NCBI GenBank assembly: GCA_944382895.1
Contig: CALWNV010000005.1
Location: 1 to 49,682, forward strand
Length of the DNA stretch: 49,682 nucleotides
Direction of reading: 5' to 3'
DNA from: an uncultured Clostridia bacterium
GTDB lineage: Bacteria > Bacillota > Clostridia > Oscillospirales > UBA644
The translations under genes were made by a program, and so were the position numbers. The notes below the pieces were generated by a model that saw nothing but the letters and a program-made list of their open reading frames with translations, was not told the DNA's origin and made no database searches. Of this stretch, positions 1 to 49,682 are shown piece after piece (the stretch's first letter is position 1; each line of letters opens with the position of its first letter).

Positions 1-25
1 CTTTTTATGTTTTGTCAGAATTTGT

Positions 26-1648
26 TTATTTTTCCTGAGAATAATCTTTTGCCGCTTTTATAAATTCTCTGAAAAGCGGATGAGCTCTGTTAGGACGTGA
101 GCGAAGCTCCGGATGGAACTGAACTCCCACAAACCATCTGTGTTTAGGTATTTCAATTATCTCAACGAGTTTTTCATCAGGGGAAAGCCCCGCAAATACC
201 ATTCCGTTTTCTTTACATACTTCACGATATAAATTTGCAAATTCATATCTGTGACGGTGTCTTTCATATATAAGAGGAACGTTTTCATAGGCACGGGAGG
301 ATATAGTCCCGTTTGTAAGTTTACACGGATAAAGCCCTAAACGCATGGTCCCGCCTTTATCCGAAATATTTTTTTGATCCGGCATTATGTCTATTACTCC
401 GTGTGATGTACCTGTATCTATTTCTGTGGAATTGGCATCTGTATAACCGAGTATATTTCTTGCAAACTCTATTACAGCCATCTGCATTCCCAAACATATA
501 CCGAAAAATGGAATGTTGTTTGTTCTGGCGTAGCGTACGGCTTCAATCTTCCCTTCAATCCCTCGGTCACCAAAGCCTCCCGGTACCAGTATTCCGTCCG
601 CGTCACTTAAATATTTATCGGCGTTTTCACGAGTCAGGTCTTCAGACTGTATCCAGTCTATAGATATGTTTATATCGTTTTCAAATCCTCCATGACGAAG
701 AGCTTCTGCTAAAGAAATATATGCGTCACGCATTTCAACATATTTTCCTACAAGCGCAATTTTAACACATTTATCAGCGGACATGATTTTATGGATCTTA
801 TCTATCAGATGTTTCCATTCTGTTAGATCCGGGGTGTTCTTTTCGAGATTAAGGCGTTTACAGACAACATTTCCTAACCCTTCTTTTTCAAGCATTAAAG
901 GCACTTCATAAAGGGTTGACGCGGTCATGTTTTGAATAACTGCTTCTTCTGGAACATTGCAGAAAAGTGCGATTTTTTCGCGTCCTTCCTGTGGAATTTC
1001 TATTTCTGTCCGGCAAACGATGACATCAGGCTGAATACCTATTGATAAAAGCTCTTTTACGCTGTGCTGCGTAGGTTTTGTTTTTAATTCATTGGAGCCA
1101 GATATATACGGAAGAAGTGTAACATGTATATACATACAGTTTTCTGCTCCGACCATGTTTTTTACCTGACGTATTGCTTCAAGATAAGGAAGGCTTTCAA
1201 TGTCTCCGACAGTTCCGCCGATTTCCGTTATTACTATATCAGTATTTGTCGCTTTAGCAACGTTGAAGACATTGGCTTTTATTTCATTTGTGACATGAGG
1301 GATTACTTGTACTGTTTTCCCAAGATATTCGCCCCGGCGTTCTTTTGAAATTACAGACCAATATATTTTGCCTGTGGTTATGCTGCTGTCAACGGTCAGA
1401 TTTTCATCAATAAATCTTTCGTAATGACCTAAATCAAGATCAGTTTCGGCTCCGTCATCAGTAACAAAAACTTCGCCATGTTGGTATGGGCTCATGGTCC
1501 CGGGATCAACATTGAGATAAGGATCAAATTTCTGAACGGTAACTTTATATCCTCTTGCTTTAAGAAGTCTGCCTAAAGAAGCTGCGGTAATCCCTTTCCC
1601 CAGGCCGGAAACAACCCCTCCGGTGACAAATATATATTTTGTGCTCAT
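26..1648 (-). CDS. pyrG: CTP synthase
   Basis: CTP synthase converts UTP to CTP with ATP and glutamine, the last de novo pyrimidine nucleotide step, in the cytoplasm. The 540 residues match the usual family length. The synthetase domain begins with the P-loop-like [12 protein letters not shown] (residues 8-19). The C-terminal class I glutamine amidotransferase domain shows the nucleophile in GICLGMQ (Cys385) and the His512/Glu514 pair in FHPEL. The open frame runs 47 codons further upstream, but GGAGGG sits 6 bases before the ATG at 1648, and the family N-terminus (KYIFVTGG) starts here. A perfect consensus promoter lies just upstream. The gene stands alone, and its terminator would lie beyond the window edge. 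Confidence 0.97.
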
Positions 1649-1682
1649 GATACACCCTCCATAAACTATCACATCAAAATAT

Positions 1683-1711
1683 ATTATACTATATACGGAA
1701 ACGTATGTCAA
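1683..1711 (-). promoter_or_regulatory. sigma-A promoter of pyrG
   Basis: On the minus strand, TTGACA (1706-1711) and TATAAT (1683-1688) are separated by exactly 17 bases. The predicted transcript start near 1676 leaves a leader of only about 30 bases. The spacer holds an inverted repeat, ATACG-GAAA-CGTAT (1693-1706), a possible operator. Confidence 0.8.
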
Positions 1712-1802
1712 TAAGAAAATAAAAAAAATATCCGATAGATTTTTATATGTTTGGGTGTGTTGTTTATGAATATGTAAAATGGACATCACGATGTTTTTAT
1801 AT

Positions 1803-1842
1803 GGAAAAGAGACTCTGACTTTCGGTCAAAGCCTCTTCGTAA
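1803..1842 (-). terminator. probable terminator of the small Cys-rich peptide gene
   Basis: A hairpin with arms AAGAGGCTTTGAC and GTCAGAGTCTCTT pairs fully only when read as minus-strand RNA, where two positions become G-U wobbles; on the plus strand they would be A-C mismatches. It follows the stop at 1920 by about 80 bases. The U-tract is weak (CUCUUUUCC). Confidence 0.5.
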
Positions 1843-1919
1843 TGGATTTACCGTTTCACGGAACAATATTTAATCATATAATTATTACTCCGCGCGGGCA
1901 CCTTCCCGATTGCAGCGTA

Positions 1920-2003
1920 TTAGTTGCAGCCAGTGTCTTTGCAGCAGTAAATAATCAATGCGGCAATCATAAGTGTCCAAAAGCAGTAATTGTTATTACA
2001 CAT
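1920..2003 (-). CDS. 27-residue cysteine-rich hydrophobic peptide
   Basis: A very short gene. ATG at 2003 is preceded by a full AGGAGGT ribosome site 10 bases upstream (plus-strand ACCTCCT, 2012-2018). The peptide begins MCNNNYCFW, has a hydrophobic core LMIAALIIY and ends CCKDTGCN, with five cysteines in 27 residues. The layout (Cys/Asn-rich head, one short membrane-like helix, CC motif, polar tail) resembles tiny peptides common in clostridial genomes, some tied to sporulation or the spore coat, but I cannot name a family. It lies between pyrG and mazF. A hairpin follows it, and a sigma-K-like promoter sequence lies about 60 bases upstream. The ribosome site and hairpin support a real gene. 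Confidence 0.6.
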   Translation of the reverse strand: MCNNNYCFWTLMIAALIIYCCKDTGCN

Positions 2004-2037
2004 GTAAAAACTACCTCCTAAGTTAATTCTATCCGTT

Positions 2038-2067
2038 TTGTGAAGAGGTTTCTCCTCGGTATATACT
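2038..2067 (+). promoter_or_regulatory. possible promoter for mazF
   Basis: TTGTGA (2038-2043) and TATACT (2062-2067) are separated by 18 bases, reading toward the toxin gene about 140 bases away. A small inverted repeat GAGG-TTTCT-CCTC lies in the spacer. The -10 overlaps the minus-strand candidate at the same place. Confidence 0.35.
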
Positions 2068-2090
2068 ATGTTTTTCTCTTTTTTTGTGTG
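2062..2090 (-). promoter_or_regulatory. possible sigma-K-like sporulation promoter
   Basis: On the minus strand, CAC is followed after 17 bases by CATAGTATA (2062-2070). This fits the Bacillus sigma-K pattern AC-N16/17-CATANNNTA and points at the 27-residue peptide. The -35 part is very short, so chance matches are common. Confidence 0.3.
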
Positions 2091-2206
2091 CATAAAAAAT
2101 TTTTGAGAATATTCTGTTATTGTAAAAGATTTTTTATACCGTGATTAAAAAATAGGATATTGCGGAAAAATAAAGATAAAGAAAACTTTCGGAGAGTGTT
2201 ATATAA

Positions 2207-2563
2207 ATGACTTCTGTAAAAAGAGGAGATATATATTATGCCGATTTGAGCCCCGTTATAGGGTCGGAACAGGGTGGAATACGTCCTGTCCTGATAGTAC
2301 AGAATGATGTCGGAAATAAACACAGTCCTACAGTTATTGCTGCGGCAATAACTTCAAAGCTGAATAAAGCGAGACTCCCGACTCATATAGAAGTCGACGC
2401 AACATTTTACGGGCTTGCAAAAGATTCGGTTATTTTACTTGAACAAATACGAACCCTTGATAAAAAAAGATTAAAAGAAAAAATGGGGCATTTGGATGCC
2501 GTTGCAATGTATAAGGTAAATAAAGCCTTATCTGTAAGTTTTGGTTTGGATGAAGGGTTGTAA
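2207..2563 (+). CDS. ndoA: type II toxin-antitoxin endoribonuclease, EndoA/MazF family
   Basis: PemK/MazF-fold toxin that cleaves mRNA at short sequence motifs. 118 residues, collinear with Bacillus EndoA. It shows [20 protein letters not shown], then RPVLIVQND with the conserved substrate-binding Arg, [16 protein letters not shown] in the middle, and [17 protein letters not shown] near the end. GGAGAG lies 10 bases before the ATG. The antitoxin (EndoAI/MazE) is normally encoded just upstream, but 2022-2206 has no frame for it and the next gene upstream is on the other strand. The antitoxin may lie elsewhere, or the protein may act alone. A strong hairpin terminator follows, so the gene is monocistronic. 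Confidence 0.92.
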
Positions 2564-2570
2564 ATGATAT

Positions 2571-2613
2571 AAAAAAGCACGCGGACAAATTAACTGTCCG
2601 CGTGCTTTTTTTC
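2571..2613. terminator. strong bidirectional rho-independent terminator
   Basis: A perfect 11-bp stem GCACGCGGACA / TGTCCGCGTGC (2577-2605) with a 7-base loop has six A on the left and seven or more T on the right. It can end transcripts from the convergent mazF (+) and holin-like (-) genes. Confidence 0.93.
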
Positions 2614-2654
2614 TATAAAATGTGAAATGAGGTTGAATTTATTTTGCGGTTGGT

Positions 2655-2858
2655 TCAGAATTTATTAGGATCCGTGGGGTTGTTGAGAATGCCGAGCGTC
2701 GTTAGGATCGCCCCTGCGGCGGTCAAAACCGTATTCCATGTTTCGGATGATATTCCCCACTTAAGAGGAAGGTCAAAGGCAGAAAGCAGCATCCATACCG
2801 CACCTGCGATCGATACCCATGTTGCCCATGACCGAAAGCGAAGAAGAAAATTTTTCAC
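2655..2858 (-). CDS. small holin-like membrane protein (phi LC3-type)
   Basis: A 67-residue protein resembling phage phi LC3-type holins. It has a basic start (NFLLRFRSWATW), a first membrane segment (VSIAGAVWMLLSAFDLPL), a second (NTVLTAAGAILTTLGIL) and the typical tail NNPTDPNKF. Holins of this type form membrane pores that release cell-wall hydrolases. The start is GTG at 2858, with a GAGGG site rather far (15 bases) upstream. No other phage gene is nearby (no amidase, tail or integrase), so this is either a phage remnant or a domesticated host gene, perhaps for lysis or protein release. The gene ends facing mazF across the shared terminator. Confidence 0.65.
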   Translation of the reverse strand: MKNFLLRFRSWATWVSIAGAVWMLLSAFDLPLKWGISSETWNTVLTAAGAILTTLGILNNPTDPNKF

Positions 2859-2900
2859 TTTGTTTTACACCGTCCCTCTTTATAATATATTCACAACATT

Positions 2901-2949
2901 AAAAAACACCACAAATTATTAAGACGTGTTTTTACATAGGTGTTTTTTT
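2901..2949 (-). terminator. possible terminator of the proBA-HD operon
   Basis: AAAAAACACC (2901-2910) and GGTGTTTTTT (2939-2948) pair perfectly over 10 bp, but the loop of about 28 bases is large. It lies just after the HD gene stop (2980), before the holin-like gene. Confidence 0.45.
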
Positions 2950-2979
2950 ATTTTAAGGGAAGATGTATCAATTCAAATA

Positions 2980-3579
2980 TTATTCCGCTGTTTCCTCATC
3001 AAGATATGATGAAATCAAATCCGCGACATAAAAAAGCAGTGTTTGCGGGAATTGTTCGTTTACTTGTTTCAAAAGATTTTTATATTCATAGTCTTCTCCT
3101 CCATAAGGACCCATGTGGTAGAATATTGTAAGCTCTTCAAGGAATTTTAGTGAAACATAACTTCTGATAATCCTTATGGAGCGTGATGAGTGGGGCAGGG
3201 GAATAGACGGATTTTTCATATTTGACCATACTTCATATGTTTGCCATTTTCCGTCGACTTTACGGTTCCTGTCTTCTTTTACATAAAAATTACATTTACA
3301 CAGATCGTGCAGCAGCGCGCATATTATTATACTGTCTTCGTCCATTTGTACGCCTTTTGCATCAAGCATTATTTGAAAATTTTCATAAACATTAAGGCTA
3401 TGCTCTAAAAGACCGCCTTCAAAGTTGTTATGGAACTTGGTTGACGCGGGGGCGGTAAAGAAATCTGTACGTGTTTCAAGGTATTCAATAAGTTCTTTTA
3501 TACCTTTTCTTCCGGTTGATATCAGAAGATCGATATATTCTTTTTTGAGAGCTTCTAATTTCTCTTCAGGGAATGTCAT
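2980..3579 (-). CDS. HD-domain protein (putative phosphohydrolase)
   Basis: A 199-residue HD superfamily protein. Metal ligands are visible as LLEHS (His60), LLHDLCK (His91-Asp92) and a late YVADLIS (Asp near 187), the usual H...HD...D pattern of phosphohydrolases acting on nucleotides or phosphoesters. The substrate cannot be told. Aromatic and His residues follow (IFYHMGPYGGEDYEY). It is the last gene of the minus-strand operon. Its ATG is 2 bases after the proA stop and has its own AAGGAG site, so it is co-transcribed with proline synthesis genes. No signal peptide or membrane segment is seen. Confidence 0.8.
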   Translation of the reverse strand: MTFPEEKLEALKKEYIDLLISTGRKGIKELIEYLETRTDFFTAPASTKFHNNFEGGLLEHSLNVYENFQIMLDAKGVQMDEDSIIICALLHDLCKCNFYVKEDRNRKVDGKWQTYEVWSNMKNPSIPLPHSSRSIRIIRSYVSLKFLEELTIFYHMGPYGGEDYEYKNLLKQVNEQFPQTLLFYVADLISSYLDEETAE

Positions 3580-3581
3580 TG

Positions 3582-4826
3582 CTATCTCCTTATCTGGCCG
3601 TTGCCGTCAATTGTGTATTTTATTGTTGTAAGTTCATTTAGTCCCATCGGGCCGCGCGCATGCATTTTTTGTGTCGATATTCCTATCTCTGCGCCTAACC
3701 CGAAAACATACCCGTCTGTGAACCTTGTTGACGCGTTTACATAAACGGCTGCGGAGTCTACCTTTCTTTTAAACAGTTCGGCATTTTTATAGCTTTCGGT
3801 TATGATGGCGTCACTGTGATGCGTTCCGTATTTATTTATGTGCGCGATCGCTTCGTCAATGTTCTGAACGATTTTTACGGAGATTATGTAGTCAAGGAAT
3901 TCAGTATAAAAATCTTCATCTGTCGCGGGTACGCAAGGGATGATTTCAAGCGTTTTTTTACATCCTCGTATTTCTACTCCTTTTTCGTCCAGCCTGTTCT
4001 TGATTTCCGGTAAAAATGTTTTCGCTATATTTTTATGTACAAGTAAGCTTTCAGCAGCGTTGCATACTGATGGGCGTTGTGTTTTTGCGTTGAAAACTAT
4101 ATCAGCAGCCATTTTTTGATCGCAGCCGTCGTCTGCGTATATATGACAATTCCCTGTCCCGGTTTCTACCACAGGTATTTTTGAATTTTCCACAACTGAG
4201 CGGATGAGCCCTGCGCCACCTCTTGGAATAAGAACATCTACATATTCAGAAAGACGCATGAGTTCGGTCGCGGTTTCTCGGGATGTATCTTCTATGAGCT
4301 GAATGGCGTTTTTCGTGATTCCTGTGTTTTTGATAGCGTCCTGCATCGTCTTTGTAATGGCGATATTTGAATGAATCGCTTCTTTCCCGCCGCGTAAGAT
4401 AACAGAGTTCCCTGATTTCAGGGTAAGGGCGGCCGCGTCCGCTGTTACGTTCGGACGAGCTTCATAGATTATTGCTATTACGCCGAGAGGGACTCGGATC
4501 TTATTTATTCTAAGACCGTCCGTATTTACTGTTCCGTGCAAACATTCTCCTATCGGGTCGGGAAGAGCCGCTATCTGTAAAACACCTTCGGCAATACTGT
4601 CAATTCGTTCCTGTGTAAGGCGAAGCCGGTCTATCATCGCTGATTTTATTCCATTTTGCTCGGCTTTCTCAATATCTTTTTTATTTTCCTCAAGGATAAA
4701 AGAGTTATTCTTTCGCAAACTTTCAGCAATTGCTCGAAGCGCAGTATTTTTATCGTTTTGAGAAAGCAATGCTGTTTCGTATGATGCAACTTTAGCGGCG
4801 GCGCCTATTTCCGATAGTGTTTTCAT
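3582..4826 (-). CDS. proA: gamma-glutamyl phosphate reductase
   Basis: Second step of proline synthesis: NADPH-dependent reduction of gamma-glutamyl phosphate to glutamate semialdehyde. 414 residues, the normal length. An aldehyde-dehydrogenase-like fold with the catalytic cysteine in [13 protein letters not shown] (Cys255). The conserved substrate region [19 protein letters not shown] (113-130) and [12 protein letters not shown] (139-150) are present. The start overlaps the proB stop as ATGA (4823-4826), with AAGGAG upstream, giving translational coupling to the kinase that makes its unstable substrate. A proC gene for the last step is not in the window. Confidence 0.96.
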
Positions 4827-5599
4827 TTATTCTTCTCCTTTGCGCAAAAAAGCGTTCCCACTTGTTTGTTTTCTAAAATATCATAAAGTATTTCGGGATT
4901 TTTTCCATATGCAACATATACAGGTATCCCTTTCTCCGTTGCGGTCTTCGCGGCGTATATTTTTGTTATCATGCCTCCGGTCCCTACATTTGAAGAAGTC
5001 CCTTGTGCAAGTGAAATGATTTTTTCGGTTATTTCTTCAACGATGTAAATAGGTTTCGCATCCGGGTTTTTTTTGGGATCACTGTCATACATATTATGAA
5101 TATCGCTTAGAATTATAAGTAAGTCCGCTTCTATGCAGGTCGCTACGATTGCTGAAAGAGTGTCGTTGTCGCCAAATTTTATCTCCTCGACTTCAACGCT
5201 GTCGTTTTCGTTTACGATGGGAATACAGTTGTATGAAAGCAATGCATTGAATGTATTGATTACGTTTTCACGACGACGAGGTTCTTCTGTTGCGTCTTTT
5301 GTAAGCAGTATTTGACCTACATTATAACCATAATCCGAAAACATTTTGTCATATATTGCCATGAGTTCACTTTGTCCCACTGAGGCAACCGCCTGTTTTT
5401 TCGGGGTTGATGACGGCTTTCTGTCTAATCCGAGCTTTGTCCTTCCTACGGCCATCGCTCCGGATGATACGAGAATTATTTCATGTCCTCTGTTTTTTAT
5501 GTCAGACATGGCTCTTACAAGACGTTCAATGGTACGTAGATTGAGTTTCCCTGTCGAATGCGTGAGAGTGGAGGATCCGATTTTTATTACGATTCTCAT
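4823..5599 (-). CDS. proB: glutamate 5-kinase, short form
   Basis: Phosphorylates L-glutamate to gamma-glutamyl phosphate, the first step of proline synthesis. 258 residues covering only the amino-acid-kinase domain: [10 protein letters not shown] at the start, [12 protein letters not shown] near 42-53, NENDSV near 135, and the nucleotide loop VGTGGMITK near 205. The C-terminal PUA domain of enterobacterial ProB (total about 367 residues) is absent, as in several Gram-positive enzymes. AGGGG precedes the ATG. The gene lies 11 bases after the deacetylase stop and overlaps proA by 4 bases. Confidence 0.95.
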
Positions 5600-5610
5600 T
5601 AAAAAACCCC

Positions 5611-6516
5611 TTAATTTGTTCTTTGTATATATGCGTAACCGCCGGGTTGCATGGGTTCAAAAGCAAAGTTTAGTTCTTTAAGAGCCGCAATAACTCCCGG
5701 AAGTGCCGCCGCAGATTTTTCTTTATTATGCATAAGGACGAGGGCAGTTTTATATGTAGAGCCCAGTTTTGATGCGGCTGTTGTCTTGAGCTCTGACACA
5801 ATACTTTCAGCTGTTGTTTTAGAGCTCCAGTCATTGGTATCAATATTCCAGTCTGACACAAAAATTCCTCTTGAGTCAAGTTCTTCCATTATTTGACGAA
5901 AAACATCTGCAGAGCCTCCGTATTTTTCACAAAAGCTTTTTGCAGAAGCCGTTCCGCTCGGAAGCCGTATAAGATTGATTTTTGTTCCGCTTTTTTCTTC
6001 AAGTATTGTTATCGCTTTGTCAAGATCATTGAAAAAAGCCTCTTTGCTTGAATATATTTCTGCGTAGTCATGCGAATATGAGTGTACGGCTATGACATGA
6101 CCTTCATCCACTATACGTTTTAGAACGCTGTCATAGACGCTTGTCCCATCAAGTTGTCTGGCATTACAGTAAAATGTAGCTTTGATATTGTTTTGCTTCA
6201 AAATATCTAATATATCATCAGTATATTTAGACGGTCCGTCATCAAATGTAAGAAATGCGGTCGGGTTTTTTTTGTAATATACGGTGATTCTTAATTGATC
6301 ATACTCTTTTTGAAGATTGTCAAGGATTTTTTTTGCTTCTTCGGTTTCTGTTTTTATGCCGGAAATTTCTTGTGAAAGTGTTTGCGTTCTTTCGTTTATA
6401 ATAGTGATATCTTCATTTATTTCTTTTATAGAATTGTCGGTACTTGATATAAAAACACCGAGGAGTATACAGCATATTATCATTATTGAAGTGATTATAA
6501 GATAAATAAACTTCAT
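5611..6516 (-). CDS. membrane-anchored polysaccharide deacetylase (NodB-type)
   Basis: A 301-residue carbohydrate esterase family 4-like protein held at the outer membrane face by an N-terminal helix (residues 3-24). A coiled coil follows (about 28-80), then a NodB domain. The NodB motifs are visible: TFDDGPS (90-96), metal-binding HSYSH (145-149), RLPSG (motif 3), DWNIDTNDW (motif 4) and LVLMHN (motif 5 His). Such enzymes remove acetyl groups from peptidoglycan or other surface glycans. The C-terminus ends PMQPGGYAYIQRTN. It sits between a small membrane coiled-coil gene and proB with an 11-base gap, so it is part of one operon. The link to proline synthesis may be positional only. Confidence 0.88.
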   Translation of the reverse strand: MKFIYLIITSIMIICCILLGVFISSTDNSIKEINEDITIINERTQTLSQEISGIKTETEEAKKILDNLQKEYDQLRITVYYKKNPTAFLTFDDGPSKYTDDILDILKQNNIKATFYCNARQLDGTSVYDSVLKRIVDEGHVIAVHSYSHDYAEIYSSKEAFFNDLDKAITILEEKSGTKINLIRLPSGTASAKSFCEKYGGSADVFRQIMEELDSRGIFVSDWNIDTNDWSSKTTAESIVSELKTTAASKLGSTYKTALVLMHNKEKSAAALPGVIAALKELNFAFEPMQPGGYAYIQRTN

Positions 6517-6545
6517 TTTAACCTCATATAATTTCTTTTCGTGTT

Positions 6546-6908
6546 TTAATCGCGGAGATCATCTATTTGTTTTTTTAGGTTTTCGGCTTCGGTTTTTATT
6601 TTTGCAAGTTCGGATGCCGCGTTGGTTTTTTCTTCAACAAGTTCGGTATATGGTTGATTTACTTCGTTAAAGCTGTTTTCAAGTTTTCTGTATTCGATCC
6701 TTTTTGTTATAAATATTACCGTAAATACAAGGGTCGTTGAAACCGCTAAAAGTGTCAGGGTTGCCATTATAATTGTTCCGATTGTTTTGTTTTTCTTTTT
6801 CCTTTTTTTTACGGGCGGTCGCTGTTGTGACTGCACATTTTTGAAAGTTTTTGTTTTCTGGGTTATCAGAAGTTCAGTCCAATCATCATTATTCACATCA
6901 TGTTTCAT
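6546..6908 (-). CDS. single-pass membrane protein with extracytoplasmic coiled coil, unknown function
   Basis: A 120-residue protein I cannot assign to a family. It has an acidic N-terminus, a very basic stretch (PPVKKRKKKNK), one membrane helix (TIGTIIMATLTLLAVSTTLV...) and a C-terminal coiled coil of about 50 residues. The topology resembles FtsL/DivIC-type or scaffold proteins. The frame extends further upstream, but AGAGGTG just before ATG 6908 marks this start. It is the first gene of the operon with the deacetylase (29-base gap). Both proteins share the layout membrane helix then coiled coil, so the two helices might associate; this is inference. Confidence 0.7.
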   Translation of the reverse strand: MKHDVNNDDWTELLITQKTKTFKNVQSQQRPPVKKRKKKNKTIGTIIMATLTLLAVSTTLVFTVIFITKRIEYRKLENSFNEVNQPYTELVEEKTNAASELAKIKTEAENLKKQIDDLRD

Positions 6909-7019
6909 CCGCGATTCACCTCTTTCTTTGTCATTATTATCGTCTTGAAGTATATTTTTTATTAAAAACACATTATAACTATTTTTTTCAGTAAATCCTT
7001 CCATTTTTCATTAATTATC

Positions 7020-7048
7020 ATTATATCATATATATCGGGTAATTTCAA
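7020..7048 (-). promoter_or_regulatory. promoter of the coiled-coil/deacetylase/proBA/HD operon
   Basis: On the minus strand, TTGAAA (7043-7048) and TATAAT (7020-7025) have a 17-base spacer. Predicted start near 7013, leaving a leader of about 105 bases. Confidence 0.7.
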
Positions 7049-7093
7049 GATTATTCGGTTAAATTATTCTGACAAAAAAGAAAGAAAAGAGTA

Positions 7094-7122
7094 TTGACAA
7101 ATATACTTAAATAATATATAAT
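7094..7122 (+). promoter_or_regulatory. consensus sigma-A promoter of rny
   Basis: TTGACA (7094-7099), 17 bases, TATAAT (7117-7122): a perfect consensus in the divergent region with the minus-strand operon. Predicted start near 7129. Confidence 0.85.
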
Positions 7123-7195
7123 TATATAAGAGTTTGTTTTGACAATTTCCTTATAAATATTCAGAAAACAATATAAAATACAGGAGGTGCTGCAT

Positions 7196-8737
7196 TTGGA
7201 GTACATAATTCCGATTATTGTCGGTGTTGTTATGTTGGCCGTCGGGTTTGCCGTCGGCATTATATACCGTAAACGTATTTCTGAGGCGACAATAGGTTCT
7301 GCTGAGCAAAAAGCCAAAGAAATAGTAAATGATGCGTTGAAAATTGCTGAAACAAAACAAAAAGAGGCTTTGCTTGAAGCGAAAGAAGATATTCATCGCA
7401 GCAGAGCGGAAGCCGAGAAGGAAATAAGAGACAGACGCAATGAGGTTCAGCGTCTGGAAAAAAGAATTATTCAGAAAGAGGAAATTCTTGATAAACGCGC
7501 GGAGCAATATGAAAAAAAGGAAAATATTCTTGCTGACAAAATAAAGGGCGTTGAGGAACTCCAGGCGGAAATTGAGGAAGTTAAAAAAGGAGAGAGAGCT
7601 GTCCTTGAACGCATAAGCGGTATGACAGCCGATCAGGCAAGATCTTATTTGATGTCCACGCTCGAAAACGAACTCAATCATGAACAGGCTGTAATGATCA
7701 AGGAATTTGAAAACAGAACAAAAGAAGAAGCTGACCAGAAGGCTAAGGAAATTATATCGCTTGCTATCCAGAGATGCGCATCGGATCATGTTTCAGAGGC
7801 TACGATTTCAGCCGTACCTCTCCCGAATGATGAGATGAAAGGGCGAATTATAGGGCGTGAGGGGCGAAATATCCGCGCGCTTGAACAGCTTACAGGTGTC
7901 GATCTTATAATTGATGATACTCCGGAGGCGATAACTCTTTCCAGTTTTGATGTCGTCCGCAGAGAAGTCGCTAGAATTGCTCTTGAAAAACTTATACAGG
8001 ATGGTCGTATTCATCCTACGCGTATAGGCGATATGGTTGAAAAAGCGCGCAAAGAAGTTGATCAGACTATAAAAAAAGAAGGAGAAAACGCTGTCTTTAC
8101 GGTAGGTGTACACGGTATTCATCCGGAGCTTGTAAAGCTTTTGGGCCGTCTGCGTTATAGGACATCATTTGGGCAAAATGTGCTTAAGCATTCGATTGAG
8201 GTCGCGCAGATATCCGGGCTTATTGCCGGCGAACTCGGCGTAGATGTGACATCTGCGAAAAGAGCCGGATTGCTGCATGATATAGGTAAGGCTCTTGACC
8301 AGGAAAAAGAGGGATCACATGTTTCCATAGGTGTTGAGGAAGCGAAACGTTATAAAGAAAGTTCCGCGATCGTACATGCGATAGAGGCTCATCACGGGGA
8401 CGTTGAGGTAAAATCTATCCTTGCGGCTATTGTTCAGGCTGCTGATGCGATAAGCGCCGCAAGACCGGGTGCGCGTCGTGAAGATATCGAGAATTATATC
8501 AAACGCCTTGAGAGGCTTGAGGGCCTTGCAAATGATTTTGAAGGCGTAGAAAAAACCTATGCGATACAAGCGGGGCGTGAGATCCGTGTTATGGTTAGAC
8601 CTGAAGAAGTTTCAGACGATTCGATGATCATCCTCGCTCGTAATATTGCAAATAAGATAGAGCAGGAGCTTGAATATCCAGGGCAAATAAAGGTTAATGT
8701 TATAAGAGAGAATCGTGCTGTTGAATACGCAAAATAA
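7196..8737 (+). CDS. rny: ribonuclease Y
   Basis: Membrane-anchored endoribonuclease that starts mRNA decay in Gram-positive bacteria. 513 residues: N-terminal membrane helix (about 2-24), a long charged coiled coil (about 30-190), a KH RNA-binding domain with [13 protein letters not shown] (from about 218) and an HD domain with catalytic [10 protein letters not shown] (His361-Asp362), followed by the HHGDVE region. I place the start at TTG 7196, 8 bases after AGGAGG (7182-7187); the longer GTG start would lie inside that ribosome site. A consensus promoter and a following terminator frame it as a single-gene unit. Confidence 0.96.
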
Positions 8738-8768
8738 GTTCTATTTCGGTATATGATTTTAATTAAAA

Positions 8769-8803
8769 GAAGGCGTCGTTTACCATGACGCCTTTAATTT
8801 TTC
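8769..8803 (+). terminator. terminator after rny
   Basis: Stem AAGGCGTC / GACGCCTT (8770-8794) with a 9-base loop, followed by TTAATTTTT. It lies about 30 bases after the rny stop. Confidence 0.8.
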
Positions 8804-8824
8804 CAAATAATTCAAAAACATGTC

Positions 8825-8853
8825 TTGATATGTCATTTTTTTTATGATACAAT
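8825..8853 (+). promoter_or_regulatory. sigma-A promoter of the LCP gene
   Basis: TTGATA (8825-8830), 17 bases, TACAAT (8848-8853). The predicted start near 8860 leaves a leader of about 115 bases before the LCP ATG. Confidence 0.7.
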
Positions 8854-8976
8854 ATATAAAATGGTTGATTCTATTGACGAACTGGGTTTGCAAAAGATAG
8901 ATTGTTATATTTTATCGTTTTTTTTTGTTTGACCAAACATCCGAAACGAAAAACTCTTGAAAGAAGGTTATATCCA

Positions 8977-10554
8977 ATGCCTCAGAAGCATGCGGAGGAA
9001 GAAAATACGCCTAATTACAGCCGCCATGACCGTTTTGCTAAAAAAGAAGCTGAAAAAATAAATAAAATTTTAATGATTGCCGGGTTTGTCATAGTTGGCA
9101 TACAGATTGTTGCTACAATTGTGCTCAGTATTTTTGGATATAAATTAAATATGATACCTTTGAAATATTATTTACCAGGTGTCATACTTCTTTTTATTAT
9201 AGCTATTGCGTTTTTCTTTATGCAGTTTCGCAGGATACCGGGGATCGTGGCTAAAGTTCTATCTGTGATATTTTCCGCATTTATTATTTTCTTATGTGTA
9301 GTTTCCGGCAAGACAATCGGCGCGATTTACGGTATGCAGGGTACTACGGAAATCATTCAGATGAATATTTATGTTATGGCTGATGATCCGGCTTCAGAGA
9401 TAACAGATACTAAAGATTATCAGTATGGGGTACTTGCGGTTCTTGACCGTGATTATACTGACAGTGTCATATCGGATATCTCGGAAGAGTTTGGTAAAGA
9501 TGTCGAGTTTTCAGAATATATTATGCCGGACACTCTTGCAGGGGCGTTATATTCCGGGGAAGTCAGAGCGATAATTCTTAATCAGGCGCAGATATCTTTT
9601 ATTGAGGATCATGCGGAGTATGCTGATTTTTCAGAAAAAACTAGGGTTCTGAGTACTACTACAATTGAAAATAAACTTGATCCTCAACCGACACTGGATG
9701 TTTCGGAATTTGAAAAAGATGATTTCTTTTCCGTATATATCTCCGGCATAGACACTCGTAGCGGCGAGATACTGGCGAACAGCAGGAGCGATGTGAATAT
9801 ACTTTTATTTGCAAATAAGAAGACAAAACAGATATTGCTCCTTTCTACGCCAAGGGATACATATGTTTATATTCCAAGTTATGATTATAAAGATAAACTG
9901 ACTCATGCCGGCAATAACGGAATAGAAGCTTCTATGGAAACTCTGGAGCAGTTTTATAATATAGACATAGATTATTATTTCAAGGTCAATTTCCAGGGGT
10001 TTGAAAATATTATAGATACTTTAGGAGGAATAGAAGTATATTCCGAGAAAGCTTTTCGATCTACCGCGGATTCTTCTTATAAGGGGCATTTTTTCACTTA
10101 TAAAAAGGGCTGGAATACTTTGAATGGTGAACAGGCGCTTGTATTTGCGCGTGAAAGACATGCTTTTTCAGACGGTGATTTTCAGCGTGGAAGAAATCAA
10201 ATGGCTGTGATAGAGGGTGTTTTCAATAAACTTATTTCTCCGGCTATTCTTACAAGTTATGTAAGCCTTTTGGATGATTTACAGACTTATTTCAAAACGA
10301 GTATGAGTTTTGATGAGATTACATCTCTTGTTCGTATGCAGCTTGATGACAACGCTGAGTGGAATGTGCGTTCATTTGCGATAGAAGGTGATGGTAAGAC
10401 CCTTTCCGGAAGCGGGAAATGGGTTATGATACCTTATACTTCTTCTTTGTCGAAAGCGAGAGAACTTATCGCTGCGGTTGAAAGCGGCGAAATTCTTACA
10501 GACGCTATGCTTGGAGTTTCAGAAAACGATCAACAGGCGTTTGATAGATTTTAA
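8977..10554 (+). CDS. LytR-CpsA-Psr (LCP) family glycopolymer ligase
   Basis: LCP enzymes transfer teichoic acid or capsule precursors from undecaprenyl phosphate to peptidoglycan outside the membrane. 525 residues: a cytoplasmic head (about 1-30), about three membrane helices (about 30-125), an accessory extracytoplasmic domain (about 130-255), then the LCP domain. Family motifs present include LLLSTPRDTYVYIP (catalytic Arg), VNFQGFENIIDTLGGIEVY, and LVFARERHAFSDGDFQRGRNQ with the conserved arginines and acidic residue. The ATG at 8977 follows AGAAGG by 9 bases; the open frame begins 25 codons upstream without such a site. The gene is monocistronic, bounded by a promoter and a terminator. 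Confidence 0.9.
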   Translation: MPQKHAEEENTPNYSRHDRFAKKEAEKINKILMIAGFVIVGIQIVATIVLSIFGYKLNMIPLKYYLPGVILLFIIAIAFFFMQFRRIPGIVAKVLSVIFSAFIIFLCVVSGKTIGAIYGMQGTTEIIQMNIYVMADDPASEITDTKDYQYGVLAVLDRDYTDSVISDISEEFGKDVEFSEYIMPDTLAGALYSGEVRAIILNQAQISFIEDHAEYADFSEKTRVLSTTTIENKLDPQPTLDVSEFEKDDFFSVYISGIDTRSGEILANSRSDVNILLFANKKTKQILLLSTPRDTYVYIPSYDYKDKLTHAGNNGIEASMETLEQFYNIDIDYYFKVNFQGFENIIDTLGGIEVYSEKAFRSTADSSYKGHFFTYKKGWNTLNGEQALVFARERHAFSDGDFQRGRNQMAVIEGVFNKLISPAILTSYVSLLDDLQTYFKTSMSFDEITSLVRMQLDDNAEWNVRSFAIEGDGKTLSGSGKWVMIPYTSSLSKARELIAAVESGEILTDAMLGVSENDQQAFDRF

Positions 10555-10574
10555 TGGACTATTTGTTTGATATA

Positions 10575-10618
10575 ATCGCCGGGGCTGCCGTTATCATACG
10601 ACAGCCCCGGCGAATTAT
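10575..10618. terminator. GC-rich hairpin terminator between LCP and tsaD
   Basis: An 11-bp perfect stem CGCCGGGGCTG / CAGCCCCGGCG (10577-10612), followed by AATTATATTTTAT. It lies between convergent genes and may serve both; the U-tracts are imperfect. Confidence 0.75.
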
Positions 10619-10730
10619 ATTTTATGTTGTTTTTTCTCGCAGTTAATACAATCTTGAAATAATGAAACAAAACAACCCCAAGACGTATATTATTAGATAT
10701 TTAGATATTACAAATATCTTATATGAAAAA

Positions 10731-11726
10731 TTATATAGGCATTACGGCATACGCGTTAAGATCGGCGGAAGCTGTATTGTTTTGCAGATATTCGTAATAT
10801 GCCTGTGCGCCTATCATAGCCGCATTATCTCCGCAATATCGGAAATCCGGGGCAAAGAAATTTATTTTTTCTTTATTGCATTCTTCTTCAAGCTTTTTAC
10901 GCAGAGTTTTATTCGCACTCACTCCTCCGGCAAGCACAAGTTTTTTGGCATTGTGATCTTTGCATGCTTTTACAGTATTGTTTACAAGTACATCGCATAC
11001 AGCGTCAGTAAATGACGCCGCAATATCTGAGACAGGAATATCAAGTGAAAGTTGATGTTTTTGATGTATATAATTTATGACAGCGGTTTTTATTCCGCTG
11101 AAGCTAAAGTCGTATGGATTATCTTCGAATCTTACACGGGGAAAGTGTATCGAATTAGGATCGCCGGTTTTTGCTGCGGACTCTATCATTGGACCTCCGG
11201 GATAACCCAGACCGAGAACTCTTGCTATTTTATCAAATGATTCTCCTACTGCATCATCTCTTGTGCGCCCTAATATTTGATATTTCGTATATGTATGCGC
11301 TTTTACGATATGAGTATGACCTCCGGAGGCTATAAGCGCAATAAACGGCGGTTTGAGTTCGGGGTATGTAAGATATGTTCCCGCGACATGGCCTTTTATA
11401 TGATGTACAGGTATAAGCGGTAATTTATGAGCGTAGGCCAAGCTTTTTGCAAAGCTTACACCGACTAAGAGTGAGCCTATAAGCCCTGGCGCGTAAGTTA
11501 CGGCAACAGCGTCCGTGTTTCGCAGTCCGACAGGTTTCAGGGCTTTTTCTGTCAATTCTGAAATTACTTCCAAATGTGCGCGTGAAGCGATTTCGGGGAC
11601 TACTCCTCCGTAAAGCGTATGAATATCGGTTTGTGATACTGTTTCCAACGACAATACTTCTTTCCCGTCTTTCACAACGGCAACAGATGTATCGTCGCAG
11701 GAACTTTCAAAAGCAAGTATGTTCAT
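10731..11726 (-). CDS. tsaD: tRNA N6-threonylcarbamoyladenosine transferase, catalytic subunit
   Basis: TsaD (Kae1/Gcp) places the threonylcarbamoyl group on A37 of ANN-reading tRNAs, with TsaB and TsaE, in the cytoplasm. 331 residues, normal length. The N-terminal ASKHA fold starts ILAFESSCDDTS. The metal-binding HxxxH is in PVHHIKGH (His109, His113). ASGGHTH, GESFDKIARVLGL, GGVSANK and FRYCGDNAAMI are all present. The start is immediately after the rimI stop, with AAGGAA upstream. It is the last gene of polA-phosphatase-rimI-tsaD. The partners tsaB and tsaE, often adjacent, are not in the window. Confidence 0.96.
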   Translation of the reverse strand: MNILAFESSCDDTSVAVVKDGKEVLSLETVSQTDIHTLYGGVVPEIASRAHLEVISELTEKALKPVGLRNTDAVAVTYAPGLIGSLLVGVSFAKSLAYAHKLPLIPVHHIKGHVAGTYLTYPELKPPFIALIASGGHTHIVKAHTYTKYQILGRTRDDAVGESFDKIARVLGLGYPGGPMIESAAKTGDPNSIHFPRVRFEDNPYDFSFSGIKTAVINYIHQKHQLSLDIPVSDIAASFTDAVCDVLVNNTVKACKDHNAKKLVLAGGVSANKTLRKKLEEECNKEKINFFAPDFRYCGDNAAMIGAQAYYEYLQNNTASADLNAYAVMPI

Positions 11727-12158
11727 CTATATTCCTTCATTGCTGAAATGCATGATTATTCCGTCTTCATCAGGGGAATCATAAAGATTTTTTCTTATCC
11801 CGTCAATAATAAAGCCGCAACTGTTATATAATGATATCGCGTCATTATTTGACAGACGAACTTCCAGATAAATATTTTTACCTTTATGTTTTTCTATAAA
11901 TGCCGTTAGAATTTTTTTTCCGTATCCCATTCGTTTTTTTGTACTTGCGAGTTTAATTATTTGACATTCATATTCTCCGACAGTTGCGACTATATAAGAT
12001 AAAAGCTGTCCGTTTTTCTGAAACGAAAGTATTTCATATGCAGGGTTTACAGCCATAAGTTTTATCTCATGTTCAGCCAGGGGATGAGAAAAATATTTCT
12101 TTTCGGTTTCGGCGATCTGATGGCTTATATCGTTTTCATTTGTTATCTTCTTGATCAT
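11727..12158 (-). CDS. rimI: GNAT N-acetyltransferase, RimI-like
   Basis: A 143-residue GNAT-fold protein. RimI acetylates the N-terminal Ala of ribosomal protein S18 in Enterobacteria; in Firmicutes, rimI-like genes sit beside tsaD, as here. The acetyl-CoA loop is weak: KKRMGYGKKILTAFIEKH replaces the usual Q/RxxGxG/A. A strand IYLEVRLSNNDAISLYNSCGF matches the RimI signature (LEVRxSNxxAxxLYxxxGF). It ends INGIRKNLYDSP...GIIMHF in family style. The start overlaps the phosphatase end by 23 bases, and the ribosome site is poor (AAAAG), so translation probably depends on coupling. Confidence 0.83.
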   Translation of the reverse strand: MIKKITNENDISHQIAETEKKYFSHPLAEHEIKLMAVNPAYEILSFQKNGQLLSYIVATVGEYECQIIKLASTKKRMGYGKKILTAFIEKHKGKNIYLEVRLSNNDAISLYNSCGFIIDGIRKNLYDSPDEDGIIMHFSNEGI

Positions 12159-12597
12159 TTATTCTTTTGGCTTCTTTTACTAAAGGAATCAGTGCGTCTT
12201 CTATTTCTTGCGCACAACGTTCGTAACTTTCTATCGGCATACCGTATGGATCAACGATACCGTCTTCATCTTCCGTAAGCATTTTTACTTTATCTATTAT
12301 ATCAGGATAAAGGTCATGCATAGCGGCTCTGTGACCGTCTGTCATAACGTATATGACATCTGCCCATTCTGCAAGTTCATCAGTAAAAGGCTGGGATTCA
12401 TGATTTTCAATATCGATCCCTTTCCTTTTCATAATCTCAATTGCATTTTCAGTTGCGGGAGCTCCTTCAACTGTCGCTATCCCCGCACTTTTTACTTTTA
12501 TTCCGGAAATATCCGCTTCTGCAAGCATTTTTTCAAATAAAGCTTTTGCCATAGGACTTCGACAAGTGTTGCCAGTACAGACAAATAAAACGTTCAT
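12136..12597 (-). CDS. low-molecular-weight protein phosphatase, YwlE-like (putative protein arginine phosphatase)
   Basis: A 153-residue LMW-phosphatase fold. The P-loop at the very start is VCTGNTCRSP (Cys7, Arg13), and the general acid lies in IVDPYGM (Asp116). Bacillus YwlE, which dephosphorylates phosphoarginine on proteins marked by McsB, has Thr at position 11 of the same loop, where tyrosine phosphatases usually carry Ile. Thr11 is present here, so arginine-phosphatase activity is a fair guess. No mcsB or clpC is in the window. It follows polA with a 19-base gap and overlaps rimI. Confidence 0.87.
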   Translation of the reverse strand: MNVLFVCTGNTCRSPMAKALFEKMLAEADISGIKVKSAGIATVEGAPATENAIEIMKRKGIDIENHESQPFTDELAEWADVIYVMTDGHRAAMHDLYPDIIDKVKMLTEDEDGIVDPYGMPIESYERCAQEIEDALIPLVKEAKRINDQEDNK

Positions 12598-12616
12598 TTT
12601 CAGTTAGTTACCTCCA

Positions 12617-15115
12617 TCAATGTGCATCATACCAGGTTTCTCCTTCGCCGATCTCGGCAATAAGAGGTACAGAAAGGTGATGCGCGTTTTCCATTTCATA
12701 TTTCAAAATTTCTTTAGCACGTTCTTTATCATGTTGTGATACTTCCAGAATAAGTTCATCGTGAACTTGCAAGATTATACGCGCATCAAGTCTTTCTTCT
12801 TGCAATCTTTTATAGACATGGACCATTGCAAGTTTAATAAGATCAGCAGCCGTCCCTTGTATCGGAGTATTTCTGCAAACACGTTCTGCAAAAGCTCTTA
12901 TCCGTCCGTTTTTTGCATTTACATCCTGTACATATCTTCTTCTTGCAAACATTGTTTCAACATATCCCTGTTCTTTTGCTTTGTTGATAATCTGCTGCAT
13001 ATAGTCCCGCACTCCAGAATATGTTTTCATGTAATTTTCAATGTATTGTTTTGCCTCTTTTACGCTGACATGGATATCTTGTGACAAAGAATATTCTCCT
13101 ATACCGTAGACAATACCAAAATTTACTGCTTTCGCACGTCTCCTCATTTCACCGGAAATCATTTCAGGCGGAATTCCGAAAACCTGTGAAGCTGTTATTG
13201 TGTGGATATCTTTATTTTCAATAAAAGCCTGCTGCATCATTGGGTCATTGGCTATATGTGCAAGGACTCTCAATTCTATTTGAGAATAGTCCGCATCAAG
13301 TAGGGTGTAACCTTCTTTTGCCCTGAAGACTTTGCGAAGGTTTCGGCCGAGTTCTGTTCGGACAGGTATATTTTGAAGGTTAGGTTCTATACTGCTTATG
13401 CGCCCTGTCTGCGTGACTGTTTGCGTAAATACAGTGTGTATTCGTCCGTCTTTATTGATAGTTTTCAGAAGTCCGTCTACATAAGTGGACTTAAGTTTTG
13501 TAAGTTTGCGGTATTCGATTATATTTTCTATGAGAGGAGAATCTGTTTTATATAAAAGTTTTTCAAGAACTTCATTGTCTGTGGAAAACCCTGTTTTTGT
13601 TTTACGTATAACAGGCATATGCATTTCATTGAAAAGTATCTCACCGAGTTGTTTTGTTGAATTTATGTTGAATTCTTTGCCTGCAAAAAAATAAATGGAG
13701 TCTGTAAGACTTTTTATGCGCTCCGCTGTAATCTCGCCGAATTTTTTCAAAAACTCCGCGTCTGCTTCAAACCCGGCAAGTTCCATGTCTGCAAGCACAG
13801 AACATAGGGGAAGCTCTATATTGTAATACAGGAAATGTTGTCCATTGTTTTCGATTTCCTCAAGAGTTCTTTTTTTTATAATATCAAGAGTGCAAGCAAG
13901 ATATTCTTCACTTTCTGAGCATATACCGCAATATTTTTCTGCGAGTGATGAGAGAGTATATGATGTTTTTGAAGGATCCAATATATAAGCCGCCAAAAGG
14001 GTATCGTAAATGATGTTTGCCTTTGCGCCTTTTTCGGAAAACAGTTTTATAAGAGGTTTTGCGTCATGTGTGACAATAGGTGTGGAGCCTATTTTTGTAA
14101 TATCTGCAACGGTTTTTATGGTTGTGTTTTCTTTTTTGATATAAAAAAAACCGCCGGCATATATCATATAAAAAACATCTTGACAAAAAACATTTTCGTC
14201 TTTCGATTCTTCAAAGGTTACGGATTGCAGTTTTTTTTCATCGGTATTTTTTTCAAGATTGAATCGTTTGTACATTGACGCAAGTTCGTATTTCCCGAAA
14301 AGTGAGGAAAGCTCTTCCTCATTTGGTCGAGGGGAAGTTATCTCGTTGTAAAGAACAGGCAATTCGGCATCTGTTACAATTCTTCCGAGTTCTCTGCTCA
14401 TATATGCGCTTTCTTTACCGTTTTCAAGTTTTGCCCGAACAGTTTCTTTTATTTTATCCAGGTTTTCAAATATATTGTCAAGCGTACCAAATTCATGCAG
14501 AAGAGCGAGCGCCGTTTTTTCCCCTATCCCTGGAACTCCCGGAATATTGTCCGATGTGTCGCCCATCAGGCCTTTAAGGTCTATAAGCGATTGAGGTGAC
14601 AATCCGTATTTTTCAAAAATTTTTTCTTTATCATAAAAATCATCTGAAGGAGAGCCTTTTTGCGACGTCACCGCAAGTTTTACGGATACAGTATCGTTTA
14701 TCAGTTGAAAAGAATCCCTGTCTCCGGTAATTATCACGCAGGTATCTCCGTTCTTTTCGGCTTGTCTGGAAAGTGTCCCTATTATATCGTCTGCTTCAAG
14801 CCCAGCTTTTTCTATACATACGATATTCATCGCGTGTAGGATTTCCTTTATTATCGGAAGCTGCTGTGCAAGTTCTTCCGGCATCTGTTTTCGTGTCGCT
14901 TTATATCCGGTGTAAAAATTATGGCGGAATGTTTTTTCACGGCGGTCAAAAGCGACTGCGATTTTTGCCTCAGGCAGGTCTTGCAGATGGCGTAGAAGTA
15001 TATTAAGGAATCCATATACGGCGTTTGTATTTATTCCCTCTTTTGTTGTTAACGGCCGTATGCCGTAGAACGCGCGGTTGAGAATGCTGTTGCCGTCAAA
15101 AGCCAAAAGCGTCAC
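12617..15115 (-). CDS. polA: DNA polymerase I
   Basis: Repair and Okazaki-fragment polymerase, 832 residues. The N-terminal 5'-3' exonuclease/FEN domain (about 1-290) shows ASP-rich motifs (GLEADDIIGTLSRQ, ITGDRDSFQLI, GLMGDTSDNIPGVPGIGEKTA). The middle exonuclease-like domain (about 300-440) lacks the usual FDTET motif, reading YMIYAGGFFYIKK, so proofreading is probably lost. The polymerase domain (about 450-832) has motif A DADYSQIELRVLAH, motif B RRRAKAVNFGIVYG and motif C LQVHDELILE. I prefer GTG 15115, 7 bases after AGGAGG (15123-15128), to ATG 15121, only 1 base away. First gene of a four-gene minus operon. Confidence 0.96.
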   Translation of the reverse strand: MTLLAFDGNSILNRAFYGIRPLTTKEGINTNAVYGFLNILLRHLQDLPEAKIAVAFDRREKTFRHNFYTGYKATRKQMPEELAQQLPIIKEILHAMNIVCIEKAGLEADDIIGTLSRQAEKNGDTCVIITGDRDSFQLINDTVSVKLAVTSQKGSPSDDFYDKEKIFEKYGLSPQSLIDLKGLMGDTSDNIPGVPGIGEKTALALLHEFGTLDNIFENLDKIKETVRAKLENGKESAYMSRELGRIVTDAELPVLYNEITSPRPNEEELSSLFGKYELASMYKRFNLEKNTDEKKLQSVTFEESKDENVFCQDVFYMIYAGGFFYIKKENTTIKTVADITKIGSTPIVTHDAKPLIKLFSEKGAKANIIYDTLLAAYILDPSKTSYTLSSLAEKYCGICSESEEYLACTLDIIKKRTLEEIENNGQHFLYYNIELPLCSVLADMELAGFEADAEFLKKFGEITAERIKSLTDSIYFFAGKEFNINSTKQLGEILFNEMHMPVIRKTKTGFSTDNEVLEKLLYKTDSPLIENIIEYRKLTKLKSTYVDGLLKTINKDGRIHTVFTQTVTQTGRISSIEPNLQNIPVRTELGRNLRKVFRAKEGYTLLDADYSQIELRVLAHIANDPMMQQAFIENKDIHTITASQVFGIPPEMISGEMRRRAKAVNFGIVYGIGEYSLSQDIHVSVKEAKQYIENYMKTYSGVRDYMQQIINKAKEQGYVETMFARRRYVQDVNAKNGRIRAFAERVCRNTPIQGTAADLIKLAMVHVYKRLQEERLDARIILQVHDELILEVSQHDKERAKEILKYEMENAHHLSVPLIAEIGEGETWYDAH

Positions 15116-15144
15116 AGGCATACCTCCTCATTATAATTATTTAT

Positions 15145-15173
15145 AATATATCATATTATTATCTAAAAGTCAA
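15145..15173 (-). promoter_or_regulatory. possible promoter of the polA operon
   Basis: On the minus strand, TTGACT (15168-15173), 17 bases, TATATT (15145-15150). The predicted start near 15138 lies just before the polA ribosome site. The area is very AT-rich, so other choices exist. Confidence 0.45.
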
Positions 15174-15645
15174 TACTTTGATATAGCCTGTATCTATCGT
15201 TATGACGGTAATATAATATAAATAAATATGTAATTTACTTTTATGTTTTGAATATGTCGTTTTATCCAAAATATCTTTAGGGTGGCTGAGTGAAAAAGAG
15301 AACAGTCTGTTGTTTTTGTTTGCGTGCAAAACCTTTTTTATTTTCCGAAAAAAAATTATTTTATGTTGGGGATTCCGATAAAAATCTTTTATATCTTTGC
15401 GTTTTAAAATGAAAAAAATTGTTTTTTATAATGCATGAAATGTAAAAAAAACGCGGAAATCCGACTTTTGTCGAAATTGGACGATAATATATGAAATTTG
15501 TATTTTACACTCATAAAAATCATGCTGTTGTCAAGCGTGTACGACATATTGTGTCATATATCTCCAAAAAAACATAGCGTCAAAAATAACAAAATTTAAT
15601 TTGTAAACAGAAAAAAGTTTGTGCAATAATCCCCGGAAAGGTCTA
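15174..15645. other. AT-rich intergenic stretch, no gene recognised
   Basis: About 470 bases between the divergent polA and mraZ promoters. I find no frame with a ribosome site, no convincing RNA gene, and no hairpin plus T-run. Long A and T runs dominate. It may hold upstream regulatory sites of the division cluster. Confidence 0.5.
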
Positions 15646-15674
15646 TTGCATTTTTTTACGCTTTAGTATATAAT
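15646..15674 (+). promoter_or_regulatory. sigma-A promoter of the mraZ (dcw) cluster
   Basis: TTGCAT (15646-15651), 17 bases, TATAAT (15669-15674). Predicted start near 15681, immediately before the three MraZ-box-like repeats. Confidence 0.8.
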
Positions 15675-15683
15675 ATAGTCATA

Positions 15684-15710
15684 AAAGTGGTGAAAAGTAG
15701 TGTAAAGTGG
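15684..15710 (+). promoter_or_regulatory. MraZ operator: three AAAGTGG-type boxes at 10-bp spacing
   Basis: AAAGTGG (15684-15690), AAAGTAG (15694-15700) and AAAGTGG (15704-15710) repeat with a period of exactly 10 bp, about +4 to +30 from the predicted transcript start. MraZ proteins of Mollicutes and other bacteria are known to bind tandem AAAGTG boxes separated by 3 bases. Autoregulation of the division cluster by its first gene product is therefore likely. Confidence 0.8.
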
Positions 15711-15751
15711 TTTGTTTTCCCACGAAAACCGTTAAGGAAGGAGGAAAAATT

Positions 15752-16183
15752 GTGCCAGGAAAAGATTTAATAGGTAATTATCAGCATAACATAGATGTCA
15801 AAGGCAGAGTTTTTCTTCCTGCAAAACAACGTGAAAAGCTTGGTGAAACGGTTTATATGACCAGGGGGTTGGATAAATGCGTGTTTTTGTTTTCCGAGAC
15901 GGGTTGGAATGAATTTATTGACGGGCTTGCCGCTTTGCCTGTATCAAGGTCAAGGGAAGCACAGAGGTATTTTGGCGGAAATGCCGCTCAGGCAGATATA
16001 GATGGTCAAGGGAGAATAATGATCCCTTCAGGGCTTAGGCAATTCGCGGATTTGAAAAAATCTGTTACTCTTGTCGGCGTTTTAGGTCGCGTAGAGATTT
16101 GGGACACCGAAAGATGGAATAATTTTAATAATAACGTTAGCGAAGAAACTATATCAGATATCCTTGAGGGGCAGGGTTTTTGA
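15752..16183 (+). CDS. mraZ: transcriptional regulator MraZ
   Basis: DNA-binding regulator of the division and cell-wall cluster. 143 residues, family length, made of two AbrB-like swapped-hairpin halves. The N-terminal half has GNYQHNIDVKGRVFLPAKQREKLG; the C-terminal half has AQADIDGQGRIMIPSGLRQFA. The conserved DxKGR and DxQGR turns are both present. The start is GTG 15752, 7 bases after AGGAGG; the open frame reaches back to 15707, into the operator repeats, without support. MraZ rings bind tandem boxes, which are visible just upstream. The rsmH frame follows 32 bases after the stop. Confidence 0.95.
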   Translation: MPGKDLIGNYQHNIDVKGRVFLPAKQREKLGETVYMTRGLDKCVFLFSETGWNEFIDGLAALPVSRSREAQRYFGGNAAQADIDGQGRIMIPSGLRQFADLKKSVTLVGVLGRVEIWDTERWNNFNNNVSEETISDILEGQGF

Positions 16184-16215
16184 TAGATCCTGAAAGCATA
16201 TGGGGTATATATCAG

Positions 16216-17154
16216 ATGAGTGGATTTGAACATATTCCTGTTTTATTTAATGAGTGTATCAGTGGTTTGAACATAAATGAAAACGGCGTTTACGCGGACG
16301 GGACCGCAGGCGGCGGGAACCATGCTTTGGGAATAGGCCTGCGGTTGAGCGTAAAAGGTCATCTTATATGTTTGGACCGTGATATAGACGCTATAAGAGC
16401 GTGCAGTAAAAAACTCGGCGGTTTAAACTGCACATTGACGTTACTGAATGACAGTTTTACGGCCTTGCCTGCGTATTTACATGAGAGCAGCTTGATGTTG
16501 GATGGACTTCTTCTTGATTTGGGAGTTTCCTCACATCAGCTTGATACGCCTCAGCGAGGCTTTTCGTATATGTCAGACGGAGTGTTGGATATGCGAATGG
16601 ACGGTAAAGCTTCTTTCAGTGCTAAAGAGCTCGTTAACACATATTCAAAAGAAGAGTTGGAAAGGGTTTTTTTTGAGTACGGAGAGGAGAAATACTCACG
16701 CTCTATAGCTTCACTTATAGTTGAATCGCGTGAAAAGAAACCGATAGAAACTACTTATGAACTTGTTCAGATAATAAAAAACGCGATGCCTGTAAAAGCA
16801 TTGAAAGAAAAACAGCATCCGGCAAAGCGTGTTTTTCAGGCAATAAGAATTGAAATAAATGATGAACTTAATCAGCTTGAAAAACTTCTCACAGAGATTA
16901 TCGATTATATAAAACCGGGCGGTCGCATCGCGGTGATTACTTTTCATTCACTTGAGGACAAGCTTGTGAAGAAGATATTTGCCGGGTTCGAAAAGCCGTG
17001 TACGTGTCCTCCGGATTTTCCTGTGTGTGTATGTGGGAAAGTTTCTCTTGGAAAAGCCATGAAGGTTATTTATCCTACTGAAGACGAGATAAAAGCGAAC
17101 CCGCGTGCACGTAGCGCAAAATTAAGAATATTTATGAAGGAGAAAGCAAAATGA
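16216..17154 (+). CDS. rsmH: 16S rRNA (cytosine1402-N4)-methyltransferase
   Basis: RsmH/MraW methylates N4 of C1402 in the ribosomal P site using S-adenosylmethionine. 312 residues. SAM-binding DGTAGGGNHALGI near residue 28, LLLDLGVSSHQLD, RGFSYMSDGVLDMRMD, and the conserved HPAKRVFQAIRIEIN and ITFHSLEDKLVKK blocks are all present. The tail has a Cys cluster (CTCPPDFPVCVCGK) typical of the family. I place the start at ATG 16216 (FEHIPVL matches the family N-terminus). A TTG at 16180 would overlap mraZ by 4 bases and is a possible alternative. It overlaps ftsL by 4 bases. Confidence 0.95.
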   Translation: MSGFEHIPVLFNECISGLNINENGVYADGTAGGGNHALGIGLRLSVKGHLICLDRDIDAIRACSKKLGGLNCTLTLLNDSFTALPAYLHESSLMLDGLLLDLGVSSHQLDTPQRGFSYMSDGVLDMRMDGKASFSAKELVNTYSKEELERVFFEYGEEKYSRSIASLIVESREKKPIETTYELVQIIKNAMPVKALKEKQHPAKRVFQAIRIEINDELNQLEKLLTEIIDYIKPGGRIAVITFHSLEDKLVKKIFAGFEKPCTCPPDFPVCVCGKVSLGKAMKVIYPTEDEIKANPRARSAKLRIFMKEKAK

Positions 17155-17549
17155 GTGGCCATGAAAATGAAAAAAAGGTAAGAAAAGCTGATCCGGCAGC
17201 CATTATTCTTGTGGTTGCTATAATAGTTGTAAGTATCCTTTCCGTAAATTGTTATATTGAAAAATATGAGAAGACATATGATGCTCTTAAGCTTGAAAAC
17301 GAATATTCTGATGTTTGTAATGAAGGAAAGCTTCTCAATATAGAATACAGCAAACGCGCCGATTACAAAGAAATAAAAGAATATGTCCAAAAAAACTTCA
17401 ATATGAAAAAACTGGAGACTTACCAATATGAGTATATAAATAACAGTGAGGGCGATAAAATGCTTGTTAAGACGTCTGACGAAAAGGATGAAAGTTTTAT
17501 ATCCGGTATAACGAAAGCTTTTTCGGTTATCCTTGAATATTTCAATTGA
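17151..17549 (+). CDS. ftsL: FtsL-like cell division protein
   Basis: A 132-residue bitopic protein: a short charged cytoplasmic head, one membrane helix (about 16-35, AAIILVVAIIVVSILSVN), a heptad-rich coiled coil (about 36-90), and the stretch NFNMKKLETYQYEYI, which resembles the FtsL/DivIC post-coil motif. FtsL joins DivIC and FtsQ to activate septal synthesis by the FtsW-transpeptidase pair. Sequence is poorly conserved in this family, so position (between rsmH and the transpeptidase gene) and topology carry the call. ATGA overlap with rsmH, and AAGGAG upstream. Confidence 0.75.
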   Translation: MSGHENEKKVRKADPAAIILVVAIIVVSILSVNCYIEKYEKTYDALKLENEYSDVCNEGKLLNIEYSKRADYKEIKEYVQKNFNMKKLETYQYEYINNSEGDKMLVKTSDEKDESFISGITKAFSVILEYFN

Positions 17550-17656
17550 TATAAGCATATACAATATATTGACAATGCCGTTTGCACCGGACAGTTTTTC
17601 TTTCCGCGCAAAAGGCATTTCAAAAATTTAGACATAAAACCCGAAAGGAGTATCAG

Positions 17657-19846
17657 ATGTCAACGAAACCCGGAGAGAAAAATCTTCGTATATATAATTT
17701 TTTTCGTATTATGGCTGTAGTCCTTTTTTTCGGGTTGGGTATACAGCTTTTCAGAATACAGATAATAGAACACGACGAATATGAAGCTAAGGCTATATCC
17801 CAACAGACGAGCGATATTGTTATTGAGCCTAATAGAGGTAGTATCACAGACAGAAACGGAAATATACTGGCTGTAAGCGCTACGGCATACAAAGTGGTTA
17901 TGGCTCCGTCCATTATCCAAAGTGATGATGTACGTGAGAAAATAGCGGATGGTCTTTCGTCGGCTCTTAGCATGGACCGCGATAAAATTCTTGAGCTTAC
18001 AAAAAAGCAGACGCAATATGTAGAAGTAGCCAGACGTATAGAGGAAGAAACAGCGAATGCGGTAAACGCTTTTATAGAATCCGATGATGTCTATTCTTCT
18101 ATACTTACTGTTACGGAGGATCCGAAAAGATATTATCCTAACGGCAATATGCTCTCAACAGTGTTGGGTTTTGTCGGATCAGATAATCAGGGCCTGGAAG
18201 GAATAGAATATTTATATGATGACTATCTGAAAGGGTCTGCCGGTAAACTGATTGCTACAAAGACATCTATCGGAACAGCTATGCCGTTTGAATATGAGAA
18301 ACTTATAGACCCTCAGGACGGAGCTACAATAACGCTTACCGTGGACCTTGAGATGCAGGAGTTTCTTGAAACACATTTGGAAAACGCCAGAGTGGAACAT
18401 AATGTACAGAACAGGATGGCCGGTATAGTTATGGATGTAAAAACAGGCGAAATCCTTGCAATTAGTTCTAAACCCGATTATGACCCTAACGATCCGTTTA
18501 CATTAACAGATGAGCTTACTTTACAGGCCTTAAGTACTTTGACAGGAGACGAATATGTTGCCGCTTATAATGAAAAAGTTGCTGAGTATCGCAAAAATAA
18601 AGCGATAGAGCAATATGAGCCGGGGTCCACTTTTAAAATAATAACAAGTGCAATGGCGTTGGAGGAAGGTCTTGTCAGCCTTACGGAAACCTTTAATTGC
18701 GTAGGGTTTTTGAAAATCGGGTCCATAACGGTCAAATGTCATAAAACAGAAGGTCATGGTACGGAAACTTTTAAGGATGGTCTTGCGAATAGCTGTAATC
18801 CTGTGTTCATGACTCTTGGATTCAGAATCGGCAAAGAAAAATTTTATGACTATGTTACACTTTTTGGCTTCAGGGAAAAGACAGGGGTAGGATTGCCAGG
18901 CGAGCAAAGCGGATATCATCATGCGTTATCGGCAATGACTGATCTTGATCTTGCCAACTGCTCTTTCGGGCAGTCGTTTAAGATAACGCCGATGCAATTA
19001 ATTGCGGCTGTTTCCTCAGTAGCAAATGACGGTAATTTTATGCAGCCGTACATAATCAAGGAAATCACTGACAGTAACGGGAATACTATTGTAAGCAATA
19101 CTCCTCAGGTGGTTCGCCGGACTGTTTCCGAGGAGACATCGGATATTTTATGTGAATATCTTGAAAACGCGGTTGTAGTCGGTAAAAAAGCATATCTTCC
19201 CGGATATCATATAGCAGGAAAGACAGGAACATCACAAAAACTCGATACGCGTGAGGATGGCGAAGATAATGATAAGCGTGTAGCTTCGTTTATTTGTTTT
19301 GCGCCTGCGTCTGATCCTCAAATATGTGTTCTGGTCGTTGTTGACGAACCCGATTCAGAAGTTCAGTATGGGTCATATATTGCGGCGCCTCTTGGTAAGG
19401 ATATTATAAAAGACTGTCTTGACCATCTTAATATTACCCCTGATTTTAACGCCGGAGAAGAAGCCTTGCAGGTAAAAGTTCCGGATGTTACGGATATAAC
19501 GGTTGATGAAGCTTCAGATAAGCTTTCAGAATTGAATTTACAGGTAATGACAGTAGGAGTTGGAGAAAAAGTCCTTTATCAACTTCCTTCTGACGGTCAA
19601 ACACTTATGGAAGGGAACACCGTTATGCTGATAACGGATGAGGAAGAACCTGTTTCAAAAGCTGTTGTCCCCGATCTTATAGGAAAGACCGCGGCAGAGT
19701 GTAACAGACTGCTTGTCGATAGCGGATTAAACATTAAGATAGTGGGTGAAAACATTAATTATCCTGAAACATTGTCAACAGCGCAAAGTATTACGGCGGG
19801 AACTGAAGTGGATAAAATGACGGTTGTTACCGTGACATTTGGATAA
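17657..19846 (+). CDS. class B penicillin-binding protein (PBP2/SpoVD type) with two PASTA domains
   Basis: D,D-transpeptidase for septal or spore-cortex peptidoglycan. 729 residues: a membrane helix (about 13-33), a PBP dimerisation domain (about 50-210), and a transpeptidase domain with the active-site motifs STFK (Ser324-Lys327), SCN (379-381) and KTGT (522-525). Two PASTA repeats follow at the C-terminus (about 605-665 and 670-729; VPDVTDITVDEA and VPDLIGKTAAEC). The ATG at 17657 follows AAAGGAG; the frame is open 25 codons further. In this position Clostridia carry ftsI/pbpB or spoVD. PASTA domains occur in both, so vegetative and sporulation roles cannot be separated here. Confidence 0.93.
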   Translation: MSTKPGEKNLRIYNFFRIMAVVLFFGLGIQLFRIQIIEHDEYEAKAISQQTSDIVIEPNRGSITDRNGNILAVSATAYKVVMAPSIIQSDDVREKIADGLSSALSMDRDKILELTKKQTQYVEVARRIEEETANAVNAFIESDDVYSSILTVTEDPKRYYPNGNMLSTVLGFVGSDNQGLEGIEYLYDDYLKGSAGKLIATKTSIGTAMPFEYEKLIDPQDGATITLTVDLEMQEFLETHLENARVEHNVQNRMAGIVMDVKTGEILAISSKPDYDPNDPFTLTDELTLQALSTLTGDEYVAAYNEKVAEYRKNKAIEQYEPGSTFKIITSAMALEEGLVSLTETFNCVGFLKIGSITVKCHKTEGHGTETFKDGLANSCNPVFMTLGFRIGKEKFYDYVTLFGFREKTGVGLPGEQSGYHHALSAMTDLDLANCSFGQSFKITPMQLIAAVSSVANDGNFMQPYIIKEITDSNGNTIVSNTPQVVRRTVSEETSDILCEYLENAVVVGKKAYLPGYHIAGKTGTSQKLDTREDGEDNDKRVASFICFAPASDPQICVLVVVDEPDSEVQYGSYIAAPLGKDIIKDCLDHLNITPDFNAGEEALQVKVPDVTDITVDEASDKLSELNLQVMTVGVGEKVLYQLPSDGQTLMEGNTVMLITDEEEPVSKAVVPDLIGKTAAECNRLLVDSGLNIKIVGENINYPETLSTAQSITAGTEVDKMTVVTVTFG

Positions 19847-19907
19847 ACAAGGATTCATACATAAAGCACAGGAAGTTGATCGGAAAATCTGCTTTCGGAG
19901 TGTTTGT

Positions 19908-21338
19908 ATGAGACTGAAAAAAATTCTTAAGGGTTTGTATTATACAGGAAAAATAAAAAACGTACGTATAACAGGAGTTACGGAAATCCTTGAACGAGTC
20001 ACAAAAGACAGTTTGTTTGTCGCGATACGTGGCGAGAAGACTGATGGTAACGCTCTTATAGGAGAAGCTGTGCGACGAGGAGCTTCGGCGATAGTGTGTG
20101 AGGCGGGGACAGATATATTTTTTGACACTTCTGCGAATATAAGTATTGTATATGTTCCCGATACGAGAAGGGCTTTAGCTTTAATATGTTCTAATTTTTA
20201 CGGAAATCCCTCAAAAAATCTTCGTATAGTCGCGATAACCGGAACAAACGGTAAAACTACGACAGCATACATGTTATGGCATATACTCTCAAAAACATCG
20301 GGGAAAACAGGTCTTATCGGAACTGTTGAAAATATAAATACCGGTAAAGTGTTTTCAGAACAAACGACTCCTCATACTGAAGATCTTCATAAAATGTTTT
20401 TTGAAATGAAAAAAAACGGCTGTATGTATGCTGTGATGGAAGCTTCTTCGCAGGGTTTGCGTCAAAAGCGTACGGAAGGACTGAATTTTTGTTTGGGTAT
20501 CTTTACGAATTTTTCTTCCGAACATATGGATTATCATAAAACAGAAAATGAGTATTTTAACTCAAAATTCATAATAAACGGTCAATCTGACGTAATGCTT
20601 GTCAACGCCGATGATTCAAAAGCGGAAGCTTTTGTAGGGGCAAAATATTTTTCCGCGAAAGAAAAAACGGATTTTTTTGCAGGCGATATAGTTTTAGCAG
20701 GAAAAAATATTATTTTTACGTTTAATGTCGGTTTACAGAAGTTCAACGTGCATATTCCGGGGATTGGGCTTTTTAATGTTTACAATGCGTTATGTGCGCT
20801 TGCGGCAGCTGTTTTGATAGGCGTTGATGCAAAAGACGCTGTGTTGTCCCTTTCATCATACAGAGGTATAGAGGGCAGACAAGAGTTTATAGATGTTCCG
20901 TATCCTTTCGATGTGGTTATGGATTTTGCCCATACTCCGGAAAGCCTTGAGCAAATATTGAAAGCTCTTCGACCTATTACTGAGGGGAAACTGATATGTG
21001 TTTTCGGCTGCGGCGGTGACAGAGATAAGGAAAAGCGTCCGGAAATGGGAAAGATAGCGACGGAAAAGTCTGATTTTGTGATAATAACTTCCGATAATCC
21101 GCGTACAGAAGATCCGCAATCTATTATAAATGAAATAATTGCGGGTATAGATGAGTCATTATATGAAAAATATACGGTTGTAGTTGACAGAAAAGAAGCA
21201 ATAGCGCATGCTTTCAAAGTTGCAAAACCCGGGGATCTTATTTTGATTGCCGGAAAAGGACATGAAAAATATCAGATTGTCGGTACGGAAAAATTTCCGT
21301 TTGACGAAAAGGAAATAATAAAAAAGATGAGGTTATAG
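19908..21338 (+). CDS. murE: UDP-MurNAc-tripeptide synthetase (meso-DAP-adding)
   Basis: Adds the third stem-peptide residue to UDP-MurNAc-Ala-Glu in the cytoplasm. 476 residues. The ATP loop is AITGTNGKTTTA (109-120), with central-domain signatures TPHTEDLHKMF and MDYHKTENEYF. The specificity motif is DNPRTEDP (396-403), which in known enzymes selects meso-diaminopimelate over lysine; GKGHEKYQ is near the end. I start at ATG 19908 (GGAG 5-8 bases upstream, family N-terminus MRLKKILKGL). The frame opens earlier, at 19839, overlapping the transpeptidase gene, without a good site. Confidence 0.95.
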   Translation: MRLKKILKGLYYTGKIKNVRITGVTEILERVTKDSLFVAIRGEKTDGNALIGEAVRRGASAIVCEAGTDIFFDTSANISIVYVPDTRRALALICSNFYGNPSKNLRIVAITGTNGKTTTAYMLWHILSKTSGKTGLIGTVENINTGKVFSEQTTPHTEDLHKMFFEMKKNGCMYAVMEASSQGLRQKRTEGLNFCLGIFTNFSSEHMDYHKTENEYFNSKFIINGQSDVMLVNADDSKAEAFVGAKYFSAKEKTDFFAGDIVLAGKNIIFTFNVGLQKFNVHIPGIGLFNVYNALCALAAAVLIGVDAKDAVLSLSSYRGIEGRQEFIDVPYPFDVVMDFAHTPESLEQILKALRPITEGKLICVFGCGGDRDKEKRPEMGKIATEKSDFVIITSDNPRTEDPQSIINEIIAGIDESLYEKYTVVVDRKEAIAHAFKVAKPGDLILIAGKGHEKYQIVGTEKFPFDEKEIIKKMRL

Positions 21339-21340
21339 TA

Positions 21341-22699
21341 ATGCTTTTATCAAAAGCTGCCGAGAATATGCAAGGAAGAGCTGTAGGAGAATGTTGTTTT
21401 GACGGGTTCGCCATAGATTCAAGGCATGTAAAGCCCGGGAACATGTTTGTGTGTATTTTAGGGGAGCATACAGACGGGCATAAATACATAAAAAACGCAG
21501 AGGAAAACGGAGCCTCATGCCTTTTATGTGAACATGAGGTAGAAACTGACCTACCGTATATAATTGTATCATCTTCTGTTAAGGGGCTTCAGCTGCTTGC
21601 GAATTCATATCGTGCCGCCCTTGATGTGACTGTAGTGGCTGTTACCGGAAGTGTAGGTAAAACAACTACCAAAGAATGCATATATTCCGTGCTCAAGGAA
21701 AAATATAAAACCCATAAGACAGACGGCAATAAAAATAGCGAAACCGGGCTTCCGAGAACTTTACTCGAGATTTCCCCCGATGATGAATACGCGGTTGTTG
21801 AGATGGGTATGTCTGCCCGCGGAGAAATTGAAGTTTTATCACTGACTGCTCAGCCTGATATCGCTGTTATAACAAATATAGGACATTCACATATTGAATT
21901 TCTCGGTACACGTGAGAATATTCTTCAGGCAAAGCTTGAAATCATTACCGGGTTAAAAAAAGACGGGATACTTATTCTGAATTTTGACGATGAATATCTT
22001 AGCCGTGGATATGAAGAATATCTGAAAGATAAGATCACACAGCGTATTATCCGCTACGGGATTGAAAACATCAATTGTGATATATATGCTCAGGACATCG
22101 TTATGGAAGACGGATATCTTAGGTTTTTTGTGCATACACCTGTTGGTGAAACAACAGTTGTTATGCCCTGTGAGGGTATTCATAATGTTTATAATGCTCT
22201 TGCGGCAGTTTCAGTTGCGGTATGTGCGGAAGTCCCTTTTGATTTAATATGTAAAGGCCTTTCTTCATTCAAAAATGCGCCTATGCGTCAGCAAAGCTAT
22301 GAAAAAAACGGATTTTTTATAATAGAAGACTGTTACAACGCAAGCCCGGCCTCAATGAAAGCTTCAATCGATGTGCTGAAAAACAGAAAAGGCAAAGGCA
22401 GAAAAATAGCTGTACTTGGTGATATGAAAGAACTTGGCGAAATGTCTCAGTTACTTCATGAAGAAACTGGTAAAATGCTGAATGGGATTGATATTTTTAT
22501 TGCTTTCGGAACATATAACGATGCTTATATTAAAGGCGCTGTATTTGCGGGATTGCCGTCTTCTTCATGCTTTTCCTGTGAAAATGCCGAGCAGGCAGGA
22601 ATAATGCTTAAAAAAATTGCCACAGAAGGCGACTGTATCTTAGTAAAGTCAAGCCGTTCAATGGGCGGTGAGAACGTGTTAAAGACATTTTTTGACTGA
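21341..22699 (+). CDS. murF: UDP-MurNAc-tripeptide--D-alanyl-D-alanine ligase
   Basis: Attaches D-Ala-D-Ala to the UDP-MurNAc-tripeptide, completing the cytoplasmic precursor. 452 residues with N-terminal IDSRHVKPGNMFV, the ATP loop AVTGSVGKTTTKE (about 101-113), TDGNKNSETGLP, NIGHSHIEFLG and the late EDCYNASPASMKAS, which is specific for MurF. The start lies 2 bases after the murE stop, with GAGG just upstream in the murE end, so the two are coupled. Confidence 0.96.
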   Translation: MLLSKAAENMQGRAVGECCFDGFAIDSRHVKPGNMFVCILGEHTDGHKYIKNAEENGASCLLCEHEVETDLPYIIVSSSVKGLQLLANSYRAALDVTVVAVTGSVGKTTTKECIYSVLKEKYKTHKTDGNKNSETGLPRTLLEISPDDEYAVVEMGMSARGEIEVLSLTAQPDIAVITNIGHSHIEFLGTRENILQAKLEIITGLKKDGILILNFDDEYLSRGYEEYLKDKITQRIIRYGIENINCDIYAQDIVMEDGYLRFFVHTPVGETTVVMPCEGIHNVYNALAAVSVAVCAEVPFDLICKGLSSFKNAPMRQQSYEKNGFFIIEDCYNASPASMKASIDVLKNRKGKGRKIAVLGDMKELGEMSQLLHEETGKMLNGIDIFIAFGTYNDAYIKGAVFAGLPSSSCFSCENAEQAGIMLKKIATEGDCILVKSSRSMGGENVLKTFFD

Positions 22700-22717
22700 A
22701 AAACGGGGGAATGTGAA

Positions 22718-23740
22718 ATGGATTTGCTTTGGCCTGTCTTGGCTCTTGTTTTGTCTTTTATAATTTCTATAATAGTTGGTAAAGTTCTTATACCGCTTTT
22801 ATATAAGTTAAAATTCGGGCAGACAATTTTAAGTGAATATGGTCCGACATGGCACGCAAAGAAACAGGGCGTTGCAACAATGGGCGGTTTTATTTTTATA
22901 ATTTCAAGCGTAATATCATTTTTACTTTTCGGATTTCCGTATTATTCAAAAGGTCTTGAAAGTTCAAATACCTCTTCGGTATGGTTGCCGTCGGCCGGAG
23001 TAGCAGCACTTGTTGTTGCTCTTTTATTCGGGCTTATGGGCTTTGCGGATGACTTTGTAAAAGTTGTTAAAAAACGCAATCTCGGGCTTTCCGCGATCCA
23101 AAAAATTATTTTACAGGTGTTGATTTCCGCCGCTTATATTGCATATATCGCTGTAAGAAACGGGTTTGATACGTCTATGCGTCTTCCGTTTTCCGATATA
23201 CGTTTGGAATTTTCGTATTTTTATTATATCATAGCTTTTATAATAATTGTCGGTTTTACAAACGCGGTCAACCTTACCGACGGGATAGACGGACTTGCTT
23301 CCGGAGTAACTCTTCCCGTTATGGCAATGTTTACGATTATTGCTGTGTTCAGTGCGCAGCCGCGAACGGAGATTTCTGTTTTAAGCGCCGCTGTTTTTGG
23401 CGGAATTTTTGGGTTTTTGCTTTATAACCGATATCCGGCAAAGGTTATTATGGGCGATACCGGTTCTATGTTTTTGGGAGGGATGGTTTGTGTTTTGGCT
23501 TTCGAGCTTGATATCCCGCTCGCGCTTTTGATATTCGGTATAATATATTTGATTGAAGCGTTTTCCGTGATATTACAGGTGTTGTATTTCAAGGCGACAC
23601 ACGGAAAGCGTATTTTTAAAATGTCACCTATACATCATCATTTTGAGATGAGTGGCTGGAGCGAAAACAAAATAGTCGCTGTTTTCAGCATTATAAGTCT
23701 TGCTGCCTGTGCGGTGGTCGCCGTGTGGTTGCTTGTATAG
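22718..23740 (+). CDS. mraY: phospho-N-acetylmuramoyl-pentapeptide transferase
   Basis: Makes lipid I by transferring phospho-MurNAc-pentapeptide to undecaprenyl phosphate in the membrane. 340 residues with about ten membrane helices. Active-site motifs are GFADDFVKV (Asp-Asp pair), NLTDGIDGLASG, GDTGSMFLGG, and the cytoplasmic histidine loop PIHHHFEMSGWSE. The start is ATG after GGGGGAA. In many relatives murD follows mraY, but here ftsW follows 20 bases later. Confidence 0.96.
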   Translation: MDLLWPVLALVLSFIISIIVGKVLIPLLYKLKFGQTILSEYGPTWHAKKQGVATMGGFIFIISSVISFLLFGFPYYSKGLESSNTSSVWLPSAGVAALVVALLFGLMGFADDFVKVVKKRNLGLSAIQKIILQVLISAAYIAYIAVRNGFDTSMRLPFSDIRLEFSYFYYIIAFIIIVGFTNAVNLTDGIDGLASGVTLPVMAMFTIIAVFSAQPRTEISVLSAAVFGGIFGFLLYNRYPAKVIMGDTGSMFLGGMVCVLAFELDIPLALLIFGIIYLIEAFSVILQVLYFKATHGKRIFKMSPIHHHFEMSGWSENKIVAVFSIISLAACAVVAVWLLV

Positions 23741-23760
23741 AGAATTTAAAGGGGATAGTC

Positions 23761-24903
23761 ATGACAAAACGTCTGTTACAACCTAAAATCAAAGAAAAAA
23801 GAAAACGGCTGCCAATGTTTGATATACCTTTTCTTGTCGGGGTCTTTCTATTGCTTGCCGTAGGTCTTGCTATGCTTTATTCGGCGGGATATGCGCAGGC
23901 GCTTTTGAAGCAAGGCGATAGCTATTATTACATAAAACGTCAGATGATATTTGCTGTTTTAGGAATAGTGGCGATGTTCGGTGTGTCTTTTATTCCTTAT
24001 AAAATTTATCGACGGTTTGTCCTGTTTTTTTATATAGTGTCGATCGCCCTGCTTGTTCTTGTCCTTATTGTCAGCAAAGATTCCGAGAAAAGATGGTTAT
24101 ATATAGGCTCGTTTCAGTTTCAGCCGTCAGAAATGGCAAAAGTGGCAGTGATCATGTTTTTGGCGGATTATATAGCAAGGAATAAAGATTCTATGACGAC
24201 ATTCAGGAAAGGAGTGGTTATACCTGTTTTATGGTTTGGGTTACCGGCGGGGCTTATAGCTGTTGAAACCCATCTTTCCGGAGCGATACTTATAACGTCT
24301 ATAGGTTTTATCATGATTATAGCCGGAGGTTGCCGTATCAGACATCTTATCCCTATAGCTGTGACAGCGTTGGGCGGTTTTGCCTCGCTTATATTTTTTA
24401 CCGATTATATGCAGAAACGTATATCCACATGGATAGATCCTTCCTCAGATCGTTTGGGGGACGGGTGGCAGATATTGCAATCGTTGATGACAATAGGCTC
24501 CGGTGGCCTATTCGGTGTCGGATACGGGAAAAGTCGCCAGAAATATTTGTATATGTCAGAACCTCAGAATGACTTTATTTTTTCAATTGTATGTGAAGAA
24601 CTCGGATATATAGGCGCTATATTTATCCTTGCTCTGTTTGCTTTTCTTATATGGCGTGGTATATATATTGCGATGCGTGCTCCTGACCGCTTCAGTTCAC
24701 TCCTTGTTGTCGGTATAATAGGAAGGATATGTGTGCAGGTTTTATTCAATATCGCGGTTGTAACAAATACTATTCCGGTAACAGGTATTTCTCTTCCGTT
24801 TTTCAGCTATGGAGGGACCGCTCTTGTAATAATGCTTTGTGAGATGGGTTTGGTTTTGCAGGTTTCACGCTATTCAGCCACAGATAAAGGAGGTGCCGGA
24901 TAA
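23761..24903 (+). CDS. ftsW: SEDS-family glycosyltransferase FtsW
   Basis: A SEDS peptidoglycan polymerase that works with a class B PBP, here presumably the cluster's own transpeptidase. 380 residues with about ten membrane helices. Family signatures are FQPSEMAKVAVIMFLADY (with the conserved Ser-Glu), NDFIFSIVCEELG, and the C-terminal NTIPVTGISLPFFSYGGTALV. The start ATG 23761 follows AAGGGGAT; the frame opens earlier inside mraY without a site. The basic head (KPKIKEKRKRL-like) is cytoplasmic. The stop touches the murG start directly. Confidence 0.94.
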   Translation: MTKRLLQPKIKEKRKRLPMFDIPFLVGVFLLLAVGLAMLYSAGYAQALLKQGDSYYYIKRQMIFAVLGIVAMFGVSFIPYKIYRRFVLFFYIVSIALLVLVLIVSKDSEKRWLYIGSFQFQPSEMAKVAVIMFLADYIARNKDSMTTFRKGVVIPVLWFGLPAGLIAVETHLSGAILITSIGFIMIIAGGCRIRHLIPIAVTALGGFASLIFFTDYMQKRISTWIDPSSDRLGDGWQILQSLMTIGSGGLFGVGYGKSRQKYLYMSEPQNDFIFSIVCEELGYIGAIFILALFAFLIWRGIYIAMRAPDRFSSLLVVGIIGRICVQVLFNIAVVTNTIPVTGISLPFFSYGGTALVIMLCEMGLVLQVSRYSATDKGGAG

Positions 24904-26010
24904 ATGAGGATCCTTGTAGCTTGTGGCGGGACGTCCGGGCACATCAATCCGGCGCTGGCGATAGCCGGTGAACTCAAAAACCAATTTCCGGAAGCTGAAT
25001 TTTTGTTTGTCGGAACAAAAAATCATCTTGAGGCTGAACTTGTTCCACGCGCCGGGTTTAAAATGGAATATATTGAAGTCAGTGGATTTATCAGAAAGAA
25101 AAATTTTGATGCGATTATGTACAATCTGAGTTCAGTAAGAAAATATTTAGCGGCAAAAAGCAAAGTAAGAAAAATAATTAAGGAGTTCCGTCCTGACGTC
25201 GCTCTCGGCACCGGGGGATATGTCTCCGCTCCGGTGATATCTACCGCTTCGGATATGGGGATAAAAACAGTTATACATGAGCAAAATGCGTTTCCCGGTA
25301 TTGCGACACAAATGCTTGCGAGACATACTGATAAGTTGCTTTTGGGGTTTGAGCTTGCGAAAAAGTTAAAAGATATCGATGACAGTAAAATAAGAATAGT
25401 CGGAAATCCTGTAAGGCGCGAATTTTTAAGCGTCACAAAAGAAGAGGCGAGAAAAGCGCTTGGGTTGAATGATAGTGATACTGTAGTTCTTTCATACGGC
25501 GGGAGTATGGGCGCCAGAAAACTCAATGATGCTTTTATAGAAATGGCGGAACTTTCTGCAAAAGATAATGTTATCACTCATTTTCACGGAGCTACTTCAG
25601 AATACGAAAAGGTAACTAAAGCTTTGGCACATATGTCGGATAATCCGAAAATCAAAGTTTTTGAATATATTTATAATATCCCGGAAATCATGGCTGCGGC
25701 GGATCTTGTCGTATGTCGGGCCGGTGCCTCAACCTTGTCGGAGCTCGGTGCGGTTGGCAGGGCAGGTATATTGATCCCTTCTCCAAATGTTACTGAAAAC
25801 CATCAGTTTTTTAACGCAAAAACATTTTCTGATAAAGGAGCTGCCGTTATCCTTGAGGAAAAATATTTAAGCGGAGCCATACTTTATGAGAATATATGCA
25901 ATATTGTCTTTAATAAAAAACGTCTGAGTGAGATGGAAAAAGCTTCCGCTTCAACATATAACCGCAATTGTGCGGAGGATATATGCGAAGAAATACTTAA
26001 AATGATTTAA
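24904..26010 (+). CDS. murG: UDP-GlcNAc--undecaprenyl-pyrophosphoryl-MurNAc-pentapeptide GlcNAc transferase
   Basis: Turns lipid I into lipid II at the inner membrane face. 368 residues, GT-B fold of family GT28. N-terminal glycine loop ACGGTSGHINPALAIA (about 6-21); central VIHEQNAFPGIAT and GGYVSAPV; C-terminal donor site SYGGSMGARKLND and CRAGASTLSELGAVGRAG. A full AAGGAGGT site lies inside the end of ftsW, and the ATG follows the ftsW TAA with no gap. Confidence 0.96.
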   Translation: MRILVACGGTSGHINPALAIAGELKNQFPEAEFLFVGTKNHLEAELVPRAGFKMEYIEVSGFIRKKNFDAIMYNLSSVRKYLAAKSKVRKIIKEFRPDVALGTGGYVSAPVISTASDMGIKTVIHEQNAFPGIATQMLARHTDKLLLGFELAKKLKDIDDSKIRIVGNPVRREFLSVTKEEARKALGLNDSDTVVLSYGGSMGARKLNDAFIEMAELSAKDNVITHFHGATSEYEKVTKALAHMSDNPKIKVFEYIYNIPEIMAAADLVVCRAGASTLSELGAVGRAGILIPSPNVTENHQFFNAKTFSDKGAAVILEEKYLSGAILYENICNIVFNKKRLSEMEKASASTYNRNCAEDICEEILKMI

Positions 26011-26071
26011 CAAGGCGGAGTTTTTGGCATACTATGTAATGTAAATCAATGTAAAGGAATTGTATACAGGT

Positions 26072-27328
26072 ATGTCAAAACTTGTAATAGAGGGCGGCGT
26101 CCCTTTATGCGGAGTTGTTGAAATCCAGGGAGCGAAAAACAGTATCTTGCCTATAATTGCAGCAACTCTCCTTGCGGACGACGAATGTGAAATAAGTAAT
26201 TTCCCGGATATAGGAGACACTCATATAGCACTTGAAATCCTGAAAGCTCTCGGCGCAAACTCTACCATACATACGAACTCCATTATCGTAAATGCGGCAG
26301 GTGCGTACGGAACTGAGATTCCGGATGATCTTATGCGTAAAATGCGGTCTTCGCTTATGTTTTTAGGCGCAATTCTTTCAAAAAATCGAAGGGCTCGCGT
26401 TAGTTTGCCGGGCGGATGTGATATCGGGACCAGGCCGGTAGACCTGCATATCGGAGCACTTAAGGAAATGGGGGTTGTTTTTTCTGAGGCACATGGTTAT
26501 ATGGAATGTGAGGCAAAAAACATATCTCCGGCGGATATAGTGCTGACTTATCCGAGTGTTGGAGCTACAGAAAATATTATGCTTGCGGCGGCAAAAGCAA
26601 ATGGTGTGACCACTATTAAAAACGCTGCAAAAGAACCGGAAATCGTAGATTTGCAAAATTTTATAAACGCAATGGGAGGAAAGATACGCGGCGCAGGAGG
26701 AAGCGAAATCATTATAACCGGAGTCAAAAATCTTCACGGTGTAAAATATTCGGTTATTCCAGACAGAATCGTTCTCTCAACTTATATGTGCGCGGTAGCA
26801 GCCACAAGAGGAAACGCTGTATTCAAAAACGTCAATACTTCGCATGTTTCATCTGTTTTGGCGGCTCTTTCAAAAGCCGGCTGTAAAATATATGATTTGA
26901 AAGATACCGTTGCTTTAGAATGTGACAGATTGAATGCAATCAATTCTCTTATGTCGATGCCGTATCCGGGATTCCCGACAGATGCCGGATCTCCTTTTGT
27001 TGCGATGATGGCTGGGGCGGCTGGGACAACATTGTTTGTGGAAACGATTTTTGAAAATCGTTTTAGATATGTCGGTGAGCTCTTAAGGATGGGTGCAAAA
27101 ATTAAGACAGAAGGCAGAGCCGCGGTAATCGAAGGGCAAAAAAAACTTTACGGAGCTCCTGTTGAAGCATGTGACCTCAGAGGCGGTGCCGCTCTTGTTG
27201 TCGCTGCATTGGCAGCGGAAGGTATAACAAGTGTTTCCCACGCGGAATTTATTGAACGGGGATATGAGCATATTGAGTCTGTTTTAACAGAACTCGGCGC
27301 CAGGATAAAATACGAAAAGGATGTTTGA
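26072..27328 (+). CDS. murA: UDP-N-acetylglucosamine 1-carboxyvinyltransferase
   Basis: First committed step of peptidoglycan synthesis: enolpyruvyl transfer from PEP to UDP-GlcNAc. 418 residues. N-terminal GAKNSILPIIAATLL; the reactive cysteine loop is LPGGCDIGTRPVDLH with Cys116, the residue alkylated by fosfomycin in the family. YPGFPTDAGSPF and ENRFRYVGELLRMGA are also present. I choose ATG 26072 after AAAGGA (13 bases); a TTG at 26060 is an alternative. Firmicutes often carry two murA copies, and only this one is seen. The end almost touches ftsQ. Confidence 0.95.
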   Translation: MSKLVIEGGVPLCGVVEIQGAKNSILPIIAATLLADDECEISNFPDIGDTHIALEILKALGANSTIHTNSIIVNAAGAYGTEIPDDLMRKMRSSLMFLGAILSKNRRARVSLPGGCDIGTRPVDLHIGALKEMGVVFSEAHGYMECEAKNISPADIVLTYPSVGATENIMLAAAKANGVTTIKNAAKEPEIVDLQNFINAMGGKIRGAGGSEIIITGVKNLHGVKYSVIPDRIVLSTYMCAVAATRGNAVFKNVNTSHVSSVLAALSKAGCKIYDLKDTVALECDRLNAINSLMSMPYPGFPTDAGSPFVAMMAGAAGTTLFVETIFENRFRYVGELLRMGAKIKTEGRAAVIEGQKKLYGAPVEACDLRGGAALVVAALAAEGITSVSHAEFIERGYEHIESVLTELGARIKYEKDV

Positions 27329-27330
27329 TT

Positions 27331-28086
27331 TTGGCTAATGAAATAAAAAAATTAGGAAAAAAAGTCAAGCGTAAAAGAATAAGAATAATAATAACGGGAC
27401 TATTGATAACGGTTGCTGCGGCTGTCGTTATCATAGTCCTGATCAATATTTTTTTTGTTGTAAAAAATATCGATACGGAAAACAATACTATATATGATAC
27501 ACAGGAGCTTATTGACGCTTCGGAGATAACCGGGACAAGCATATTCGGAGTCAACGGGAATAACGTTTATGAAAAAATATATCTGGAATATCCGTATGTC
27601 TCTTCGGTGGAAACTGAAATATTTTTCCCCGACGGAGTGAAAATATATTTTTATGGTACAAATGCTGTGATGTGCGTAAAAGGGGAAGGGGACAAGTATA
27701 TCATCTTGGATAAAGATCTGAAAGTGCTTGAGGAAGTGTCAGCTCCGAGAGAAGATTTAATAATCGTGGCAGGTACTGAGTTTTCCGACTATTGTTCCGG
27801 GGAAAAATTAAATAATTATTCTTCAGACGGGCGGCTTATTTCTGAGATTTTTACAAATCTTGAATTATATTTTACTGATATAAATATAAAAAGCATCGAT
27901 ATAACAAAAAAATATGCTATAGAAATAATTCTTGACAATATAACGATAGAAATAGGAAACGGCGAAGACATTGATAAAAAAATGAAAATGGCACGAAAAG
28001 TTTATGATGATAATAATCCGGATGAAAAAGCTGTTATAAATGTCAAAGATTATACAAAAGGCAGATACCGTAAAGAAAATATATGA
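27331..28086 (+). CDS. ftsQ: cell division protein FtsQ/DivIB
   Basis: About 251 residues: a highly basic cytoplasmic head (KKLGKKVKRKRIRI), one membrane helix (about 21-45), and a POTRA domain starting VVKNIDTENNTIYDTQELIDAS with the family pattern TGTSIFGVN and YPYVSSVETEIFFPDGVKI. The C-terminal beta domain ends in a basic tail. DivIB/FtsQ joins FtsL and DivIC to control septal synthesis. The start is probably TTG 27331, 10 bases after AAGGA; TTG 27325 is possible. Sequence identity in this family is low, but topology and position before ftsZ agree. Confidence 0.88.
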   Translation: MANEIKKLGKKVKRKRIRIIITGLLITVAAAVVIIVLINIFFVVKNIDTENNTIYDTQELIDASEITGTSIFGVNGNNVYEKIYLEYPYVSSVETEIFFPDGVKIYFYGTNAVMCVKGEGDKYIILDKDLKVLEEVSAPREDLIIVAGTEFSDYCSGEKLNNYSSDGRLISEIFTNLELYFTDINIKSIDITKKYAIEIILDNITIEIGNGEDIDKKMKMARKVYDDNNPDEKAVINVKDYTKGRYRKENI

Positions 28087-28119
28087 GTAAAAAAATTTGA
28101 AAAAAATTGCCAAAACCTG

Positions 28120-28148
28120 TTGACTAATAGAGAAATTTATGATATTAT
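28120..28148 (+). promoter_or_regulatory. sigma-A promoter of ftsZ
   Basis: TTGACT (28120-28125), 17 bases, TATTAT (28143-28148), in the 89-base gap before ftsZ. It lets ftsZ be transcribed apart from the long dcw transcript. Confidence 0.75.
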
Positions 28149-28175
28149 ATTATAAATAGGAAAGGATGATCTGTT

Positions 28176-29354
28176 ATGCCGTTTAAAAGCGTAGAAGATA
28201 AAGAACTTGTCAATATTAAAGTAATTGGTGTCGGCGGAGGCGGAAATAACGCCATTGATAATATGATCGACTATGATGTTCAGGGAGTTGAATTTATATC
28301 CATGAACACGGATCAGCAGGTCCTTACAAGCCGTTCAAAAGCCCCAACAACGATCTTGATCGGGGAGAATACGACTCACGGACGCGGAGCAGGCGCAAAC
28401 CCTGAGATTGGCAGAAAGGCCGCTGAAGAGAGCCGTGATAAGATCGCGGCTGCGATAAAAGGCGCTGAGATGGTTTTTATTACTGCCGGTATGGGCGGGG
28501 GAACCGGAACAGGCGCGGCACCTCTTATCGCACAGATCGCAAAAGAGAACGGTGTTCTTACGGTCGGAGTTGTTACGAGTCCGTTTGCTTTTGAGGGGCG
28601 TGCTAAAATCGAGCGTGCTGAAAAAGGAATCGAAGAACTTCTGAAACAGGTGGACACGCTTGTAGTGATACCTAACGAGAGAATAAAGCTTGTTTCTGAA
28701 AGCAAAGTTACTCTTCTTAATGCGTTTAAACTTGCTGACAGCGTCCTGAAAGAGGCTATACAGTCAATAACGGATCTGATCCAGAATCACGCAACAGTTA
28801 ACCTTGATTTTGCTGATGTGACAACAATTCTTAAAGATGCCGGATACGCTCATTGGTGCGTACAATCCGCTAAAGGCAAAGACAAGGCCGAGACGGTCGC
28901 AAACGCCGTTATCACAAGCCCGCTTCTGGAAACTTCTATTGACGGTGCAACCGGAGTTATTCTTAATTTTAATGCTGATCCTGAAGTAACTCTTGAGGAT
29001 ATTGAACGTGCAGCGGAGATTATACGTGAAAATGCGGCTCCGGACGCTAACATCATATGGGGTGTCAACCTTGATGAAAATCTTGAAGATGAAATACGTG
29101 TTACAGTTATTGCTACCGGTTATAACAAAGGAGGAAAGACTGAGACCCTGCCTTCTATAAAATCAGATTATACTCCTAAACCTGTTGAGAAAAGTTCTGT
29201 TAAGTCTTCTGCAGATGAAGAAAAAGACGATGATACATGGGGTGGGATCTTAGGCGGAGCTAAATCTGCTTCCTCAGATTACTCGGCTGATTATTCGGAT
29301 GATGATTCCGATGATTTTGCAAAGCTTCTCAGCGACATAACAAAGAATAAATAA
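28176..29354 (+). CDS. ftsZ: cell division GTPase FtsZ
   Basis: Tubulin-like GTPase that forms the division ring. 392 residues: GVGGGGNNAIDNMI at the nucleotide site, tubulin signature GMGGGTGTGAAPLIA, and the T7 loop NLDFADVTTIL with its catalytic Asp. DANIIWGVNLDENLEDEIRVTVIATGY closes the globular part (ends near 320). A Ser/Asp-rich linker leads to the end DDFAKLLSDITKNK, which lacks the classical C-terminal peptide core (IPxFLR type) that binds FtsA, SepF or ZapA-like partners. ftsA is also missing in front of ftsZ. It has its own promoter. Confidence 0.97.
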   Translation: MPFKSVEDKELVNIKVIGVGGGGNNAIDNMIDYDVQGVEFISMNTDQQVLTSRSKAPTTILIGENTTHGRGAGANPEIGRKAAEESRDKIAAAIKGAEMVFITAGMGGGTGTGAAPLIAQIAKENGVLTVGVVTSPFAFEGRAKIERAEKGIEELLKQVDTLVVIPNERIKLVSESKVTLLNAFKLADSVLKEAIQSITDLIQNHATVNLDFADVTTILKDAGYAHWCVQSAKGKDKAETVANAVITSPLLETSIDGATGVILNFNADPEVTLEDIERAAEIIRENAAPDANIIWGVNLDENLEDEIRVTVIATGYNKGGKTETLPSIKSDYTPKPVEKSSVKSSADEEKDDDTWGGILGGAKSASSDYSADYSDDDSDDFAKLLSDITKNK

Positions 29355-29374
29355 TTTAATATTCCAGACTTACA

Positions 29375-29407
29375 CAGACAGAACGGAGGCGCTCTGTCTG
29401 GTTTGTC
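29375..29407 (+). terminator. possible weak terminator after ftsZ
   Basis: Stem CAGACAGA / TCTGTCTG (29375-29400) with a 10-base loop, followed by GTTTGTC, a poor U-tract. Partial read-through into the HAD gene is likely. Confidence 0.5.
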
Positions 29408-29433
29408 ATAAATGAAGGTTAATAAGGGACAAA

Positions 29434-30084
29434 ATGGTAAAAACTTATATTTTTTTTGACCTCGACGGAACTATTACCGATCCTAAGGAGGGTATAACTA
29501 AAGCAGTTGAATATGCTTTGTTAAAGTTTGGTATAAAAATTGCAGACAGGAATCTTCTTTTACCTTTTATCGGTCCTCCTTTGCGTGATAGTTTCAGTAG
29601 ATATTACGGATTTAATCATGAAGAGGCGAATGAAGCCGTAAAATATTATAGAGAGTATTACACAAAGTTTGGCGGATTATATGACTGTTATATATATCCG
29701 GGTATGGTGGAAACTCTTAAAAAATTTAATTCTCGTGGTAAGAAACTTGTTATGGCGACCGCAAAACCTGAGGATTTTGCAGTATTACTTATGCAACATT
29801 TTGGGATCGACGATCTTTTCTACAGCATATGCGGAGCCTCGCTCGACGAAAGTCGCACAAAAAAAGATGAAGTTATCAAATACGCTCTTGACAGGAACAA
29901 TATAACAGATATGTCTGAGGTCGTTATGGTTGGCGATCGTAATTATGATATTTTAGGCGCAAAAATGTTTTCCATAGAAACAGTGGGGGTTTTATACGGT
30001 TATGGTTCTCTTGACGAGTTCAAAGAAGCCGGAGCAGATATTATTTGCGAAAAGCCTGAGGATCTGCTTGAAGTTATTAGCTGA
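29434..30084 (+). CDS. HAD-superfamily phosphatase (phosphoglycolate-phosphatase-like)
   Basis: 216 residues of the HAD IA subgroup. Motif I FFDLDGTITDPKEG (nucleophile and acid/base Asp), a helical cap (about 20-85) with FIGPPLRDSF, motif II MATAKPE, a motif III lysine in RTKKDEVI, and motif IV MVGDRNYDILGAK. Relatives remove phosphate from phosphoglycolate, pyrophosphate or nucleotides; the substrate is not readable here. AAGGGA precedes the ATG. It lies behind ftsZ and ahead of a secreted transglutaminase gene with its own promoter. Confidence 0.88.
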   Translation: MVKTYIFFDLDGTITDPKEGITKAVEYALLKFGIKIADRNLLLPFIGPPLRDSFSRYYGFNHEEANEAVKYYREYYTKFGGLYDCYIYPGMVETLKKFNSRGKKLVMATAKPEDFAVLLMQHFGIDDLFYSICGASLDESRTKKDEVIKYALDRNNITDMSEVVMVGDRNYDILGAKMFSIETVGVLYGYGSLDEFKEAGADIICEKPEDLLEVIS

Positions 30085-30097
30085 ATTTTAATATAAT
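30068..30097 (+). promoter_or_regulatory. possible promoter of the transglutaminase-dockerin gene
   Basis: TTGAAG (30068-30073), 18 bases, TATAAT (30092-30097), straddling the end of the HAD gene. The transcript would begin about 10 bases before the ATG, just upstream of or within the AAAGG ribosome site, which makes it uncertain. Confidence 0.4.
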
Positions 30098-30113
30098 AGA
30101 AAGGTTGTGCCGT

Positions 30114-31517
30114 ATGAAAAAATTTATAGCGTTTTTTATTTGTATTGTTTTTTGTTTTTCTGTTTTTTCGGTATCATTTTCGGCGGATTTCTCTTTTTCT
30201 TATGAAGACTGTGACTTTCCTCAAATTTTTGATATGACATCTGATGAGATAATAGACTTTTATGCAAACGCGTCATATGAAGATCTTGTTTCTCCGGAAA
30301 ACGCATATATAAGTGATGAGGTTTTTGACGGGGTCCCTGTTAAAACTTATTCTATCGCTTTTTTGGTCAGAGACGATATCAATGGTTTGGATGATGCGAA
30401 TTTATTGATGGAAAAAGTCCTTGAAGATATTTATTTTCATGTTTTTTCAAAATATTTTGCGGTGACCGCATATAATATTTATCTTAGTATGCTTTATGCG
30501 ATGACGGAAAACGGTGTTGATTATTATTTTATTATTTCGCTTAATCTCATAGAATCGTATGACCAGACACAAAAAGTTATTGAAGACTTTGTCCGGCCGT
30601 TTCTTGATTCGCTTCCGGAGGATATGACACCTGTTCAGAAAATATACAGAATAAATGAATATATACTGAATGGACAGTTTTCATATGATACTGATCTCAT
30701 GAACCGTAAAAGCGTGTATAAAATGGTCTTTGAGGATAAGAAGGGCGTTTGTGAGGAATACGCGGGTCTTTCTATGCTTTTCTTTAATGAACTAGGGCTC
30801 GATAATATGATAGTTATAGGTTTTGCTGACGGCGCGCCACATGCGTGGAATCTTGTAAAAATTGACGGGATATGGTATAATTGTGATATTCTGTGGGATG
30901 GTCCGATCGATGCGTCCGGAGAGCATAGCTCTGTGTCTACTGATTATCTTCTCAAATCCTATGCTTCAATAAGCTCGGATCATCAGGTAGATTTGACCAC
31001 GAGACCTGAATATAGTGAATATATTTTGTCTGCAGATTATGATATTGATGAGAGTTTATTCAACTATACTCCGAAGATTGTCAATCCGAAAGTTCCCTCC
31101 GCTCCTACTGTGATATCTTTGACTGCAGACAAGGTTGTATTGGAAAGTATTGAAGGCGTTGAGTATTCCAAAGACGGCGTATTGTGGCAAACAGATAATT
31201 CTTTCAGTGGGCTTGCTCCTGATGAAAAAGTTATGTTTTATTCAAGATACGCTTTGTCAGATCTGTATCTTCCGTCCGAGCCTTCAGCCCCTGTAAGCGT
31301 GTATACCGGTGATTCTGCTTTTGTTTTCGGAGATGTCGATGGTGATTATAAAGTTACGATTGCTGATGCAATGCGAGGGATGAGACATATTTCAGGGCAC
31401 GAGGGTCTTTCCCCTGAGTCGATTGTCGCTGTTGATTTTGATGAAAATGGGATTGTTTCTCTTACAGATATCATGAAACTGTTCATGTATATCAGCGGTA
31501 AAAATATTGCTTTATAA
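30114..31517 (+). CDS. secreted transglutaminase-like protein with C-terminal dockerin
   Basis: 467 residues: a signal peptide (about 1-23, FIAFFICIVFCFSVF), a helical N-terminal region, then a transglutaminase/papain-like core with the triad visible as KGVCEEYAGLS (Cys213), APHAWNLVKI (His243) and WYNCDILWD (Asp258). A beta-sandwich-like segment follows (about 315-400), then a type I dockerin (about 408-465) with two Ca-binding repeats, GDVDGDYKVTIADAM and VDFDENGIVSLTDIM. Dockerins plug enzymes into cohesin scaffolds at the cell surface. The enzyme could be a protease, peptidase or crosslinker. A second dockerin protein, carrying a cohesin, lies at 44809-46293. ATG 30114 follows AAAGG. Confidence 0.87.
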   Translation: MKKFIAFFICIVFCFSVFSVSFSADFSFSYEDCDFPQIFDMTSDEIIDFYANASYEDLVSPENAYISDEVFDGVPVKTYSIAFLVRDDINGLDDANLLMEKVLEDIYFHVFSKYFAVTAYNIYLSMLYAMTENGVDYYFIISLNLIESYDQTQKVIEDFVRPFLDSLPEDMTPVQKIYRINEYILNGQFSYDTDLMNRKSVYKMVFEDKKGVCEEYAGLSMLFFNELGLDNMIVIGFADGAPHAWNLVKIDGIWYNCDILWDGPIDASGEHSSVSTDYLLKSYASISSDHQVDLTTRPEYSEYILSADYDIDESLFNYTPKIVNPKVPSAPTVISLTADKVVLESIEGVEYSKDGVLWQTDNSFSGLAPDEKVMFYSRYALSDLYLPSEPSAPVSVYTGDSAFVFGDVDGDYKVTIADAMRGMRHISGHEGLSPESIVAVDFDENGIVSLTDIMKLFMYISGKNIAL

Positions 31518-31533
31518 AACTCTTGCGGTATTA

Positions 31534-31580
31534 AGAGGTGCAGGGGATAGAATCATTATTCCTTGCACCTTTCAATTTCA
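31534..31580 (+). terminator. terminator after the transglutaminase-dockerin gene
   Basis: A 14-bp stem AGGTGCAGGGGATA / TATTCCTTGCACCT (31536-31570) with a 7-base loop. Two positions pair as G-U only on the plus-strand RNA, which fixes its direction. The T-rich tail is short. Confidence 0.7.
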
Positions 31581-31591
31581 GAACTTATATG
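31563..31591 (+). promoter_or_regulatory. possible promoter of dnaE
   Basis: TTGCAC (31563-31568), 17 bases, TATATG (31586-31591), overlapping the terminator stem. The -10 is only fair. Confidence 0.3.
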
Positions 31592-31615
31592 TATAGATTT
31601 CAGGAGAATTAACAG

Positions 31616-34600
31616 ATGTCTTTTGTTCATTTACATGTGCATACTCAATACAGCCTTCTTGATGGAGCCTGTAATATAAAAAAAATGATGAAGAGGCTTT
31701 CTGAACTTGGGCAGAATGCTGTTGCTATTACGGATCACGGTAATATGTATGGAGTTATTGAGTTTTATAAAGCAGCGCATTCCAGTCCGGATAAAAACAG
31801 CCCTCCGTATAATATTAAGCCGATCATTGGTTGTGAAGTTTATACTGCGGCCAGAACCCGTTTTGATAAGGTTAAGGAATATGATGCTTCATCAGGGCAT
31901 CTTGTTCTTCTGTGTAAAAATAATAAAGGGTATAGTAATCTGGTAAAGCTTGTGTCTCTTGCGAATATTGAGGGGTTGTATTATAAACCGAGAGTTGACA
32001 AAGAGCTTCTTGAAAAGTATCATGAGGGGCTTATATGCCTTTCGGCCTGTCTTGCAGGCGATGTACCTCAACTTATTCTTAACGGGGATTATGAGGGCGC
32101 GAAACGGTTAGCGTTGTGGTACCGGGATACTTTTGGTTCTGAAAACTACTACCTTGAAATACAAGACCATGGCATTCCGGAACAAAAAACTGTTATAGAC
32201 GGTATTCTTAAAATACATGAGGAAACAGGTATTCCTCTTGTCGCGACAAACGACGCGCATTATATTTCTAAGGAAGATGCGAAAGCGCAGAAAGTTCTTG
32301 TTTATGTTCAGATAAAAAAAACCATATCACAAGAATCTGGTATGGGATTTGACACGGATGAATTTTATCTGAAAAGCGAAGAAGAGATGCGGACATTGTT
32401 TGAGTATTTGCCTGAGGCCTGTGATAATACACAGAAGATCGCAGATATGTGTAATGTGTCTTTCCCGAATATTGATGATCCGGATAATAAAACATATCAT
32501 CTTCCGGCTTTTGATATAGGGGATAAAGATCATTTTGAGTTTTTGAAAGAACTCGCATATGATGGGCTTCATAAGAAATACGATACTGTAACTCCAGAAT
32601 TGATTGAACGACTTGAATATGAGTTGTCGGTTATAAACAATATGGGTTTTGTGGATTACTTTCTGATAGTCAGTGATTATGTCCGTTACGCTAAGCGTAA
32701 CGGTATCCCGGTTGGCCCCGGTCGCGGAAGCGGAGCGGGGAGCCTTGTTGCATATTGCATTGAAATAACTAATATTGAACCTTTACGGTATAATTTGATT
32801 TTTGAAAGATTTCTTAATCCTGAGCGTGTTTCTATGCCTGATTTTGATGTTGATTTTTGTGTACAGAGGCGAGAAGAGGTTGTAAATTATATACGTGAAA
32901 AATACGGTCATGATTGTGTTGCCAATATTGTTACATTCGGGACGATGAAAGCTAAAATGGCGGTGAGAGATGTAGCAAGAGTTTTGGAATTTACTTCCTC
33001 TGAAACTAATGTTATTGCTAAACTTATTCAGGACAAGATGACAGTAAAGGAATCGGTAGAGGCTGTCCCGGAGCTTAGGGATATGTACAGGACGGATCAT
33101 CGTATAAAAGAGCTTCTTGATATGTCGGCGGCTGTTGAGAATTCTCCGAGACATACCTCTATGCATGCATGCGGTGTTGTTATTACAAAAGGACCGGTAT
33201 CCGATTATGTTCCTTTGGCTGTGATTGATGATATGCCGGTAACTCAGTATAACATGGTTGAGGATGAAGAACTTGGTCTTTTGAAGATGGATTTTCTCGG
33301 GTTGAGGAATCTGACGGTTATCGAGGATGCCTGTGTTCAGATCCGTAAGAAGATACCGGGTTTTAATATAAATGATATTTCAATGGAAGACTCCCAGACA
33401 TTTGAAATGCTTTCAATGGGGCAGACCGACGGAGTATTTCAGCTTGAAAGCGGTGGTATGAAAGACACCCTTATCAAGCTTCGTCCAAAAAATATTGAAG
33501 ATATAACAGCTGTAATATCCCTTTACCGACCCGGCCCTATGGACAGTATTCCAACATATATATATAACAGCCATCATCCTGATGAAATAAAATACGCTAT
33601 TCCGCAACTCAAAGAAATTCTTGATGTTACTTATGGTTGTCTTGTTTATCAGGAACAGGTAATGCAGACGGTACGTACGCTTGCAGGCTATTCTATGGGA
33701 CGTGCTGATGTTATAAGAAAGGCAATGGGCAAAAAAAAGGTTGCTATTCTGGAAAAAGAACGTGAAATCTTTTTACACGGACTCAAAGATGATAACGGAA
33801 ACTATATTGTGGACGGCTGCGAGCGACGTGGGATAAATCTTAAAGACGCGAATGAACTTTATGATACAATGATGAAATTCGGAGAGTATGCATTCAATAA
33901 ATCACATGCTGCTTCGTATGCGTACGTAACATATTATACTGCGTATTTGAAATGTCATTTTCTTAAAGAATATATGGCAGCTCTTTTGACAAGTGTATTA
34001 GGTAATACACCTAAAATGGTATTATATATAATTGAGGCGGAAAAACATGGTGTAGGTGTTCTTCCTCCCGATATAAATGAAAGCGATGTTTATTTTTCTG
34101 TCAGTGGGGAAAATGTTCGGTTTGGTCTTGCTGCACTCAAAAATGTCGGGGATAGTATTGCAAAAGATATTGTTGCGGAACGTGAGAAGAATGGAAAATA
34201 TAAAAATTTTTATGATTTCACAGAGCGTCTTATGCGTAATGGGAATCTTGACAGCCGTACTGTCGAAAGTCTTATACGCAGCGGCGCATTTGATTCTTTT
34301 GGAAATGCCCGATATCAGCTTGAGGTTGCGTTTCCTGAAATACGTTCAAATCTTGCGGATGTTCTCAATATCGAAGCTCAGGGGCAAATTTCTTTATTTG
34401 GTTCTGATGAGACTACGGAGTATGTTTATCCTCAAGTACGAGAGTATTCAAAAAAAGAAAAGCTTAAACTTGAAAAGGATATAACCGGGCTTTATCTTTC
34501 CGATCATCCCATGAAGGAATATGAATATCTGATAGATGAATATAAAACGCAGACCGTGGCGGATCTTGTCAGAGATGATAGCGAATATGCAAATAATGAT

Positions 34601-35167
34601 TCTGTTTCTGTAATGGGAATCATATCAAAAATAACAAAAAAAATGACCAGAAATCAGACAATGATGGCTGTTTTACAATTGCAGGACCTGACGGGTACTA
34701 TAGAAGTATTGCTTTTCGGGCGGTCATATGAAAAAAATATTAGCGGGCTTGAGGAAGATAAAGTTGTGATAGTTGAGGGTAAGTTAAGTGTATCTTCTGA
34801 TTTCAGAAACTCTGATGGCGAAGATGAAACCTCTGAAAATAGCCGTGAAAATGCTGCGATTATATGTAATAACATTATTGATATTGATAAAAATACTGTT
34901 TATGAGCCTCCTGCGGTGATAGAATCAGTGATTGAAAAGCATTATGCCGTATTGATAACGTTTCCGGAAGAAAACAAAGACATTTTGGGTGATTGTCTGA
35001 AACTTTTGCGTTCGTCAAACGGGGATTGTGCCGTATATTTTAATTTTGTTTCAAAAGGTAAAAAAGCCAGATATGACGGTAGAGTGGATAATTCCCCCTC
35101 TTTTATGTCAGAGTTGGCTGCGATTGTCGGTGAAGATAATATTCAGGTTAAAGAAGTCGTCAGATAG
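31616..35167 (+). CDS. dnaE: DNA polymerase III alpha subunit, DnaE
   Basis: Replicative C-family polymerase, 1183 residues. N-terminal PHP domain with HLHVHTQYSLLDG and AITDHGNMYG (metal ligands intact). Palm domain with GPGRGSGAGSLVAYC and catalytic aspartates in MPDFDVDF. Fingers region YRPGPMDSIP and KAMGKKKVAILEKE, the AFNKSHAASYAYVTY helix, a helix-hairpin-helix region, and a C-terminal OB-fold (about 1000-1075, VSVMGIISKITKKMTRNQ). Gram-positives also use PolC; none is seen here. GGAGA lies 9 bases before the ATG. It is followed 10 bases later by a small Cys-rich gene. Confidence 0.96.
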   Translation: MSFVHLHVHTQYSLLDGACNIKKMMKRLSELGQNAVAITDHGNMYGVIEFYKAAHSSPDKNSPPYNIKPIIGCEVYTAARTRFDKVKEYDASSGHLVLLCKNNKGYSNLVKLVSLANIEGLYYKPRVDKELLEKYHEGLICLSACLAGDVPQLILNGDYEGAKRLALWYRDTFGSENYYLEIQDHGIPEQKTVIDGILKIHEETGIPLVATNDAHYISKEDAKAQKVLVYVQIKKTISQESGMGFDTDEFYLKSEEEMRTLFEYLPEACDNTQKIADMCNVSFPNIDDPDNKTYHLPAFDIGDKDHFEFLKELAYDGLHKKYDTVTPELIERLEYELSVINNMGFVDYFLIVSDYVRYAKRNGIPVGPGRGSGAGSLVAYCIEITNIEPLRYNLIFERFLNPERVSMPDFDVDFCVQRREEVVNYIREKYGHDCVANIVTFGTMKAKMAVRDVARVLEFTSSETNVIAKLIQDKMTVKESVEAVPELRDMYRTDHRIKELLDMSAAVENSPRHTSMHACGVVITKGPVSDYVPLAVIDDMPVTQYNMVEDEELGLLKMDFLGLRNLTVIEDACVQIRKKIPGFNINDISMEDSQTFEMLSMGQTDGVFQLESGGMKDTLIKLRPKNIEDITAVISLYRPGPMDSIPTYIYNSHHPDEIKYAIPQLKEILDVTYGCLVYQEQVMQTVRTLAGYSMGRADVIRKAMGKKKVAILEKEREIFLHGLKDDNGNYIVDGCERRGINLKDANELYDTMMKFGEYAFNKSHAASYAYVTYYTAYLKCHFLKEYMAALLTSVLGNTPKMVLYIIEAEKHGVGVLPPDINESDVYFSVSGENVRFGLAALKNVGDSIAKDIVAEREKNGKYKNFYDFTERLMRNGNLDSRTVESLIRSGAFDSFGNARYQLEVAFPEIRSNLADVLNIEAQGQISLFGSDETTEYVYPQVREYSKKEKLKLEKDITGLYLSDHPMKEYEYLIDEYKTQTVADLVRDDSEYANNDSVSVMGIISKITKKMTRNQTMMAVLQLQDLTGTIEVLLFGRSYEKNISGLEEDKVVIVEGKLSVSSDFRNSDGEDETSENSRENAAIICNNIIDIDKNTVYEPPAVIESVIEKHYAVLITFPEENKDILGDCLKLLRSSNGDCAVYFNFVSKGKKARYDGRVDNSPSFMSELAAIVGEDNIQVKEVVR

Positions 35168-35177
35168 AAAGGCATGG

Positions 35178-35510
35178 ATGTGCAATAAAATGATATCTAT
35201 TATTTCCCAGAAAAACAGCTTTGTTTTGTATTCAGACAACATGGCCGTTGCGTGTTGCCGATATGAAAAAAACAGACTTTTCCCTGCTGAGGAACTGTGT
35301 TCGGAAGGTTGTTCCTCGTTGTTAAAGAATGCCCTTTATAAAACTGTTTTATCATATATGGAAAATTGTGGTTATGAAGATGCTTTGTGTGACAGACCCG
35401 ATGCAGAGCTTTTTCAGATAGGTTTTGATAAAAACGGAAAACTTTCACTTAAAGATTTTTTCGGAACTAATTGTTGTTCATGTTCTGAATGTAATGACAA
35501 GGCTATGTAG
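35178..35510 (+). CDS. cysteine-rich protein of unknown function downstream of dnaE
   Basis: A 110-residue protein that I do not recognise. It has 11 cysteines, including paired CC at 26-27 and a terminal cluster NCCSCSECN. The middle reads like a small alpha/beta domain (NSFVLYSDNMAVACCRYEKN). No signal peptide or membrane segment. The start is ATG 35178, 5 bases after AGAAAGG; ATG 35190 is an alternative. The frame is open further upstream inside dnaE, but that part is only overlap. It lies between dnaE and the strong terminator, so it is co-transcribed with the polymerase. The cysteine cluster suggests metal binding, which is inference. Confidence 0.65.
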   Translation: MCNKMISIISQKNSFVLYSDNMAVACCRYEKNRLFPAEELCSEGCSSLLKNALYKTVLSYMENCGYEDALCDRPDAELFQIGFDKNGKLSLKDFFGTNCCSCSECNDKAM

Positions 35511-35521
35511 TTTTGTTATTG

Positions 35522-35569
35522 ATAAAAATGGAGGCTCCGCAACCAATGTTGCGGAGCCTCCATTTTTAT
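35522..35569. terminator. very strong bidirectional terminator
   Basis: A perfect stem of over 20 bp, whose core GGAGGCTCCGCAAC / GTTGCGGAGCCTCC surrounds a CAAT loop; the flanks are AAAAA and TTTTT. It separates the dnaE unit (+) from the convergent six-gene accessory block (-). Confidence 0.96.
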
Positions 35570-35608
35570 ATATTTTTTGAACCGGAAAAAATTTTAAGAT
35601 ATAAATAC

Positions 35609-36343
35609 TTATTTTATTTTCTCGTTCAGGTCTTTAAGTGAAAGCTCAACCATTTTCATCCCAAGTTCTGTAGATGCTTCATATGCGCTTTGGACAAACC
35701 ACGCGCCGCTTTCGGGAAGTCTCTCAAGTTTGACAGCGTCGGGATAAAGGGCTTTTAGAATCGAGCTTTCATATTTGCCGGCATGATCGTAACCTGTAGC
35801 GTTCTGAACTTCTTTAGACATACAGGAAAGAACTTTAATCATATTCAGAGGATCGGCACTGCTTCCGAGATTCTCATAATATGTTGAAAAGCTGTTTGAT
35901 CCCCACCAGCCTTTGCCCATTGTATTTTCCATATATTCCATCGTGAGTTTTTTAGCGGCTTTTGCACATGCGAGAGTCATAGGCATATAATTCTCTTGTT
36001 CAAATTGATGGTGTATCAGCATATAAATGTTTCTGAATCCGCCGTCTACCATGGATTTTAGAATATTGTATATGTATTGTTCGTAAACATCTACATCTAT
36101 GTTCACTGTTCCGTTTTCCGGACCGCCGACTGCGTATGAGGCAACTCCGTACCATACGGGGGGACATACCACGATTTCTTTGTTTTCTTCAAGTTTTTCA
36201 GCAAGACCTTTACATACGAAGGTATCGCAGCCGAGCGCACAGTGAGGGCCGTGCCATTCGATTGTGCCTATCGGAATAACGACTGGCAGATTTTTTTCTT
36301 TTGCGTACTGGACATCGGAGGTCATCATATATTCAAGTTTCAA
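35609..36343 (-). CDS. creatininase-family amidohydrolase
   Basis: A 244-residue creatininase-fold metal hydrolase; the family opens cyclic amides (creatinine) or removes formyl groups. First metal motif IGTIEWHGPHCALGCD gives Glu29, His31 and Asp40. The middle motif is IHHQFEQEN (His111/112, Glu115/117), where many relatives have NGHGGN; true creatininase carries GHYEN here, which is closer. The third block is YDHAGKYESSILKALYP (His187, Glu192), close to creatininase HGGVFETSLMLALYP. The start is TTG 36343 after GGAG. Last gene of the block, next to a creatinase-like gene. The substrate is unknown; creatinine itself is only one option. Confidence 0.82.
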   Translation of the reverse strand: MKLEYMMTSDVQYAKEKNLPVVIPIGTIEWHGPHCALGCDTFVCKGLAEKLEENKEIVVCPPVWYGVASYAVGGPENGTVNIDVDVYEQYIYNILKSMVDGGFRNIYMLIHHQFEQENYMPMTLACAKAAKKLTMEYMENTMGKGWWGSNSFSTYYENLGSSADPLNMIKVLSCMSKEVQNATGYDHAGKYESSILKALYPDAVKLERLPESGAWFVQSAYEASTELGMKMVELSLKDLNEKIK

Positions 36344-36356
36344 ATTATGTCACTCC

Positions 36357-37529
36357 TTAGAAGTCAAGTTCATGTATAACAGTGTCGATGGGAGCGCAAA
36401 GGCTTTCGAAACCTGTTTCAGTAATTACTATGCCTTTTTCCCAACGCAGACCGAAGGCGGGACCGGAACAGAATGTATCGATTTGAAACGTCATGTTAGG
36501 TTGCAGTTGGTAGTCGGATGTGCTTTCCATCCACGGCGCTTCAACTTCTATCATTCCGGTACCGTGACAAGGCCCGTAAACAAAATTGTCTTTATGACCG
36601 TTATCAACAAAGAATTTATAAAATCCTTTTGCAACATCTGAGGCGAGGATTCCCGCTTTAAGCTGCTTTTCAGTCCATTTATGAGCCTCTAAACAGAAGT
36701 CAACAAGTTCTCTTTTTTCCGGTGTAAATTTACCTACGCATACCGGGATCCCTATAGCAGGAGAATATCCGTCAATTTTCGCGGAGAGATTAAGCTGGAC
36801 AAGATCGCCTTTTTCAATTGTCCTGTAAGAAGAACGAGAAATCGCGTGCGATGTGCTTTTTTCGCTGAATACATACATAGGCAGACCTTCATATTCTGCG
36901 CCGTTTTCATAGATAGCTTTTTGTGCTACGCCTACCATTTGAAGTTCGGTCACCCCGGGGCGGAGCGCTTTCAAAACCTCATTTGTTGCAATTTCGGCAA
37001 TCCTGAAACCTTCTCTCATACAGGCAAGTTCGTTTTCGGTTTTTATTGAACGCAAAGAGACCATGATATTATCGGCGTTTACAATTTCAGCGTTGGGATA
37101 GCATTCTTTCAGCCCGTCCATCATAACTACGGTTGTTTCCATGTATCCGCCGATACCTATTCTTATTTTATCACCTTTTACTCCGAGGTCATTAAGAACG
37201 TCGTTGTATGTGTTTGTTTTGATTTCCGGGTATGCAGGGTTTGCTCCTTCTCTGTAATATAAACAAGGATATATTCTTTTTATCCGGCTTACGTCACCGG
37301 CAAAAATAACACTTTCCGGGCCAACCATAACCGCAGCGTTTCCGTTTGCAGCTATTGCAACTCCGGCTCTTTCGAACAATGGCCAAAATCCACAGAAATA
37401 ACGGGGATTTGCGTAGTCGCTTTCCGTACCGTTGACAATCAGGGCATCAAGATTCTGTTCGTTCATCATAGCGACTGCTTTTTTCAGCCTTTCGGCATAT
37501 TCACTATCGGGGATGCAAACTCTTTTCAT
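36357..37529 (-). CDS. creatinase-like M24 (pita-bread fold) protein
   Basis: 390 residues: a creatinase N-terminal domain (about 10-155) and a pita-bread domain (about 165-385). Metal aminopeptidases of this fold use two Asp, one His and two Glu. Here the first Asp is Asn (LNLSAKIDGY, Asn247), the second is not acidic (SPAIG), the first Glu is Asp (FQIDTF), and only CHGTG (His322) and RWEKGIV (Glu364) remain. The metal-free enzyme creatinase shows the same Asn and Ala changes. Its catalytic His appears to have a match in TSHAISRSSYRTIEKGD (His228). A creatinase-type C-N hydrolase is therefore likelier than a peptidase. AAGGAG precedes the ATG; the gene lies 13 bases before the creatininase-like gene. 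Confidence 0.8.
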   Translation of the reverse strand: MKRVCIPDSEYAERLKKAVAMMNEQNLDALIVNGTESDYANPRYFCGFWPLFERAGVAIAANGNAAVMVGPESVIFAGDVSRIKRIYPCLYYREGANPAYPEIKTNTYNDVLNDLGVKGDKIRIGIGGYMETTVVMMDGLKECYPNAEIVNADNIMVSLRSIKTENELACMREGFRIAEIATNEVLKALRPGVTELQMVGVAQKAIYENGAEYEGLPMYVFSEKSTSHAISRSSYRTIEKGDLVQLNLSAKIDGYSPAIGIPVCVGKFTPEKRELVDFCLEAHKWTEKQLKAGILASDVAKGFYKFFVDNGHKDNFVYGPCHGTGMIEVEAPWMESTSDYQLQPNMTFQIDTFCSGPAFGLRWEKGIVITETGFESLCAPIDTVIHELDF

Positions 37530-37546
37530 TTTGATATCTCCTTTTA

Positions 37547-38608
37547 TTATATTATTTTATTGATTTTTTGAATTGTTTCAACTGTTTGATCCGGTTCAAG
37601 AAGCCCAGCCTGAAAATCAAGAGAGATTCTTCCTTTAGGCTCGATATATTTGGCAAAACCTTTTTTCATGCAGTCTATGTATCCGTGATGTTCCGCCGTG
37701 GCGGGTAAAAGCATACCTAAGGCGTCTTCATCTTCGCCTCTTGATATCCAGCGTATCCCAAACGGAAGCTGATCGGGGTGGTGTGAGACCATGCATGCGT
37801 ATTTGTCGGGCAGAACCTGTAAACAATAACCTCTGCCATCTTCGTCTTTTTCATATTTTACGGTAAATACTATTTCAGGCTGATAATACTGTGAAGAGGA
37901 ATCTATTTTATTATGGATAAGTATATTGTTATCTAATCTTCCCATGTATTCTTCTAATTTCGGCATATTTTCCGGGATATCTTTATGCATAAAAATATTT
38001 TCTTTTTTTGCTGAGTATATCATTTCGGCTCCGTCAACGGGTTTGAAATTTATATGACACAGATAAAAATATTCAAGAGGATTACTTCTCAGATTTATAA
38101 TATCGTTATGTATGTGCAATATAGTGCCATTTTCATAGAGCCTGCAGTGAGGCCTGAAACTATAGCCGACTTCAAATCCGATTATAAAATCATACTCGCC
38201 GCTAAGTTCGGCGTATTTCCCGCATTCATCTTCACCCAGAGTTATATAAGCTTTTTCATATGCGGCATTAGGTAATTCGCCGTGTTGCAGATGAGTGTCT
38301 TCAGGAGACGGGTTGCCGATGGCTGTTAGTCCGCAGTGTATTAAAAATGCCCCGTATGTTTTGAGAAAATTATCGGAAAGTGTTGGTTCATCAAACATGG
38401 TTTTCATTGTAAGAGGATGCCCGCAAAATTCCGCGCGCCATACTTGTTGACCCTTGAACGGAAGTACGGTAATAAACCCTTTGGTATTTGTGATTTTAAG
38501 GGCTTCCGTTCCATTACTGAACTTAAAAGATATAATTTTTATACCGCCATGTTCTGCAAATACTTTTTCTTTTTCGGAAAAAAAACAACGCTGAAGAGTT
38601 ATTTTCAT
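37547..38608 (-). CDS. aldose 1-epimerase-like protein (DUF4432-type)
   Basis: 353 residues with the beta-supersandwich look of galactose-mutarotase-like proteins: GFITVLPFKGQQVWRAEFCGHPLTM early, GNPSPEDTHLQHGELPNAAYEKAY in the middle (a possible catalytic His), and LPFGIRWISRGEDEDALGMLLPATAEHHGY late. Members bind or epimerise sugars; DUF4432 proteins are largely uncharacterised. No signal peptide, so cytoplasmic. AAGGAG before ATG 38608. It lies between the beta-propeller gene and the creatinase-like gene, and supports a carbohydrate-linked role for the block. Confidence 0.7.
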   Translation of the reverse strand: MKITLQRCFFSEKEKVFAEHGGIKIISFKFSNGTEALKITNTKGFITVLPFKGQQVWRAEFCGHPLTMKTMFDEPTLSDNFLKTYGAFLIHCGLTAIGNPSPEDTHLQHGELPNAAYEKAYITLGEDECGKYAELSGEYDFIIGFEVGYSFRPHCRLYENGTILHIHNDIINLRSNPLEYFYLCHINFKPVDGAEMIYSAKKENIFMHKDIPENMPKLEEYMGRLDNNILIHNKIDSSSQYYQPEIVFTVKYEKDEDGRGYCLQVLPDKYACMVSHHPDQLPFGIRWISRGEDEDALGMLLPATAEHHGYIDCMKKGFAKYIEPKGRISLDFQAGLLEPDQTVETIQKINKII

Positions 38609-38664
38609 GTTTTCACTCCTTATTATAATGAAATTGATCCGCGTTTGTTATATTTATATTTTTT

Positions 38665-40098
38665 TCAGTCTTCAAAAATAAAAGAGTAAATGTCCGCATC
38701 GCTCATTGTAAATTCAAGTTTGATCGGCTTACCGTGCAGTTCCGCAAGACTTTTTTCAAATTTGACCTCGCGGTCAACTCTGTCACCAAATATCTCGTTG
38801 CTTTTAAATCCTTCAATCTCCTTACCGTTTTTATCAAGTATTTTTATAAAAATTTTTCCTATCGCTGATGTGGCAAAATTTATTTTTAACTTGCTTCCCT
38901 TGAATGTAAATGGTTTTGTTGTAAGAATTTGAGGCTTAAAGGTAGCATGATATGACACAAACCCATCGATCCGTACAGTGTAGCGGAAAAGTTTTGATGG
39001 CTGGCATGTCCATTTGCCTTCAAAACAATACATTGACAATTCATTATCTGAATCTTTCTCACCTGTAGATGTTTCTATCATACCGCAGGCAGGATAGCAG
39101 TTCCCATAGACCCAATTCCATCTTGTTTCTGGGCCTGGAGTAAGCCAAGCCTCGTCAAAACGATGAAAGTTATAACCGTCGCGTGTCGACATAAAGACGC
39201 AGTCTGTAAGAGTGATTCCGAGACGCGGATCTATTTTTGAACGCAGACGTCTTGATGCCGGGTTCGGCATATCGTCAAAATTCGGGAGCCATTCGGGTTT
39301 TTGTACATATCTTGTAGGAAAGCCTGTCCATATATGAGGGGCGCGGTAATAAGGAGTTACATTATTTGTATAGAGGGGATAATCGGCCGCTCCGTCCCCG
39401 AAACTTATTCTTACTGGATCAGTCCATTCTCTGAAGTCTTCAGAAGTAATAACGCGAATATCACGTATACTGTATTCATCTGTTTCTTCATTATCGTGAA
39501 AGTCTCTTATATAGCAGTAGTATTTATTTGTAAGAGAATCCCAGAATGCAACGTTTAGAGTATCAAAGTGTCCTTTTTTTGAGACGAGTCGAAATTTTTT
39601 CCAATGTAAAGCGTCTTTTGAAATAAAACTCCACAAAGTTCCGTCCGGCATTTCGGCGACGGCTTTATATTTTTTTGCAGGGGTGGATTTCGGATTTTCA
39701 TCCTTAAATGCGAAAAAGTCATTGCAGATACCGTCTTCACGGTCAAGAATAATATTATTGTTGGTATCACCGTCGTAATTCTTTATATGAAGATCGGGTC
39801 GTGTCCAGTGTATGCCGTCACGGCTTTCCGCGTAACATACTTTTATATCGCTGCCTGTATGTTCGGTTTTTGACGGATTCAACATTTTCCAACCGAGATA
39901 ATACATCCGGTAAAGATCCCCGTCTTTCATTATATTATAATAATCGCATCCGTCACCTTCCCAGTCCATTGTGAGATGAAGGACCAGCTCTTTTTTTGTG
40001 GGTTGGTGTAAAAACGGTGTTGCTGTCGTATTGTCGGTATCTATCATGTAATCGTCCCAGAAAAGTTCCCGGCGCCCGCCAATGTCGATAACGTTCAA
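38665..40098 (-). CDS. five-bladed beta-propeller protein, GH32/GH43-like
   Basis: A 477-residue protein without a signal peptide. The start DIGGRRELFWDDYMIDT and then FLHQP resemble a class of proteins common in Planctomycetes and Verrucomicrobia, often annotated as GH32/GH43-like or sialidase-like. Blade repeats of the type CYAESRDGIHWTRPDL, SFISKDALHWKKF, VITSEDFREWTDP and FMSTRDGYNFHR are seen. A C-terminal beta-sandwich (about 370-477, KPFTFKGSKLKINF, EIFGDRVDREVKF) follows. It is presumably a cytoplasmic glycosidase or sugar-binding enzyme. The start is TTG 40098 after GAGGG. It is 14 bases from the preceding lipoprotein gene. Confidence 0.7.
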   Translation of the reverse strand: MNVIDIGGRRELFWDDYMIDTDNTTATPFLHQPTKKELVLHLTMDWEGDGCDYYNIMKDGDLYRMYYLGWKMLNPSKTEHTGSDIKVCYAESRDGIHWTRPDLHIKNYDGDTNNNIILDREDGICNDFFAFKDENPKSTPAKKYKAVAEMPDGTLWSFISKDALHWKKFRLVSKKGHFDTLNVAFWDSLTNKYYCYIRDFHDNEETDEYSIRDIRVITSEDFREWTDPVRISFGDGAADYPLYTNNVTPYYRAPHIWTGFPTRYVQKPEWLPNFDDMPNPASRRLRSKIDPRLGITLTDCVFMSTRDGYNFHRFDEAWLTPGPETRWNWVYGNCYPACGMIETSTGEKDSDNELSMYCFEGKWTCQPSKLFRYTVRIDGFVSYHATFKPQILTTKPFTFKGSKLKINFATSAIGKIFIKILDKNGKEIEGFKSNEIFGDRVDREVKFEKSLAELHGKPIKLEFTMSDADIYSFIFED

Positions 40099-40112
40099 TT
40101 ATATCCCTCGCT

Positions 40113-41504
40113 TTATTTTCCGTTCAGATCTTTGCAGACATTTTCATTGATGTTTTCTTCTATCGCTTCCATTTGTTGACGTATTGAACCGCCGGAGGAG
40201 GCGATTGCGTTCGCGACTGCTTCCTGGAATGTGGTTACAACGGATGAGCCTATCATTTCTTTACTCCAGTCATAATGCATGTTCAATCCGTGTTCTTTAT
40301 ATATTTCGTAATCTTCCTGTGTGTTGAAAAAGTTTCTTGCCATGTATTCGTCATATCCGGTTTTACCGTATTTATCTGTAGGTTCAAAAAGAGCGTTTAC
40401 AACTGTTCCGACAACGCTTTCACGCTCTGGATCATCAGTGTGCTTAAGAATCGATATTCCTGTTTCATGATATCCGAAATATGATGTGTATGTCGTTCCG
40501 TATTCTACATCAGGTCCGTATGGGAAAGGAAGCCAACCTACTGTGGATATTGCAGAACTTATCGCGTTACTTGCCGGTACAAGTGCAAAAGTTGCGTTTC
40601 CTTTTTCAAAATCTTCCTGGAATGAATTCGGCGCTATGGCTCCATCCATAAGAGTAATAGTTCTGGCCCATTCCAATGCGTGAACGGCATTGTCTGTGGT
40701 ATAGCCGAAAACATATTCACCCTTGTTGTTTTTAATAATTACATCGCCTCCGTTTGCATATACGGCAATTGTCGGAAGACTGTTTACAAGGCTTATTCCG
40801 TATTTTGGGCGGTCAAGTTCCGGAGCCATTACGTCGGAAAGTAAGTCCTGGAACCCTGAAAATGTCCAAAGCCCGTTCTCTATCAGTTCGGCCGGTGTCA
40901 TGTCGACACCGTATGAATTATATAGATCGACATTATAAATAAATGCGCCGTTATATTTGTCCGTAAACGGAAAATACATTGAGCCTTGTACAGGAAACGC
41001 GTAAAGAGCTCCCTGATATGTTGTGGCTTCTTTCCTTTGTTCTGATCCCCATTTTTCTTCATCTGTGGCGTCAAGAGTTTTCAGTGTATAAAGATCAACG
41101 AGCATTTCAGATTTATAAAGATCCAAAAGGTCCGCGAATGGTGCGCACAAAATATCTGTTGGAGTTTGCCCTGTCGCGTATGACGCGGCGAATTCAGATG
41201 TGCTTGTGTATGTGTCGCTTATTCTTATGATTTTACAGTTCAATTCTTCTTCTATTTTCATGCAGTGATCAAACATAGCCTCGCCCTCAGCTGTGTCTAT
41301 ATACGGATTCCCTGCAGAAGAAGGGTCAGCGTCAGGATCATCGCGTGGGTCTTCGGCTATAAATGATCCTCTGAAATAAAATTCTTCGCCTTTAAGACCT
41401 TCGTCCTGATTCCCGGAAGAGCCGCCTGTGTTGTTATCGCAGGCGGAAAAAATCATAAATGTACATACAATGCAAACCATCAGCAAAACAATTTTCTTTT
41501 TCAT
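40113..41504 (-). CDS. extracellular solute-binding lipoprotein (family 1), copy A
   Basis: 463 residues. The lipoprotein signal peptide ends at lipobox FSAC (Cys22), followed by a Ser/Gly/Asn linker, then a periplasmic-binding-type fold: FYFRGSFIAEDPRD, ASEFAASYATGQTPTD, WTFSGFQDLLSDV, WLPFPYGPDVEYGTTYTSY. Such proteins hand sugars or oligosaccharides to ABC permeases. The ATG at 41504 follows GGAGG closely; an upstream ATG in the frame lacks a site. The neighbour at 41515 is a clear paralogue. No ABC permease or ATPase gene is found in the window. Confidence 0.88.
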   Translation of the reverse strand: MKKKIVLLMVCIVCTFMIFSACDNNTGGSSGNQDEGLKGEEFYFRGSFIAEDPRDDPDADPSSAGNPYIDTAEGEAMFDHCMKIEEELNCKIIRISDTYTSTSEFAASYATGQTPTDILCAPFADLLDLYKSEMLVDLYTLKTLDATDEEKWGSEQRKEATTYQGALYAFPVQGSMYFPFTDKYNGAFIYNVDLYNSYGVDMTPAELIENGLWTFSGFQDLLSDVMAPELDRPKYGISLVNSLPTIAVYANGGDVIIKNNKGEYVFGYTTDNAVHALEWARTITLMDGAIAPNSFQEDFEKGNATFALVPASNAISSAISTVGWLPFPYGPDVEYGTTYTSYFGYHETGISILKHTDDPERESVVGTVVNALFEPTDKYGKTGYDEYMARNFFNTQEDYEIYKEHGLNMHYDWSKEMIGSSVVTTFQEAVANAIASSGGSIRQQMEAIEENINENVCKDLNGK

Positions 41505-41514
41505 AATTCCTCCG

Positions 41515-42948
41515 TTATTTAACGTCATTCATAGTTTTATCAAGTTGAGCGTTTACTGCGTCTGCCACAGAGGCTATCACATTCGCGACAGATGAGGATC
41601 CTGACATTGCTCCGCTTATTTTTCCAAAAACTTCTGTGTAGAGCTCATCCGTAATTTCAAGCGAATAATTATATCTCATATTCGCCGCTTCGTCCAGATA
41701 CACTTTGAAGCTTGCCTCGTCTCCGTCGTTGAAATAATTGCGGAAAAGGTATTGATTGTATTTTTCTTTCCCAAAATACGGGGTTGGTTCAAATAATTCG
41801 TTGAAAACATATCCCGCATCCTGGACGCGCTGAGGATCTTCGTTACGAAGTAAAAAAGTAATACTGTCCCGGTATGTTTTATACGCGGTATGCGTTGTCC
41901 CGTATTCCGCGTCAGGTCCGTATGGGAAAGGCAACCAGCTGAAATTATCACAATTATATGTAAAATCACTGAAAACACGGTATCCGTTTGTTGTCATGAA
42001 AACTATTCTGTCTTCATAAAATTGATCCATACCCGCATCATCCGTTGGTGTAGTCGCAATGTCTGTCATGCTGTAAATCGATTTTGCCCATTCGAGAGCT
42101 CTTAAAGCGTTTGGCTGGGAATACCCGAAAACATAATCGCCTCGGTTGTTTTTTACAACAAGATCCCCTCCATTTGCGTATACGGCAAGTACTGGCAGAT
42201 CACCGTGAACAAAAGCCCATATTTTGTCGGTGGAATCGTTGGTGTACACTTTCGGTAAAAGTTCTTGAAACCCTGAAAATGTCCATTCGCCGTTTTCAAG
42301 CATTTCTTGGGGGGTGGAATCAAGGTTAAACGAGTTGTATGCATCATTATTCATAAGAAGGATCCCGTAATAACGGTGAGCATATGGGTAATAATCCGAG
42401 CCGATTGTGGGAAATCCGTAGAGAACGCCTTTGTAAGTTGTTGCCATCTGCCTGTCAGCGTTTCCCCATTTTTCATAATTCGTTTTATCGATAGCTTCTA
42501 TTTCATCAATAGGAACAACATATCCTGCAAGATATAGGTCCTGCGCAAAAACTATTTCTCCGTACATGAAATCGGTTGGGCTTTGTCCTGCTGCAAACGA
42601 CGCGGCAAACTCGCTTGCCGAAGACGTGGAAAGAGATTTTCTTATAATTTTGCAGTTAAGTTTTTGTTCTACTAAATCCACAGCTTCAAGCATTTTTTCT
42701 TCTTCGAGAGAAATTTCAGTCGTTGCCGCATTCTTTTTTGCTTCTTCCGCTTCTTCTTCGGTATAATCTCTCGGATTTGCCGGCATTATTGCGTTGCGAA
42801 AAATAAATTCCTGCCCTTCCATATCTCTATAGCCATCCCATGCCTGCCCTTCTATATGAAGTTCAGTTTCCTGCTTTGAACACGCAGAGAGAACAAAAAA
42901 GACAGTAAAAACTATCGCAAAAACAGCGAAAAAGCATTTTTTTGTCAT
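41515..42948 (-). CDS. extracellular solute-binding lipoprotein (family 1), copy B
   Basis: 477 residues, lipobox LSAC (Cys23), paralogous to the next gene along its whole length. Shared blocks are FIFRNAIMPANPRD, ASEFAASFAAGQSPTD, WTFSGFQELLPKV, AVYANGGDLVVKNN and WLPFPYGPDAEYGTTHTAY. Both copies differ in the loops that would line a ligand pocket, so they may bind different members of one ligand class. Strong GGAGGAG before the ATG. First gene of the six-gene minus block. Upstream lie two overlapping TATAAT-like -10 elements without a clear -35, as for an activator-dependent promoter. Confidence 0.88.
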   Translation of the reverse strand: MTKKCFFAVFAIVFTVFFVLSACSKQETELHIEGQAWDGYRDMEGQEFIFRNAIMPANPRDYTEEEAEEAKKNAATTEISLEEEKMLEAVDLVEQKLNCKIIRKSLSTSSASEFAASFAAGQSPTDFMYGEIVFAQDLYLAGYVVPIDEIEAIDKTNYEKWGNADRQMATTYKGVLYGFPTIGSDYYPYAHRYYGILLMNNDAYNSFNLDSTPQEMLENGEWTFSGFQELLPKVYTNDSTDKIWAFVHGDLPVLAVYANGGDLVVKNNRGDYVFGYSQPNALRALEWAKSIYSMTDIATTPTDDAGMDQFYEDRIVFMTTNGYRVFSDFTYNCDNFSWLPFPYGPDAEYGTTHTAYKTYRDSITFLLRNEDPQRVQDAGYVFNELFEPTPYFGKEKYNQYLFRNYFNDGDEASFKVYLDEAANMRYNYSLEITDELYTEVFGKISGAMSGSSSVANVIASVADAVNAQLDKTMNDVK

Positions 42949-42982
42949 AGAGCTCCTCCATAAGCATTTCTATATTTACATT

Positions 42983-42996
42983 ATTATAATATTATA
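42983..42996 (-). promoter_or_regulatory. tandem -10-like elements upstream of the accessory block
   Basis: Read on the minus strand, TATAAT occurs twice (42991-42996 and 42983-42988), 35-45 bases upstream of the lipoprotein start. No good -35 lies 16-18 bases upstream of either. The promoter may need an activator. Confidence 0.35.
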
Positions 42997-43049
42997 ATAT
43001 GGCAAAAGTTAGACAAAACCGAATTTCCTAAAAAATTTACATAAAGCTA

Positions 43050-43078
43050 TTGACAAAGAATAAAAAATATATTATAAT
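43050..43078 (+). promoter_or_regulatory. perfect consensus promoter of the tRNA operon
   Basis: TTGACA (43050-43055), 17 bases, TATAAT (43073-43078). Predicted start near 43085, about 24 bases before tRNA-Gly. Confidence 0.9.
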
Positions 43079-43108
43079 AATCCTCGACAAATGTTAAAGA
43101 TGTTTTTT

Positions 43109-43182
43109 GCGGGTGTAGCTCAATGGTAGAGCCCCAGCCTTCCAAGCTGGTTGCGTGGGTTCGATTCCCATCACCCGCTCCA
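43109..43182 (+). tRNA. tRNA-Gly (anticodon TCC)
   Basis: Cloverleaf with acceptor GCGGGTG / CACCCGC, D-arm GCTC...GAGC, anticodon loop CTTCCAA (anticodon TCC, reads GGA/GGG) and T-loop TTCGATT. CCA is encoded (43180-43182). First of three tRNAs. Confidence 0.97.
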
Positions 43183-43188
43183 AATTAT

Positions 43189-43265
43189 GCGCTTGTAGCT
43201 CAGGTGGATAGAGCAATTGCCTTCTAAGCAATGGGTCAGGGGTTCGAGTCCCTTCAAGCGCGCCA
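43189..43265 (+). tRNA. tRNA-Arg (anticodon TCT)
   Basis: Acceptor GCGCTTG / CAAGCGC, anticodon stem ATTGC / GCAAT with loop CTTCTAA (anticodon TCT, reads AGA/AGG), T-loop TTCGAGT and encoded CCA. Six bases after tRNA-Gly. Confidence 0.97.
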
Positions 43266-43318
43266 TAAGATTTCTGATATTATATGTAATTATTGATTTT
43301 TATGCGATAAAAATATTC

Positions 43319-43396
43319 GGTGGGTATAGCTTAGTTGGTTAAAGCGCTGGTTTGTGGCACCAGAGACCGTGGGTTCGAATCCCACTATCCACCCCA
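43319..43396 (+). tRNA. tRNA-His (anticodon GTG)
   Basis: Acceptor GTGGGTA / TATCCAC with an extra 5' G (G-1, 43319) opposite discriminator C, the histidine identity element. Anticodon loop TTGTGGC, anticodon GTG; encoded CCA. Last of the cluster, followed by a terminator. Confidence 0.96.
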
Positions 43397-43401
43397 GAAA
43401 T

Positions 43402-43438
43402 ACAGTCCGGACATGTTATTGCCGGGCTGTTTTTTTTA
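43402..43438 (+). terminator. terminator of the tRNA cluster
   Basis: Stem ACAGTCCGG / CCGGGCTGT (43402-43430, one U-G pair), followed by eight T. Confidence 0.9.
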
Positions 43439-43657
43439 TTCTGATAAAGAATTTTTGTTTATAATTTCAAGAAATACCGAATATACTTATAATGGAAATA
43501 TGCAACTGAAAAAAACAGCTGTGGTAGTAGGCAGAGATTTCACGGCAACAGGTATTCCAAAGTTTTTTATTTGTGTGCATATGTTTTTTACGGGCTATAC
43601 TGATAAATCCAGATACAAGATAAGCGGTGAACTTTTTTCGTAGTTTTTATTTTTATA
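43439..43657. other. intergenic region before galE, no gene recognised
   Basis: About 220 bases between the tRNA terminator and the galE promoter. A 47-codon frame from ATG 43500 exists, but it has no ribosome site and no recognisable product. I see no RNA structure here. Confidence 0.45.
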
Positions 43658-43686
43658 TTGACAATTGCTATTTTTTGGGATATAAT
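43658..43686 (+). promoter_or_regulatory. perfect consensus promoter of galE
   Basis: TTGACA (43658-43663), 17 bases, TATAAT (43681-43686). The transcript would start near 43693, about 17 bases before the ATG. Confidence 0.88.
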
Positions 43687-43709
43687 AACAAGCAACAGGG
43701 AGGGGTTTT

Positions 43710-44711
43710 ATGTCTGTTTTGGTAACGGGAGGCACAGGTTTTATAGGTTCACATACTTCAGTCGAGTTGTTAAATGCCGGATATGATGTTATAATTGTTG
43801 ATAATTTGTGTAATTCTTCGCAGGATATTATTGAAAGAATTTTTGAAATCACAGGGAAAAAACCGATATTTTACAAAGCAGATGTGCGTGATAGGGTTGC
43901 GCTTGAAAAGATTTTTGAAGAGAACGATATTGATGTTGTCATACATTTTGCCGCGCTTAAAGCAGTTGGTGAAAGTGTCGTCAAGCCTCTTGAATATTAT
44001 GAAAATAATATTGTAGGTACATTATCGTTATGTGACGCTATGCGCAGACACGGCTGCAGGAAAATAATATTTTCATCTTCTGCAACGGTTTACGGGTCGC
44101 CTAAAACTGTTCCTATAAAAGAAGATTTCCCTCTTTCCACAACAAATCCTTACGGAAGTACAAAACTCATGATGGAAATGATCCTTAAAGATATCTATGT
44201 TTCAGACCCTTCATGGAGTGTGGTGCTTCTCAGATACTTTAATCCGGTCGGCGCTCATGAAAGCGGATTGATAGGGGAGTTTCCTAAAGGTGTTCCCAAT
44301 AATCTTATGCCGTATATCACGCAAGTAGGGATAGGCAAACTTGAATATCTTAGTGTATTCGGGAACGACTATCCTACAAGGGATGGGACCGGCGTACGTG
44401 ATTATGTTCATGTCGTGGATCTTGCTGAAGGTCATATAAAAGCAATGGATAAAGCTTTGAACGAGACAGGGATTTATATATATAATCTCGGAACAGGGAC
44501 AGGTTATAGTGTTTTAGAAATGGTTCATGCGTTTGAAGAAGTGAATCATGTAAAAATCCCGTATGTGATAAAACCGCGTCGTCCGGGCGATATTGCGGAA
44601 TGTTATGCCGATCCTTCAAAAGCGTTTTCTGAGCTTGGTTGGAAAGCCAAACATTCCCTTAAAGATATGTGCAGTTCCGTATGGAGTTTTACAAAGAAAA
44701 ATCTTTTATGA
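43710..44711 (+). CDS. galE: UDP-glucose 4-epimerase
   Basis: Interconverts UDP-glucose and UDP-galactose, feeding surface glycans and galactose use. 333 residues, extended short-chain dehydrogenase fold. NAD loop VTGGTGFIGSHTS (about 5-17), VDNLCNSS, the SSSATVYG strand with catalytic Ser, and the Tyr-Lys pair in NPYGSTKLMME. The GalE-specific RYFNPVGAHESG, RDGTGVRDYVHVVDLAEGH and YNLGTGTGYSVLEMV are present. Strong GGGAGGGG before the ATG. Monocistronic between its own promoter and terminator. Confidence 0.96.
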   Translation: MSVLVTGGTGFIGSHTSVELLNAGYDVIIVDNLCNSSQDIIERIFEITGKKPIFYKADVRDRVALEKIFEENDIDVVIHFAALKAVGESVVKPLEYYENNIVGTLSLCDAMRRHGCRKIIFSSSATVYGSPKTVPIKEDFPLSTTNPYGSTKLMMEMILKDIYVSDPSWSVVLLRYFNPVGAHESGLIGEFPKGVPNNLMPYITQVGIGKLEYLSVFGNDYPTRDGTGVRDYVHVVDLAEGHIKAMDKALNETGIYIYNLGTGTGYSVLEMVHAFEEVNHVKIPYVIKPRRPGDIAECYADPSKAFSELGWKAKHSLKDMCSSVWSFTKKNLL

Positions 44712-44730
44712 TTTTTTTCAAATTCATTCT

Positions 44731-44776
44731 TAAACCGGGCTCTTTATCAAACCAAAGAGCCCGGTTCATGTTTTTT
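44731..44776. terminator. terminator between galE and the cohesin-dockerin gene
   Basis: A 13-bp perfect stem AACCGGGCTCTTT / AAAGAGCCCGGTT (44733-44766), with an 8-base loop and CATGTTTTTT on the right. It lies between convergent genes. Confidence 0.88.
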
Positions 44777-44808
44777 ATCTGAGATCGATAAGCTGATTTT
44801 TTATAATA

Positions 44809-46293
44809 TTACAAAGAACCTTTTCCGGCTACGATCATGAATATTTTTGTTGCATCCTGAATGTCTACACTGCCATTTTTATTTATATCCGCGGCAATAA
44901 AAGAATCTCCATCCAAAAGATTTTTCCCTGCGACGTGACGAAAAGCTTTCATTGCGTCCGCGACATCGATTTTTCCGTTTTTGTTAACATCGCCGAGCAG
45001 GATACTTGAAACAATGTTCTTATTTACGTCGATTGCCAGTGCTTTGCCTGATTTATCTTCAGCAGAAACCGATATATCAAACGCAGGGAACTCTTCAATT
45101 TCTTTGAGAACCTTGAATTTGGCGGAAAGTATAGTTGTTCCGTCACTGTTGGATTCGTTTTCCCTGGTGTCGGTAGCGATGAAAGAAAGGATATTTCGGT
45201 CTTCCGTTTGCAGTTTTTTTACAGTGATTGAATTGTCTTCTTTCGCGGTTTTGAAGTTACTGGACTGAATGATTTCATCGGTTGTTGATATAAGTTCAAG
45301 AGCTGAGGGGTCATAATTGATCTCAAGATCAAGTTTTCCTATATTTTTTTTCGTGGTTGGAAGGTTTACTGTCGCGGTTATTTCTTCACCGACCTGTGCG
45401 ATAGTTGTATCGAACGTTATTTCCGCATCTGCCGGAACGCCTCCGAGCGTTACTTTGTTATAGAGATCAGGCCATGTAAGCGAAGTATTAAGATCAGCTC
45501 CTGTTCCAAAATCAAGAGCTATATAATAGGGAGATGCTCCTACCCAGTCCATCAGGACAAAGCCCAATCCGAATTCCGTACCGGGGACTCTTTCAATGAT
45601 TTCATAATCAAGATGCATTGCGAACCATGGGATAAAAAACTCCATAGTATAATCGTTTTCGGTAAGAACCGAAGCTTTTTGCACGTTGAAATATGCTGAT
45701 ACATCTGATTTGAACTGTATATGCTCATAACAGCTTGCGGGACCTGAAACATCTTGTATATCTCCCGATTCGCCTTTTGAATATGGTGCAAAATCAAATA
45801 AAAATCTGTCCGCTGTATGTTCTGTATTTAAGGGATCTATCGCAAGCTGGACAACATCTACCGATGCATTGAGAGGACTGCCGTATTCGGGAGCGTTGAA
45901 TCGGGTTTTGTCTTTGCCGATTACACAGAAATAAAGACCTCCGTCACCTTCACCATATTCAGCTTCATCTCCTCCGGCCACCCATTGTATATATATATCC
46001 CAACCTTCACATGCATCTTTTTTATCTTGTACTATGCCTTCGGTAACGGTCCCGCCCAACAAGGTTCCGTACCAATGATAGCCTTCATCATAATTTATGA
46101 AATAATGATATGCATTTGTCCATTCATTTTCGGACATAACGCCGTCAATTACAGGAGGGGTAAGGGTTTGTGGGATAGTATAATGCCTGTTTTCAAATTT
46201 ACCTTCTTCAGCAGAACTTTGTATTTGGAAAGAAAAAAGAGCTGTAACAATGGTAATAGCCAGAAAAATCGTTAAAAATTTTTTTGTTTTCAT
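44809..46293 (-). CDS. secreted CBM9-like / cohesin / dockerin protein
   Basis: 494 residues. A signal peptide (about 1-28) is followed by a CBM9/DOMON-type domain (about 35-285; PPVIDGVMSENEWTNAYHY at its start). Next is a cohesin-like beta-sandwich (about 290-425; VGEEITATVNLPT, LDLEINYDPSALELIS, LSAKFKVL). A type I dockerin (432-494) follows with two Ca loops, GDVNKNGKIDVADAM and ADINKNGSVDIQDAT. Cohesin plus dockerin in one chain is an adaptor layout: it can dock on a scaffold and receive another dockerin protein. It has no surface-anchor sequence of its own. Strong GGGAGGTG and a consensus-like promoter precede it. Confidence 0.87.
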   Translation of the reverse strand: MKTKKFLTIFLAITIVTALFSFQIQSSAEEGKFENRHYTIPQTLTPPVIDGVMSENEWTNAYHYFINYDEGYHWYGTLLGGTVTEGIVQDKKDACEGWDIYIQWVAGGDEAEYGEGDGGLYFCVIGKDKTRFNAPEYGSPLNASVDVVQLAIDPLNTEHTADRFLFDFAPYSKGESGDIQDVSGPASCYEHIQFKSDVSAYFNVQKASVLTENDYTMEFFIPWFAMHLDYEIIERVPGTEFGLGFVLMDWVGASPYYIALDFGTGADLNTSLTWPDLYNKVTLGGVPADAEITFDTTIAQVGEEITATVNLPTTKKNIGKLDLEINYDPSALELISTTDEIIQSSNFKTAKEDNSITVKKLQTEDRNILSFIATDTRENESNSDGTTILSAKFKVLKEIEEFPAFDISVSAEDKSGKALAIDVNKNIVSSILLGDVNKNGKIDVADAMKAFRHVAGKNLLDGDSFIAADINKNGSVDIQDATKIFMIVAGKGSL

Positions 46294-46323
46294 AAATCTG
46301 CACCTCCCTGTTATTATAATTTT

Positions 46324-46352
46324 AGTATATAGTAAAAATTGAGAATTGTCAA
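46324..46352 (-). promoter_or_regulatory. sigma-A promoter of the cohesin-dockerin gene
   Basis: On the minus strand, TTGACA (46347-46352), 17 bases, TATACT (46324-46329). Predicted start near 46317. Confidence 0.8.
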
Positions 46353-46358
46353 TGGGAA

Positions 46359-46922
46359 TTATCTATAATAATTATTTATTCTTTTTATTGGTTTTGCCGG
46401 ATTTCCCGCTACGACTGTGTTTGCCTCAACGTCTTTTATTACCACGCTGCCTGCGCCGATAACAGCGTTGTCGCCTATACTTACACCGCCTAATATTACA
46501 GAGTTTCCGCCTATCCACACGCCGTTTCCGATTTCTATCGGTGCGCCTGTTCCGATGTTTTTCAGTCTGCCTTCTATTTCAATCGGGTGCGCTGCGGTAT
46601 AAAGGGATACATTGGGTGCAAATAAACAGTTATCACCTATTTTTACCGTAGCAATATCGAGAATAGTACAGTTATAGTTACAGAAAAAATTTTTTCCTAT
46701 AAATATATGCGAGCCAAAATCACAGTAAAAATTCTGATTGATTTCACTACCTTCACCGATCGAGCCGAGGAGTTCTTTAAGTACGGCATTTCGTTCTTCT
46801 GTTTTTTCAATATCAAGCCGGTTGAATTTTTGGACAAGTTTTCTTGCACGCATAAGACCGGATTTAATTTCCGGAGCAGTCAAGTCATATGTGAACGCTT
46901 TGTCTGAGAGTTTGTTTTTCAT
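46359..46922 (-). CDS. maltose/galactoside O-acetyltransferase-like protein (left-handed beta-helix)
   Basis: 187 residues: an N-terminal helical cap ([15 protein letters not shown], the Mac domain), then hexapeptide repeats of the left-handed beta-helix ([67 protein letters not shown]) and the family end [13 protein letters not shown]. The catalytic His is in LYTAAHPIE. These enzymes acetylate sugars from acetyl-CoA. I start at ATG 46922 (GGAG 11 bases upstream), which overlaps the HAD stop as ATGA; the frame extends upstream inside the HAD gene. No clear terminator lies before the cohesin gene promoter. Confidence 0.88.
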
Positions 46923-47542
46923 AGCTGTATAAGCTCCTCTGTAGTTTTTATTATTATATCTGCCCCTGCGTTTTTCAGTTGGATTTCGGAGCGGTATCCC
47001 CAATTGACTCCTGCTGTTTTCATTCCGAGAGCCTTTCCGGTCATTATATCTTCAGGACTGTCTCCTACAAAAATAAAATCGGATATTGGAATATTGATAA
47101 TATGAAGAATTTCGGCTGCAGCTGCCGGATCTGGTTTTGTCGGGATTTCAGGACGTTGCCCGCACACTGCGGAAAAATGTATATCAGGAAAATATTTTTT
47201 GACTATATTTTTTGTATCGTTATGTGGTTTATTCGATAAAACAGCGAGAAAATGGGTTTCAGACAAAATAGACAGACATTTTTCGATACCCGGGAACGGC
47301 TTTGTTTTTATATCGTTTGCGTTTGAGTATATTTTTATATAATCTGTAAAAACTTCTTCTGTCTTTATCCCTCCGGAAGCTCTTTCGGCAAGAATTTTTG
47401 CGCCGTTTCCTATGTAATTTTCATATTCTTTAATTGTATGGGTTGGCAGATTGTGTATTTGCAGCGCTTTATTCATCGCTGCTGCAATATCTCCAATCGT
47501 GTCAAGCAGAGTTCCGTCCAGGTCAAATATTATTCCTTTCAT
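46919..47542 (-). CDS. HAD-superfamily phosphatase (phosphoglycolate-phosphatase-like)
   Basis: 207 residues, HAD IA subgroup. Motif [13 protein letters not shown], helical cap (about 17-80) with [14 protein letters not shown], motif [11 protein letters not shown], a motif III lysine in PTKPDPAAA, and motif [19 protein letters not shown]. It differs clearly from the HAD gene behind ftsZ. The start is ATG 47542 after GGTGA; a TTG two codons earlier is less likely. It overlaps the acetyltransferase by 4 bases, so a sugar-phosphate substrate is a reasonable guess. Confidence 0.87.
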
Positions 47543-47559
47543 TTTCAATCACCGTATAA

Positions 47560-47588
47560 AGTTTAACACAGGGAATACGGTATTTCAA
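47560..47588 (-). promoter_or_regulatory. promoter of the HAD-acetyltransferase pair
   Basis: On the minus strand, TTGAAA (47583-47588), 17 bases, TAAACT (47560-47565). It lies back to back with the plus-strand promoter; the two -35 boxes are 8 bases apart. Confidence 0.6.
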
Positions 47589-47596
47589 CAAAGCTC

Positions 47597-47625
47597 TTGA
47601 AAATTTCAAAAAAAAGTGCTATACT
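47597..47625 (+). promoter_or_regulatory. promoter of the transducer-like gene and htpG
   Basis: TTGAAA (47597-47602), 17 bases, TATACT (47620-47625). The -35 is half of a palindrome TTGAAA-A-TTTCAA (47597-47609). The leader is about 135 bases. No CIRCE or CtsR box is seen, although htpG follows. Confidence 0.65.
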
Positions 47626-47685
47626 TATATGCAGTATATCTCTGGATCGCTTTTATATATTATTTGTAAAAGATTTGGAGCGTTT

Positions 47686-47703
47686 ATGAATCTTTGTCAA
47701 TAG
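47686..47703 (+). CDS. possible five-codon leader ORF (MNLCQ)
   Basis: In the leader, GGAG is followed 5 bases later by ATG and four codons to a TAG. The ribosome site is reasonable, but such short frames arise by chance. Translation here could influence the downstream leader. Confidence 0.2.
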   Translation: MNLCQ

Positions 47704-47767
47704 ATTTATTTTTATTTTCCGAGCCGATTTTTAATATCATAAAAAATTTTTTAATGAGGTGAAAAGA

Positions 47768-48127
47768 GTGCATATTTACGGCAAAAAAGTATGGCTTGCG
47801 GCTGATTGCTATTTTGATTCCGCATATAATGGGCAGGTCAGTCATGAGGCTATATGTGTTCTTAATACATCAGATAAGGATGCCCAGATAAATATTACTT
47901 TGTTTTTTGAAGACAGAGAACCTTTAGGCGGATTTACAGCAAAATGCGGTGCGCGCCGTACAAATCATATCAGAATGGACAAACAGAAAAACTGTGACGG
48001 GAAAACCGTACCTAAAGATACGCCATATGCGGTGCTTGTGGAAAGTGATGTTGATATCGTATGTCAGTATACAAGACTTGATACTGCACAAAGCGAAATG
48101 GCATTGATGACTACTATTTGTTATTGA
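47768..48127 (+). CDS. sensory rhodopsin transducer-family protein (ASRT-like, PF07100)
   Basis: A 119-residue protein collinear with the Anabaena sensory rhodopsin transducer. Matching blocks are SHEAICVLNTSDKDAQINITLFF, EPLGGFTAKCGARRTNHIRMD (cf. ARRTKHVR), PKDTPYAVLVESDVDIVCQYTRLD (cf. VQHTRLD) and ALMTTICY at the end. The fold is an all-beta sandwich forming tetramers; wider family members are suspected to bind small ligands such as sugars. The start is GTG 47768, 6 bases after GAGGTG; GTG 47759 would overlap that site. No rhodopsin gene is in the window. It is co-transcribed with htpG, which starts 12 bases later. Confidence 0.85.
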   Translation: MHIYGKKVWLAADCYFDSAYNGQVSHEAICVLNTSDKDAQINITLFFEDREPLGGFTAKCGARRTNHIRMDKQKNCDGKTVPKDTPYAVLVESDVDIVCQYTRLDTAQSEMALMTTICY

Positions 48128-48139
48128 GGAGAGATTTTT

Positions 48140-49682
48140 ATGCAGAAAAAAGGTTCTGTTTCGGTGCAGACTGAACATTTATTCCCTATTATAAAAAAAT
48201 GGCTTTATTCCGATAAGGATATATTTCTCAGAGAACTTGTGTCGAATGCATGTGATGCTGTTACTAAACTACGTCATTTGTCCGCGATAGGTGAAGCGCA
48301 GGGGATAAATGATGATTTTTCCGTAAACGTGTTGTTGGATAAAGACGCAGGAACATTGACAGTTTCTGATAACGGAATCGGGATGAGTGCTGATGAGGTT
48401 TCCAAATATATTAACCAGATAGCTCTTTCCGGAGCACTTGATTTTATACAAAAATATGAAGGAGAAAACGAAAGTGTCTCAAAGGACGGTATCATAGGCC
48501 ATTTCGGACTTGGATTTTATTCTTCATTTATGGTCGCTGATACTGTTGATATAATTACAAAATCATATACCGACGCACCCTCATGTAAATGGACGGGCAA
48601 TGATGAAGGCGACTATGAGATGTCGGACGCTGACAGAGGAAGCAGGGGTACCGACATAGTTCTACATATAAACGAAGATGAAAAAGAATATCTTGACAGG
48701 GATCGTATAAAAAAGGTTCTTGAAAAATATTGCTCTTTTATGCCTGTAAAAATAGTTTTCTCGGTAAAAGGAGAAAAAGACACTGTTACTGTTAATGAAA
48801 CCGAGCCGCTCTGGCAAAAGAATCCTTCCCAGTGTACCGAGGAAGAATATGCGGATTTTTATAAAAAAGTTTTTTCGGATTTTAGGGAGCCTCTTTTTCA
48901 CATCCATATAAACGCTGATTATCCGCTTGATTTCAAAGGCATACTTTACTTTCCGAAGCCGGGGCATGAATATGAAAACCTTGAAGGGCAGGTAAAGTTA
49001 TATTACAACCGTGTATTTGTAGCTGACAATATAAAAGAAGTTATTCCTGAATATCTTATCATGCTCAAAGGTGTTCTGGATTGCCCTCAACTTCCGTTAA
49101 ATGTTTCTCGAAGCTATCTACAGAGTGACGCATATGTAAAAAAGGTTTCCGCGCACATTGCCAAAAAAGTTTGTGATAAACTTGTTTCCATGCACGATAC
49201 AATGCCTGATGATTATCGTAAAATGTGGGATGATCTTAAAATATTCGTTGAGTATGCGTGTCTTAAAGACCAGAAATTTTATGATAAAGTCAAATCTGCT
49301 GTTCTTTTCAAAACTGTCTCGGACGAATATGTTTCGTTGGATGAATATCTTGAAAAAAGAGATGATAAAAAGGTATATTATACAACAGACACAACGTCCC
49401 AGGCATTATATATAAATGCTTTCAAAAGTGAAAATATTGAAGTTCTTGTGATGGATAATGTTATCGACGCAAACTTCATTCAGTTTTTGGAACAGACAGA
49501 AAAGGATGTCAGGTTTTTACGGGTTGATGCTGATTCTGAGGCTCTTAAAGAGAACTCGGAAACATCCGGGAATGAAATATTGGAAAAAATATTTAGAGAT
49601 GTTTCCCAAAACAGTTCACTTAAAGTTATATGCAGTTCACTTAAAGATGAAAATATTCCTGCTCTGCTTAATCTTTCAGAAG
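48140..49682 (+). CDS. htpG: molecular chaperone HtpG (Hsp90), 3' end outside window
   Basis: The gene starts at ATG 48140 after GAGGAG and stays open to the window end: 514 codons of an expected 620-650. N-terminal Bergerat ATPase: QTEHLFPIIKKWLYSDKD, LRELVSNACDAVTKLRHL (ATP-site Asn/Asp), TVSDNGIGMS, GHFGLGFYSSFMVAD and GTDIVLHI. The middle domain begins LWQKNPSQCTEEEYADFYK and has GILYFPKP, LYYNRVFVADN and VLDCPQLPLNVSRSYLQ with the catalytic-loop Arg. The C-terminal dimerisation part is cut off. No CIRCE repeat precedes it; it shares the promoter at 47597 with the transducer-like gene. Confidence 0.96.
   Translation, partial: MQKKGSVSVQTEHLFPIIKKWLYSDKDIFLRELVSNACDAVTKLRHLSAIGEAQGINDDFSVNVLLDKDAGTLTVSDNGIGMSADEVSKYINQIALSGALDFIQKYEGENESVSKDGIIGHFGLGFYSSFMVADTVDIITKSYTDAPSCKWTGNDEGDYEMSDADRGSRGTDIVLHINEDEKEYLDRDRIKKVLEKYCSFMPVKIVFSVKGEKDTVTVNETEPLWQKNPSQCTEEEYADFYKKVFSDFREPLFHIHINADYPLDFKGILYFPKPGHEYENLEGQVKLYYNRVFVADNIKEVIPEYLIMLKGVLDCPQLPLNVSRSYLQSDAYVKKVSAHIAKKVCDKLVSMHDTMPDDYRKMWDDLKIFVEYACLKDQKFYDKVKSAVLFKTVSDEYVSLDEYLEKRDDKKVYYTTDTTSQALYINAFKSENIEVLVMDNVIDANFIQFLEQTEKDVRFLRVDADSEALKENSETSGNEILEKIFRDVSQNSSLKVICSSLKDENIPALLNLSE

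Follow-up and report, generated by a model that had tools for sequence, protein, structure and literature searches.

Proteins that join a cohesin to a dockerin on one chain can be read as adaptors, which plug into one partner and receive another, or as units that assemble with copies of themselves. Which of these applies is the question raised by a 494-residue protein of an uncultured gut Clostridia bacterium, whose gene (44,809–46,293, reverse strand) lies on contig CALWNV010000005.1. The window analysed here is the whole of this contig (C5; 49,682 nucleotides).

A cohesin and a dockerin on one chain

The gene starts with ATG, has a GGAGG motif upstream, and encodes four successive parts, all on the reverse strand. 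A hydrophobic, signal-peptide-like N-terminus (residues 1–28; 46,210–46,293), recognized by eye, indicates that the protein is probably secreted. It is followed by a CBM9-like domain (residues 39–285; 45,439–46,179), a cohesin (residues about 290–431; 45,001–45,426, from PF00963 and the envelope of our own cohesin profile; 45,025–45,426 in a separate profile search) and, after a gap of about two residues, a dockerin with two calcium-loop repeats (residues about 433–490; 44,824–44,997, from PF00404 and a profile envelope). The preliminary description had placed a cohesin and a dockerin on this chain, and both were confirmed above the curated Pfam cut-offs, the cohesin at residues 291–401 (PF00963; 38.7 bits, cut-off 24.1, E = 1.4e-9) and the dockerin at residues 433–482 (PF00404; 29.6 bits, cut-off 22.9, E = 7.9e-7). 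Pfam detected a single cohesin with the dockerin alongside and no enzyme domain on the chain, and no second cohesin was found within the window. Both dockerin loops appear complete by eye (D435/N437/N439/D443/D446 and D469/N471/N473/D477/D480), with their residues placed by what we take to be the EF-loop positions. Among PDB sequences, scaffoldin adaptor protein B gave the best matches through its cohesins (best E = 1e-6); the dockerin part of the 494-residue protein aligned to several solved dockerins.

Structure modelling of the cohesin–dockerin part fits these assignments, at low confidence. AlphaFold2 gave a mean pLDDT of 34.0 for the whole protein alone and 48.7, still low confidence, for the cohesin–dockerin part modelled with three relatives. 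The cohesin fold has nine strands, and the latter model is ordered as nine strands, then strand-helix, helix and strand-helix. Foldseek searches with it returned 23 matches at E ≤ 0.001, of which 21 were cohesin entries by title and two were DsbD (TMq 0.29–0.37). Coming from a low-confidence model, these fold matches agree with the sequence result and lend it weak support, adding little.

The gene is convergent with an epimerase-like gene, and a perfect, terminator-like inverted repeat lies between the two gene ends (44,733–44,766). Upstream on the same strand, 65 bases away, lies an acyltransferase-like gene (both neighbours named by eye), close enough that the two could be transcribed together. 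Elsewhere in the window (40,113–42,948), two neighbouring genes encode similar-looking solute-binding proteins, and the one that was scanned matched SBP_bac_1 weakly (20.7 bits, cut-off 26).

The N-terminal domain is linked to CBM9 through relatives

The N-terminal domain had been described as CBM9-like, a name that holds through its relatives but not by a direct match, as the domain in the 494-residue protein itself had no Pfam match at E ≤ 0.1. A paralogue on contig C75 shares 38% identity across 283 N-terminal residues and scores 23.5 bits for CBM9_1 (PF06452), just 0.1 bit above the threshold of 23.4. In genomes G061 and G042, relatives with 32–36% identity over the matched part reach 48–49 bits. 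A profile of the domain found no convincing PDB relative; 1i82 (endo-1,4-beta-xylanase A), which we take to be a CBM9 structure, appeared at E = 0.61. We consider "CBM9-like" a fair name for what is, on this homology, a putative member of the group.

Among 99 genomes, the domain was matched in the window's own genome (C5, C75 and C10) and in G004, G061 and G042, and a cohesin and a dockerin accompany it only in C5 and C10. FIVAR-type repeats together with a membrane helix form the C-terminal part of the C75 and G004 proteins. The C75 gene (L083:6007-7800), encoding the CBM9-like domain, FIVAR repeats and the C-terminal membrane helix, adjoins an oligopeptide-type ABC transporter (named by eye).

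Every Pfam cohesin of the genome is single and accompanied by a dockerin

Seven Pfam cohesins were detected in the 1.79 Mb genome, each single on its chain, and a dockerin accompanies every one of them; five of these dockerins lie 0–6 residues behind the cohesin. Dockerin matches at E ≤ 0.1 numbered 25 on 24 chains, 21 of them above the Pfam cut-off. Besides the protein in the window, the cohesin–dockerin chains are on C10, C22, C54, C102, C68 and C67. The C10 protein keeps the layout of the C5 protein at 35% identity, and those of C54 and C102 are 223-residue frames with a hydrophobic N-terminus, cohesin, dockerin and little more. The C68 dockerin falls below the cut-off (18.5 bits) and lacks the first calcium loop, and that of C22 scored 24.7 bits in one Pfam scan and 19.4 in another. 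In C67 the dockerin is near the N-terminus and the cohesin near the C-terminus, followed by a hydrophobic stretch, a probable membrane helix, truncated where the contig stops. One further, weak cohesin came from a profile search; it is alone on its chain, on C6, where a dockerin was not found. The C22 cohesin and dockerin lie within a long chain (L034:1195-4731), and the C6 chain (L135), with its weak cohesin only, is similar to it.

A chain with two cohesins, as expected of a multi-cohesin scaffoldin, was not found in this assembly; as it is divided into 122 contigs and estimated to be 92.8% complete, such a scaffoldin could be missing from it. The statement that no anchor or scaffoldin gene lies nearby is correct for the window but not for the genome, with its six further Pfam cohesins, one weak cohesin and the probable membrane helix of C67.

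Dockerin-only proteins

The 17 chains with a dockerin and no cohesin include two amidases, CHAP, GDPD, GDSL, two LRR proteins, the transglutaminase-like protein of the window, two weak glycosidase matches (one GH5/GH42-like, one GH42-like) and several proteins without a named domain. GH9 was not found in the genome, and the GH48 search was silent in the genome and in controls alike. Judged from these domains, several of them without assignment, the cargo looks more envelope- or surface-type than directed to cellulose or plant-fibre digestion.

Two of the 17 are encoded on a contig of phage type (G000:C21, from the same assembly), as indicated by PHROGs matches to holin, portal, major head and tail fibre proteins. 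They are an endolysin-like protein (L046:515-1519, reverse strand) and a virion-type protein (L046:9769-12198, reverse strand), with Pfam dockerins of 26.3 and 46.4 bits, respectively. The GC content of this contig is 0.469, against 0.36–0.44 in the other contigs read, and its binning could thus be wrong. Searches of viral contigs with the two proteins found no relative. A homologue of the endolysin-like protein (60% identity over 240 residues) with a dockerin-like end is encoded on a bacterial contig (G000:C81; L050:2155-2862) beside pheS/pheT-like genes, named by eye. A 104-residue frame (G000:C46:2673-2987) has a dockerin behind a hydrophobic N-terminus and no other part, and could be a free plug that caps a cohesin. 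Shortly after the gene for the GDPD–dockerin protein come three sortase matches (G000:C31:12931-15478).

The two dockerins of the window are not specially related

The transglutaminase-like protein (30,105–31,517, forward strand; PF01841 and PF00404, dockerin at 31,329–31,493) had been put forward as a particular partner of the cohesin on the basis of motifs shared between the two dockerins, and it is a possible, unproven one. The motifs are real. Among 23 aligned dockerins of the genome (C21:9766 one left out), ADAM...RH occurs in these two and in no other, IFM/LFM in four and DAM in 12. They do not amount to a special bond, which we reject: the two dockerins are 40% identical, 63 of the 253 dockerin pairs are at least as alike, and a C31 dockerin is nearer to that of the 494-residue protein (51%). 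In likeness to the latter, the transglutaminase dockerin ranks 10–12 of 22 (a tie), and the dockerin identities give no support for a particular link.

Read by helix motif from the aligned table, a grouping of sequences and not of specificities, most dockerins, including that of the 494-residue protein, are of the DAM/DAF/DAI type; those of C86, C11 and C22 carry DAR, and those of C54, C67, C48 and a few others differ. The dockerin of the 494-residue protein is by this grouping of the commonest cargo type, and any cohesin of the cell that takes this type, its own included, might therefore accept it.

Probable anchors and adaptors are separate chains in the family

Cohesins were found in 14 of 20 genomes of the family (37 Pfam matches), and 36 of the 37 were read (the one of G017:C151 was left out). 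None of the 19 cohesin chains with a dockerin ends in a membrane helix, against 13 of the 17 without one (Fisher p = 1.0e-6), a p-value that overstates the split because the chains are related and a C-terminal dockerin mechanically leaves no place for a C-terminal helix. Helices were called by a simple hydropathy rule, under which C67, cut by the contig end, counted as having none. PF00404 at E ≤ 0.01 recovers 11 of the 19 dockerins (10 above the cut-off), and the other eight come from our own profile, trained partly on the same sequences. The cohesin assignments are in line with the 38 PDB sequences that a profile of 13 family cohesins retrieved at E ≤ 0.01, as almost all of these are titled cohesins, scaffoldins, anchoring proteins or NagJ modules.

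Cohesin–dockerin genes adjoin genes for anchored cohesins in G004, G006, G012, G014 and G017. The same gene order occurs in G010, but there the anchor-tailed neighbour was not called as a cohesin. On the other side of the cohesin–dockerin genes, a gene for a dockerin-only protein is found in G006, G010, G012 and G014. These neighbours suggest an order from anchored cohesin through cohesin–dockerin adaptor to dockerin cargo. The opposite layout was seen in G005 (L122, G005:C1): it has 30 dockerin matches, and all of its cohesins sit on chains with a C-terminal membrane helix. A first search of genome contigs for relatives found none, and a second returned three relatives of another genus's adaptors, all from water deer gut MAGs titled Clostridia.

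A proposed role as a single-socket adaptor

Given the domains, the census of chains and the separation of anchors from adaptors in relatives, all of which are seen directly, we propose that the 494-residue protein is a secreted monovalent adaptor scaffoldin with a CBM9-like domain, which would dock into a further cohesin and present a single socket of its own, a reading to which we give a probability of about 0.62. The adaptor role suggested in the preliminary description thus gains from the six sister chains and from the anchor/adaptor gene pairs. We infer that the dockerin would plug, with calcium, into the cohesin of another protein at the cell surface, that the single cohesin would be the socket for one more dockerin protein, and that the CBM9-like domain would bind glycan. 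The protein appears to have the parts for a middle place in such an assembly, plus a likely glycan-binding domain. As every Pfam cohesin of the genome is a single socket on a plug-bearing chain, the assembly would be linear, a plug-and-socket chain begun by an anchored cohesin, for which C67 is a candidate, and ended by dockerin-only cargo. A bolder version, which we advance as speculation with little confidence, is a surface scaffold made of single-socket chains only, with linear, self-extending strings in place of a multi-cohesin backbone, on which phage plug proteins (endolysin-like and virion-type) could dock.

The cohesin might instead take the protein's own dockerin, and identical chains would then polymerize head to tail, as had also been raised for this locus. 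The membership of its dockerin in the commonest cargo type speaks for this, as do precedents: in the amylosome of Ruminococcus bromii, self-aggregation has been proposed for Amy4 (Sca1), and for cSca1 and cSca2 of Limousia AlphaFold3 is reported to predict binding to the dockerins of their own chains (PMC12997984). A counter-example is ScaC of R. flavefaciens, which carries a group 1 dockerin and a cohesin that accepts groups 3 and 6, and not its own type (PMC5934362). We regard self-assembly as possible, though improbable, for the 494-residue protein.

Two further explanations would deny the modules their usual roles. X modules pair with dockerins in X-dockerin dyads, and the cohesin in front of the dockerin might likewise be a structural support that has lost dockerin binding, a notion encouraged by the tight spacing in the family, where the dockerin starts 0–11 residues after the cohesin in 16 of 19 chains (15 by profile envelopes, one by Pfam bounds). 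Yet the C68 and G004 chains hold the two far apart, the order in C67 is reversed, and the sequences of these cohesins still align with those of known ones; we think this explanation unlikely. That the protein is a plain secreted glycan-binding protein, its cohesin and dockerin being relics, would fit the CBM9-like proteins of C75, G004, G061 and G042, which have neither module; the complete calcium loops and the architecture retained in the C10 paralogue despite the divergence of the two argue against it, and we hold it to be very improbable.

Comparison with known systems

The system offers a compact test case: a cohesin–dockerin system in which no multi-cohesin backbone was found and whose cargo seems directed to the envelope over plant fibre. 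Its set of seven or eight cohesins and 24 dockerin chains is small enough that it could reveal whether such adaptors self-polymerize or switch between dockerin types. The protein itself adds a member to a category already named, as monovalent adaptor scaffoldins are category 6 in PMC11557425, where a genome with 28 single cohesin–dockerin adaptors is already published; further background is given in PMC5814915, PMC9112005 and PMC4959524. The CBM9-like partner, the cargo and the lack of any multi-cohesin chain among those found are the less common features.

Like the known monovalent adaptor scaffoldins, including ScaC, the 494-residue protein has one cohesin and one dockerin per chain, and it differs from them in its CBM9-like domain, in a genome where no multi-cohesin scaffoldin was found, and in cargo that looks envelope-type. 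Paenibacillus guangzhouensis (PMC11557425) similarly has many single dockerin–cohesin chains, often with an extra N-terminal domain, but SLH anchors and GH domains occur there, and its dockerins are almost all part of scaffoldins, whereas 17 dockerin-only chains are also present here. Amy4 shares a cohesin and a dockerin on one functional chain and is an amylase, unlike the 494-residue protein with no Pfam enzyme domain. The Limousia mucinolysome is likewise a non-cellulosic cohesin–dockerin system of a gut bacterium, but its scaffoldins have several cohesins each and its cargo is mucin-degrading (PMC12997984).
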